From NCBI GenBank assembly GCA_030562195.1, contig CM060199.1, positions 22,526,338-22,590,337 on the forward strand: DNA of 64,000 bases, read 5' to 3'. This DNA is from Nipponacmea schrenckii (lineage: Eukaryota; Mollusca; Gastropoda; Lottiidae). The position numbers and the translations under genes were made by a program. The notes beneath the pieces are model-generated. The model was not told the origin of the DNA. It ran no database searches and saw nothing but the letters and a program-made list of their open reading frames with translations. Every line of letters starts with the position of its first letter. Position 1 is the first letter of the stretch. Shown here one piece after another: positions 1-64,000 of this stretch.

Positions 1-479
1 AAAAGTAAAGCAATGCATATTTAAGCGATTTTCAAATTGCGAATTCGTTGTAATAATAAACGAGGGTTTTCAGCATCCTTCACAATTACATTGAATTGAC
101 CTCGACAGTTTGAATACACCTAAAGATGATTGATGGGACTTTCCTTTTTTCTGTTTCAGACCTTTTTTTTCTAAAACTAAACGGATTTACAGATTTATCA
201 ATTTAAAAAATATCTGAATATAGTTGTATTGGTGCTTCTCCACAATTGAAAAAGTGTGGTATGCGTACTTATCCAACCAATAGTTACTATCAAACACAAA
301 TAGGACACAGTGGAACGAATGTGTTTTAAGACATTTTATGCCTTTAAAGTTTGATCACTGTAAAGTCATCCCCATACTTTTATAAATTGTGTGAAGCTAA
401 CAATATTTCGAATAAAAAAAAATGAAACATGATACTAGATGTTTTATGCATTCGAATATGAAAGATTGATAAAGATTAC

Positions 480-582
480 CTTCGTAACATTTTTGTTTTA
501 CTCGACATTTATCTTTAATCCTGTATACTCCATACTTCTCCATTAGTTCATCAAATAATTGGACTGAATCTTCAAGACTCTC
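480..582 (-). CDS. Candidate internal exon of a gene running off the left edge
   Basis: On the minus strand an open 103-bp stretch is bounded by a good acceptor (ATTTATAG before GAG) and a donor (GAAG followed by GTAATC). Read from its first base it gives about 34 residues beginning ESLEDSVQLFDELMEKYGVY and ending in a basic, cysteine-containing part (KDKCRVKQKCYE). The residue use looks like coding sequence rather than noise. A short minus-strand segment at about 2259-2310, with an ATG followed closely by a GTAAGT donor, might be an upstream first exon, but joining the two directly gives a stop, so an exon would be missing. I do not recognise the family. Confidence 0.4.
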
Positions 583-1386
583 CTATAAATAATGTCAGTT
601 TTAAAAGTAGTAATGATTTCAGTGTGTCATTTCGATCAAGACCTTATATATATTAATATTTGATTCTAATATAGTCAAGGTACTATTAGAAATTTTGTCC
701 TCCATGTCCGTGCTCTACAGAGAAGCAAGATGGGGAAATACATAAAATTTCTTTCAAAAGACTAATTTTATTACTTCAACTAAGACCATACGTCAGTCCT
801 TATTGCCGCTTCGGATATATCAAGTCCGAATAATCAAGTTTTTTATGAATTTATCATTATATAATTATATCAATTCAATTATTATTATTATTTCTTATTT
901 TTTATTACATACTTACATCTTTCAGTACATACTTTTCTGCAGTATGTCGCAAATGCAATTCGTGTATAATACTAGTAATATCCATCTGTTAATATATTGG
1001 TTTCTTGTAAAAACTACAATATATCAATATGTTCAGTTCATTCAATACATGGAGTCTTTCAATGCATTAAATGCTATCTTAATGTCATGTTTTTTGTTAC
1101 ATTGTAATACTTCGTTTGAAATAAATATATTCTTTGGATAATCTTGATACATACCAAGTACAAAGCAAATATTAATGATTTGATTTATGAAACCAGGTTA
1201 TGCAATGTGAATATAACCGAAGGAAGTATTTAAAGTTTAATGTCAAGGAGATATTTTGTAGTCTAGGGCAAACCTTCTATAATATATTGATCCTTTCAAA
1301 AATATATATAATTCATCGCATTTAATTCACATGAAGCCATTTCCATGAAGTGCGGTTTATACACTTAAAATTACTTCTAGAAATTG
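583..1386. other. AT-rich stretch without recognised features
   Basis: About 800 bases of AT-rich sequence. The 112-codon plus-strand ORF at 803-1141 has the phenylalanine/isoleucine/tyrosine-rich composition expected from translating AT-rich DNA and no splice or family signal. I see nothing else supportable. Confidence 0.5.
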
Positions 1387-1570
1387 GTATCGAAAGTAAA
1401 ACAAGCTTGTTAAACGTATCATGACTAACCACTAGAAGTTTCCATATATAAGATTTTTACATATAAGTATATATATATATATATACACATACATATGTAA
1501 AAATCTTATACATGGAAACTTCTAGTGGTTAGTCATGATAAGTTTAACAAGCTTGTTTTGCTTTCGATAC
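1387..1570. repeat. Large imperfect palindrome (foldback element)
   Basis: The two arms, about 78 bp each (roughly 1387-1465 and 1494-1570), are near-perfect reverse complements with only a few mismatches. Left arm starts GTATCGAAAG and right arm ends CTTTCGATAC. The loop is a TA-dinucleotide run. This could be a foldback MITE or a source of a long hairpin RNA. I see no clear target-site duplication. Confidence 0.85.
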
Positions 1571-1577
1571 TTATTTT

Positions 1578-2085
1578 TATACGCCCACATATAATGTGGA
1601 CGTATATTGCGGTTGACCCTGTCCGTCCGGACGTCCGTCCGTCCACAATTGCTTGTGGCCACAATAGAGACCACAGTTTTCATCGGATTACAATGAAACT
1701 TGGTATGTGTCTGTCATCATAAAATCTCGGTTCCTTTCGAAAACCAGCTTTCTGACTTTTACGGTTGGTGAGTTATGCCCCCTTTCTTAGTGAGAATTCG
1801 TCAAATTCAGCTTGTTTATGCCCTCTTTTTTAGCGAAAATTCGTCAAATTCAGCTTGTGGGCGCGATACAGGCCACAATTTTTGTCCAATCTTTTCGAAA
1901 CTTGGTATGTGTCTCTATCATCATATAATCTCGGTTCCTTTCGAAAACCAGCTTTCTGACTTTTACGGTTGGTGAGTCGAATTTCATGAAATTTCGATCA
2001 TTGGTTCCTGGCTTTCTGACTTTTTTGCTGTTGGTGTTTTGCTCACCAATAAAAATTTGCTGCTGGTGGGCGTATAGCCTTTCGG
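1578..2085. mobile_element. MITE-like repeat with ATACGCCCAC terminus and internal direct repeats
   Basis: The element opens with TATACGCCCACATATAATG followed by a short inverted motif (GTGGACGTATA), then a CGGTTGACCCTGTCCGTCC-type run, and ends near GGTGGGCGTATAG. Inside it are two direct copies of an approximately 78-bp block (about 1693-1771 and 1899-1976) reading GAAACTTGGTATGTGTCT onward. The same terminal motif recurs near 21230, 25743, 36828 and 37437, so it belongs to a dispersed non-autonomous family. Short ORFs here are by-products. Confidence 0.75.
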
Positions 2086-2099
2086 GCGTCCGCTCGTTA

Positions 2100-3110
2100 G
2101 AATTAATTTAAAGTGTAAAAATATATATATTTTCTGATAAATATTAAATATTTTGTTGAAAAAAGTAACAAAATCCTTTCTTTTGATATTCTCTATCGTG
2201 GTAAATGTGTTTTAAAATTATTCTAAGCAAATATTAAAATAATTCATTAACATGTTAAATGAACTTACCTTTCCATAATGCTCAAATGATCGTATTTCTA
2301 CGACGGATTTCCTGAACCAAATGTTTAAATATTAAATATAATGTATCTAGTTCCTTCTACATATTCATTGTTCATGTCGACAAAACGAAAGACATTGTTA
2401 TTAATATGGCGATCGTCGTTTGACATTCGAGGTTACAAGCAGCAATATTTTAATATATAATTTTTCTATAACGTAATGGGTTTTACCACAAAACTATTAT
2501 CAGCTACATGTATGTATTGCGAATGTAGTTCGTTCTATTTTAAGAAACCCACTTCTCTCACCCTTTTTAGATTTTGAATTACTTTCGTTAAAAGGAATTA
2601 TTTTGGTCCAGATTTTTTTATTTGAAATTTAACGTCTAAAATATGTCAGATTTTATGCGATTATGATTATAATGGCGGAAGGGTAATTCTAAAAATAGTT
2701 TGTTGTGAGGAGTCATCACTTAGCAACTAATCTTTACCAATTTAACAGTCTACTTTCAATTTGATTGGCTGAAGCGAAGTTAGCCTTTCATGCAATATTT
2801 AAAGCACAATTTAAGATAGATGGTTGGATTGCATTATTGAAAATATAAAGCTTATAGCAATTTTATTTGATTTTTGCTTAATCCAGTTGATTCTCACATA
2901 TATATAATATTGGGATTATCTCTGCTTGCCAGGCTATACGTTTATGAGCGTAGTATAACTAAAAAATATAATGCATCAATGAGTTGTTTAATATCTGTAC
3001 TGGAGGAAACAGTAGGATTTCCTAGTAATAAAAGACAAAAAAAAATATTAAGAGTTAAACATAGGTTTAATATTTTAATTCTTAGTATGGGTAGGTTGAT
3101 GATAGAGATA
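2100..3110. other. Intergenic, nothing recognised
   Basis: AT-rich sequence with a 79-codon plus-strand ORF (2874-3113) that lacks recognisable family features. A possible minus-strand first exon near 2259-2310 is noted with the exon at 480-582. Confidence 0.4.
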
Positions 3111-3114
3111 TAAA

Positions 3115-3375
3115 CTTTCATTTATACATAAAGTCGGTTTCTCCTTACATTCAGCACAAAAATAAGGAATATTTCATCTGACTTTTTTCTGAGTACATAC
3201 GCGACATGGTTAGGTGGGTCTTTGCTTCTCCTGGTATTGGTGGCATTGGTGCAAGATACTGAAACTCATTGGGCCCTATTACACCTTCTGACTTTGCCCT
3301 GATATTCAATTCTCCCGATATTGTAGGACTTAAAAGGTATAAGCCAATTGGCTCTGGGAATTCTAAGAAATTCAT
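3115..3375 (-). pseudogene. Possible relic of a piggyBac-type transposase C-terminus
   Basis: The minus frame from 3375 gives 74 residues with a proline-rich stretch (PMPPIPGEAKTHLTMSRMYS) and then, after a one-base frame change near 3156, a cysteine motif CAECKEKPTLC. The order proline-rich linker, basic stretch, then CxxC and a KPxLC motif resembles the cysteine-rich C-terminus of piggyBac transposases (family knowledge from memory). The first cysteine pair expected of that domain is missing and the frame is broken, so this would be a dead fragment. It could also be a chance resemblance. Confidence 0.3.
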
Positions 3376-3379
3376 TGTT

Positions 3380-4620
3380 ACAAAGACAAGAAACGCGTAG
3401 ATCGTACTTACTTATTCATGAAACAGAAAAGTTTCAGAATCTAGCTGTGCATGGAATACACTAAATGTGTTTTTGCGACTGAAATAAATCATAATGATCG
3501 CAAATTAACAGCCTTAACGTTTTGCTTCTCTTAAGATTAAAATATTTATACTTGGCCAAACCCAATCGACATCGCCATAAAATTTATCATAATTTATCTC
3601 CAAATTACCTTTCTAACCTGACAAAAAATAAATGAAAAGTATACAATTTTAGGATTGAATAATTTTATATATTTTTCATACCGTATGGAATTAGAGAATG
3701 AAATAACCTTATAACTTACAAAATCTACCTTCCACAAATTCTTTAAAGCAGCTCTCAATTAATGGATATGTAATGGATATACCAACTTGTATACCGATTT
3801 TATTATTTAGTCAGGGGAACTGGTAAGCCAAACTGATGGAATACATACTCTTATTGACCATTTTGAAACAATATTCTTAATTATTTTCTAAGAGGTAGCA
3901 TTATTTTAACATATATTTTTCTGTATATATTTTCTGTATAACTGTCAAAATACCAAAAACTGATGTCATACCGTACGCCTTTACTTTTGTCTTAATTAAC
4001 AGTCAAACCAGACAGGCTTCTGATTACTCTCGAAATATTGATAAGAAAACTTAAATGGTGCGCTTTCAGTTGGAAAGTATCGAGAGTAAGGGAGAGAGGT
4101 ATAGGTTTTTTTGTTGATATTGTAATAATTAAAACCCAGATCTTTGAACTGACCAGTAGCTAGTTTTATATACTGTGTGGGGTGGAGATCGAATGCACTG
4201 TACGGTCAATGGTTTATAAAATTAGCCAAATAATCGAACACCGCCTTCCTATACCCCTTCTGAGATCAGTTCACATCGAGATCTAGTGACATCCAGTCAA
4301 GCTTAACTGAATAAAAAACATCGTATTAAATAACTTAAATGGGCCTCTGATTTCCATCGAAATGGTCCCCAACATATACCATTCATTGATACATCACCCA
4401 GTACCATATCAAACAAACAAAGCTAGTATACATGTACACATTCAACATAGTATGACAATAAATCTAAATAAAAATAGACTGAATAAACCAGCCTATACTC
4501 TATGTCTGGTCATAAGTATGTTGTCTTGTTTATCATAGGTTAGATATATAGTTATATATAGTATCCACTTTATACTTGACTGCAAGTAATATTCTTAAAA
4601 TAGAAACTGACTCACACGCT
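3380..4620. other. Intergenic, nothing recognised
   Basis: About 1.2 kb of AT-rich sequence without ORFs of note or obvious repeats. Confidence 0.5.
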
Positions 4621-4623
4621 AAC

Positions 4624-4812
4624 CAGTCTATCGCCTTATTTGGTCATGCCTTGTATGAATCATCAGGCCATACAAGGCAAGATCATGTCTTGTTTGTGAC
4701 GTCAATCGCTAGATAGCTATTATCTCACGAGATAAGAATGCGTATTTAGTTATAAATACTGACCTGTCTAGCTAGACAGGCATAACAAGACAAGTATCGA
4801 TAGACTGATATT
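4624..4812. mobile_element. Small MITE with AGTCTATCG inverted ends and internal hairpins
   Basis: The left end reads CCAGTCTATCG and the right end CGATAGACTGATA, which are inverted. Inside are a stem-loop built from CCTTGTATG and CATACAAGG, and a perfect palindrome CCTGTCTAGCTAGACAGG (about 4763-4780). Length about 190 bp and the absence of an ORF fit a non-autonomous DNA element. Confidence 0.55.
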
Positions 4813-4982
4813 AAAGCTCACTCTACAAGTAAGTTGCTATTTACTGATTTGATTTAATAGGGTTTTTTTTTTATTTTACTGTTGCTTCTATATAAATTGA
4901 GCTGGTCATTGATAATGTTCACTTGGCATAGGCTAACTGTTTTTGGATATCATTTAATTTATCTTGAAGTTAGTTAAATGTG

Positions 4983-5220
4983 ATCAAATGAACGGAGTTT
5001 TACGTCCCACTCATCTGCACGGGCAAATGAAGGCAAAATTTTGCCTATAGTCGGCTCACGGTTTTGTACAGTCGACCAATGGCCTGGCCTGTATAACACG
5101 GGCCTCGGTTTAATGACCATCCAAAAGACCAGAATCTCTTTCCCCATAAATGACAAACCAGGTTTAAAAATCAGAAAGTACCCGGTACCCAGGTTGAGCC
5201 TATACCGCGGCGCTCGATAG
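4983..5220 (+). mobile_element. SINE-like dispersed repeat, copy 1
   Basis: The segment starting at about 4988 (ACGGAGTTTTACGTCCCACT, then CTGCAC and AAATGAAGGCAA) recurs at about 30630 on the plus strand, at about 38040-38095 on the minus strand, and partly at about 14690. The copies diverge by substitutions and small indels, as in an old SINE family. The 30.6 kb copy carries a tRNA B-box-like stretch in reverse. This copy lies just upstream of the twin actin-like gene. Confidence 0.55.
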
Positions 5221-5361
5221 TAAGGTCGAGGTGAATTAGTTAAATCGAAGTATTAGTGCGGATCTCTTTGCAACATATTGGGGCCTTTATCTTCCAGAGA
5301 GTGGCCCAGTTTAAAATTCAAGACAATGCAATGAATGATAAATATTTTTCAGATCAATAAA

Positions 5362-8300
5362 ATGGCAGTTATTATTGATATTTTACCATCAAGCTATCTT
5401 GTTGGACTTGCTGGTGACAAAGTTCCCCAAAAAGTTATAAAGGTTTGTCTTATATTTAAAGATATTTTATTCAGTCTCAGATCGCTGGATTTCCGTTTTC
5501 AGTCTATCCTGTAACACTGTAATACTATAATATCAAGCAAGTTTAATTTTGTTAGTAGGCGTATATATACTTGGTCTCTCTGTCTTTTTATTTAAAGGAC
5601 GTAAGAACGTTATGTGACCTAATAATCAAGCGTTATAAATTTGGAAGTTTTGACAATACCTAAGCATGAATCAGTGTGTCGACTAGAATCGTAGAGCTCT
5701 GAATTACAATCACGTTTAACATCACCAATAATTGTAACTCAAGTAAATATGTTAATTTTTCAGGAAGAAAATGAAACGTATATTGGTGCTTTTAAGAGAA
5801 TATTTTTCTTTATTCTTAAAGTAGATATTAAGGGCAAATCGGTCCTTCTCTGCAATTCATTAGATACTCCCGAGGAAGACACAGAACAGTTAAAACAGGT
5901 ATTCAGTTTTGAAACAAATAACATGGATCTGTGAAATTGATTGTTAAACGATTCTCATTCAGCTGGGCTGGGGCACGTGGAAGTAAAAAGATCCAGTTGG
6001 AAAATTCATAATTGCAATATCTTGGGAATGAATATTCATGGAATTAAAATTTGCTTTTAATTTCCAGATGCTGTTCGAGGACTTTGACGTGGGGTCACTT
6101 TATGTGGCCAATCAGTCCGTCCTGTCTTTATTTGCCACGGGACATCAGGAAGGATTAGTTGTTCGATCTTCAGAAACTCAAACAATTATTGCCCCAGTTG
6201 TCGATGGTAGGAATATTTTTTCCAATTACCGTTAAACACATTGCAACGTATATCGTACCAAACCCCACAGAGCTAAACATCTCAGGAGACTCTGTGATAC
6301 TAAAAAAAATAGAATGAGTTTTATTCGAAACGATATACCAACTTTTCATGGTCTCATTATTGTGTAAAAGAATATGTGTTTTTATGGTGAATTGGTGCCA
6401 TGACATCTAAAAAAGTCCAAAAAAACAGTTGAAAACTTTTGTATATAGCGAGAAATTAAGAGGTCCGTTTTAACACTATTTTTATGTGTTTTTTTTTTGT
6501 AGCAGAGATGGAATTTTAACTTTCGGTTTGTTGTTACAGGTTATGTTGTAAAGAGTGATGTTGTGATTCTCAATATGGGTAATCAGGATTTACTGAAATC
6601 GCTTAAAGGTTTGTAAACAATCTGATGATACCATGGTACAGGTATTTCTCCATATGCTAGCCTATATGCATGCCAAAAAAAAAAAATATTTTTACATTTT
6701 CTTCTAATATATGGCAGCTATATTTGGTGTGACAATCTGACCCTCTTGCTATGTCTGTTACAACTATTTTTGAAAGCACACAATAATAGGTCTTCGAAGA
6801 TATTAACGATTTTCTCACCTTATTAACACTTCTTTCAAATAAGATTCAAATAGAGAATGATAATGTTATTATTTTCTGCTAAATTTTTTGTTTTATCTAG
6901 ATACAAAAGGAATTCACCACCATATCCATGACGTTGTGGAGAAGAGTTCTAAGAAGAGTTTACTATATAAAACTATTGTTTTAGCTGGTGGTCCTTATGA
7001 TCCAGGTATTTGACTTCAAACTTTTCATAATAGTAATATTCCCGTTTTAGATAGTTCATGTTTTTTAAATCCAAATGTGGAATTTTACACCCGAATTCCT
7101 GAACTCTCCGAATGATCCAACGTAAAATGTTTTAATCCCGAGATTGAGAAAGACCTATGGCGGGAACTAAGTTTCGATTTTTAATCTTTTCTGGCCCATT
7201 TCTGAAAATTCGGATGGGAATTCGGAATATTACACTCATCGAATTTTACCGTATTTTCTGCCAACTCAGCTGATGACAAGCTTACCCTAATGAGGTATTT
7301 TGTAATCTGTCAATTTTTTTTTTAAGACAATTATAATTTGCATCATTCCGTATTCTATGACATAAACGTGTGGACAGAGATAACCTAAAAGAACGTCGCG
7401 AAATAGTTCAGATTTTACGGAAAGAGGGGTTATATTAATGGAATGCGAACATTTATTGCAAGTTATTGCGTTCTAACGACTTTAAGATGTTTTGAGTAAA
7501 CTATCCATCGCTGCAGCAAGACTCCTTTTCTGTTTTTCATAATATTTCATGTGGTAATCTCTCAAAACTTCTTCATTAAAACGCCTTAAAATCAGGATTA
7601 AGATGTTAATGAGGAATCGCTATATTTAACTGGTTTGTTAATTTTAATTCTTCATCTTTCAGATTTGAAAGAGAAACTGCAAAGTGCACTGGCTAAGTTA
7701 GCTAACTGTACTGTAAAGGTTATTGACTATGCTCAACCTGAAAACCAAGCCTTCATCGGTGGATCTTTGCTGGCTTCCTTGCCAGAATTCAAAGATTTAC
7801 TCATTCAGCAATCCGATTATGAATCAAAAGTGGTTGCACCAAGGCTAGACAATAAATCTAAGCCTGTAGTAATAGATATGGCATCAAGAAATGTACATGT
7901 TGGTTATGCTGGTGATAGGAAACCATTACATTCATTTCAGGTAAAAAATTTGAAATTTTAAAAATACAATAATTTGCAGTTGTTTCACATATTTGTTATA
8001 AAATACTATCTTGATTAATGGAATGTTAAGGTCAGCTTGGAACAAGATCGTTTACTTAAATTAAATAGTGGAACTTTATTGAGTTGCTATCGAAGGCGAT
8101 GGAGGTAAAACAGGACTCCTGGAAAATTGAACATAAACCTTATTTTAAATCATTTGATTTTGTAGACTGGAAATTATGAAAACATACTTCGAAATATATT
8201 CAATGATGAGCTGAAGGTTGAAGCAGGAAAAACACAAGTCTTGGTTTCTGTATCTGTGGCTACACCAGAAAAAGAAAAGGAAGAGATCGTAAAAGTACAA

Positions 8301-10318
8301 TCAATTATAGTATATAACATCAGATCTGGAATGTTTCGTTCATGTTTTATACAGGTCGTTATCCATGATCTGACGATATTCAAATTTAAAACGTATTCTT
8401 TGGATTTTAGTCTCAGCATCAGAATGAGCAATGCCAAATACTGGTTGTTTAACCATACCACAGATTGTCTATCATGCAGTAAATTGAATATTAAATAAAA
8501 TGCACTCCAATTCCTTCAGATCAGCTGGACAGTTAATTCACCCACAATAAAGAAATATTTCACGACACGAAGCTTCTAGATTTTGATCAAATTAGACACA
8601 AATTACGTCTACAGGGAAGGGAAATAGTATGTAGTAATTATGAGTCACGCATATTTATATTAATAATGCGATTAATGGATGCAATTGCATAGTAACTTTC
8701 CTTGAACATATTCGATTTATATAAGGGAAGTTCTATATAATAACATATTACACTTGGTACTATTGTAATTTGTAGATACTGTTTGAGAAATTGGGGGTAT
8801 CTAGTTTATACATAGCAAACCAATCAGTATTGTCTTTATTCGCCACTGGGCATAAAGAAGGTTTGCTGATTGACTCAACTGAATCTCGAACCTGCATAGC
8901 ACCCATAATCGATGGTAAGTTGAAACATCCAAAATAATCGTAATAATGTACGAAAACACAATTTTGAATAGAAAAAAATGAATGGTGATTATCTAATGAC
9001 GAGTCGCTGATGGCATGTAGTTATTAGTTTCAATTAAATTAATTTTAATAGGGAGATTTAACTTAGATTATAAAGAGTGTGACACTGAGCCAATGAAAAC
9101 TTATAGCTGTATTTGAAAAGGGGTACATTCAACAAACCTAGCTGAAAAGTGATATTACGGACTCCGATGTAAGGGAGATAAAGAAAAAGTATATATGTTT
9201 ACACTAACTTGAAATCCTATTATCGCAGGTTTTGTGGTTAAAAGTGATGTACAGGTGACAAATGTTGGTCGTGATGGTTTATTGAATTCATTAAACGGTA
9301 AGTTATTTGGTTTTAATTCTTTACATTGCCAGTGCCTAAAGCTTCTTTAAATTAGTTTTCCAAGTCAAAATCGGCATATAAAGTTCGGTGGAACTATCTT
9401 GAGGATCCGTGTAGTCGACCAAAATTCTCCTGTTTGTGTTTTATTGAGACTCGTTTTTACACACTTAACATTTTTGATATAGCAATCATAAGGCTCCAAC
9501 TCCATAATGTACATAATTAATTATACATTAAGACATAATCAAAGCCAATGACTATGGGCAAATACCTTTTCTGGCGTCATTCTTGCTATTTTAAGATTAG
9601 TAAAGCATTCGTGAGCGGTAGCTTTAACTAAATTAAATGAAGCGATTTTATTCACGCCAAAGGATACATACTAGTGCAACTACTGACAAAAGGAGTCTGG
9701 GCCTAAAGCAAAGGTCTTTCCATAACAACTAGTCATTTTATAATGGCATCTCAATTTAAACTTTTCATATTTTAGATGCTGATGGTATTCATCAACGGGT
9801 GAACAATGTAATACAGACAAGTTCAAGGCGAGAAATGTTATACAAAACCATCATATTAGCTAGTGGTGCGGTTGGATGTGGTATGTAATAATCGTTACAT
9901 CCTACGTTTGCAATTGAACTAACAAAGTCGTGTCTAGTGTAAAACAACGGATATTAACTACTTTGAAGTCAATATCACACTGGGATTTTTCCAAATTCAT
10001 TGCCACTTTCAAACTCGAAAGTATTCTGTTGAAAATACTAGTGTTGTCTTGACCTTTATCGAGATCAAAATCCGAGAATTCAACTAGAGCAGCCGCCTTG
10101 ACAATTGTCTATTTTCAGGATTTGGCGAGAAGCTTCAAAAGGAAATGACTAAATTTCACAGTAACGTAGAAGTTTTAGATGCCTTTGCACAACCCGAATA
10201 TCAGGCATGGATTGGTGGATCTATCTTGGCATCATTACCAGACTTTCAGAATATGTTAGTTTCCAAAGCAAACTACACGGAAGAGGGTATTAGAGTTGTT
10301 CATGAAAAATGTAAATAA
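5362..10318 (+). CDS. Tandem (twin) reduced actin-like protein, 11 exons, 482 aa
   Basis: Exons: 5362-5442, 5764-5898, 6068-6206, 6540-6608, 6901-7005, 7663-7940, 8166-8294, 8776-8914, 9229-9297, 9776-9880, 10119-10318. All junctions have GT/AG and the frame stays open. Each half (about residues 1-240 and 243-482) follows the actin order: VVID-type first strand with a GLAGD/GYAGD turn, NQSVLSLFATGH (matching the actin stretch around Gln137), a YVVKSDV or FVVKSDV strand, LYKTIVLAGG or LYKTIILASG, then FIGGSLLASLPEF or WIGGSILASLPDF. One exon (7663-7940) holds the end of actin 1 and the start of actin 2, so this is one fused protein. Each half is about 240 residues against 375 in actin: the stretches equivalent to subdomains 2 and 4 are almost absent. 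The glycine-rich phosphate loops are degraded, so ATP binding is doubtful. Role unknown. ATG 5362 is chosen because it opens the first actin strand. Confidence 0.85.
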
Positions 10319-12698
10319 AACTTTGTCTTTATTAATGTATACTACACAGAATACAAGTAAATCTATAAAATAGAATGTTTGTGATATATGATATATATAG
10401 ACGATTTTGTGAATTGAAATTCGATATATTTTATGTTTATTTATTTGTCTGTTTAAATAAGTTTGGTTAACTGTGCAATTATAGGATCCAAAAGATAATA
10501 TAACTGAAATTTCTTGTTAAAAGGAAATTTTTATTTCTTTCAATTAGAACTTAGTGATTCAAAACAAAAATGTTCAAATGTGTATTTTGTCTGCTTTTTG
10601 TTTGTGATGTATGCAGTCCAGAATATAGTCTTTATAATGCATATTCACAATTTGAAATTCTATATTGTAACACATTTGTTCTTATAAATTGTTTTTCAAA
10701 ATTGTATTACTTTCTTGTTTTCGTCCAATTACGAAAACATTTCGAAACTCGTGGGTCTTTTTTAATGAACTTTACTACAGATATTTGCTCATGAGAAATG
10801 GATTTTGATGGATTGGGAAAACCAATGTAAATAAAGCAATCCGCAATACTTTTACATACGTGTCTCCAGAAGTGAAGAGCTGAAGTTCGAAATGAATGCC
10901 TAAATGTTTAAAAACATTGCTCGGTCGCCAGAAAAACGCATAGAAACTATGAAAATATTTAGATTATCACGCATAATAAACCCAATATTTCATGTTGAAA
11001 TTAAAACATCTCTGTTCTTGTACCATTGTCCTTTCCCCATACGTATACCAATATATATAAGAAAGACGAGAAAAATTCAGATCGTAGTAGTAACAATTAA
11101 AATGTTTTTCATTACACACCAAAATAAGGAAAATTAATTAAATTGCTGTCCACTCAGGCCTATGTCTGTCAGTAAATCAAAGTATACAATATCAGCATCA
11201 AAGTAGTATTAAGGGTCTTTAATTTATGATGGTTCACATAAAAATGACATGATTCACTTTTTATTATCTTAAATTAACTTTTAAACTAGGTGATAATTCT
11301 TTTAATTTTAGAATAAAAAATTCTTAACATTTCAGGTTCAGCTGAAATTTAAAGTTGTTTATTCAAATTTACAGGAAGTATCACCTTGGAAAAATAAAAG
11401 TTTTTAATTCAAAATAAGATGTGAATTATGTCATACCTGAACTATATAAAATATATTTAAAATTACTTAACGTTTATAATTCCATTAGATAACTCTCGCA
11501 TGAAAAGTATCAAATCTTACATAATTTGGAAGACCATATTCCTTTTCCCTAAATATTTTCAGGAAAATTCGTTTAGGAAAAATGGGTTATTAGTGTTGCA
11601 GATAACAGATAACTTTCACGGAAATAAAATTTGAATGTCTAAATTATGTAAATGTTTTATATATAATAAGATTAGTTTGATTATTGTCAAAAATCTATAT
11701 TTTGATTGAATCTGTATTAAAACATAATTATATAATTATCAGATTATATTGAATGTATATCTGATTATCCCACCAAGTGTCAAAATTAATCATAAAGTTA
11801 TTTATTTATTTGATCAAGTGTAAATCTTAATGTTGTGAAATGTTCTGTATATATTTATATTTTAATGGGCATGGGCATTCAAGGTATTCAAAAGTCTGTT
11901 GTGCGTTGAATCCTTACACTGATTTATACCTATTCCTATTCATACAGATCCAAAAATATTATTTTTTCTTATTTAAAATGTCTTTCACTAAGGTGAAAGC
12001 CTGTTTTTAATACTATAATTGATTTAAACCTTGATTCCATTTAAACTAATTATGTATGAATTTGGGAATCGCACTACCTTGAGAAGAAATTAAACCAAAT
12101 TCCACAAATTTGTAGCCTACAGTGAATTAAGTAATAAATTTATATCATTACTTTAAGGATTGATATGGTTGTTTTCATTTACAAACAGTCCGAATATCAT
12201 ATGCTATGAACATGAAATTCCATATTCGTCAAAGTAATGACAGTAACATGACAAAGAATTTACTTCAAATTCTACTAGTACATTTCAATAATAAATAATT
12301 ATACATTCTAAGGAGAAAATTATTCGCTACAAAAGTTTAAAAAACTTAAAACGTCGATGTCCGTTTACTTCAGATCATAGACATATTTCAGGAAACGGGC
12401 TCCGACACAGTGTGCAGTAAATAAAGGAATTACTCGGGTTCGGACGGGGAGTCTACTCCGAATCCATAACCTGTCTTTACTGACAGTTGACTATTCACTA
12501 CCATTTTAGTTTTAAAACGGTCTAATCAACGTGAACAACGTTATTGTCCTCATTTTGTAAAGTAATAGTAAGAATATTTCGGATTAATATGGAATATACT
12601 AATATAGATATGAGATTAATCAGATTATAGAATAATATCTGTAATCCTCAACGACCAGTGTAAACGTTGACCATTGTCTAAATACCAAACAACTATCA
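10319..12698. other. Intergenic, 3' of the twin actin-like gene
   Basis: An AATAAA overlaps the stop codon (10315-10320) and another lies near 10829; either could serve the twin actin-like mRNA. The rest is AT-rich, with two short ORFs (10570-10794, 10904-11137) that have no supporting features. Confidence 0.4.
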
Positions 12699-12876
12699 AT
12701 TTCAACGTATATTCTTACACAAACCTTTATATTTTGTTAGGAGTTATTTTGAAAGAAATTTCAACGTATATTCTTACACAAACCTTTATATTTTGTAAGG
12801 AGTTATTTTGAAAGAAATTTCAACGTATATTCTTACACAAACCTTTATATTTTATAAGGAGTTATTTTGAAAGAAA
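12699..12876. repeat. Tandem repeat, 3 copies of 59 bp
   Basis: The block AATTTCAACGTATATTCTTA followed by CACAAACCTTTATATTTTG recurs at a period of exactly 59 bp (TTCAACG at 12701, 12760, 12819), nearly identical in all three copies, which indicates recent expansion. Confidence 0.9.
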
Positions 12877-12879
12877 TAT

Positions 12880-14335
12880 CCCAGTTCATTTAGGGTGAGT
12901 AAACATTTCATTCCAGGTAGAAAATCAAAATTTGGGGATTTTATAGCTAAATTTTCGAGCTCATTTCGAGTTTAAGTTTGATTAAATTTGTTCTCATCTA
13001 ACCACTCAAAAAATGATAAAATCTTTTCCCTGTTCGCTAAGTAATTGGATGTCAAAACCTTGAGTTAATATGAATAACTTAAGTATGGATGTCTACATTT
13101 ACTTTTATAAAAAGGGATTCAATTTTTGCCTTAAATTGTATCGGGGGCACAATAATGTTCCTTTTGCTCTTTTCGTTTATGGTATTTCTTCTGGTACGGA
13201 ATTTAAATCGAATAAAAGAAGCCCTGAAATATTGCGTATTAAAGCAGCAGTAATAAAGTACTAAATAGATCTAATTAAGCGTGAAAAACAAAATATTGAC
13301 ATAACTCGTTATACATAAGGTCAAATTCATTGGTGATGTTTGCCACGAACACAGTGTCAAAGACAAAGAACTTAGTTTGTGATAAATCAAGGCTCTTTAT
13401 ATAAAGTATACCATAATTAAATTTGGTCATTTAATGGGAACAATTCCAGCATGGTACATGTAGGTAACATTTTGTAGAATTTCTGCATTTGGTTATGGAC
13501 ATATTTTAAATTATATTTAATTTGCAAGTGGCTAAGATAATTTTGAAGTACTAAATTTTAGAAAAGACCTTATTCTGACCCATACAGAACAATAATTATT
13601 AGCAATCTTAGTTATTTATAATGAAGGCAAGACAGCGTTACAACTACCTAACTACCGAATGCTAAGATTAATCGATTTCGGTCACAAAAAAATGCGGATT
13701 TCTCCATAACATCGTTCGTAAATGTTGAATTTGCGATGGTATTTAAATTTTAAGTAGTATATGGAAGAGAAGGACGGTTATGTTTATGGATATTTTCTTG
13801 TTTTGTCTGAACTTCAGAATGTAATAGTGAGGAGGTTGATTGTAATGTCAGTATAGTTTTTCTGACATCAGGTTTGTTATTGTCGTTAAAGATTTTAAAA
13901 CTAAGTCTTTACACACAACAACACAGCATATTAATTATTATATATAAAAGATAAAATTCAACATCATCGTTCTGAAAATCTGAATTATGCAAATGGAAGT
14001 TTGCCACAAAACGCTCTTATTAAATCAAATTACGGTACTATAATTAATTTTGTGATTACTATAATATTAACGGTACACTGCCTCTCAAGATGATAAAAAA
14101 AATGGAAATTTTAAACTCAGCCATAAGTGAGCCCTTGTTCTGCACAAGTAGCTTTACCTGGTGGCACGACATATTTTTTCTATAATCCAATAAATCCAAG
14201 TAATAAGCCATTAAACTGTGTAATTTTGAAACATAATTAGACAAATTTCTTATTGACCAACCTTTATGCCCATTTTAAAAGGCAGAGTGCCCTTAATAGT
14301 CCTTATATTAAAAAATAATATTATATTGTTTTGGT
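12880..14335. other. Intergenic, nothing recognised
   Basis: AT-rich sequence upstream of the C17orf98-like exon cluster. Short ORFs at 13070-13264 and 14059-14244 (-) have no supporting features. Confidence 0.4.
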
Positions 14336-14346
14336 ATTTTCCATAG

Positions 14347-14625
14347 AAAGCAGAAACCAAACAGAAAATGTCATGGGTAGTGTATAACAGTCCATTGTGG
14401 AAAAAAGATAAGGTGCCAACATCAATCAAACCATCTCCGAGAACTCCAGAATGTCAAGAACTTGAGAAGAACTTTGTTAACGATGGTATTAAAACGAATG
14501 TATATAATAAACCAAGGAAAAGACCTATCATCCCACCATATGACGCAGTTAAAGATGAATACGCACAAGCTTACTTTAAATCACCAGTTGTTCAAGGCAT
14601 CATAGACAGACATGAGTCGTTAAAA
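14347..14625 (+). CDS. C17orf98-like N-terminal exon, copy 1
   Basis: The exon is open from an acceptor-like TTTTCCATAG (ending 14346) to a GTGGGT donor at 14626. If ATG 14368 is the start it gives 86 residues ending phase 0. The core EKNFVNDGI, a basic stretch, IPPYDAVKDEYAQAYFKSP lines up with EKSFILD, ITPYNSQKDNHVKSYFNFS in the complete gene at 18252 and with the copy at 15829. It ends in the same phase as exon 1 of the complete gene, so it could splice to the downstream exons as an alternative first exon, or join the copy at 15829, which also begins in phase 0. No private downstream exons were found. Function presumably as for the complete gene. Confidence 0.6.
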
Positions 14626-14684
14626 GTGGGTATTGTTTTATATATTTATGAAATGAAATAAACGTCCTACTCTTTTACACTTGT

Positions 14685-14905
14685 TTTACACATGAAGACG
14701 GGCAACGCCAATGTGGAAATGGGGAAATTTGTCCGCAGGTCTGTTGAGGAATCGTTAACGGTAACGTGCTGTAGTAGTCAAAGCCTCGGTTCATTGTCCT
14801 ATCTGAACGACTAGACGCCTTTTCCATGTCTGTCCCTCAGACCTATATCACCGACAAGGGGAAACGTTACCTTGCTTTTGACTTCGTTAGATCACTTATG
14901 GTGAG
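14685..14905 (+). mobile_element. Possible SINE-like repeat, partial copy 2
   Basis: The stretch ATGAAGACGGGCAACGCCAA matches ATGAAGACAGGCAACACCAT in the copy at 30.6 kb, and the following part contains related TTCATT and CCCTCAGACC segments. It lacks the GGAGTTTTAC head. The match is short and diverged. Confidence 0.4.
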
Positions 14906-15828
14906 AGACCAGTTTTATGAGGTCAATTGCATGCATACTATAAAATTTTAAAATTGCACTGAAAAGAATTCAAAACGTGTGATTTTTTGAATATGGAATT
15001 GTTCTATTACATGGGTTGCTTGAGATTGCATAAGTTGTCAATGAAATTGCTCATGTAGAGGTCATGTGTAAATAGCCAAAAGCTTAAGTAAAAGAAGGTT
15101 TTTCAATAATTACTTTGTTTCATGAATAAATCGCGTTTGTGATTCTATTCCTTAGTCATCCGATAAATATTTTATGCTCTGTTGACCGAGTTTGAGACTG
15201 TAATAGATTTTAAGAGGTGGCCTAGTATTCTTTTTAGCTGACATGTTCTAGAGACTTCGCGTTGTCTGTTCCGAATTCTTCATCTCCGCAATATACTCGT
15301 CAAAATTTTTCGAGTTAGAGGGAAATATCATTATTACTGGAAAATATCATGGGATCATTTGCAAGGTTTGAACAAAAAGTTAAATGCAACAAGAATTGTA
15401 TGCAATGAATTTCATTAGACTAATCCCCACGTGTACCAGTATTATTATATTTGTAAATATGATTTTGCAACATCTCATCTAATTCGAACTGAAGTCCTGG
15501 TAAACTGTTTCTATATAGCACATTGTACAGTATTGCCCGTCTTCGTGATGATAATGAGAAGAATAGGGGACATTGATGTAAAATAAATATATAAATTGTA
15601 CACTTAAGTGTAAAAATAACCTTATCTTGATTTTTTTTAGTATTTCATCCCAACAGGCAACAGACACTCCAACCCCTCCTCCCCACCCTCCACTATCCGT
15701 CGCTAGGCTGTAAAAACTGTATATTATTTAATTTGTAAATTGCTTATGTGCTTTGTGTACGACAATAAACAATACAATACAATAGAATTGTTACATACTT
15801 TTTAAATTTATATAACATTACTTTAAAG
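14906..15828. other. Stretch between the two extra C17orf98-like exons
   Basis: AT-rich with a pyrimidine-rich patch (about 15668-15690). No exon could be recognised on either strand; if the exons at 14347 and 15829 belong to one gene this is their intron. Confidence 0.4.
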
Positions 15829-16084
15829 GAAATGAAAGAAGAGAAAACAAGGTTAAATCTCAACAAACTTAGTGCTAGAAGACGAATTCCTCTTAGTCCA
15901 CTTGATGACGAGTTAGAGGAACGAGAGAAAAAGTTTGTTAATGATGGTATTTGCACAGAAAGGCGAAGAACGAAATATAAAGATGTGATTCCCGAATACG
16001 ATGGAACCAACGATTACCATACTAGTCATTACACCAAACGACCAGACGTTCAACGTTTATTGGCTGTCACGTGCACACCACGTG
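15829..16084 (+). CDS. C17orf98-like N-terminal exon, copy 2
   Basis: The open segment follows an acceptor-like TACTTTAAAG and runs to a GTAAGA donor at 16085 (phase 1). It begins EMKEEKTRLN and contains EREKKFVNDGIC, a basic stretch, IPEYDGTNDYHTSHYTKRPD, colinear with the other two copies. The first methionine (15832) may be a true start or an internal residue if it is spliced after the 14347-14625 exon. Reading past the donor gives a stop at 16296 with no conserved residues. Spliced in phase 1 to the acceptor before 18229, translation would stop within four codons (TAA), so a join to the complete gene does not extend the protein. Confidence 0.55.
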
Positions 16085-16713
16085 GTAAGATTATTGGTTT
16101 CTTCTTTTCAAGGTCGAAAAAGCAGTATCGTAAGCTTGTTTGTGCATCGAGTTTACTAATCTTTAGTTTGTATTCTTTCAATTTCTCGTCTGACGTGTAC
16201 GCTCCATGCCATTTCAGAAAAAAGGTTTACAGGGTAACATTGGTTGTGTCTGGGAGCTACAAACATGGGACCACAGGGGATTATATAAATAAATAAATGA
16301 AATATAATATATAAAAATATAAGAAAACAGAAAATACCCATTCAATCGATCAATCGATGTAATACTCGGATCAGTGTAGAAAAATAACACTCAACTCCAA
16401 AACACAATAGATCTAAGTCAATTATTTACCTTGTCGAAGTCTTTATTCATATCAATAATGGACTGCCCTATTATACTTTGTCTGTTTTGATTATAAAATA
16501 ACAATTTGCAGACTAATAGAGTATGAATTTCAAGTGTCATTTAAAGGACCTCGGAAATGCCTTAAAGTATGAAGAGAAATGAACTTATTTTTGAAGACAA
16601 AGTATTTCAATTGTAATATTTTGATATAGAACAATATTTAACATGTAACTTTGAACTCTCAAAATAATCGTGAACAAAAATTGAACAGTATATGACAACC
16701 CCTTCACAGTTAA

Positions 16714-17028
16714 AGGGATATTAGTTCTTAGGATGAACATAAATTTTTAAAATCTTAAACTTGGCTAATAAGAGTTCTATTCATCAGTAAATATACCCCA
16801 AGCACTAAATTACATACAAAAATAAATATATATATCCCCCCAAAAAAAAAAGGATTAACCATAAAGATACATTTGATTATTGACTTAGTTTTGTGAGTTT
16901 TCCAGATTATAAGTCACTCTGTTACTTTATGACACCAGGTAAGTTAAATGATGAATATATATTCATATTTCATATTGACCATTCTTGAGAACTAAAATTT
17001 TATGTTCATGCTGAGTCGCAGTATCCCT
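16714..17028. mobile_element. MITE with TTAA target site, copy A
   Basis: The ends are AGGGATATTAG and the inverse CAGTATCCCT, both followed inward by ATGAACATAAA-type sequence in inverted orientation. TTAA flanks both sides (16710-16713 and 17029-17032), the target duplication used by piggyBac- and Kolobok-type elements. No ORF. Related to copies at 19486, 21596 and 27750. Confidence 0.75.
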
Positions 17029-17034
17029 TTAAGG

Positions 17035-18225
17035 TAACATGATACTATTGTAGTAATTATATACCGATATTTAAAAAAGTATTTGTATTACGATATATAA
17101 TTGACTGGGTCGTTTTAAGGTGGTGTAATAGTTTGTTCCAATCTCAAACGAGATGGCATTTCTAAGAATGTTTTTTTATTTTTTATAAATTACAACATGC
17201 TAGTAATAACATTTGCGATGAGAATTCAAGAGAGGAGGAGGGGGTGGGGTAATGCCTGCCTGGAAATACACTGACAACCGACCACCGAACAATCTGACTA
17301 CGGCCCTTGACAAACTTTAAACTCGCGGTATTTAATTGGTTGAATGATAACGGTTGGAGTTTTTAATTTCTCCTAAAATTGTTGAGGATCTTAAACAAAT
17401 TTGAAGAAATGTGATTCAATTGAAATAAATGACGAAATGTAATTGCCTATATTTTGCCTTTCTCAGCAACTAGGTTTGTAATGCGACTTCTTCATACTGC
17501 TGTAAGTCTCGTTGTTAGTTTTCACTATATCATTTTACAGTGTACAAATCCCTTTAATAACGATATAGGTAAACAAGCACGACAGTAGGGGATAAAGTCT
17601 GTCATGGCAACATTTAGATTACTGTACGGAGAATTTCAATAGTTTATTTCATTTCAATGGCCTATAGGTTGAAACGCTGATAACGTTATTTAATGTTGAC
17701 TGTGTACTCACAAATCGTCTTTTAATAATTCAATCACCAATTTTATTGCTGGATAACAAATCGATAGCCTACAACTGGATTACAATTGATCACTTCATTA
17801 TATCGTGTTTAATGTGAATAGGTCCTGATTATAATTTGGCTGCCATTCATGATTTCGTAATAGGCTATCTATGATATTATATAAGCTTTATGCTGTAATT
17901 GATCGATTCGATGGATTAAGATTATGGATTATTAGTACCATTTCCAGTAATCCTAGTGTTAATGTTATTGCGATTCAGTGGAATATTTACGTTGTCAAGA
18001 TTATAATTAATCCGTTTCGTTTCCAAGGAGCTATCGTTTTTCGTTACTTAGGAATTGTTCCTAAGCTTTGATTCTTCGAACACTCAAATAAATAGAATAT
18101 TAATGCTTAAGCATTATTTTAAACAAAGTTGCCCTTGTATCCAAAGTGTACTGTGACATTTAAAACAATATAACTTGTTACATAGAGATATATTCAACTG
18201 TGACGTCAAGTTATTGTTTTCTTTG
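17035..18225. other. Sequence upstream of the C17orf98-like start exon
   Basis: AT-rich with no recognised exon. Likely intron of a 5' untranslated exon or promoter region of the 18252 gene, since an acceptor (TTCTTTGTAG) precedes position 18229. Confidence 0.4.
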
Positions 18226-18251
18226 TAGGTGCTTATAAATAATTCAGCAAT

Positions 18252-20329
18252 ATGTCCGAGTCACCAAAAGAGAACACCAAACGAGCCAACAAAATCTACC
18301 GAGCACCACCAACACCACCACCAAGCGATCTATTCGAAAAGGAAAAAAGCTTCATCCTAGACTGCAATGCCGTTAGCTCTATATCAAACGATTATTCAAA
18401 AATTAATCCAAAGTTAGGACCAGTTATAACACCATATAATTCACAGAAAGACAATCATGTTAAAAGTTATTTTAATTTTTCTGGAGTTGAAAGAACGTTG
18501 AAGAAAACCGGTCAGGTAAGTAAATTTAATGATTATTATCAATGAATTAAGTTCATAGGTTATAATATACCGTACAGAAACACTGTGTACAGTATTAGAA
18601 CAATCCCTTTAAGTTTAACGAAATGCATAGATAAGGCAGATTTTTCACATTGCTGAGATTCAAAATGAACATAGTACTGAAAACCCAATGCTGAGGAATA
18701 GTTGTTGGTACCTCTATTAACAACATCACACAATGGCTATATAAGACGATCTTATTAATTATAAAAAAGGTTTTGGTGAATAATACATCACTAAGCAATA
18801 ACATTTGATTGAATTGGACTTAGCTTTGTTGTAAAATCTGAATTAAGGCAACGCAATTTATAAGTAAAATGCAATACATTGTAAAGTGGATTGTGGCGTT
18901 GATTTTTCAAGATATCTCTAACATACAGACTTATGTCTACCCTGTTATGTAATTGGTAAATAGGCCGATTGAGCTACTTGACATAACATACGTCTTAATG
19001 CCGTAATTTGAATTTCCTCTTCATGTTTCATAAAAATATGACTTTATTTATTTAAGGATAAAATGGGAGAATCTATAAATGGTCATGTTATGGATTATTT
19101 TCAAGAGAAAGGAGCTGGTTACAGATATTTATCTAGAAGGAATTGTAACGGAGCTGGTAGGTAATTTTACTCTGTTTTCTGTTCTTGGTTGTTGGGAATA
19201 ATATAGAACAAGACCATTCTGAATTAAAATATAATGACAGTGTGCCAAGCAAAGTTCTATGTTGTCATGTTCACACGAATACTGTTTCAGAAACTTTATG
19301 TCTTGTGAAAGTAATCATTTCGTCGGACTAACATTGCCTTTTTTTGGTGCGCTATATTTCGCTCGAAAACGTGATTTTACGCTCAACTTGAATTTTAGCA
19401 AAATTGTTTGGAATAGGCTTGGACATAACCGAGTATTGTTGAAACTGTCTATGAATCGGTCAAGTTGTATACATGTCATTTTTAAAGGGATAATAGGCGT
19501 TAGAATACACTCGTCCTACGGCTTATATTTGTGTTTAATATTGACTATTAGTTAAATAAGTATGCATCTCACACTTAACCAAATGTTAAAAAGCCACAAT
19601 AAAAATATATTCGGAATTTTAAAAAAAGTGAGCCAGCGACGATTCCATTCAGTTTGAGATTAAAAGCGTCTGGTAAATCAACGCTAAAACATCATTGTGC
19701 AATTCAACAGTAGGGGTCAAGGACGCATGAAAACCCTCATGTTAGACTTACTTCCCTTTATATTTTACAATTTGAAAATCGCTTTATTTTGGGGATTTTA
19801 GAGGGATTTTGATGTATAGGTATGACACCAGGTAAGTCCACTGATGGATGAAGCTAGATGTATGATATGCTTTATTGCAATAATAAAACAAGTCATGTGC
19901 TTACTTCCTCCGTTTCTAATGCCGAAACCCGTATTCAGGATAAGATGACTTCAAGGGGTTTTTGTACATCACAGATCAAGTAATATATCCGGAGGGGCAA
20001 TGGGTATGGCCTTAGTTGAGGTAACGAAATTAGGGGGCATTGCTCCACCTTACCAAACCCTCGTCCCTCCATTTTCCTGACCAAGATTTGAGGTGTTAAC
20101 GTAAGCCACAGTATATCTAATTCAACATTCTTTCTAGATTTAACAATTGACCGCTATCTCTTCCTTTTCAGGTCGATCTCGGGAATCTATAGATGGCCAC
20201 TCTCAATTTATGCAAGATGTTAAACCAGTAATAGGTTATAATGGCAATTTTGGTTACAGACGTAATACATTTTGGTTACGTCAGAGCCCTTCACCATTTG
20301 GTACCAGCTCCAGCTCACCAACACATTAA
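18252..20329 (+). CDS. C17orf98: C17orf98-like protein, 3 exons, 173 aa
   Basis: Exons 18252-18515, 19057-19156 and 20172-20329 join with GT/AG sites in an open frame. The protein aligns over most of its length with the small human protein C17orf98 as I recall it: EKSFILD; ITPYNSQKDNHVKSYF; LKKTGQ; GAGYRYLSRRN; then a C-terminal IGYNGNFGYRRNTFWLRQSP. Human C17orf98 is of similar length (about 154). It has no signal peptide or membrane segment. The short tyrosine/arginine-rich motifs resemble small axonemal microtubule-binding proteins, but this role is inference. An acceptor 23 bases upstream and an in-frame TAA before the ATG support 18252 as start. AATAAA signals lie at 20650 and 20712. Intron 2 (19157-20171) holds a MITE. 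Confidence 0.85.
19486..19850. mobile_element. MITE with TTAA target site, copy B (3' truncated)
   Basis: Starts AGGGATAATAGGCGTTAGAA after TTAA (19482-19485) and is nearly identical to 21596-21990 for about 350 bp, but the right end is missing. It lies within intron 2 of the C17orf98-like gene. The high identity indicates recent activity. Confidence 0.8.
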
Positions 20330-21595
20330 CTTTTTTTTTTGAAAATAACATGTCTGTGATAACTTTGAAAAAAAAGAAATAATAATAACAAATTTGAGTT
20401 CTTAGTCTTTCAAGAAGTTCATTGCTATGTGATTATGTTGGTTTTCCTTTTCGAATAGCTGTAGATTTATATGTATTACATGTTTGTTTTTTTGTTGTTA
20501 TTTATGAATCTTCTACTTATGAAAATGCATCTTCTTGCTGCAAATAGTTTGTGTTGATTCTTTTGGTGTTCTTTTTTGGTGACGAATGAAATATAAGTAA
20601 TTGTATTCTTTGTAATTTTTTTTTTACATAATTTCATTTTGAAATTTATAATAAAGACGTCTTGTCTTCATATCATTCTAAGCACTTATTGTAATGTTTC
20701 TTTGGTCTTGTAATAAAGGATTATTTTATTTTAATTATTCATGTTCTTTAACAAAGTATACACTTAAAGGTTCAAAACTTTTTAAAATTCCTTCAGTGAC
20801 TGTTCTGATAGTCAGGATCTGGAAATACCAAGGTAGTTAAAATTTTGTTGACATCCTTTAGACATGGTTTACTGATTTGGGATTTAGGCTTTCCTTGTAA
20901 AAATTTGCCCACTTTTTTTTTATTAAGATTTTTATATTAAGTAATGGTGTACATGTATTTATATCTAAAGATGAGATCTCAGTCAAGTTCGAATTTAGAT
21001 AAATTTTGGCTTGTAGACACGATAGGGGTACAGTTTAACAGTTGTATAGTTTATGCATAGTTTATGCACTAGGTAATAAACTCCCACTTGTAGCATTTGT
21101 ACACAAATTTGACAGCGCAGTAACAGTCACTGGAATGAAACATTCAACCTTCAGTCATACGCTTTTTTCTGGGATGATAAATGTACAATATTTAATTAAG
21201 ATAGCTTGCCAAGCAAGGTAATATACGCCAACTGGCAGCATTGATTTTGAATAAAAAATGAAATATTCAAGCTTCAATAATATATTTATTTTCTAGGGTG
21301 ATGAATGTACAATATTCCTAAGTTTCATTAAAATCTGTCAAGAATTATACCCGATAACAAGGCAATTACTCATTATATTTTTTTCAGTATTTTTGATTAT
21401 TAAAATGGTTGACTCTTGGGTGCGTTTTCAAAAACAAGGGCAATAACTGATACTATATATGTTTTGATTTATCTTATTTTCAGTAAGGTTCATCCTTAGG
21501 TAATTACAAATACTACTCATGTTAAGTTTTGTCAAAGTCGCGCAATAATTGTTTCTTGTAGAGTGTTTACGAGTCAAAAATCGAACGCATTTTAA

Positions 21596-22061
21596 AGGGA
21601 TAATAGGCGTTAGAATACACTCGTCCTACGGCTTATATTTGTGTTTCATATTGACTATTAGTTAAATAAGTATGCATCCCACACTTTACCAAATTTTAAA
21701 AAGCCACAATAAAAATATATTCGGAATTTTAAAAAAAAGTGAGCCAGCGACGATTCCATTCAGTTTGAGGATAAAAGCGTCTGGTAAATCAACGCTAAAA
21801 CATCATTGTGGAATTCAACAGTAGGGGTCAAGGACGCGTGAAAACTCACATGTTAGAGTTACTTCCCTTTATATTTACACGATTTAAAAATCGCTTGATG
21901 GATGGCTCAAGCGTTTTATGATTAACTACTTTATTTTGGGGATTTATCGGATTTTAGAGGGATTTTGATGTATAGGTAAGTCCACTGATGGGTATATACT
22001 GTTATTGTCCAAATTTGAGTGAACTTAAAATTTTATGTTCGTTCTAAAGCCTATTATCCCT
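21596..22061. mobile_element. MITE with TTAA target site, complete copy C
   Basis: Left end AGGGATAATAGGCGTTAGAA, right end TTCTAAAGCCTATTATCCCT, flanked by TTAA at 21592-21595 and 22062-22065. Length 466 bp, no ORF. The flanks GAACGCATT and TGAACAAGGGCAATAA rejoin to restore the host repeat module, which proves insertion into that older repeat. Confidence 0.9.
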
Positions 22062-22930
22062 TTAATGAACAAGGGCAATAATTCATATTAAATATATTTC
22101 GATATATTTGATTTTCAATAGGGTTCATCCTTGAGGATATTAAACAATTTCACCAAGTTTGATCAAATTGGTCATGAATTGTGTCTTGTAGAGAGTTTAC
22201 AAGCCAGAAATTGAACGCGTTTTAAAAAATACAAGGGTAATAACTCATACTAGATAGTTTTTTTCGCTAATTTTCAATAGGGTTCAACCTTGAGTTATGA
22301 GAAGTAAAAATTGCACATCGTAGAGTGTTTACGAGCCATTCAAGAACAAGGGCAAGAACTCATACTAAATTTTTTCCGATTTCGCTGATTTCCAATAGGG
22401 TTCATACTTGCGTGATCATAAACACTCATATCAAGTTTCATCAAAACCCATCAAGAATTGCGCCTTCTTAAGTGTTTACGAGCAATTGTGGACGGACCGA
22501 CGGACATGGGTGACGACAATATCGAGGGCTGAAAGCCAAAACTGGTTAAGTCCAAAATGACACATGTGAGAAAATCAATGTTTTAGTTTTGATTTAACAC
22601 TAAAAATCAGGAAATGTATAAAATATTTTAATTTTTCTGCAGGTAATATAATATGTGCATACTGTTTAAGGGTTATATTTGCTAATTAGAACGACATAAA
22701 TTTGGTGGGGAAATTACCAAAAATGGACAAAACCATTTTTGGCAGATAGTCAAAATATGAGTTCTTATAAGTTAATGGACTTGCCAATGTTTATAGTTTG
22801 AAGGTTGATATCAAAAACATTATTTAATTTGAATAAATTTTTTTAATTTGATAGGTAATTCATTCATTTTAAAATTTTCATTATAATAAATGTTATAAAC
22901 AAACATTTGGAAATTAATAACATAGTTTGA

Positions 22931-24721
22931 TCATTGATCCTCCTCACCAGAATCATCGCTAAGTGGCATTGAAAGCTGGTCCTTTTGGTGACTGGATGAT
23001 GGCAAGTCATGAAACCATTGATGGACCTCTTGTGGAATAACTTTACTTTTACAAAGTTTTAATAAGTCAGACTTTTTGGCAACACTTATAGGTATTCTGG
23101 TCGAATAAGCCTTATCTAAAATGTCTGGTAAGGTAGGGCGCCCTCTACCATATACTGATATTTTTCTAAAATCATCGTCATAATTATATCGATAAAAGAT
23201 TGTACCGGGTTCAGCTTTAACATAGCGGAAACTTTTAACATTGAGCCAATTGACAATATTACCATCAGTATCTTTTCGTCTATTCTTTAATAATAAAAGA
23301 GATAGATTTTGAAAATTTATGATGTCATCGTGGTGAAAATTAATAACATTATAAGGATTGTGGCGACGTGATCTTTTGAAAATTGACATCCAATCGAGCA
23401 TTGAATATACAGGTGTATACTTTTTTTCATGCTCGATAGCAGCATGCATGCTGTCACATTCCATGTGTGAATGGCCACTTTCGAGGAAGTTGTGAGTAAT
23501 GCATTCAATATGAGATGTTAAAACAGTATATAAAAACATTGAAGCAACATGCTGATTACGATTTTGCTCCCCACATGTGTCTGAAAACAAAGAAACATCT
23601 TTAACACTGTCAGGTAAATTTGTTAACCAGGTATAAAGACAAGTACCAATTTCATTACTGCCCCTACCACCTTCAACTTCTGACCAACAATAGCAATATG
23701 CGATGTTTGGGGGAAGTGCATTGTAGATGCAAAGATTGTACACGCACAATTTTCTGCTATAATACAATAAAGATGCTGAGCTACTGGGAATCTGAAGGAC
23801 ACTTTGCAGATCAAAGGAAGCTGAAACAAAAGATGCATCATTAGCAGCTCTCATTTTGTCTTGACTTTTTGCTGATTGGGCATCTTGTTTTCGCTTCAAG
23901 TGTTTTTCATGTTCGTCTTGGAAGGCTTTCTTATCATCCCCCGTAAGAAGGTTATATTTGACACACTTAGAACACTGATCTTTCTTTGGATGGTAAAAGG
24001 ACAAATTAAATTCTTCACAAAATGTTCTTCTATAAATCTTGTCTCCCACTGGATTTATTGCTGGGATGGTCTCCTCACAATATTCTTGATAAAGACAATA
24101 CATTTTCGAAATTGACAAAGTCTGATCTAAATAAAATCTTCTGGTGTCCTTGCGGGTGTAATGTGATTCAATTTTAGGGAAACTTTTAATATGATTCCTG
24201 ACAATGTTCAAAGTTTCCTCACTTAACTTATTTCCAGGCTCATGCTTTCCACGACTATCAGAACCTGAAAATGTGCCAGCTTCACCAACATGCTGTAGTG
24301 CTGTATCAATCGGTCCATGACTAATGTGTAGTGTTTTTTCAAAAAACTTTCTGCACACCCTCTTCCTTTCTTTGCTACTTAGGAAATAATATAAAATTGT
24401 TTTTTCTCTTTTACGCTTACGTATTTTATCTTTGCTATGGATTCTGACTCTCTGCACCCCCAAAACCTCAATTCTATTTAACCAAAAGTCTTTCTGTCTG
24501 GCAAAATCTCCCAACAACCAATATTCACTGCATATAGCATTTCTTCTTTCTTCGGTGAAGTTGTCTTTACATCGATATCGACAACCGCAGTTTACTGGAA
24601 GGGGTGTTTTTTTAGGTTTAATTTTCCCAGTTCCGTCTGTGAATTCTTCTCCATACCTAGTCTTATCTTTTCTTATGTTCTTTTTCCATTTTTCGGGTTG
24701 ACATTTTCGTTTTCGTGAACC
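22931..24721 (-). CDS. Transposase-like protein of the TIR transposon
   Basis: The open frame covers 596 residues from just after a TAA (24722-24724). The first ATG is at 24517 (528 residues), but the 68 residues upstream of it look coding: a basic start (RKRKCQPEKWKK) and a CGCRYRC motif, both of which I associate with this protein family in other invertebrates. Central features are HPKKDQCSKC (a CxxC), SFDLQ, then FSDTCGEQNRN, and SGHSHMECDS; the acidic residues in SFDLQ and FSDTC are plausible catalytic aspartates of an RNase H-like DDE fold. The C-terminus is acidic. A TTAAG at the 5' boundary could be a splice acceptor, so translation may start in an upstream exon. The frame is intact, so recent mobility is possible. 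Confidence 0.75.
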   Translation of the reverse strand, partial: GSRKRKCQPEKWKKNIRKDKTRYGEEFTDGTGKIKPKKTPLPVNCGCRYRCKDNFTEERRNAICSEYWLLGDFARQKDFWLNRIEVLGVQRVRIHSKDKIRKRKREKTILYYFLSSKERKRVCRKFFEKTLHISHGPIDTALQHVGEAGTFSGSDSRGKHEPGNKLSEETLNIVRNHIKSFPKIESHYTRKDTRRFYLDQTLSISKMYCLYQEYCEETIPAINPVGDKIYRRTFCEEFNLSFYHPKKDQCSKCVKYNLLTGDDKKAFQDEHEKHLKRKQDAQSAKSQDKMRAANDASFVSASFDLQSVLQIPSSSASLLYYSRKLCVYNLCIYNALPPNIAYCYCWSEVEGGRGSNEIGTCLYTWLTNLPDSVKDVSLFSDTCGEQNRNQHVASMFLYTVLTSHIECITHNFLESGHSHMECDSMHAAIEHEKKYTPVYSMLDWMSIFKRSRRHNPYNVINFHHDDIINFQNLSLLLLKNRRKDTDGNIVNWLNVKSFRYVKAEPGTIFYRYNYDDDFRKISVYGRGRPTLPDILDKAYSTRIPISVAKKSDLLKLCKSKVIPQEVHQWFHDLPSSSHQKDQLSMPLSDDSGEEDQ

Positions 24722-24734
24722 TTAAGTACTATGG

Positions 24735-25427
24735 TTTTCTCTTGTTGTATCTACATTGGTTTGGGTTTCTCTTGTTACATCTACGTTGGTTTGGTTTTCA
24801 CTTGTTGTATCTACATTGGTTTGGTTTTCTCTTCTTTTATCTACAGTGGTTTGGGTTTCTCTGGTTGCACCTACGTTGGTTTGGGTTTCTCTTCTTGTAT
24901 CTACATTGGTTTGGCTTTCTCTGGTTTTATCTACTTTGGTTTGGTTTTCACTTGTTGCATCTACATTGGTAAGGGTTTCTCTTCTTGTATCTCCATTGGT
25001 TTGGGTTTCTCTGGTTTTATCCTCTTTGGTTTGGATTTCACTTCTTGTATCTTCATTGATTTTCGTTTCTCTTGTTTTATCTACTTTGGTTTGGATTTCA
25101 CTTCTTGTATCTACATTGGTTTGGGTTTCTCTGGTTTTATCTACGTTGGATTGGTTTTCACTTGTTTTATCTACGTTGGTTTGGATTTCTCTTCTGGTAT
25201 CTACATTGGTTTGGGTTTCTCTTGTTGTATCTACTTTGGTTTGGGTTTCTCTTGTTGTATCTACTTTGGTTTGGATTTCACTTCTTGTATCTCCATTGGT
25301 TTGGGTTTCTCTGGTTTTATCTACGTTGGTTTGGGTTTCTCTTCTGGTATCTACATTGGTTTGGCTTTCTCTGGTTTTATCTACTTTGGTTTGGTTTTCT
25401 CTGGTTTTATCTACTTTGGTTTGGCTC
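24735..25427. repeat. 30-bp minisatellite, 23 units, inside the transposon
   Basis: Twenty-three near-identical 30-bp units (core TATCTACATTGGTTTGG then GTTTCTCTT). Because 30 is a multiple of three, frames stay open: three on the plus strand give hydrophobic decapeptides (FSCCIYIGLG), while the minus frame gives a hydrophilic decapeptide ETQTNVDTTR. That minus frame is in phase with the transposase downstream, separated only by a TAA at 24722-24724. It has no in-frame ATG at its upstream end, so translation as such is uncertain. Confidence 0.85.
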
Positions 25428-27749
25428 CATTTTTAAAGGGAAAGAACTCAGATATCATAAGTCACAAAGATGGACATAACCAGTTTTCCAGGATACATTT
25501 GATTTATATAGAAAATTTTGTCTGCCAAAAGTGTTTAAGTGGAGATAACCAGTTTTTGCAGAAATTCTTTTAAAATTGTAATGGACATAACATTTATCAA
25601 GTCGGTATATTTCAGCAACTTATATAGATAGCAGTATGACATTTCTTGGGGATAAAATATACAACAGTGAATGACAAATACTGGACTTAACTCATTTTGA
25701 GAAATTTTGGACTTAACCACTTTTGGCTTTCAGCCCTCGATATACGCCCCCATTTCATTTGAGCGTATAAAAATATGTCAAGAATTGTACCTTCTAACAA
25801 GGCAATAACTCTAAATATTAAATAATTTTCGGTATATTTGATTTTCAATAGGGTTCATCCTTGGGTGATAAACAATTTCAGCAAGTTTCGTCAAAATCAT
25901 TAAAGAATTATACCTTGTAGAGTGCTTACGAGCCAAAAATTGAACGCGTTTAAAAAAATAACTAAATATTTTCGATTTATCTGATTTTCAAAATAAACAA
26001 TTTCAGCAAGTTTCGTCAAAATCAGTAAAGAATTATACCATGTAGAGTGTTTACGAGCCAAAAATTGAACGCGTTAAAAAAAATAACTAAATATTTTCGA
26101 TTTATCTGATTTTCAACAGGGTTCCTCCTTGAATGATAAACAAATACTCAAGCCAAGTTTCATCTAAATCCATTAAGAATTGTTCTTTCCTTATTCATAC
26201 TAAATGGTTCTCGATTTCGCTGATTTGCAATAGAATGCATCCTTGAAGTTCCAGTATAAATCGTTTTCGATGAAAGCACAAAATACATACAGAAGTTAAA
26301 TTTTCAAAATTCGTTATCACTAAAGAATCTGTTTATCATTTCTGACAGCTGTTCCTAGGCGTATGCAACCCTGCTTGGCAAGCTATCTTAGTAATAAAAA
26401 CAATAACTATAGTAGGTGTCAATCTTATTCAAAATTCATTCCAATAACTTTATCCTTTTACGCATCTGAAACAACATATTTCAGTATAGAACTCAACTAT
26501 AAAGAGTAACAATTAACCTTTCAATAAGTTTTAATAACAAATTACATAAAGTAACAACAAGTAAAACAATTACAAGTTACTACATACATTAATAGATAAA
26601 ACATTAAATTTAATGCAATGCTAAAACATTTTTTATATATATCATTGAAGGCCTTGAATTTTTTCTCAAACTTGAAAAGCATCCATAACAAATCAGTGAA
26701 AAACTTCCTGGATGCTTTCAGCAGAGAGGTTGTTTACTTACTATCATCTTCACCATATGAAAGTAGGGTGAACTCTGTCTAATACATGAAATCATTAGGC
26801 ACTTTTCCTTAATCCTAGTAGTCATGAAATGTAGCAATTTGATTCGATTCTACAGAAGCGGATACAGCCAAACAAGAGCCCTAAACACTAGATTTTTTTT
26901 CAGATATTAATATAATTGCCAATCATTCAACCCTAATTGTTGCATTTATAAACTTTATAATGGTGCATTATAAGAACAGTGCATTATGATGTCAAGGAAT
27001 AGGGCAAGGTTCACAATGGCGTAATTATTAAAATAATTATCAAGGATTCAACCCTAAAGCTGAAAACTAGCTGACCTGCTATATATCTATAAGAATATAT
27101 TTCAACATTTTGTTCATTCAAAATATTAACTTAAAAGTTGAAGCTACAAATTGAAATAAAAGTATATTAATGAAAGGAAAGACATATATATAACATGCCT
27201 GTCAAATTAAATTGAGATTGAAATAAATGATAAATTAAATCCCATAAGTGTCCCTCAATAAAGATCAATACATCAATTGTAGAGCAATATAGAAGTAACA
27301 ACATGTTTCTGTTATAATATAAGTATTAAAACAGGTAACATTTTGCTGTGTTGAGTAACAAGTCAAAACATGCTTCATAAGTGTTGCAATTCAGACTATG
27401 CATATAGACCTTCATATTACTCTATTGAAACAAATGATAAAAGTCAAAATATACAGGCCTTTAGTCTGCAGTTAAAAGGGCATTATGTTTTATTGAAAAA
27501 TATTTTACCTCAAATTTATGAAATATAAACACCAGCATCTAGAAATATTAATCTGACTACTATTTATTCTGAAGTTTTAAACTAAAACTAGGTCAATTAA
27601 CAATTATTACTTTCCAATTGTAATCAACCTTTTTAAAACAAATTCATTTTCAAACATAGATATACATTTAAACAGCATATCAGAAGTATTTTGAAGTAGC
27701 CTATAATTTATAACTTTGATAATGAAATTTGTGTATTGTGTCCCTTTAA

Positions 27750-27914
27750 AGTGATACTGTGCTTAAAACAACATTAAATTGTTCTCAAGAATGGTCAATA
27801 AGAGTCTTTATTTTCATCACTGAACTTATAGAATAAAATAATATAATTTCCTGTAAAATCTGGAAAACACTCAAAATTAAAAACATATTTCATTCTAAGA
27901 GACAGTATTCATTT
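27750..27914. mobile_element. Diverged TTAA MITE copy D
   Basis: TTTAAAGTGATACTGTGC on the left and GACAGTATTCATTTAAC on the right are inverted and flanked by TTAA. Internal GTTCTCAAGAATGGTCAATA matches the element at 16714-17028 in reverse. Shorter and older than the other copies. Confidence 0.55.
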
Positions 27915-28524
27915 AACATATCAATATTTGCATTTGAAAGTTTGAAATAAAGAGAATAGTTAACACAATGTATCATCAGATTGTTTTTGAAAGTGGTGTT
28001 AACCAGAAAAGGTCAAAAAAGAAGGTTTGTGATTTCCTCTATTGATTGATTAAATACAAAAAAAAACACAATATGATCTTTTACTATTGAATTGTTGAAT
28101 ACAGCAAGAAATCAATCCATTTGTGTTTTTCGGAAGATGGCACCCACTCCCAATTTAAATGGGACCATATTTCTACATGTTTTTACATAAAAAATGGCTG
28201 TGCATGTGAAAAATGTGGTTGATAAACTGGCTGGTGAAATAAATAATGTTAAAATTATTGACATATTATGCATTAAGTATCACAAAAATATAGGTATGTT
28301 GTAGAAAATCAAGTTCTTCAGAAACAGTTAGTCTAAAACTACAAAATGACCCTCCAACCTTATATGATCATAAAAACAATGACAGAGGTTAACAACAACA
28401 AAGAAGAAAAATGTTCGCTTTACATCACAGACCACTTAAATTTTTTGATCAAATATATATATATTATAGATATATATCAGTAATAAAAAGTAAAGAAAGC
28501 TTGAAACCATTCATTATTATTTTT

Positions 28525-28683
28525 AGAAAGATTTTTGATCTATTAATTTCTGAATGTAGTTTTCAGAGATAAATTTAAAAAACAATTCACAGTAAGAATT
28601 AATTAGAAAGATTCCTTGATCTATTAATTTCTGAATGTAGTTTTCAGAGATAAATTCAATAAAAAAAACAATTCACAGTAAGA
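28525..28683. repeat. Tandem duplication, 2 x about 80 bp
   Basis: Two adjacent copies share AGAAAGATT, TTGATCTATTAATTTCTG and AATTCACAGTAAGAA with few differences. Confidence 0.8.
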
Positions 28684-30155
28684 AATTTCAATTTTCCCAA
28701 AAGGAAAATATATTGCTATCTTTCAGAGAAGTTTTTTTTCATCTTGATGGTGGTAGGTTTACCATTAAGGTTTCTTGATAGGACAGGGATGAGAATCTGA
28801 CAGTTCTATGGAGCATACCTTTTCTTGAAAGTTAATGTAACTGCTGCAACAGGCTATAACAACCTTTTTTAAAATATATTAGTGTATTCTGTCTTCCGAC
28901 ATCTGAGTATTGTTTCCACATTTTGCGTAATTTGATATCCGTTATATATATGAAAAAAATTCTGAAATTTGAGTACTAGGATACCCTTGCTAACCAACAT
29001 TGTACCAATGGATATCGTATAATACAAAGTATGCAGTGCTTTTTGTGAGAATACTTTTCTCATATCACCTTAACACTATACATCAACAGAAACCTATAAA
29101 GCTGATATAATTATATACAATGTTTAATTACTCATTAATAATGAGGCTATGAACTTTTTATTGATTTCATTATATTTTGTAGGCCCTCAAATATTGACAG
29201 ACCAAGCAAAAGATCCAGTAAAATTCTGTTTCATTTATATTATAATCTTTGAAAAGAACATATTTTGGATTAATTAATGAACTCTCAGAAATTTTGCTGC
29301 AGAAAATTTGATGCTAATATAAATAAATCATTATATTATATAGTAATATAAAATATGAATGTATGAAATTTTAGAAGATCGTACCTCAAATACCTAAAGG
29401 TAAAATTGTCGTCTTAAATAATATGTGTACAAAGATTTTATATAAGATCACAATATACAACTGACAAATAAAAATAAATTAAAAATTTCTATATAAATGA
29501 AAAGGTAAAAATCCTTGAATATTTGTCATGCTTTATGAAATATAGGCATATTTACATATTGATTTATTAGAATCTTAATCCATAATTCTTTTAAAGTGAT
29601 AGATTGGCCAGGGGTCAATCACACCTTGGTCTCAGAATTGTCAAGTTAATTGATCATAATAATATGTTTACAGTTGAAAATTGAGCCTATTTAGCCATGT
29701 GTATGCATAATTGCTTAAAAGACAAGTTGATTTGTTTTCCAATATTTAACACTTGGAAAGATTGGTTTAAGATGTCATGATTATACAAATGGCATCAAAA
29801 ACAGAAGATGTCTGGGTGTCAGAGACTTTATCAACAATTCAGATATCTGATACCCTTATGTGATTTTACATATGATTTATATAATATATCATATGCAAGC
29901 CCCAAATAAACCCCTGAAAAAGGCAAATCTGTCTGCTTGTTTGATTAAATACATGTAGACAACCCATTGGTTCAATAGCTTAACAACAGAATAATGTCCT
30001 TGAGAGTCATATTAATAAATCTTATAGAAAATAATACAAAATATTGATATTAGAAAAAGAATTTGAGTAAACAATATTTATTTGTTAAGGAGAGAAACAC
30101 TTAATTAGCTTAATTAAATTCTGCAATATAAAAACTCTACTTTAAACAAGATTCG

Positions 30156-33100
30156 CTATAAATTATTTTTATTTTTTTTGTTTAAAGCTTGTGCTGCCTC
30201 AGTTTGTCTTACCCTCTCTGCTTCACCTGGGATCTGACCTAATTTTCCAGCTCTATAATCCTCTATAGCCTGAAAACATATAAATTGCTTCATATAAAAT
30301 CAAAGAGGGAAAATGCAAGAGGGAGAAAAGTTCATAAGCAGAACAAATAAATAAAAGAACAAACATTTGAAAAGAAAATACGTTCACCAATGAACATTTT
30401 GAAAATTTCAGTTTGATTTGCTTGCCATGGTCATGTTTGAAAGTATTCTTATTTACATTGTACAACAAGAAAAAATACCCCAGAATAAAAATTCGGCATA
30501 CAAATAAAGGGTTTTCTGACAAATTTTTGTTTTTTTTAAGGAATCTTTGGGCCACCAGTCAGCCTGTTACGAGAAAAAATAACTTAGTCAATGTCAACGG
30601 ATATGATACTCTGGTAGAGATAAAAACCCATGAATGGAGTTTTACATCCCACTTGTCTGCACCTTCTGGGCTAATGAAGACAGGCAACACCATAAGGAAA
30701 AGTAGCTGAAGCCTTATCCTTTTTCGAATTTCAACTGTTCAAAAGTGGCTCAGTCTGAAGCACAAAAAGGCCAGGATTGAACTCTGGACCTTTAGGTTAA
30801 CAATGAGGCATGCCATTCCATCCAGAATTGATGCATGACCCTGCCTTATGTTGCATTCTATTGATTCACCAACAAACAGTTTTCATCACAATCTGTAAAA
30901 CTTTATCTACTTATTTGCATAGTTCTTATTGCACATTCAGCCATCCAACAACAACTGTCTATAACTATAATTTACTGGAATTTTGTATTTCTTAAATAAC
31001 TGTAACTTACCTGATCTATCTCTTCCTGAGTATTCATAACAAAAGGCCCATAGTTCACTATTGGTTCATTAATTGGTTTACCAGCAATCAATAAGGCATG
31101 GCAGTCTGAAATTATATATCATTACAAATAATCACCTCATAATATAAGGGATAATGAGTCTTAGAAGTAAACATAAAATTCTAATTCCACTCTAACTTGG
31201 CCAACAACAGTGGACTTACCTGGTGTCAAAACTATACATCAAAATACCTCTATAATTAAATTATTCCACAAAAAATCAAGTAGTTGATTAGAAAATGCTT
31301 AAAGCTTCCATTAAGAAAATTCAAATTATAAAGGGAAGTAACTCTTTCATTGAGTTTTCCTGCCTTCTTGACCTCTACTCCTAAATTGACCTCAACATAG
31401 GGTTACCAGATATGTGTCAAAGCAAACTGGGACATTGATATAAAATTGGTGATAAAAGCGCGCATGTCAAAGTTAGATTTGTCTTATTCTATACTAATAT
31501 AAATGATGTTCTCAAGGTTTGAGGCGTAAGATGCAGGGAAAAAATGTTTTTTAACCTTGAAGATACATTTTTAAGTTAACTGAATTACTGACCTATATCA
31601 TAAGACAAGGAATGTGTGAAATGAAAGTTAATTACACGAATTTGAATCTCAGAGCTGAGATTTTATTGTTTCATTTGTTTTCGGTTTGTCAATTCTTTTT
31701 TTTTTTTTTTTTTTTTTTTCGAAATTTACACACCTCACACAGCCTAGGCTGCGACAGTTGCAGCATTCGCACTACTTCTCCAGACCTTCTGTAGTGGCAA
31801 CGTTTCTATTAAATATAAATTGTAACATTTTTGCAAAACCGGAAGTGCTGCATTGCAATATGTCTCAAAAGTCGGTCAGTGGCTCTAGAAGTCGCAATTT
31901 TTGATCGATTTTCTTCGGGTTTGCATTTTTGAAAACTTGAAACAATTTCCAACAAGATAGCAGTTAAAAAATTTCGAAATTCGAAAATTCATAGCACACA
32001 TTTTGTTGCCGTATTTTGCACAATTTTGCAACTTTGCTATTTTAAGACCGATTGATCTGAAAATTTGGGTGCCTTCAAGTGTCACGAATATGAAAACATT
32101 GGCAGAGTTAAAAATTTTGGTTCATTTCTGGTTTTAACGTAAAAAGGGTTTAAACTTCCGGTTGACCTACTTGTGCTGTAATTGATGTATCGCAACAAAA
32201 TTTATGTCAATCTTAATTAAATGAGAAGGCAAAAAAACGAAGAAGAAAAAATCCGAACCGGAAGTAAAACTTTGACCGCTATCTTGAAATATCACTTTTT
32301 TGTAAAACTCAAAATGGGGCCTCTACGGTAAGAGCGATTTGCGTGATATTTGCATTTTTGGAAAGTTCATTCGATTGCGAAAAACTTATGGGAAGCCGAT
32401 TTTTGAATTTCGATTTTGTTTTTTTGCAACTTCCGGTTGAATTTTTTCAATTTTTAAAAGCTTATTTCTCGTGACCTTGACCTTTGATGACCTTGAACTT
32501 TAGTAGGTCAAAGGTCGTTGACCTTGGCTATCAGTTCATACTTTGACCTTTGACTTCTACTTCCGGTTTTATAGCTGCCCGAAAACAGCTAAATTCTCAA
32601 CTTTGGGCTGCTCTAGAGCGTGACCTAATTAATTTAGAGTGTTAATTTTTTCAGATTCTTAAGTTGTTTTTCGTCCTCTTTCTAATGATATATAACAAAA
32701 GTTTGTAAAATGAAAATTGAAGTAATAGATTTTTGAAAATAACAGTACATTTTGCCATATTAAAGTTTGTTTGAAATGTATGTGTGTATATCTCGTGATC
32801 TATTAGATGTACAAGCTTCAAATTTGTACCGTGAAAATATATTTTGAATATGATTAGATTCACCCCCCAAAAAACGAGATGGGCGTGGCAGATCCGATGA
32901 ATTAAATTTACCAATTAATTAAATTGTTAGGAAAAACGTTTTTAAAAAAGTACCTTGCATCATATATATTATTTGAGTTTTCCAAAAAACAAAGTTTCCT
33001 GTTTGTTGCAATTTGGACTTTGCAAAACTTTTTTGTTTTTGGGCATTTCATACCTTGATTGCACCTTGACTTTACAGTCGTGTACATTTGCTATCAGTTG

Positions 33101-36100
33101 ACAATTTGACATTAGACTCCGACGTCTAGGTTTTATAGCTGCCCGAAAACAGAAAAACTCGCAACTTGGACTGCTCTAGAGCGTGACCTATTAATTTAGC
33201 GGATTATTTTTTTTAGATTCCGAAGGCGCCTTTTGTCCTCTTTCCAGTGATGTACAAAAAAAGTTTTTAAAATGAAAATTTAATTTTTGCTCTTTTGAAA
33301 TTAAAGTTTATTTTGCTTTTTTGAAATGTATTTTGTATATCTCGTGATATATTAGATGTACAAGCTTCAAATTTGAACTGCGAGTATACATTTTTCATGT
33401 GATTAGATTCAAGTCCAAAAAAATGAGATGGGCGTTTCACATCCGGGTAAATTTGCAATTTATCATTTATATGGGTCAGCCAATTTATGTTTGCAGGAAA
33501 TGACGTTTTTCAAACAAATACTTTGCACGCAGATACTTCGTTACTTTGGCCAGTTTATCCTACAAAATCAGATGTTTCGGCCTGTTTGTTGCAATCTTGC
33601 GACGATAGCAAAGTCCCACTCTGTGCCATAATTGGCTCTAGTGTTATTTTAGTTTTAGTAAGATCATAATTCGTGTGAGCTGTTAATTTTACTATAGTAT
33701 TTCCTGATTATCATGCCACCAAATGTCCCTCGAAAAAACAGAAGCACAGGCATCCTTTTTTTTTATATCTGTCAGATTGTGTATGATTTGTTACTTGTAT
33801 GAAATGTGGATTACAATAGATAAATATAAAATTCTTTAAATTTATCTTTCTTTTAAAACTTTTAATAAATATTTTTAAATTTAAATATGTGGTGGAAAAG
33901 AATGGAAAATAAGGACTAATAGTAACTCCATGTCATCCAATCATATGTTATTGACGATAACTTGCCCAATGAAAAACAAAAGTCAAAACGTTAGGATTGT
34001 TTATGCACCAACTGACCTGGGCACTGTGGGTGTCCCTTTTCATCACCAAACACCAAACAAAAATAATTGATGCAAAAAAAACGTTGATAAGACGTGATAA
34101 AACATTTATATACTAGATCAAGAAATTTTCATTTTTACTAAACCGGAACATTTAGGAACAAAATAGTTTCCGAGACGGGACGCCTGATATTGACCTAAAA
34201 ACCGGGACGTCTGGTAACCCTACCTCAACATCATCAGACAATGTACGATATTTAATTCACTGAAGACCGAGAAAAAGCAGTTCTTATGATTTTGAATGAA
34301 TTCTCCAACACTGACAAAATATTCAATGAAAATTAATGATTTGTAATATTTGTTTGTATACACTAGAAGCTGATTGCTGTTACATGCTTGGATGGGAAGT
34401 TCCTTTGTTTATGTTTCAGCGTTGATACCCAGATGCAGCTGACGAGGACGTCTGGGCTTAATATAAAAAGAAGTTGCTTTTCAAAGTATGATTTTACCAG
34501 TACATTTTATGTCTTAACTCTTCAATGCAAATATCATGTAATAATTTTTAAAAATGTAAGCCGTAAATTGGCTATACTGCCATTAAAATAAAAAAGGTAC
34601 CTTTAGTTTCTTCTGCATGTATGTGAAACTCTGTACCTTTATCACTCAGCACTCCAACTTGACCCATGTGTACTGGTGACTTGTTAGAACCTAAAAAACC
34701 TGTGAAAACAACACAAACACAAATAATTAGATCAAACACATCTTTCATCATTTTTATGATATAGGAATATATAAAATTCTGTGATTGATAAAACCATGGA
34801 CAAAATTATTTTAAAAGCCTTAATATAAATCTAAGTCTTATTTAAAAGCATTGATAACTGTGCCTTCCAGAGTGTTTACAAGCTAAAAACAAATGCTTTT
34901 AGAGGAACCAGAGCAAATATAAATTCATGTTAATATTTTGAATAGTGCTAATCCTTGTATGATTATAAACAATTTCAGCATTTCGTTAGAATTTGTCCAG
35001 AATAATTCTCCCAAGAGTGTTTACAAACAATTGTGGACAGACTAATCATTATACACTCTACATAGTGGACAAATAATATCACAAAAACCAAATGTCCAAT
35101 TTGGATATTTTACAGACATATTTCCTGTGGATTCATATATAATAAGCAAATTTACCTGCCCCTCTCCAAACATAACAAAATCCTGTATGAGATGTAGGTA
35201 TATATTGAGTAAAACTACTACCAGGTTGAAGGTGTATATCTAACATTATAATTGGTATTTTAGTTTCAATAACAGCACTCACACCTAAAAAATAGTATAA
35301 TTGTCACCAAAAATTAGTAACTTTTCTGATCCTGGTTAAAAGCAGCAGATATTGGAGTTTTCAGATGAACGTGGCTCCACTGTATAAGAAAAGTACATAT
35401 AATTTACACATAGTTTAGAACAAAAACATATCAAATGGATAGGTTAGCCATTCATTTGACCACTTATACTTTAGTCTCAAAAACAGAAAAATTTTAGAGT
35501 AGGTAATCAGTAATGAGTTCACAGCCTACAGTCAACAAATCCCAAGTGTATTAGAAGTACTGGTATCGCTGTTTGAACAATTAAATGACGACTGATCATA
35601 TCTTGGGACCTTGTGATATATAGACATGAAATGAGGTGTATTTGAATGAATTTTTTATTTTTTTATTTTATGCATTTTTTAGTACTGAATAAGCCCTGTA
35701 TGTAAACAAATATCCTTGCTTGAATACGACCATTTAATTGTGCAGAAATGAAAATAAATGTGATGGAGTGAGCTCCCTTCGCAAAATTATATACTGGTAT
35801 ACATTTAGAATATGTTAATAAACAAATATATAAGTTTAAGTATAGTAAAAAGGTAACCATAAGTAACATAAAATTATTGTCAAGATAAAAATCATCTTCA
35901 CAATTAATATAATATTTGAAACAGGTTTTTTTTTCGTGAAATTCAAAATAGCTTGTTCTTAACAGATATTTATAGCTTCTTCAATTGAAAGTATTTAGAT
36001 AGAAAAATAACAGTATTTAATAAATATTGCAATGTATTGATACATGTATATAAATGTGAGATATTCACTTGAAGCAATATTGCCAAGCTTTATATTGATA

Positions 36101-39100
36101 TAAACTAATACATACCTAGACTCTCTCCTGATAGAACTTTAACTGTAACTTGATTATCAGCTGTCTTGGCTATGGGTATTTTTTCTGAAGGTATATCTTG
36201 ATAGCGTGGTTCAATCATTTTCTCCTGTAATATTGTTTTGGTACATTTGATACTGACTAAATTTTTTTTATCTTTATATGAAATTAATACTCACCTTTAT
36301 TATAGAAATGATAACTTTAAAATAGAATGTGATTGGCAAAAATGTACTGCTTAAAGTCTGTTTTTACAGAGGTCAATTTTAAAAAATCACATTTTTCAAT
36401 AATAATAGAAGAATATATAACAAGAGGGAAGGCCCTCATTAAAGAAAACCATAAAAGGGAAAATCAATAGGACAGAGAGAGGCGAACACTATAACTACAG
36501 AAGGATTTTCTTACTACAACTACAACTTCTTCATGATATTTACATTTATAGAGTATAAATTAATAAGATGAAATACTTAAAATTTAGGCTGAAGCAAAGG
36601 AAGGCAAACATTGAGTTTTTATTGAATACTCTTCTATAAATAAATTCACTAAACTATTATATTATTGAGTGACACTAGGAGTGGTGAACAATATAGAATA
36701 GATGCTTAAGACATCCATCAGGCGGTTTATACACAATAGTAAATTGCAAAATTTGACTTCTGCCTCACATTAGCTTGACAATCCACCTTGGCAGTTGGTT
36801 TGAAAGATAACCCTAGCTTGCCAGGCAAGGTAATATACGCCCACTGGCAGCATTGATTATGAATAAAACATAGGCTTAGAAAATTATCGGATCATCATTA
36901 AATTTAATAGTGCACATCTTCAAAATGATATCGACAGACATAAAACAATCAAAAGAATCCATAGAGAATTGTAGCCTGTAGAGTGAGCACGATTTAAAAC
37001 CCATAGGTAACAGAGTGAAAAAAGCTAAGTCAAACACGATATTTCACTGAAAAATTATCTGATCATCAGAAAATCAATAGGGATCATCTTCATAATGACA
37101 CTGACCAACAAAATAAAAAACAAAAGAATCCATAAAGAATTGTAGCGTGTAGAGTGAGCACGAGTTGCACCCTATAGCTAATGGAGTGAAAAATGCTACA
37201 TGTAAGTCAGATGCAATATAGCAAATAGAGTGAAACGTCAATTTACACACAATATTTTGGTGAAAAATTATCACGAAAATCGATAGGGATCATCTTCATA
37301 ATGACATTGATACACAAAATAAAAATAAAAAGAATCTGTAAAGAATTGTAGCCTGTAGAGTGAGCACGAGCCAAATGTGAAAGGACGGAACGATGGACCG
37401 ACAGACGGACGGATGGACCGACAGGGCGATTACAATATACGCCCATCTTATGTGTGGGCATATAAAAACTCTGAAAGCTTCTTCCAAAGGTCAACAATTA
37501 TATTTTTGCAATTTAAAAGGTAATGAATCAGATATGGATGATGTTGCATATTTAAAAATTCTGTCGGCAATGCATTTATATTGTTGTTAAGTACACACTG
37601 TTTGTGTGCCCTCACCATTAGGTAATAATGTCAATGTTTTTAATTTACCTTGGCTGGTAAATTAACCCAAAGTTGAAAACCCTCCACTTTTCCACCATTA
37701 TTTATCAGATTCTCAGTTGGCATCTCTGAATGTATCAAACCTTTACCAGCCGTCATCCACTGAATCCATCCTGGTTTTAAAACACCTATAATAATAAAAC
37801 ATATAGGTTGGCATCTCTGAATGTATCAAACCTTTACCAGCCGGCATCCACTGAATCCATTCTGCTTTTAAAACAACTATAAAAATAAAACATATAGGTT
37901 GGCATCTCTGAATGTATCAAACCTTTACCAGCCGTCATCCACTGAATCCATCCTGGTTTTAAAAAACCTATAATAATAAAATATATAGGATACTAGAGCT
38001 CTATGCATTTTGCCCCATAGCTTTAAAGCTCTTTTACTGTCTTCATTAGCCCATAAGGTGCAGAAAAGTAGGTGTAAAACTCCATTCATTTCATTTTAAG
38101 CCCTTTTGTACTTTAATACCAGACGTTTTAGGTAGGGTTGCCCTAGGTGATTTTGAGAAACGCACAAACTGGAAGTGATTGACAATTTCTGATGAGACAT
38201 ATTTATTTGTTGTTGCATTCTGTCTATATCCTGTAAATCTTAGACGGATCAGATAATTAGCGTCTGGGTTAAAAATTTTCCATATAAATTTTAAATTCTT
38301 TAAAATTCCATCCAATAAATCTTGTTACAAATCATAAACAAATAAGCACTACAGCTTCCAAACAAAGTTTGTTGTCATTTTGCAAAAAGTCACTTCCCAA
38401 ATTCTTGACAAGCATTGAATTAAATTATCTTTTATTACATAAATTTATAAATGAATGAAAAAGCTTACACAAAAGAGAACTCTACTCAGAATAATTATAT
38501 ATTCATCAGGGAACTTACATGGGGTTATAAAGAAACAGAATCAATGTAAAATCTGGAAACCTCACAAAACAAATGAATTACTGAAAAATGCCTCATAAAA
38601 TTATTATGCTTTTTTCAATAATTAAATGCTTTTTTTTTTGGAAAAAAACTTAGTTTTTTGGGAGTTATCAGATAATATAAAAATTCTGTTGATTTATTTT
38701 TATGGCAGAAGGTATATATCTATTAATAAATATATTCTCTTTTTAGCTTAGTTCAAAACACAAACATGTCAGTAAAAATATCACTCACCACTGTTACCAG
38801 CTGAATCTTGATGTCTAATTTCACCATCAATTACATAAGTTACTGTTTCAAACCCTCTATGTGGATGATCTGGTGCTCCTAATGCTTCTCCTGGTTTATA
38901 TTCCACAGGACCTGATAATCAATAAAACAAAACTTGTGAGCATCAATCCCAGGCAGATAGTCAAACAGAGATATTTCTGCTCACGGTCAAAATATTTACA
39001 CATCCAGTCCATTTCATTTTAAAGGGTATAGAAGGTAACAGACTCAAACATGGGTCGCCTTATTTTCATTTATTCATATTTCAGTTTTATTGCTATCTTT

Positions 39101-41371
39101 ACAAATTGGACATATTTCAGTTTTATTGCTATCTCTACAAATTGGACTTACATTTCAGATGCCAAATTTTTTAACTGGTGCCACCTTAAAATGGATAAAT
39201 GACTTTTCAAAACTTAAGTACCGTAATAACACATATCAGTGCATAACTTTAGATACAAGAATATATAATTTGGACACTTTAATCGAGAAATGTAAAACAT
39301 AAACAAACAACAAAATCAGCTCATACAACAATAAGTCTTGTCCACCTGATGATGACAGTGTAATTGTTGAAACGTTGTGTATTATTGTATTAAATTGAGG
39401 AGTAGTATAGCATAAAAACTGTGTTCATTATTCATGTGCTTCCTACCCCTATTCATGTCGCTGAAGGATTATTAACAATAAGTTTAGAACATGCTAATCA
39501 AAAATAATTAAACTATATATTCAAAATATAAACCAACTGTTATTTTAACATCAAATTGTTCAATTATGCTTAAAATTATCATTCCTGTTGCTAGAGATTA
39601 TAAATGGAATACCAAAATACAGGAATGTGGAGAACTATTCCTGCATGCATAATTAAGAGCAATAGTTTGTAGGTTTTATAGCACAGCAGTTAGAGCGTTG
39701 GTGTGTGAAAATTCGATGACCTTGAATAAGTCATCTTCACTCATAATTCCAGTCCACCCAGCTGTAAATGGATACGGATAATCTGGGAAAGATCAATGCC
39801 AAGAGGTTTGACCAAGGACCAGCTGGTAGAAAGGATCCCTGTCACGGCCAACTTGTGAACCTAAGTTGTTATCCTTGTGAAATATAGTTCTTTCTTTCTT
39901 TTCTTTACTTTAATGTCATAATTAATGGTCTTATGGGACACACACTGGGTAATCAAAGAAAAAGAGACTCAATGATGTTTCTTGATCAAACCGAGAAAAT
40001 CCATCTCATAATGAGGTTAATCATGGATTAATATGAGACAGACTTGGTATTTTTCCTGATCATTAGAAATATTCTTTACTTTCAATTGATATACGTATTA
40101 GCTGTCCAATGATTGAATAAGCTTACATATATAAGCTTATATGAATAAATGAAAATAAGAGACCCCAACATTAAAAGAATACCTCAACTCGGGGACATGT
40201 AAACTCGGAGACAGTTAAACCGGAGACAAAGTGAGTTAACTCGGGTACAACCATGAGTTAATTCGGAGACAACTTTGAGTTAACCTGGACCCAATATATT
40301 ATTGAAATAAAGATGATATCATAAAACCTTTTGTTTTAAATGGTTTCGTATTCCCAATCATACGATCGGAACTTCTTTTTAATCATTGTTTTGGTAGTCA
40401 GCGAACGGAGAACAGCAGTAAATCTAGGCCCGATAAAACAATTAACAAACTAATTGATTAATTGAAAAACATGTTTTTTTACTATACATAATATTTATAT
40501 AACGAAATAAACGGAAATAAAGTACTTGTCCGATGAAATTTTGTTTTACGGCACATTTTATGAATAGTGTTGCACTTGTTTGCCTTTCTGAACTTGGAAT
40601 TTGTGGCGCGTTCGATGCTTTCTGCCTGCCAATTTCTATTGAGCAAAAATCGAATGCATCCACCTTGCAGATTCTGACCACAAGATGTCCTTCAATATTT
40701 CAGAGACAAAAACTGCTCAACAAAATTCTGAATTGCTATCCATTTTGGACCCATAGAGCAGAAAACTGCTATGCAAATAAATAAATTAATTCGGACCCAA
40801 GGTAGATGGTTAACGCTTGATAATCCATTAATTAACAATAATCAGCGAGGAAAGATCAGAGGCATTTGAACTTTGACATCTACAAACCGAAAATAGAATA
40901 TAATGATTAGCTGGTATAAATAGATAGATCTTTTATTGTCCAATCAGATTAAATCATGTCCACATGTATCTATCGATCATAGATTTACTCTCCACCAAGA
41001 TGTGATTTATCTATGTTTTCACGGATATATATGGTTCAATGGCATCAGTAAATTTGTTCCCAGGTTGACTGGAGAATATTGTTTCCAAGTTGGATTTTTT
41101 TCTCAGAGTAAACTAATAAAAAAGTGTCTCCAGATTGACATGTAGGCCTACGGTACCCGAGTTGACTGAGTAAGCTTACCCATTAAAAAATGTAACATAT
41201 AGGGATAGAATGATACCTATACCATGCTTTTTTTTACTAACCTATATGATCTAGCATTAAGAAAGGATCACAGGTAGGAATAACTGTACCAATAACTTTT
41301 CTCACTAGGAAGCCACCACCTTCTGTTTGAACTTTAGGTGTGGCAATCTTTGTTATTATTCTCTCAGACAT
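30156..41371 (-). CDS. PIR: Pirin, 8 exons, 311 aa
   Basis: Minus-strand exons in order: 41242-41371, 38789-38911, 37649-37785, 36116-36224, 35156-35284, 34601-34699, 31011-31105, 30156-30269; all junctions have GT/AG and the frame is intact. Pirin is a bicupin with one iron; in animals it is a nuclear, redox-sensing cofactor for NF-kB proteins, and bacterial and human pirins also show quercetinase activity (family knowledge). Seen here: [13 protein letters not shown] near the start, [19 protein letters not shown] with the first two His ligands, [14 protein letters not shown] with the third His and the Glu ligand, QLWVNLPAK, and [15 protein letters not shown] near the end. All four N-terminal cupin metal ligands are present. 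The start MSERI is the only ATG fitting the exon. The length is close to human pirin (290). Introns carry several mobile elements. Confidence 0.95.
30620..30835 (+). mobile_element. SINE-like dispersed repeat, copy 3
   Basis: TGGAGTTTTACATCCCACTT, CTGCACC and ATGAAGACAGGCAACACCAT match the copies at 4988 and 14690. It ends near GGATTGAACTCTGGACCT, which in reverse reads like a tRNA B box (GGTTCAAT-type), as expected for a tRNA-derived SINE inserted in reverse. It lies in pirin intron 7. Confidence 0.55.
31398..34222. mobile_element. hAT-like non-autonomous element in pirin intron 6
   Basis: The ends are TAGGGTTACCAGA and TCTGGTAACCCTA, and the element is flanked by a perfect 8-bp duplication CCTCAACA (31390-31397 and 34223-34230). 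Eight-bp duplications are typical of hAT elements. The 2.8 kb interior has no intact transposase; it holds a run of 24 T (31696-31719) and a roughly 564-bp direct repeat (for example GCTGCCCGAAAACAG at 32574 and 33138, and TATCTCGTGAT near 32790 and 33340). Short ORFs inside are not convincing. Confidence 0.85.
34850..35060. repeat. Fragment of the dispersed GAGTGTTTAC repeat family
   Basis: Contains AGAGTGTTTACAAGC, ATTTCAGCA and CAATTGTGGACAGAC, matching modules of the composite repeat at 21.2-26.4 kb. It lies in pirin intron 5. Confidence 0.6.
36808..37463. mobile_element. Dispersed repeat copy with CTTGCCAGGCAAGG start and ATACGCCCA ends
   Basis: Starts CTTGCCAGGCAAGGTAATAT and the CGCCCACTGGCAGC motif, as in the repeat at 21.2 kb. 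It contains three imperfect copies of an approximately 150-170 bp module with GTAGAGTGAGCACGA and ATAGGGATCATCTTCATAAT, and ends with GGACGG runs and TACGCCCATCTTATG. Lies in pirin intron 3. Confidence 0.7.
37717..37990 (-). repeat. Tandem triplication of the 5' part of pirin exon 3
   Basis: A 91-bp unit recurs three times (TTGGCATCTCTGAATG at 37717, 37808, 37899). The first unit is the genuine exon 3 start with its acceptor; the other two lie in the upstream intron and repeat both the coding stretch and an acceptor-like TATAG, but have no donor following the copied coding part. Confidence 0.9.
38035..38095 (-). mobile_element. SINE-like dispersed repeat, short copy 4
   Basis: Minus-strand reading gives ATGGAGTTTTACACCTACTT, CTGCACC and GGGCTAATGAAGACAG, matching the copy at 30.6 kb. 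Only the head of the element is present. Confidence 0.55.
39055..39150. repeat. Tandem duplication, 2 x about 38 bp
   Basis: TTTCAGTTTTATTGCTATCT followed by TACAAATTGGAC occurs twice in succession. Lies in pirin intron 1. Confidence 0.8.
39660..39902 (+). mobile_element. tRNA-derived SINE candidate
   Basis: The head has A-box- and B-box-like segments (GCAGTTAGAGCGTTGGTG and AAATTCGATGACC), followed by a body with CCACCCAGCTGTAAATGG and AGGTTTGACCAAGGACCAG, and a simple TTCTTTCTTTC tail. This order is that of tRNA-derived SINEs. Lies in pirin intron 1. Confidence 0.65.
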
Positions 41372-41399
41372 ATTCTAACCTCTTCTTTCTGTAATACGA

Positions 41400-44300
41400 T
41401 GTTAATAACACCTTCACAATGAAAAAAAAGCTGCAAAATTTTGTAAATGAAAAGAAGTTTTACCTCCTACCCTTATGCACCTTATCAAACTAGTCTAGTA
41501 TCAACAGCTGTATTGCAGAGTGAATAGCAAAGTAGATACTCAACCAGGTCACAGTTAAATATCAACTGCCTAAAAGTAAAAGGTTGCTCTACGATAACAT
41601 TTTTACTTGATAATGGGAAAAAAATAATCAATAATATTTGACCTACCAAAAAATTTAAAAAACAGCAACTATTGAGTGACTACCACATAGTCTACAGACT
41701 GAACTGCAATGCCAATAAATATGAAATATGAGGATGAAATTTAAAGTTGATTGAGCAGTCTACTTAACTTTCATCAAGATATGTTAAATCTACTGGAAAT
41801 ATAAATTGAAATATCTGTGTTAAACCTACCAGCTACGAGATAGAAATGTCTCGATAAAATCATTCAAATGCAGCGTTTTTCAGTGATAGATCTCTGCTAA
41901 TATCTCCAAGATTTTTTTTCTAAAATATTTTTGTTGACGAGAGTTATTCCGCTTGGAAATTTTATATCCGATTATACCAGACTGAAATTCAAAAGAACCA
42001 TGCATTCGGCATTCTTCGGTTATATCCATAAAACTAGTCAAAATCGTAGACGAAAGGGGTTTCGCTACGCTAAACATACCCTTCCGTCTACTTTTGGTCT
42101 AAGGCGAAGACAATCGCAATTCTGTCTGCACTGTGTGTGTAGACAAGATTTATGGTTAAATTGTGAGCTTACTGTGCTTTGAAATCAGCCTATTGCGCAT
42201 TTTACATGTAGAACAACATACCCATACTAAAGTCCATTAAGGACAACACCTAATTACTTTCAGTTATCGAAAACTTTAGGCCGATCGACAAGGAGGTCGA
42301 AAATATAAAATCATATCTGCCATGTTTTGGTCAACTTCGATTTGATTGGATGTCAAAGCAGGTCATGAGTTCAAATTTGGGCACATCGATAACCGTACAA
42401 AAAAACGAAATATTAGTTATTATAATAAATACTTGATTTAAAACTTGAAACGTATTAGTAAAATTGAATATAATTATAATCTTATATGATATATTCGATC
42501 TTCAACATGATTTATGCATCAAAAGCATGTAGTTATTACACTAATAGAAACTTTGAATGTTTACACATTCAAATTGGCATGTGCAAATTCAACAATTTAC
42601 GCTAAAAACAGAAAATTGTACGTGAATGAATTTACACATTTAAATTGGTGGCAAATTCAACAATTTTATCGCTAAAAGCAGAAAATTGTACCCCGGTACG
42701 ATATTGGGAAAAGGTCATTAACTAAATTAAATGCTAGTTTTGGTTTTTGGGGGGCCCTTTTAAATATTGAATTGATTTTATTGAAGGGATTTTAAGTCTT
42801 AGATTTAAATAAAATCTATTTTCCCAATAAGAAATTCATCGGAAAATCTATATTTTTGAACAGAGTTGCAAAAAAGTGGCAAACCGTGAAAATAAATATA
42901 AAAAGGCTAAGAAATAATCCATAAGATGTTTGGGGCCCAAAACGCTTTTTCGCCAAATTAAATTTTGATTTTTTTTCTATATTTTAAGGGATTCTGTTTA
43001 GATTTAAAATAAACACTGGTAATTTAAAACTTTGTGAATATAACTTATATTGACAATTCTCGAGAACTAAACTCTTATGATCATGCTAAGACGCAGTGTC
43101 CCTTAAACAGGGTTACTAGTTGCATTCTTTTCCCGAAGATAAAACAAGTGGAGCTTACTATCGCATTTAGATAATTATTCAATTTATCTGTTAAACAATT
43201 GTATACTATTTTGAATGTCTATGGATAAATTTTGGTTCATTTAAAAGAAGGAAATTAATTTTTAATTGAGAATCTAAAAACAATAACAATATTTATGAAA
43301 TAAATCTAGGCTCTCACGTACAAAAAAAAATCAAGTTGAGGGGGTGGTGTTAGGGTGAGATGAGAATAGTATTCTCAAGAAAGCACTGGCCTAGGTCATG
43401 AAGTAAGAAACAACATTATAGGTTGAGATTCCTCCACGCAGTTATGACAAAACCTCGTCGATACGGTCATATCAATTGAAATTTGACATATCTTATAATG
43501 ATATTACTAGCTCTTTTCAAAGAAAATAATTACACTTGAAAAATTAATTATCATAACATGATATTAATTTATGATTTAAATTATGATATAAAATAAAAAA
43601 AAAAATACAGATATAACTTTCAAGCTGACGAAGATAAATTAAAAACTGTTTCGAGTAAATGTAAAGAGTTAATAAAAGATAAAAAGATAACATATTAGTA
43701 CTATAGTATTTTTACTTCAAGTTGATAGTTGTTATGTCGCTTGTTGAGGATACACGTATGTGGGATTGAGGAGTGAAGTGGTGTATCTAAGTTGGTGTTA
43801 TTGATGATTTTGTGTAGGCCTATATATTATTAAAATCACGATAGTCTGTACATCTTTTTGTGGACATGTACTTTAATCACAGCAACATAATCTGTACATC
43901 TGATACAAACATACATGTATTTTTAAACAAATTGTAAACCGGAATATTGTGTGTATATTGTATAATACTTCATACCATTCGTTATGTTGTCCCATGGGCT
44001 GAATGTGAGACTTTCAGGACCACACCATTATGCATTGGACCTAGCTCTGACCAAAGAAAAATCAATAGTTATTTTTATATTATCACTAGAGACATATTTC
44101 TCTACAACTACGCTTTTATTTTGCATAAATCCTTAAACAGTAGTTTTTGCAAAAAGGCATTCCACAGAGGTTAGAGGACACATTCCTTAATATTTTGGCA
44201 AACAACTTTTTTCCACCTACGAAAAAATGAATAATGAAATATTTTAAAATATAGACCAAAATATTGATAAACCCACAGTTAACGAAAACTTGCACTTATT

Positions 44301-44478
44301 ATTTCAACGATATCGACTGGTGTGATTGACAACGCGCGGCAAATAGACACTGTATGATAAATAACACTTGCCCCAGTAATAAGTAAGATCTAGATCAAAA
44401 TAGTTAGAGTTCGAAGTCCACGCTCTACTTTCGGTTTAGATTCATATTAGTTTGGTTGAAAGCAGCACCAAAACGAAC
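41400..44478. other. Region between the divergent pirin and AGMO starts
   Basis: Pirin (minus) and AGMO (plus) start about 3.1 kb apart, facing away from each other. The sequence is AT-rich with no CpG-rich patch. Near 43030-43105 the pattern ATTCTCGAGAACTAAACTC followed by GTGTCCCTTAAAC looks like the right end of a TTAA MITE. No further gene is recognised. Confidence 0.4.
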
Positions 44479-47400
44479 ATGGCTCTGAATGTTTCCTTCG
44501 CGACAGGGATGAGGAGAATGTTTTATCTTGTTTCTCCTGCAGAATCTTCGTTTGTAGAGGCAGACGATGTCCCCAAATATATTACTGAGGTAAGGTGAAG
44601 TCAACTATAATAGACACAATAGGCTACTAGTATATGGATATATGTAGTTATTAATATTATACTTATATAGTTCTATGGATAAGTGTTGAACTTTCGTAAG
44701 GTTGTTGATCCGATCATAATATACTATGAATGGGATAATTTGCACACCATGGTCAAATATAATAACATTATTATAATATATAATTTTATAGTTACCCAAC
44801 CTGTAGGCCTCGTTGTTAAATTTATACTTGGCTTGAATAATTTAGGATGAACTTTAATTGGCTTTTGAGTCTTTCTTCACGATACAACTATTAGACTAAT
44901 AGAATAGTTTTATGTCCTTTCCGAGAGGTATTCCTTTAAAAGCTAGCTTTTGTTCTAGGCCTAACCTAACTCGAGTTTTAAGCTAGCTTAATTAGGCTTA
45001 TGAGAGTGTCTTCTTGACAAGGGCAGCGAATATAGAGGGGTTGGGGTCATGTACCCATCTCCTTCTTACTTGGGTGTAGGGGGAGGGGGCATAATATATA
45101 TTGTATCCATATTCTGAGAATTTCAGATGATTAGACAATAACTAATAAAGTTACACATTGTGAAGTGTTGGAGAAGTTTTTGTTCAAATACATCTTTTTT
45201 ACAATTAAAAATTAAAGAAAATTTGAGGTAAATCGATCGAGAAGTAAGCCCTACATCCAGACAGACTGGATGAAAAATTCTTGTTCATTATGAAATATCT
45301 CATTTCCAGTATAGCAATAATTGGTTTTAGACATTTGCTTGGTGGTTTAGTCTTTCTCAAATTGTTTAGCAAGAAATTTTATACTATAACCTTGAAGACT
45401 TATTTACGTTTTGCAACAGCTAACTTCCGGTCTAGCTTTAATTTGGTTTCAGATATTCATTTTTGATAAAGCCCATTTAATAATTTTTGGCCCAAACAAA
45501 ACTGCCCTATTTAAGTTTTTCTAGGGACGCCCCCCCACCCCCATCCCAAAAAAGTCGATACGAAAATAACGCATGAAAATTGATTGCCACGCAATCAAAT
45601 ACTAAAGTGGCATTTAGCCTAAATGTTAGAAGATAATATTAATAATAAATTCAAAGAATAAACTAGAACTGTGAACAGTTCCGAGAGTGGCAAACAACCT
45701 CTATGGGTTCAAAAAATATACGCGAAGTTTTATTATGTAATATTGTTACACCACAGTTTAAATTTAATTGCATATTAATGAGAAAGTTTTTAAGGTTCAA
45801 TCATAAAAATATTTAAGGTCAGAATTGTCAATAATATTTATTTTTGTGAATAAAACAAGAGGTTTAAATTTATCTACAATATCAAACATGGATAGATGTT
45901 GTAGCTTGCAATTCTACTAAATCTAACGTCTTTTAGGACGTCACCGACTGGGGCTCAACAGGAAGCTACTATTGATATCTGTGCAGATCCCAGCGGGGTT
46001 CCAAAAAACCGGAAGCTCTCACGCAAAAACCGGAAGTGTTAGAAATTTTTTTATGATGCGGTTTTAAAATTCATTGAAGGTTAAGGTCATTTGATATAGC
46101 CTTGTGAATTTTCAAAAAAACTAAAACGGGTACCAAAAAAATTGTTGTCGATCATAAAAGGCATATGTGTGGATAGCTTAGGTCACGAACATTCTACTTG
46201 AAAAAATTCAGGGTCGTTGAAGGTCAAGGTCATTTGATTTGGCCTTTTGAATTTTCAAAAAATTTCAATCGGGCATTAAAAAAATTTCAATTTGCATATA
46301 AAATTCTTTAAGGCAGTTTTGTCAATAATATTTTTTTTTGGGAAAAAAAAAAGAGGTTGAAATTTATCTACTATATCAAACATGGTAGATGTTGTGTTTG
46401 AATTCCGTTAAATGTAACGACCTTTTGGGTATCACCGGTTGGGCTTAACAGGGTTCTAATTTTTTGGCTGATCCCAGCGGGGTTACTAAACTGAATTTCT
46501 TCCCAAAACCGGAAGGGGTTAAAACCAAATTTTATGATTGGGTCATCAAAATTCATTGAAGGCAAAGGTCATTTAATATTCTAATTTTCAAAAAACTAAA
46601 AGGTCCAAAATTTTTTTGTTAAGGAAAAGGCTTATGTGTGAGGCTTGGGTTAGGAACTTTCTACTTCAATAAGTTCAGGGAAATTGAAGGTCAAGGAAAT
46701 CTAATTTGGCCTTTTGAATTGTCAAAAAAAAATCACATTAAAAATTTAAATTTGAAAATACGTGCTGTTCCCAACAAGTTTAGATAATGTAACAAGGTTT
46801 GAAAAACACCAATTGGACAAATGGGATAAAATTTTAAATTCTTAGTAAACATTTGCTGAATGTTACCGTTCTTTGATGAAAAAAAGGGACACTCCCGGTT
46901 TGGATTTTTTATTCTAGAAGGTTCTAATTATGCCTTAGTATATTTTTAAATAGCGTTTTATGATTCTTACATATTCGAAGCTTGAACGAATCTTTAGTCA
47001 TTCAAGAGTGGCTAATTCTAATTTCCCACTCATTAAGGCTAATAGATAAAATTGTCCAATAAATAATGCCACGGGTCGGGAAAAATAGATACTGTTTATT
47101 ACATTTATTTATTAAAATCTTCGAATTACTCCGAATAGATAGTACTCCAATAATTTGGCCCCCTCTATTTGGCTGTTTCCCTACAAGCAGTTATTGGCAT
47201 GGTTTTACAATGGAATTTTGTCTCTTTTATAGGCGTATCCATTTTTTTTGTTCTTTGTGTTAATAGAGGTGTTGATATCTATGTATAAACAAGACAAAAA
47301 GGTGCGACTAAATGATAGTCTGACGTCAGTTAGTGCTGGAATGTATTCAAGGTTACCCATGTGAGTTCTTCGGTTCTGTTTTATTTTCTAAGGCAACATC

Positions 47401-50400
47401 TGATCAGCTTTTTTCCATGTAATTCACGTATGAGATGTGGTCATAACAATGGTCAAATCACACTTTAATATCCTTTGACGAATACTCTTTCACATTTTCT
47501 TCATGTCCGAAACTAACTGACTTTATTCCCAGCCTCTGACACAACAATTTGGGTTTTTCGGCTCCTTCGCGGATGCAGGAGTTTAAACGTAGTTACATAC
47601 CTCGAATCTACCAAACCTCGATATATTTTGAAAGATGGCTTTTTTTGTTGTAAAATCATACTATCATTATACCCCTTCAGCGGCTGTGTCAAATAGATAG
47701 ATATTTATTGTAAAAGCAGATATATTTGGAATCTTACTCGCATATTGTAGCAAGCTTGTGTTGTTATAATTTTGTAGGTTGATTGTACCTTCTATCAGTA
47801 TTGTTACATATGTATGGGTTTATAAGAATTTTAATATTATATCTCTACCGTGGAATTCACCATGGACGTGGTGGTTATGTTTTCTAGGTGTAGATCTAGG
47901 GTATTATTGGTTCCATCGACTAGCTCACGGTATGTATAAACTTATTATAAATGTATGTGTTTCGTGTTCAATATGAATGCCGTGTACAAATCCTTCTGTA
48001 AGTATTTCATTTGAATAGGATTACGATTAAAAGGTTAAAGGTTAGTCTTCACTTTCCATGGAACTATGGTACGAGGAGTTCTCGTTCATATTAAAGAACC
48101 GAACACCATTTTATGGTATACTTCTCCCGAGTTTTATTTTACACAACGTTTCAACAATTACCATTGTCATCACCATAAAATTGTTTTTGTGTACTTTTCG
48201 CACAAACGTCAATTAAGGATTACTTACACACTAGGTCTGTGCATTTGGGAGAATCAAATCCTACCATCCCGAAACCTAAATGTTGCTTAAGGATTAACTA
48301 GGTTATACACAGAATACGACAACATTGCCACAACCCGATGGTATAAGATAGTAAGAAACCTTTACCAATCCATGGAACTAATCAATAATCCTCTGACTAT
48401 ATCAGTACTTCTCAACCGTTTTTATGAGATTCCTCCTTGGCAAAATGTAACAATTCCCCCAAATCCACCAATAGCACGTTTAAGTATATTCCCCATTTTC
48501 AGTCACCCCCCCCCCCCTTCTTCTCAAATTAATTAAAATTTTGTTTTTACTCATAGAGGTAAATTTTATGTGGGCCTCCCATCAAGTACATCATAGTTCG
48601 GAAGATTATAATTTCTCTACAGCTTTACGGCAATCAGTTTTACAAATCTATACCTCTTGGGTAAATATCGTCTTTCATCATTTGATATGATTATTTGATA
48701 AAAAAAAAATTAAATTTTAAATGCTTTATTTTTTCTACAATTTGGAATGATAAGTGACAGCATCTATCTGACGATAAGCATAAAGCGAATCAGTTGATAA
48801 CACTGAACTTAATGAGAAACTCGTCAAACAGATTAGCAACTTCAGAAAACACTAAAAGTCAAATATAACCCATTGTAACGATGTTTTCAGGTCTTTTATT
48901 TGCCGTTAGCCTTGTTTATACCACCATCAATATTTATAGCTCACAATGAGCTTAATATATTATATCAGTTCTGGATACATACCCAGGTTAGCTTTAAATA
49001 TTTCTTTGTTCTAGTGTCCATAGTGTCTCGGGTGCGTTCTTTCTCGGATTACGATCAGTTTGCAGTCATTAAACTCGTCACCGCGCATTTGCGACTGTCT
49101 GATTCTCAATGCATCGGCCCAGTTACTTGCGCGTAGTAAACGCCGAAATGATCGTAAGGGCGGTTGATCATTCCGAGTAGGAGATGTAACTCCATCACCA
49201 AAGGCGCATTCATACAGCTTTTGTATGGCGCTGCTGATTTCTTTGATCAGAAGTCCAATTGAAGGTTGGACAACACCTTGAAATCGGATGAAATGTTGGA
49301 TGAAATGTTGCATGATGATGGTAACATTGGCCCTGATGGAGCAAACATCCTTCAGGCATTCAGATACTTCGTCGATGTCAGACGGGCATGGTTCTGTGGC
49401 CAGACACAATGTGATTGCAATCAATTAAAGCCTTCGAAAAAACCTACATTAGTCTGGGGATCCCCGCTACAAGTAATGCACATGCCGTTTTTGATCATAT
49501 TGAATATTTTCGAGATTCACCACGTAACAGCACAAACAAAATAAACTCCCAACAGCGGACCAGAGACATTTTGACAAAGGTTTAAGGCACTAGAGCAAAC
49601 AGGCACCCGAGTCTGTACAAACGGACTTTGTGGCAAAGCGGGGGCTTTGTTGTAGGACAACAAGCACCATCGGTGTGGTGAAAAGCTTCTATATTGTACT
49701 ATAACATATTGCTTGTGACATGTTTGAATTCATTAAATGATTACTGTCATGATCTGGATAATGTTGGATCGTTCAACGGTGGTTCAGAAGTCGACTCAAC
49801 CGATATCACCTAGCAATCCTCATACTGCTTCAAAATGTCCTGTTTCTCGGCCGCAAAACACAGTAAAATTCCTATTCCTCTCATAATACTTCATCTCAGT
49901 ACGATTGACGTTGTCGCAGAATTTCTAAAACGTGTGTTCTCGTCAAATTTGGTGGAAATATCTTGTATCGCGTCTCCATAAAGAATCCCTAAACAGAAGA
50001 TTTTAATTTTTTTTATTTTTTGGTAGCCTATGATCTTTAGTGCCACCAGATATTACAAATTACCCATGTACTTTTTTTGTAATTACCGGCAATTCACCAC
50101 CCATGTGCAGTGGTATATATTTGTAACAGTGTAATGTCTGATACTTACTGAAACATGTAGGAGATAAAATTTTTGCGTTATTTTGTTATTTACTGAACAA
50201 GTCGAAAATCGAAATGAACATTGAACTCCTGTATATTCGCCCAATTCTAATGTGCTGTAGATTATGTGGGATAAGATTTTTTAAATCCCCGTAACCAAGC
50301 GAAGAAAGAAAATGTACTCAGAAAACGTATTCATTAAGCTAATCCATGAAATTTCTCTTTATTTTTGTGATAGTATATCCGGTCTTTGGGGCCTCTGGAA

Positions 50401-53400
50401 TACATTTTGAATACACCGAGTCACCATCGTGTTCACCATGGAAGAAACAGATATTGTATTGATAAGAACTATGCTGGCACTCTGATAATCTGGGACAGGA
50501 TATTCGGTACTGTATCAGCTAACGTTTAGTTTTATTTCTGATATAATTTTAATTCTAAATCCTAGTTTGTATAAATTGCGAGTGTCAGAATATTTGTAAC
50601 GTTTGTTTAGTATTCTACAAATATAAGAAATAACATGAATTTACATCCTACTTTTCTGTAACTTATAATGCTTATAAAGAACTGTACTGTAGTGAAATTT
50701 TAGCCAAAACAGTGGGCTGGGTCTTTAATTTTTTTTATATTTTTAACTGTCGGGGAACGCGAGGATTTGTTTATTGTTCGATCTGCACCAGTGATAAATT
50801 GGTTTAAAAAGTGTCGGCCTTCGCCGGGATTAAGCTCGGACCTTCATACTAGCGAGCAAGGGTATAACTCTGTAAGAATCCTTGATTGTATAAATACTAA
50901 GGTACTAAATCTTATCTTCCGATTTAAGGTACATTCAGCCCCGAAGAAGAAGAAGTAGCGTATGGTTTAACTCACCCTGTTGGGACCTTTGATGCTACTG
51001 ACGTACAGGTTAGTATATCAAATACTCCTTATACATACTAATGTCAGGGAGATTTTATTTTTTTGAAACTTTATTAACATGTGTCTTTTGATATTGGTCA
51101 TTAACTGTCATCAGATATTATTAAAAATTATGACTGATTTTGTTTCTAAAACTAAGCTTTTCTTTTAGGATACCCCTTACATAAGAGGAAATGAACTTTT
51201 AGAAATACTTAAAATATTTACAAAATAAAATTTCAATAATTCAAATTGTATCAATCTATTTCTATGTTTAAATCTAACTTAACCCTGTCCGTCGGTCCAT
51301 AATACGCGAACGCGAATGATCATTTATGTTCATTAGATCTCGGACAAGTTCGAAATTGGCAATTTTTCGATGAAAGGTTTTTGAGTTATTGCCCTAGTCA
51401 AAAGTGTGGAAATTGGTATGTGAACGCTATATCGACTACAGTTTTCATTTGGTTTGAATGAATTGACGTGATCTTGGAAAAGATGATATTGACAATTTTT
51501 CGATGAATAATTTTGAAGTAATTGCTCTTGACATAGTCAAAAAGCGTCTAAATTGACTTGTGAACGCTATAGAGACTTCAGTTTTCATCTGATTTGAATA
51601 ACATTTGATGTGGTTATTTTTATTGATGAAATCTTGAATAAGTTCTATTACTGATTATTCAGTGAACTGTTTTGAGTTAATGCCCATGACTGAGTCAAAT
51701 GCATCAAAATTAGCTTGTGAACCTAATAGAGACTACTGTTTGAATGTAATTTAGTGAGATCGTGTATATTGTTAAAGCCCAAATATTGTTTGAATTTCAA
51801 CCTGCGTTTAAACAGAAATAGACTTTAAAGTGGACGTATACTTGCTAGGCAACCACTTAATATTTTTATACATGATCTTGCGCTACATCTAAAATCTAAC
51901 TCCGATTTTTCACAAATGATATCACTGTATAATCTACCGCTAATAGTTTAAATGTTGTTCAATCTAAGCTTCAAGAAAATACTGCCTCTATTATGAAGTG
52001 GTGTAAATCCAACTTACACTTAGTAAATGCTTCTAAAACATAATGTATGTTATTAACTACTTATCAAAATCGGCAACTACTCCCTACATCTAAATTAGAT
52101 ATAACTATAAATAATGATAAAATATAAAATGTCTCTAATTTCGAACTACTTTTGATGTTGTTTTAAACCGGATATGAAATACAATTTACATGTAAAAAGT
52201 ATATCTAGAATTCAAAATACCAAATTATTTTAACTTTAATTTCTTCCAGAAAATCTTCGGTCATTATATTTCAACCTTATTTAGATTATTGTTCGCCTAT
52301 TTGGGACACTAGTGTGGTGTCAAAGACATAAATTCGTGAACAAAATCAGACTCATTCTGAATCAGAGAATGTTGTATGTTATATCTGGGATTGTTACGTG
52401 GAAATTTTGTTTTATACAGTTTGGTTATGTGGAGTATCTGGTGCATCGAACTAACAAAATGGCAAGCCTTGAAGATAAGATGAAAAGTTTCTTTTATGGT
52501 CCAGGCTGGTTACCTGGTAAACCTAGAACTGGTGATATCAACGACATTCCTCTGGTAAAATCATATATTATTCATTCTTTGTGTTTTATTTCAGTATGTT
52601 CAAGTAATACAAAAAAACTCCTATCTTTTGTTTCGGTACTTGTTTTGTTTAAGATTTTTTAACTTTTGCTTTTCTTTTTCTTCTAGATCGAAAAACCAAT
52701 CAAACGATATGGAAAAACGATATCAACATGGTTAAATATATATGTAGTTATACATTTTTCTTTAGTCTTTATTGGTTTTCAAATACTGTCTCAAAAAATA
52801 ACGGTAAGTATTCGTGTACTGCAATTCTAAAGGATCATTGAATATCCAACATTGCTCAATTTTAATATTTACTGGTGGTTCGACTTGTATATGATTATTT
52901 AGGAAATTGAAATTTTTCTCTCTCTTATTGTTTTAACGGTTCATGTTAAGTCGTTGAATATTTATTTAATTAATGTTAATTTTCAAGTAATTCCGTTGAT
53001 GTAATAAATTTATATATTTTATTTGGCTTAAAGTTTTCATCTGACGTAAATGAATTTTAGCTCAAATCTTGAAAAGTAGTTCAGTCTGATTTTAATCTGT
53101 TTTGAAGATAATTCTATTGTACTAGGCAAATCAAAAATACTGGGTAGTCCTCAATAGTAGACGTACTTTGAAATTTTGACGTTGTAGTTGAACATATTGT
53201 GATTAACAACTGTTAAACATGCTTTGGGACTAAGATAGAACATTTTACTACTTGTTTTCTTGTCGTTGTTGATTAAATTATCGTTTTGGTTTCCAAGCAA
53301 CTGTATATTATTTTAGTTTATGTGTTAACTCTTGAGAAGTCGCTCTTTGATGAAGTAGTGATGTAATCAAATCATTACGATTGAAAATGCTTTAAACATA

Positions 53401-55239
53401 AGTTTTATTTATCTTGGTCAATGGCTTCAATATTGTTTATACATAATGACTTAATATTGTTTTATTTCTACTCTTGATGTTGTTATTATCGGTGCAAAAT
53501 TGATAGCCCATTTACAGGTGCTTTAAAGCATTTTCTACCACATCAAAAGACAAATATTTACTTAACTTAAAAATCCGATAGTATAACCTTTTAGATTATT
53601 GTTCGCCTATTTGGGACACTAGTGTGGTGTTAAAGACATAAATTCGTGAACAAAAACAGACTCATTCTGAATCAGAGAATGTTGTATGTTATATCTGGGA
53701 TTGTTACGTGGAAATTTTGTTTTATACAGTTTGGTTATGTGGAGTATCTGTTGCATCGAACTAACAAAATGGCAAGCCTTGAAGATAAGATGAAAAGTTT
53801 CTTTTATGGTCCAGGCTGGTTACCTGGTAAACCTAGAACTGGTGATATCAACGACATTCCTCTGGTAAAATCATATATTATTCATTCTTTGTGTTTTATT
53901 TCAGTATGTTCAAGTAATACAAAAAACTCCTATCTTTTGTTTCGGTACTTGTTTTGTTTAAGATTTTTTAACTTTTGCTTTTCTTTTTCTTCTAGATCGA
54001 AAAACCAATCAAACGATATGGAAAAACGATATCAACATGGTTAAATATATATGTAGTTATACATTTTTCTTTAGTCTTTATTGGTTTTCAAATACTGTCT
54101 CAAAAAATAACGGTAAGTATTCGTGTACTGCAATTCTAAAGGATCATTGAATATCCAACATTGCTCAATTTTAATATTTACTGGTGGTTCGACTTGTATA
54201 TGATTATTTAGGAAATTGAAATTTTTCTCTCTCTTATTGTTTTAACGGTTCATGTTAAGTCGTTAATATTTTTTAATTATTATGTTACATTTTCAGTGTT
54301 GAATTCCAGTTGAGTGTTTGATATAAAATTTATCATATTTTATTTTTCTTGTTTTGTCTGACCGTAAATGAATTTTCCAAATTATGCAAAAGAGAACAGT
54401 CGACATTTTAAATTTATTTAAATAATTTTCGGAATACTTGTACTAGGCGAAAATAAGAAATATCTGGCGTAGTCTCAATAGTAGACCCACGATTATTTGA
54501 GGGCTCACATTTTGACGGTGAGGTGTGAACACTATAATATATTAACTTGACTGTATAATACATGTTTCTGGGACTAAGATGATTGGTTCGATATTTTACT
54601 ACTTGTTTTCTTGCGTTGTTGATATAAATTATGCGTTCTTTTAGGGTTTTAACCAAGCAACTGTGATATTATTTCTACTGTTTATTGGATTAACTTTGAC
54701 GAGTTTTGGTCGACTCTTTGATGACAGGTATGATTATATCAAATATTTAATGATTGAAATTATGGCTTTACTAATAACGTCGTCTTATTTTCGTTGGTCT
54801 GGTCTTCAATATTTTTATACGATAATGGACTTGTGATTGACTTTTCATTTCTGAGCCTGACTGTTTTATTATGATGATGCAATAATTTTTTTTAGTCCCA
54901 TTTATCGAGGGCTTTTAGCGCATTTTCCTCCTCACCTATCATCAATAAGAACAAAGGCAGATGATCAGTCCACACTTAAAAATACGATAGTATAACAGCA
55001 TAATAATACAGAACATTAAACGTTTTTTGATTTTCAGGGAATCAGGAAGAGTGATGGAATTAGTTAGATGTATAATATACTTATTTTCCGATGTTGTGCT
55101 GATGTTCTCAGGATTCTATTCATCGACCATTCTCATTCAAATTCTTCGTATAATTTTTATTTCTTCTACTGTTATATGGATTATAAAATGTAAACATATC
55201 ATTTTACCTGGAGTCAAAAACAACAAGAAATGTAATTAA
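44479..55239 (+). CDS. AGMO: Alkylglycerol monooxygenase, 11 exons, 446 aa
   Basis: Exons: 44479-44589, 47233-47360, 47778-47929, 48557-48660, 48891-48986, 50374-50506, 50929-51008, 52420-52554 (or 53730-53864), 52687-52803 (or 53996-54112), 54645-54727, 55038-55239. The 446-residue product equals human AGMO (445) in length and matches it throughout. AGMO is an ER membrane, tetrahydrobiopterin-dependent di-iron enzyme that cleaves the ether bond of alkylglycerols. Visible fatty-acid-hydroxylase histidine motifs: YYWFHRLAH, then [11 protein letters not shown], then [13 protein letters not shown]. Other landmarks: [70 protein letters not shown]. Hydrophobic helices lie at both ends. Junctions show GT/AG; the donor after IFG (GTACTG) is weak. 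Exons 8-9 are present twice, so the transcript may carry an extra 84 residues. Confidence 0.95.
45850..46740. repeat. Tandem duplication of about 500 bp, second copy decayed, in AGMO intron 1
   Basis: Blocks with AAACATGGATAGATGTTG, GATCCCAGCGGGGTT, AAAACCGGAAG, CATTGAAGGTTAAGGTCATT and TTGGCCTTTTGAATT recur about 500 bp apart (for example GATCCCAGCGGGGTT near 45987 and 46471). The second copy shows many small deletions relative to the first. GAAGGTCAAGGTCA motifs resemble repeats near 32.5 and 61.9 kb. Confidence 0.75.
49011..49424 (-). CDS. Uncharacterised ORF inside AGMO intron 5
   Basis: A 137-codon minus-strand frame, less AT-rich than its surroundings, with coding-like composition: [40 protein letters not shown] and a charged end with [20 protein letters not shown]. 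Upstream on the same strand (about 49425-49500), in a different frame, lies [15 protein letters not shown], which could be an earlier exon or a frameshifted part. I do not recognise the family. Its position inside an intron on the opposite strand suggests a nested gene, a retrocopy fragment or part of a mobile element. Confidence 0.35.
   Translation of the reverse strand: MIAITLCLATEPCPSDIDEVSECLKDVCSIRANVTIIMQHFIQHFIRFQGVVQPSIGLLIKEISSAIQKLYECAFGDGVTSPTRNDQPPLRSFRRLLRASNWADALRIRQSQMRGDEFNDCKLIVIRERTHPRHYGH
51290..51790. repeat. Repeat of about 150-bp modules with a GTCCGTCGGTCC head
   Basis: Three imperfect direct modules share TTTTCGATGAA, GAGTTATTGCC, ATTGGTATGTGAACGCTATA and CAGTTTTCATTTG. 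The head CCTGTCCGTCGGTCC resembles the MITE at 1578. Non-coding, in AGMO intron 7. Confidence 0.65.
51840..52416 (+). pseudogene. LINE reverse-transcriptase relic in AGMO intron 7
   Basis: Frameshifted translation gives pieces that follow the order of the C-terminal half of a non-LTR retrotransposon [20 protein letters not shown] sequence near 51995, LDITINNDK near 52090, then [12 protein letters not shown] near 52280 and [11 protein letters not shown] near 52353. Stops and frameshifts show it is dead. It abuts AGMO exon 8, and its last about 135 bp are copied at 53591-53726 as part of the exon 8-9 duplication. The subfamily cannot be decided from these fragments. Confidence 0.6.
52281..52957 (+). 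repeat. Duplicated block carrying AGMO exons 8 and 9, copy 1
   Basis: Contains the exon pair 52420-52554 and 52687-52803 with intact splice sites and frames. It matches 53591-54266 with about four differences over 676 bp. One changes Val to Leu in exon 8 (YLVHRT against YLLHRT). Confidence 0.95.
52958..53590 (+). pseudogene. Decayed copy of the AGMO exon-10 region
   Basis: Compared with 54267-55000 this stretch keeps many short matches (GGGACTAAGAT, TTTTACTACTTGTTTTCTTG, CCAAGCAACTGT, GATAGTATAAC) but has many small deletions. The exon 10 equivalent near 53290-53360 has lost its acceptor and frame. The decay contrasts with the over 99% identity of the adjoining duplicated block. Confidence 0.7.
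53591..54266 (+). repeat. Duplicated block carrying AGMO exons 8 and 9, copy 2
   Basis: Holds 53730-53864 and 53996-54112, both with intact splice sites. It lies directly before the only intact exon 10 (54645-54727), so this copy has the simpler splicing path. The head (53591-53726) is the terminal LINE relic. Confidence 0.95.
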
Positions 55240-56250
55240 GGATGTGAAGTAGGTGTATCAGCATAATTGACATATTCAAGCAATTTCGAACTGTACTAGC
55301 TTATTTTCGTGTATCAGAGAAGTGTGTAAATTTGATTGGATTGTAGGCTACACTTGTGAATAGAGTTTATCAGAGTCATCAATAGAGAGAATGTTAATGA
55401 TTTGGCTGTGAGTGTAACCGTGTGTCATTATTGGCTGTATTCGGTAGTTTACAATTCATTCAAATCTTATTTATAATTATTTATTATTTATATCCGTGAA
55501 ACAACAAGAATAATTGGCAATTACAGTCAAGGTATACGAGTTCGTAGTAGATTGACATTGTCAAGATGACACATTCAGCGAGCATCCGTGATAAATATAC
55601 TCAGTTTTTATGTAATGCTTATCTTAATTATCATCTACCTCTCCACTTAAATGTAGAGTGTCCACTTGTATAGTCATTCTGCTTTATTTTGTGAGCTTTT
55701 TAAACGGTGCTTTGTGGAAAGAATATTTCAAAACTGTGGAATAGGCGAACGAATATGATGGACGCATACTTTAAGATGAGAATTTGAAATATAGGCGATC
55801 AACTTTTATCATAATAAGCTCTCTGTTTTATACTTAAATATTTTTGTTATCGCAAGAATTTTTGATTATCATAAAGCCAATTCTGTTTATTGTAGACCTG
55901 TCTATATCGACCTTTTATTATCAACATGCATCACGAGACTTTCCATTTCTTTAGGAGATAACTTGGAATTATGATTTGTTTATGAAATGAAAAATATCCT
56001 TATAAATGACATATCGTGTCAAGATGCAATAATTCTGACAAGACATCCAGCAAGTTATGAATGAATAACAGCTTCCTTGATCATCATCATTAGAAATTAA
56101 AGAGTTGTGATCTGAAGTAATCGAAAGTATTGAGTCAGTAATCTCCCTTTTGATCAGTTACTATAAATGTATAACATATACTAGCTGATAGTGGTGCAGC
56201 ATTTATACATTGTTGGTTCGTTTCAGTTTAAAACAGGACAATAGGCCAAT
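55240..56250. other. Spacer between AGMO and the ASB gene
   Basis: One kb of AT-rich sequence containing the AGMO 3' untranslated region and the ASB promoter. No clear TATA box or other element could be assigned. Confidence 0.4.
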
Positions 56251-59200
56251 ATGATATCCATTGCTATAGCTGCTCGCTTTAGTGAAATAAATATTGGCAG
56301 CATCGACACGAAACTTCACGAATACGCTTTTAATGGCGACCTGACAGGATTGAAAGAAACATTGTCCAGTCTCTCAAACTCTAACATCCAGTCGCTTTTA
56401 GATAAAAAGAATCATCTTGGTTGTACAGCATTGCGATTAGCATCCACAAGTAAGTAAATAATACTGTAATTGACACATTTATATGTTGTTTAAAGTCCAA
56501 CAGAAAAAAAAAAACGGAAGCTAAAATCACATGGTCACAGACCGCTAATTCATTTGTCCATGTTAAATCATGAAAATCAACCTTCTATAATATTTTCCAG
56601 AAATGTTGAATATTTTCCAATATGTCTTGAAGCCTGGCTTATCAGTGGCGTAACAACTTAGTCGGGGGCCCTTGGACAACATTTCGTGAGAGGCCCCATG
56701 TCCAATCGACCGTCGATATTCATGGCCACGTTAGGTGACAAAAAAAATACACTTTGTCTTGTTGATCGTAGAAAAAAATGGATTTCAAATTGTAATATGA
56801 ATATTTATATACATGTATGTATTTCAAAACACAACACACATAAAGATAGAAAAAGAGAGGCTAGCTTAGCTATCTAGCTATTCATACACAGCACCTTAGG
56901 AAGTTAGATAAATTTGACAGCTCGAGCTTTGGAGTTCGCAAACTTGTCTATAATGCTGTCAATGTCTAACTTTTCAGCGGCATCACGCTCAATGGCCAAC
57001 AGTGACAGACCGTCAAGTCGGTTTTGTGCTATTTGTGATCGCAGATATGTTTTAATCAGTTTAAGCTTGGAAAACGACCGCTCGGCACTAGCCACAGTGA
57101 CAGGAAGTGTGAGAAATAAAGCACACGCGGTGGTTAATTCTGGCACAGATGCTGCCATGTGGGAACTCATCAACAGTTTGAAAATATCCAACACAGAGCT
57201 TTGTGATGTAAGTTCTTCTTTGAATTCACGTCGGAATGAACAGATCTCGGACGAAAAGTCAATTCCCACATCATGTTTATAGTTTACTTGCAGTATATTT
57301 GCAGCACGCTCTATGTCTAAATCGGAAAGATTCAAAAGATTTGAAGGCAACAGAAAACTAAATAAATCAAATACAAGTCGTTGCCCTTGGAATCTTGAGT
57401 CCAGCTGTGAAAGAGCAGTATCAACAATAGGAAAGAATATATGGACTTTGAACGCTGCCTCTGGTGTTGGGAGGATGGGGTATCTTAGCGTCCCGGGTCG
57501 GTCCATATTAGGCCCTTCCCCTAATTTCGGCCCTTAGCCTCCGGGCCTTTCAAGTCATAATCCGACTCTGTCAATGCCAAGAACAAACTAAACAGATAAC
57601 ACGATCTATGTAGGCCTACGGGTCGTCGGGCATTAGTGTACGACATGAACGAACAAGGCATGAATGAAAAGATATAGCTCAAATCTGCTCAAAGGCAAGG
57701 GCCTCGGGGGCCCCTGGACCTCGGGGGCCCCTGGACTTTGTCCAGCCTTGTCCAGAGGGCGTTACGCCACTGTGGCTTATAGCTCATTTTCTGTATAAAA
57801 ATTCAATATAAAAGTCTTGAGCTAGTCAAAATGAAAGACCACTAAATCGTATCAACATCCACTCGACCGAGCACAAAACGACTAATTTTAGAAATATGTA
57901 TTGTCATCTCAACGTGTCAAAAATAGGCATTAAAAAGCCCAATAGGGAGAGAGAGGATGTTTGCCCATAAAACAAGACGAGGCAGTTTTTCAGAAGGCTA
58001 TATTTCTAAAATGTGTATGTCCGTGTCCGTCCTTTACTTTCAAGGTTTTATACAACTCAAATCCAAGTGGCAACAGGAAAGTCATAAATAAATGTAAATA
58101 TGATGTTAAACATAATTCTTTAAAGTCGCTCTTCTATGCAATCACCCATCTTATTTTCTTTTTTTTTTTTCTTTTTTTTTTACACTTTAAAATAAAATTT
58201 CAGAGTGTAGGCCTTAGGACCGGAAGTAGATAGACACAGACACTTTTTGTGCACTCAGCTTTTTTTAAACAATATTTATATTCAAAATTTGCAAATAGTA
58301 AATGCATATATATGGTTTTGTAAACAAGATATTTAAACTATAAAATACAATTTATACAAAAATACAAGGTTAAATTAATAACAACAATGGATGTTGACAC
58401 TGTTTAACTAGTACATAACATGCATTCAAATAGAGTAAGTATATTTAAGTTCATATTATGTTCATTTCTCTCACAAAGCGTCAAGGTGCAATCGCAATGG
58501 TGGCAGATTGTCTGCTTGAAAAGTTAAATACTATATATTTTTTACATGTTATTTGTAGCTGGAAACACAACATGTGTTGAATATCTGTTATCTATGGGTG
58601 CCTCTGTGGATATAGCTGACATCAAAGGACAAACTCCTTTGTTTGTTGCTGTTAAAAACAACCATGTCAAATGTGTACAGACTTTATTGGAGAACGGTGC
58701 CAATCCTGAAGGTGACGATGCCAATATGGCAACTCCATTATATACTGCAGCACTTAACGGTTTTCTGGAAATCATAAAGGTAAATTTGAGACTATTTACG
58801 CCTGTAATCATACATAGTCACAGTTTTACAACAATTTAATCTCGAGAAAATCTTCACCGCTTGATAGTCAAAATCTGCTATGATTTAACTTAATACTGTT
58901 ATCCAAAATGAGCTTTATAATGAAAGATATTAAAAATTTGATTACTAAATTCACGTTAAATTGTCTTTTCAGTTGCTCATCCAACATGGCGTAAATATAA
59001 AACCAATGGGGCAACCAAAAAGGATTACAAGGGTATACTCAAACGATGCATTAGAAGTTGCGTTAGCATATAATAACTTCAACTGTTGTAAGACACTTCT
59101 TTTGGCAGGGTATGAATCTTCAACCATGTCGTTATGTCATATATTTACAAGGTACAAATGTAATCGTAAAATGTTGGAGCTTTGCTATGACTTTGGCTTT

Positions 59201-59639
59201 GAGGCCGTGAGCAAGCAGAGAAAAGTTCTCAGTAAAATAAATGAAGTGAAATATTTTGAAGCTGTTGGGTTTTTAAAATATGTTTCGGGTAAGAATTAGT
59301 TTTATATGTTATCTTTCATATGTATAGGTTGTAACTTGAAATTTGAAGGATGCACGGTCACTTGGTCAAGTAAAATGTCACAGTAATACGGGCAAAGGGT
59401 ATTTTGGTCACAGTAATACGGACACAAACAGAAGAACGCAGTTACTTACACCTGTTTGAAACTCTCGAATTGTATTTAAATTAGAACTACAATTTTTTTA
59501 CCTCTATTTTCCAGGTAATCCAAGAAGCCTAATGTGTGCTTGTCGACTGGCAGTCAGAAGAAATATGAAAGATCTGAATAGACTAGACGATTTGGAAATA
59601 CCCGTCTCGTTATTAAGATACCTGCACCACTATGATTAG
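56251..59639 (+). CDS. Ankyrin-repeat and SOCS-box protein (ASB family), 4 exons, 286 aa
   Basis: Exons 56251-56449, 58559-58779, 58973-59288 and 59515-59639 join with GT/AG in an open frame. ASB proteins are substrate receptors of Cullin-5 ubiquitin ligases, binding Elongin B/C through the SOCS box (family knowledge). Visible ankyrin repeats: GCTALRLAST then NTTCVEYLLSMGASVDIADI; KGQTPLFVAVKNNHVKCVQT then LLENGANPEGDD; MATPLYTAALNGFLEIIKLL then IQHGVNI; and a diverged one around DALEVALAYNNFNCCKTLLL. The C-terminal 40 residues, PRSLMCACRLAVRRNMK to IPVSLLRYLHHYD, fit a SOCS box; the Cul5 part reads IPVS rather than the usual LPLP-like motif. The short N-terminus lacks further domains. Which ASB subtype this is cannot be decided. 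Intron 1 carries a hAT insertion. Confidence 0.85.
56643..57772 (-). mobile_element. hAT element, internally deleted, with perfect 8-bp target duplication
   Basis: The ends CAGTGGCGTAAC and GTTACGCCACTG are inverted, and TGGCTTAT is duplicated on both sides (56635-56642 and 57773-57780). Length 1130 bp, shorter than the 3 kb or more of autonomous elements. The retained coding part is the transposase C-terminus on the minus strand. The perfect duplication and clean TIRs imply a recent insertion into intron 1 of the ASB gene. Confidence 0.95.
56904..57506 (-). pseudogene. hAT transposase C-terminal fragment (dimerisation domain)
   Basis: A 200-codon frame ending in the hAT dimerisation signature: ELTTACALFLTLPVTVASAE, RSFSKLKLIKTYLRS, then NRLDGLSLLAIERD. 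This resembles ZMYM1-like transposase proteins common in animals (family knowledge). The DNA-binding zinc finger and the catalytic RNase H region are absent, so the protein cannot act alone, though the frame itself is unbroken. The start Met at 57506 is simply the first ATG in the remaining frame. Confidence 0.8.
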
Positions 59640-59660
59640 AAACCATTAACATATGTTAAG

Positions 59661-60059
59661 GTGCAATATTTTATATATACATTTATATTTATGAGAAGTC
59701 GTTCAGAGTTTGTAAAGTTGTCTTGTATTTTGCTGAATATGCTAGACATATTTAGTGACATGCGAGATATATATCGTTATTGTTATGAATTAAAATTCCG
59801 TCCAAAATGGTTAAACGACAGACCGACACATATTATTACAACTATGGATGTCAAAAATTTGATGGTATCACTTATGATGCGGATTCAAGCGAAATCGTTA
59901 TTGGTTTTGTTAAAATATCTTACACCCATAGATCTTTTCTGTTTTTGCATTAGACAAGGTTTGTTTCTGAATTCCGTTCTCAGATTAATTTATACAACTG
60001 CCAAATACCCAAAACAATATATTTTAAGTCTTTCGTTTTATAATTTTTCAAGAACTTGA
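59661..60059 (+). other. 132-codon ORF just after the ASB stop
   Basis: Begins 22 bases after the ASB stop codon and therefore probably lies in its 3' untranslated region. The translation is rich in Leu, Ile, Phe and Met, with IFSDMRDIYRYCYELKFRPK and LSFYNFSRT, and shows no family I recognise. An AATAAA near 60497 could end the ASB mRNA after it. A coding role is possible but unsupported. Confidence 0.25.
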
Positions 60060-63000
60060 GGTTTCACAAACGAGTAGTTTTTCATAAAAACCGAAGGTGT
60101 GTTCTTTAATACTTCACCAAATTATCTTTGCGACGACTGTAAATCGGTGTTTGACATCACCGTTACTTTATTAATACTTTTTAGTGTTGACCATAAGGCA
60201 GTTGAGCTTTTGGTTGCGCACGCAGTCTTGAATGGCTAGAGGAGAAATAGATTCGTCTTAAAATGCATTTTTCGCGGGACCACAGACGTGACATAAATGG
60301 TGTTATTTTATGGACTTATGTTATGACTGAACTACAGTAAAATGCCCATTTATCTTGGCGGATAAGACTACTATTAGAAGCTAGAAATGGAACAGAAGTA
60401 ATTGTTTCGGTCTGTGACTATTGAATTCAAGACAATCAGTGATCTTGTTTCAAGCAGCTGAATTGGCATGGAGGTCTAAGTTACATAATTTATATTAAAT
60501 AAACGAACTCTTGCATATTAGGGTAAATCATATAGATTTTTATAGCTTTAACACACCCATTGCATTGTATGAATATAATCATAAAACCCATAAAGAGGTC
60601 TTGGCATATAAACTGTAGAATGCACTTTATAAATGCAATTCAGAACGTTATGGATGATCTCGCGGTTTAATGGCTACCACATGCTATGTTGCTCTAAATA
60701 TAGACATCTCCTAAATAAAGGGGCATTTCTTTTTTTTTTCTCGCAGATTAAATTATTTGTACAATTACTCCAATTTATGAAAATTATATACCATAATATA
60801 GATCAATAATAAGTTTTTAATGAAGAATGTTATTTTTAACGTTAACGAAAGTCTTTGATAAAAGATATGAGCATAATTATAATTTCTTCTAACATAATTA
60901 CCTTAAAAATTACCTTAAAATTACAACGGGCATTCAGACATCAAAACCCTTCGTCTTACAATATTTTAGCGTTCATTAGAATTTCTTGCTAAAGAAAAAT
61001 TAGCTTCACTTCTACAAAAAGAGTAATAATTCAAGTCCAAATATAAGAATATTACAATAATCTCCTTAATCATTTTGTTATGAATAGTTTTGCTTGGCTT
61101 ATTCAATCTTTCACTACTTCATATAAAGACTTACAATGTTTCAATTCAGTTGGACAACCTTTTAATACAAATAATTGTATATATAAATATATGTTATTAT
61201 GATATGATTTCTACGATCAAAAATCCAAGGACGTTCTAAATATAATAAGTCACCCTTTAATCCTCAACAATTATTGTTTTCACGATAGTGATAACCACTG
61301 GCAAATGGTTTTCTAGTGTTGAAGAAAATTTAAAACACCTGGATTCTTACATCAAATTGAATGATCTAAGATTCCGACTGCACATCCTGACAACTATCAA
61401 AGCCTTAAAGTAAAGCAAATTAAAGTCGTAACTGAAATATCTTTGTTGTTGAAAAGTGCACGAACAAATATTTTTTTTCTTTAAATCGATTGCGATGCTT
61501 TGTTTTCGTATTGATTTATTTTGGAACGTCCCTAGAAAAACTGAAATAGATAGATGAACCAAATATGGGGCTGGAAATTTTTTTCTAGACCGTATTTGTA
61601 CTGTGCAAAAATTTTGCAAGAGCTTATTGTATATTAAAAATATCGCCAAATACGATATATTTGTCTAGTATACACAATTACAATCCACGTAAAAGAAAAG
61701 AGCCGTCATCTTGTAGTCACACATTTAAGCAAACTTTTAATTCCTTCGCTATTTTTTATCCGATTTGTATGATTTTGTTACTTTATCTAAAAGATGTTGG
61801 GACAGAATTTTGAATTTCAAATTAAAATTCATTTTGAGACACGTTTCCATTTTTGGAACATTTTAAAATCTTTATCTCGTGGCCTTTAGCTTCAATGGAA
61901 CTTTTGATGTACAGTGACCTTGACCTATGCTATATAGCCATTCTGATATTGAGTCAAAAATATCAACTTCACAATTTGAAACTAAATTTTAGCCGTTTAA
62001 GTTATTTTAGGACTCAAAACGCTTGAGTGAGCGCTAGGCTATAGAAAGGTAGAAGTTCCAATAGTTTATACAGCTATCGGGAAAAGTATCAAATGCCACA
62101 CTGAGTGCTGTTCACAACTCTACTTAGAATTTTATATTCTTTATTCTCAAATTTGCTTATTAACTATTTTTATGTTACAATAAGTCTTAAACATATTATA
62201 TATCTTAATGATGTATTTATGTTTCAGTAAACATTTCGGATTATCGTCCTTTAAACAAGTTCAAGTTTGTCACTATTGTAAGGAATAAAATCTGAATAGA
62301 TTTATATGTGCATGTTGAATTACTTTATTGAAATACTTAATAATGGAATGATTTTGTTAACATTTTTGACTTGGTTTTCTTTTGTTCAAATTTTATATGT
62401 GTTACAACTCGGCCTATTATTGGCAATTAAATATAAGTTAAGACTCTTGTCTATTGTATTGTGTTGTCATAAAAAAGGTTATATTTAAATGATCCTTTCC
62501 ACGAGATTACAAAAATAGAATAGGTTATATGTAATAGGATTCCACAATAGTTTGCTCTGGGAAAATACTATAATTGTATGATATTGAATCAGTATTAATA
62601 ATATAATATGAATGGATGAACAAATCTGTCCGTGATCATTCATAGCTTAATTTGTCAACAATATTGTACAATGTATAAAATATAATATATGAGTTTTTTT
62701 TTATTGATACTGTAACGTATCATCATAATCCCCATGTATGGTAGTAATAAATATGGTGGTTTGACAGATATATAGATGGATAAATATTTTTGAACTGGTA
62801 ATGTGTTCAAAGTCTTCAAGATGATACACAAAGAAAATTGCATATTATGCGACCTAAGTCTAAATTGAAACGTCAAATTCCCATTTACAATAAGGCTGTC
62901 TTAGGTTATCCGAAATACGTGTAGGAGGTATGTGATAAGGTTATAAATACATGTAGATACAAATTAATTTATTTTAAATTGTAATTGTATATTATTTTCT

Positions 63001-63400
63001 TAGGTATATCAATTTTCCCGAGATTATATTGGGAAGTTTTTTCTTTAAAGAATTTGACATATATAATTTTTGAGTTGAGATCTTCTGCTTAGACCATAAT
63101 TTTGACCATAATTTAAGATCATAAACAGTTTATTAGTAATTAATCAATAATACGTTGATATCACTCACTCGTAAATCCCCCAAACAAACCCACACTAACA
63201 GCAGATGCAGTCAAACTTTTACGCATTCCTTACTCTCTTGCACCAGTGAGCCCTTCTATGTTTACAAAACAAGTCAATCCAACCATCTCCACCACGAACT
63301 ACATCCGTACCACTAGCTGCACAACCAGTAATAATCAACCCTACCATTATCTCCGCTTGTTGGAAATGTCTTAAGTTGATCGCGTGGGAAATATAAATAA
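60060..63400. other. Right-hand intergenic stretch, nothing recognised
   Basis: About 3.3 kb of AT-rich sequence. A segment at about 61760-61960 shares TTTATCTCGTGGCC and GTGACCTTGACCT with the interior of the hAT-like element near 32.5 kb. Short ORFs have no support. Confidence 0.45.
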
Positions 63401-63404
63401 CAGA

Positions 63405-63790
63405 TAGCTTACAAGGTAATATACACCCACTGGCACCCTTAGTCACTTATTGGGGTGATTTCACAATGTTTCTTCAACATCCGTATTTAACTTCCAGAGT
63501 GCTTAGCGTCTAAAGATTGAACGCGTTTAATACAAGAGCAAAAATTAATATTAAATATTTTCCGACAGATTTTTGTTTTAAAAGTGTTTATAATTGGGTG
63601 ATTACAAACCCTCACACGAAGTCAAATCTTGTCCCCTCTAGAGTGTTTACGAGCTATGAATTGGACGTGTTTTCAAGAACAAGGGCAATAACTCATCAAA
63701 TATTTTTCGATTTATCTGATTTTCATCCTTCGGTGATGTCAATCTCTCACGTTAAGTTTCGTCCAAAATCCTGTCAAAAATTGTTCTCTG
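63405..63790. repeat. Copy of the dispersed GAGTGTTTACGAGC repeat
   Basis: Starts AGATAGCTTACAAGGTAATA with the CACCCACTGGCACC motif, then TTGAACGCGTTTAA, CCTCTAGAGTGTTTACGAGC and AACAAGGGCAATAACTCA, the modules of the composite repeat at 21.2 kb. Confidence 0.7.
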
Positions 63791-64000
63791 CAGTTGAGTC
63801 ATATGACTCAGAAAAATGTGTCTTTATCGATGCCTTATTTGACTCACGTAATGAGTAATTATGTACTAATAATGAGTCATTTGACTTGTCCAGATGAGTC
63901 AGTTGACTCAGAAAAATGAGTCCCTGCCGCTGCCTAATTTGACTCACGTGATGAGTAATCATATACTCATAGTGAGTCGTTTGACTCGCCGCGTGAGTAT
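63791..64000. repeat. 100-bp tandem repeat dense in TGAGTCA sites, running off the right edge
   Basis: Period exactly 100 bp (TGAGTCA at 63795 and 63895; TGACTCA at 63804/63904 and 63840/63940). Seven perfect TGA(G/C)TCA heptamers, the AP-1 (bZIP) consensus, occur in about 150 bp, with an additional CACGTG at about 63945. Two units are visible and the array probably continues. Confidence 0.85.

Follow-up and report, generated by a model that had tools for sequence, protein, structure and literature searches.

Few proteins are as constrained as actin, whose four lobes clamp ATP in an arrangement generally regarded as indispensable. In the usual description of the fold, subdomain 2 comprises residues 33-69 and subdomain 4 residues 181-269, and these two lobes carry the D-loop and many of the contacts to neighboring actins. 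The groove at the barbed end is where actin-binding proteins dock with their amphipathic helices, or where the last filament subunit inserts its D-loop. Arp2 and Arp3 provide the familiar case of two actin-like units working side by side at the pointed end, and they do so as separate full-size proteins within a seven-subunit complex. The bacterial actin relative FtsA has no equivalent of subdomain 2, but it has an additional subdomain of another kind, subdomain 4 is retained, and the protein binds ATP. Non-canonical Arps are described in PMC8291977 as often young, fast-evolving, and chiefly expressed in the male germline, with Drosophila Arp53D retaining the four-subdomain actin fold and its ATP pocket.

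The gene described here can be set against each of these systems. It is homologous to conventional actin (PF00022; locus L009 of the same genome) over subdomains 1 and 3 and has three introns and their phases in common with it, but actin is a single unit that has four subdomains and a site for ATP, whereas two units are predicted here, in which subdomains 2 and 4 are essentially gone and most of the listed ATP-site residues are replaced. Paired actin-like units are also found in Arp2/Arp3, although here they are covalently joined and cut down. The absence of subdomain 2 is shared with FtsA, but subdomain 4 and most of the listed ATP-site residues are gone here as well. Like Arp53D, as that protein is presented in PMC8291977, the gene is a divergent actin relative existing beside canonical Arps; unlike Arp53D, it is a tandem without the four-subdomain fold or the ATP pocket. 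A predicted 738-aa protein of the plant Cuscuta campestris (P0001) likewise has two actin units in one chain, but its units read as nearly full-size with subdomains 2 and 4, and there is no sign of a common origin.

The gene lies in a window of 64,000 nucleotides, the whole stretch of DNA that was analyzed (C8:22526338-22590337), in the 399-Mb, 1093-contig genome of Nipponacmea schrenckii. A first-pass annotation had proposed a single gene of 11 open exons reading through two actin-like units, and the model that we rebuilt from the sequence agrees with it: 11 exons on the forward strand, from 5362 to 10318, form a coding sequence of 1449 bp including the stop codon, with no internal stop or frameshift, and all ten introns are GT-AG. 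The 482-aa product divides into unit 1 (242 aa) and unit 2 (240 aa). Exon 1 (5362-5442, 81 bp) holds the start codon and the opening stretch of subdomain 1 in unit 1, mapping to actin residues ~6-33, and exon 2 (5764-5898, 135 bp) continues subdomain 1. Exon 3 (6068-6206, 139 bp) covers the crossing from subdomain 1 to subdomain 3, with the length and phases of exon 3 of multi-exon actin genes; exon 4 (6540-6608, 69 bp) completes the first part of subdomain 3, and exon 5 (6901-7005, 105 bp) encodes more of that subdomain. After the fusion exon, exon 6 (7663-7940, 278 bp), unit 2 continues with subdomain 1 in exon 7 (8166-8294, 129 bp), with exons 8 (8776-8914), 9 (9229-9297), and 10 (9776-9880), which match exons 3, 4, and 5, and with exon 11 (10119-10318, 200 bp), which holds the end of unit 2, an actin-like C-terminus, and the stop codon. 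An AATAAA beginning at 10314 spans the stop codon, and another lies at 10830.

The equal lengths reported in the first-pass annotation for the exon pairs 3/8, 4/9, and 5/10 (139, 69, and 105 bp) hold, with phases that match between the halves. In addition, exon 1 and the share of exon 6 belonging to unit 2 are each 81 bp by our count, and exons 2 and 7 are 135 and 129 bp. When the protein of each half was aligned to the DNA of the other half with a custom spliced aligner, the same exons were recovered, those of unit 2 from exon 7 to exon 10 among them; mismatches were confined to the outer ends of the range and to one donor (exon 1 ending at 5433, as opposed to 5442 in the model). The exon 7 donor, AAA/gtacaa, falls short of a strong consensus, and a second in-frame GT lies 6 bases upstream. 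The profile search that the first-pass annotation had suggested places the protein in the actin family by sequence: the Pfam Actin model (PF00022, curated cut-off 27 bits) matches the whole protein with E=9.5e-79 (265.3 bits) and the two halves with E=1.7e-31 and 1.5e-47 (109.7 and 162.6 bits). We regard the predicted gene and its architecture, two actin cores in one chain, as very probable.

The kinship of the halves also supports the duplication: BLASTP gives 47% identity between them over 228 positions, and other alignments give 44-45% over 234 columns. In a tree of 46 actin-family rows (35 of 168 fetched homologues plus 11 from the same genome), the halves are sisters with support of 100/100, the bootstrap being not fully settled. 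These values, together with the matching exons across halves, bear out the internal duplication followed by fusion that the first-pass annotation had proposed. The split has been followed by unequal change, with about a fourfold difference between the branch of unit 1 (1.06 changes per column) and that of unit 2 (0.26); the stem of the two halves has 1.15 changes per column at the protein level. Between the halves, 100, 65, and 151 of 234 codons differ at positions 1, 2, and 3 (chi-square p=9e-15), and dN taken alone is 0.49 (NG86). With most change at the third and least at the second codon position, this is the pattern of a selected coding sequence.

When each unit is aligned to the genome's own actin, it becomes apparent that the sequences are short in the same places. 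The stretches absent from unit 2 are actin residues 34-79 and 192-270; those absent from unit 1 are 34-48, 56-84, and 192-270. Both also have small gaps at 286-287, 304, and 321-325. As predicted from these alignments, little more than subdomains 1 and 3 is left in each unit, subdomains 2 and 4 having essentially gone, and neither has the four subdomains that characterize the family. This is the main point that we add to the first-pass annotation, which had described two actin folds in tandem: the two units are indeed derived from actin, but on the predicted sequence neither half is a whole actin, since subdomains 2 and 4 are essentially missing and most of the listed ATP-site residues are replaced. 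The sites of the absent subdomain 2 are intron 1 (5443-5763) in unit 1 and intron 6 (7941-8165) in unit 2, and those of the absent subdomain 4 are intron 4 (6609-6900) and intron 9 (9298-9775), respectively.

Three readings would remove or weaken this architecture, and each can be weighed against features of the gene itself. If the model were incomplete, introns 1, 4, 6, and 9 would conceal diverged exons encoding subdomains 2 and 4, and the gene would encode two whole actins; it speaks for this reading that the gaps fall exactly at introns. However, these introns are only 225-478 bp long, the flanking exons join in frame without further exons, and alignment of five family members to the four introns, with 20 shuffles for each of the 20 tests, found no remnant of subdomain 2 or 4, including none of the lost exon part in intron 1. 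One of the 20 tests exceeded its shuffles, which is about chance level (intron 4 with L011, scoring 35 against a maximum of 34, over query residues 165-200). That match lies mostly before the missing stretch. We consider an incomplete model very unlikely. The second reading is that the two halves belong to separate genes or transcripts, for which their homology and parallel exons could be cited. Exon 6 argues otherwise. As the first-pass annotation had stated, FIGGSLLASL at the close of unit 1 and VVID at the opening of unit 2 both lie in this exon. The former is a barbed-end groove motif, and a short linker separates the two; the frame has no stop after unit 1, staying open until 7959-7961 inside intron 6, and the sole Met of the exon is inside the first strand of unit 2, with none earlier. 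Thus neither half is complete from these exons, and unit 2 on its own would need an unseen first exon. With neither a stop nor a start in exon 6, we rejected separate genes as highly improbable. The third reading, a decaying pseudogene that is open by chance, draws on the long branches, above all that of unit 1. It is hard to square with 1449 bp free of stops and frameshifts despite a stem of such length, with ten intact introns, and with the contrast among codon positions, and we give it almost no weight.

The introns also bear on ancestry. In actin numbering and phase, both halves have introns at 33/0, 122/0, 168/1, 191/1, and 308/1. The multi-exon actin gene L009 (on C12), whose best structure match is cytoplasmic actin, and the divergent genes L010 and L011 (both on C3) have theirs at 41-44/0, 122/0, 168/1, 204/1, 268/1, and 308/1. 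The introns at 122/0, 168/1, and 308/1 are therefore exactly common to both halves and all three of these genes, as descent from an actin gene would have it. Of three alignable introns, Arp1 and Arp2 each have one in common and Arp3 none. The junctions of both gaps coincide with introns 33/0 and 191/1 in both halves. Exon 5 of the actin genes (~residues 204-268), which is missing here, has phase 1 on both sides, so its loss leaves the frame intact; exon 4 is 69 bp here and 108 bp in the actin genes (39 bp less), and the sequence on either side of the exon 1/exon 2 junction is reduced relative to those genes. The protein tree is less informative. In it (46 rows), the halves sit at an open, weakly supported fork (71/82) that also takes in Arp2, Arp1, and others, Arp3 pairs elsewhere with its named homologue (100/100), and no branch order between an actin and an Arp1 origin is settled. 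There is no supported grouping with either Arp2 or Arp3, and an origin from any one particular Arp is not supported by this tree.

Because both halves have both gaps and the introns at them, we infer that the losses preceded the duplication. A likely history is that a copy of an actin gene lost subdomains 2 and 4 and then underwent internal duplication and fusion. In such a sequence of events, a copy of an intron-rich actin gene would drop exon 5, and trimming of the exons that flank the junctions of subdomains 2 and 4 would leave a half-size actin. A tandem duplication of this half-size actin would follow, and the first copy's last exon would finally join the first coding exon of the second.

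The residues that remain were compared with actin using residue lists from the actin literature for the groove, the ATP site, the profilin contacts, and the filament contacts. Of the 16 ATP-site residues listed, unit 1 has 2 and unit 2 has 4 the same as actin, whereas Arp1, Arp2, and Arp3 of the same genome have 13, 14, and 13; Arp4 is likewise low, with 6. (Arp1 and Arp2 were named by matches to solved structures, Arp3 and Arp4 by grouping with named homologues in the tree.) The ATP residues thus appear to be no longer favored in either unit, and their loss has not outpaced that of the remaining core positions (p=0.16 and 0.59). Groove residues are the same as actin at 7/12 positions in unit 1 and 9/12 in unit 2, as compared to 61/220 and 68/220 elsewhere (Fisher p=0.044 and 0.003, uncorrected, with 24 such comparisons made). 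Since Arp1 (12/12) and Arp4 (9/12) also keep these residues, the retention may be owed to the fold rather than to a ligand. The motifs of the groove floor, IGGSLLASL and IGGSILASL together with FATG, are retained, and the floor is the best kept of the four residue sets tested. Neither the longitudinal-contact residues (10/30 and 11/30 aligned identical) nor the profilin-contact residues (2/20 and 6/20) are enriched; both are no better kept than the rest.

Searches outside the locus brought up no close counterpart. Protein searches matched only actins and Arps (54, 0, and 119 hits), and no orthologue was found by these word-based methods, which rely on short words in common, are bound by limits on length, and may miss distant orthologues. 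None of the 168 distinct proteins fetched lacks both lobes while retaining subdomains 1 and 3. Five among them are fragments of 146-161 aa without most of subdomains 2 and 4, in which other parts are also absent; one of these, P0140, reads across the missing subdomain 4, and its whole N-terminal part is absent. Seven others (P0005, P0006, P0046, P0052, P0062, P0144, and P0145) retain under half of subdomain 2, flanked on each side by subdomain 1, and subdomain 4 is present. The first-pass annotation knew of no described animal protein with two covalently linked actin domains: no animal tandem actin is among the protein-search hits or the literature matches listed, and those literature matches contain no account of tandem or lobe-less actins, but the Cuscuta campestris model means that tandem actin models do exist in databases. 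Among 67 actin-family exon matches at E<=0.001 and 30 matches to unit 2, no further locus of this type came up in the genome; more diverged copies would escape that threshold. The actin genes and Arps modeled elsewhere in the genome have subdomain 4 sequence or are full length, except for L017 (C8:19.90 Mb), a poor model (score 131, one internal stop) whose architecture is not settled; L017 aside, further copies were rejected within the matches at that threshold. By its sequence, the gene would be classed as a divergent actin relative, unit 1 being ~28-29% and unit 2 ~32-33% identical to the genome's own actin, L009, over 239 and 237 positions. Three SPMAP1-like ORFs lie 4-8 kb downstream of the gene, a mere hint of male-germline expression.

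What such a protein might do can be approached from what it lacks. With subdomains 2 and 4 gone there would be no D-loop, no pointed face, and no ATP clamp, and a role as an actin subunit seems unlikely. Units without the pointed-end lobes would not join filaments as actin does, but each would keep its barbed-end side and the floor of the subdomain 1/3 groove, open to partner proteins. Two such grooves on one chain, separated by a linker of ~15 residues between matched core positions in the alignments, could tether or buffer two groove ligands. We see an even chance that the 482-aa product is a tandem of actin cores without subdomains 2 and 4 that acts as a nucleotide-free, non-polymerising, bivalent scaffold, and the bivalent scaffold as the function in particular, read from sequence, is possible though doubtful. 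As a tentative proposal, the gene may represent a new class: a minimal actin of subdomains 1 and 3, without ATP or polymerisation, doubled to present two barbed-end grooves and serving as a pointed-end cap or a bivalent dock.

Two further functions can be considered. The first-pass annotation had suggested a built-in actin-like dimer acting, for example, as a cap, nucleator, or scaffold. The missing lobes hold the D-loop and neighbor contacts, so a filament-like dimer is hard to reconcile with the sequence; a cap or nucleator could work through the barbed-end face only. The paired grooves would then sit on the pointed end of a filament, the two units mimicking two terminal subunits, as Arp2 and Arp3 do, with the grooves taking the D-loops of the first actins and with addition behind them blocked for want of subdomains 2 and 4. 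It speaks for such a cap that the missing parts are the pointed-end lobes, that the groove floor is so well kept, and that two joined units fit two filament strands, but the longitudinal contacts of the barbed face are not enriched, and the linker looks short for side-by-side strands. On balance, we consider a cap or nucleator unlikely. Alternatively, the protein could be a decoy that titrates profilin, WH2, or similar monomer binders, thereby tuning assembly without touching filaments. Both halves retain the groove floor and are without the filament lobes, as a decoy would be, but the profilin contacts are poorly retained, which makes this role quite improbable.

The bivalent scaffold remains the function that we put forward, with the doubt expressed above. 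Whatever its function, the gene looks like a natural experiment on whether one half of the actin clamp can stand alone, and which: the upper two lobes are gone and the lower two are kept and doubled. If the protein folds, it would provide a minimal actin core for probing the subdomain 1/3 groove without ATP or polymerisation, and it would mark a route from actin to scaffold by way of the loss of a phase-matched exon followed by tandem fusion.

The adjacent pair of divergent multi-exon actin genes, L010 and L011, on contig C3 of the same genome (C3:11752500-11765500) is present there twice, with the second pair (L040 and L041, C3:41378836-41391836) lying 29.6 Mb away. All 13,001 positions compared between the two regions are identical, so the second pair either arose by duplication in the very recent past or is a duplicate created by the assembly. 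Elsewhere in the genome, on contig C5 at approximately 29.22 Mb, there is a very divergent single actin relative (L018, L042), the gene model of which covers actin residues 8-367 and which has a branch of 2.13 in the actin-family tree. Its top structure match is actin (E=2.6e-50), and it carries no assignment to any known Arp.

Among the database homologues, the transcriptome protein P0140 is 161 aa long, and its alignment to actin comprises subdomain 1 and part of subdomain 3, without subdomain 4 or the N-terminal part. P0140 may be an assembly fragment.

Within the window, a tandem repeat with 23 copies of a 30-bp unit (24732-25424) is open on both strands, yielding 236 aa ORFs, and it adjoins a 596 aa minus-strand ORF matching the DUF7869 domain (22931-24721). 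Domain matches were also found for a minus-strand ORF with a hAT transposase dimerisation domain (56904-57533, E=9e-9) and a plus-strand ankyrin-repeat exon (58528-58836). Two plus-strand ORFs approximately 1.3 kb apart (52285-52662 and 53634-54044), which appeared near-identical by eye in the ORF list, represent a local duplication.

Three consecutive plus-strand ORFs, located 4-8 kb 3' of the actin gene, form a small tandem cluster with Pfam matches to SPMAP1-like (sperm microtubule associated protein 1) (14347-14658, E=4e-7; 15769-16293, E=2e-4, under the curated cut-off; and 18243-18542, E=1e-19). This cluster perhaps hints at sperm expression.
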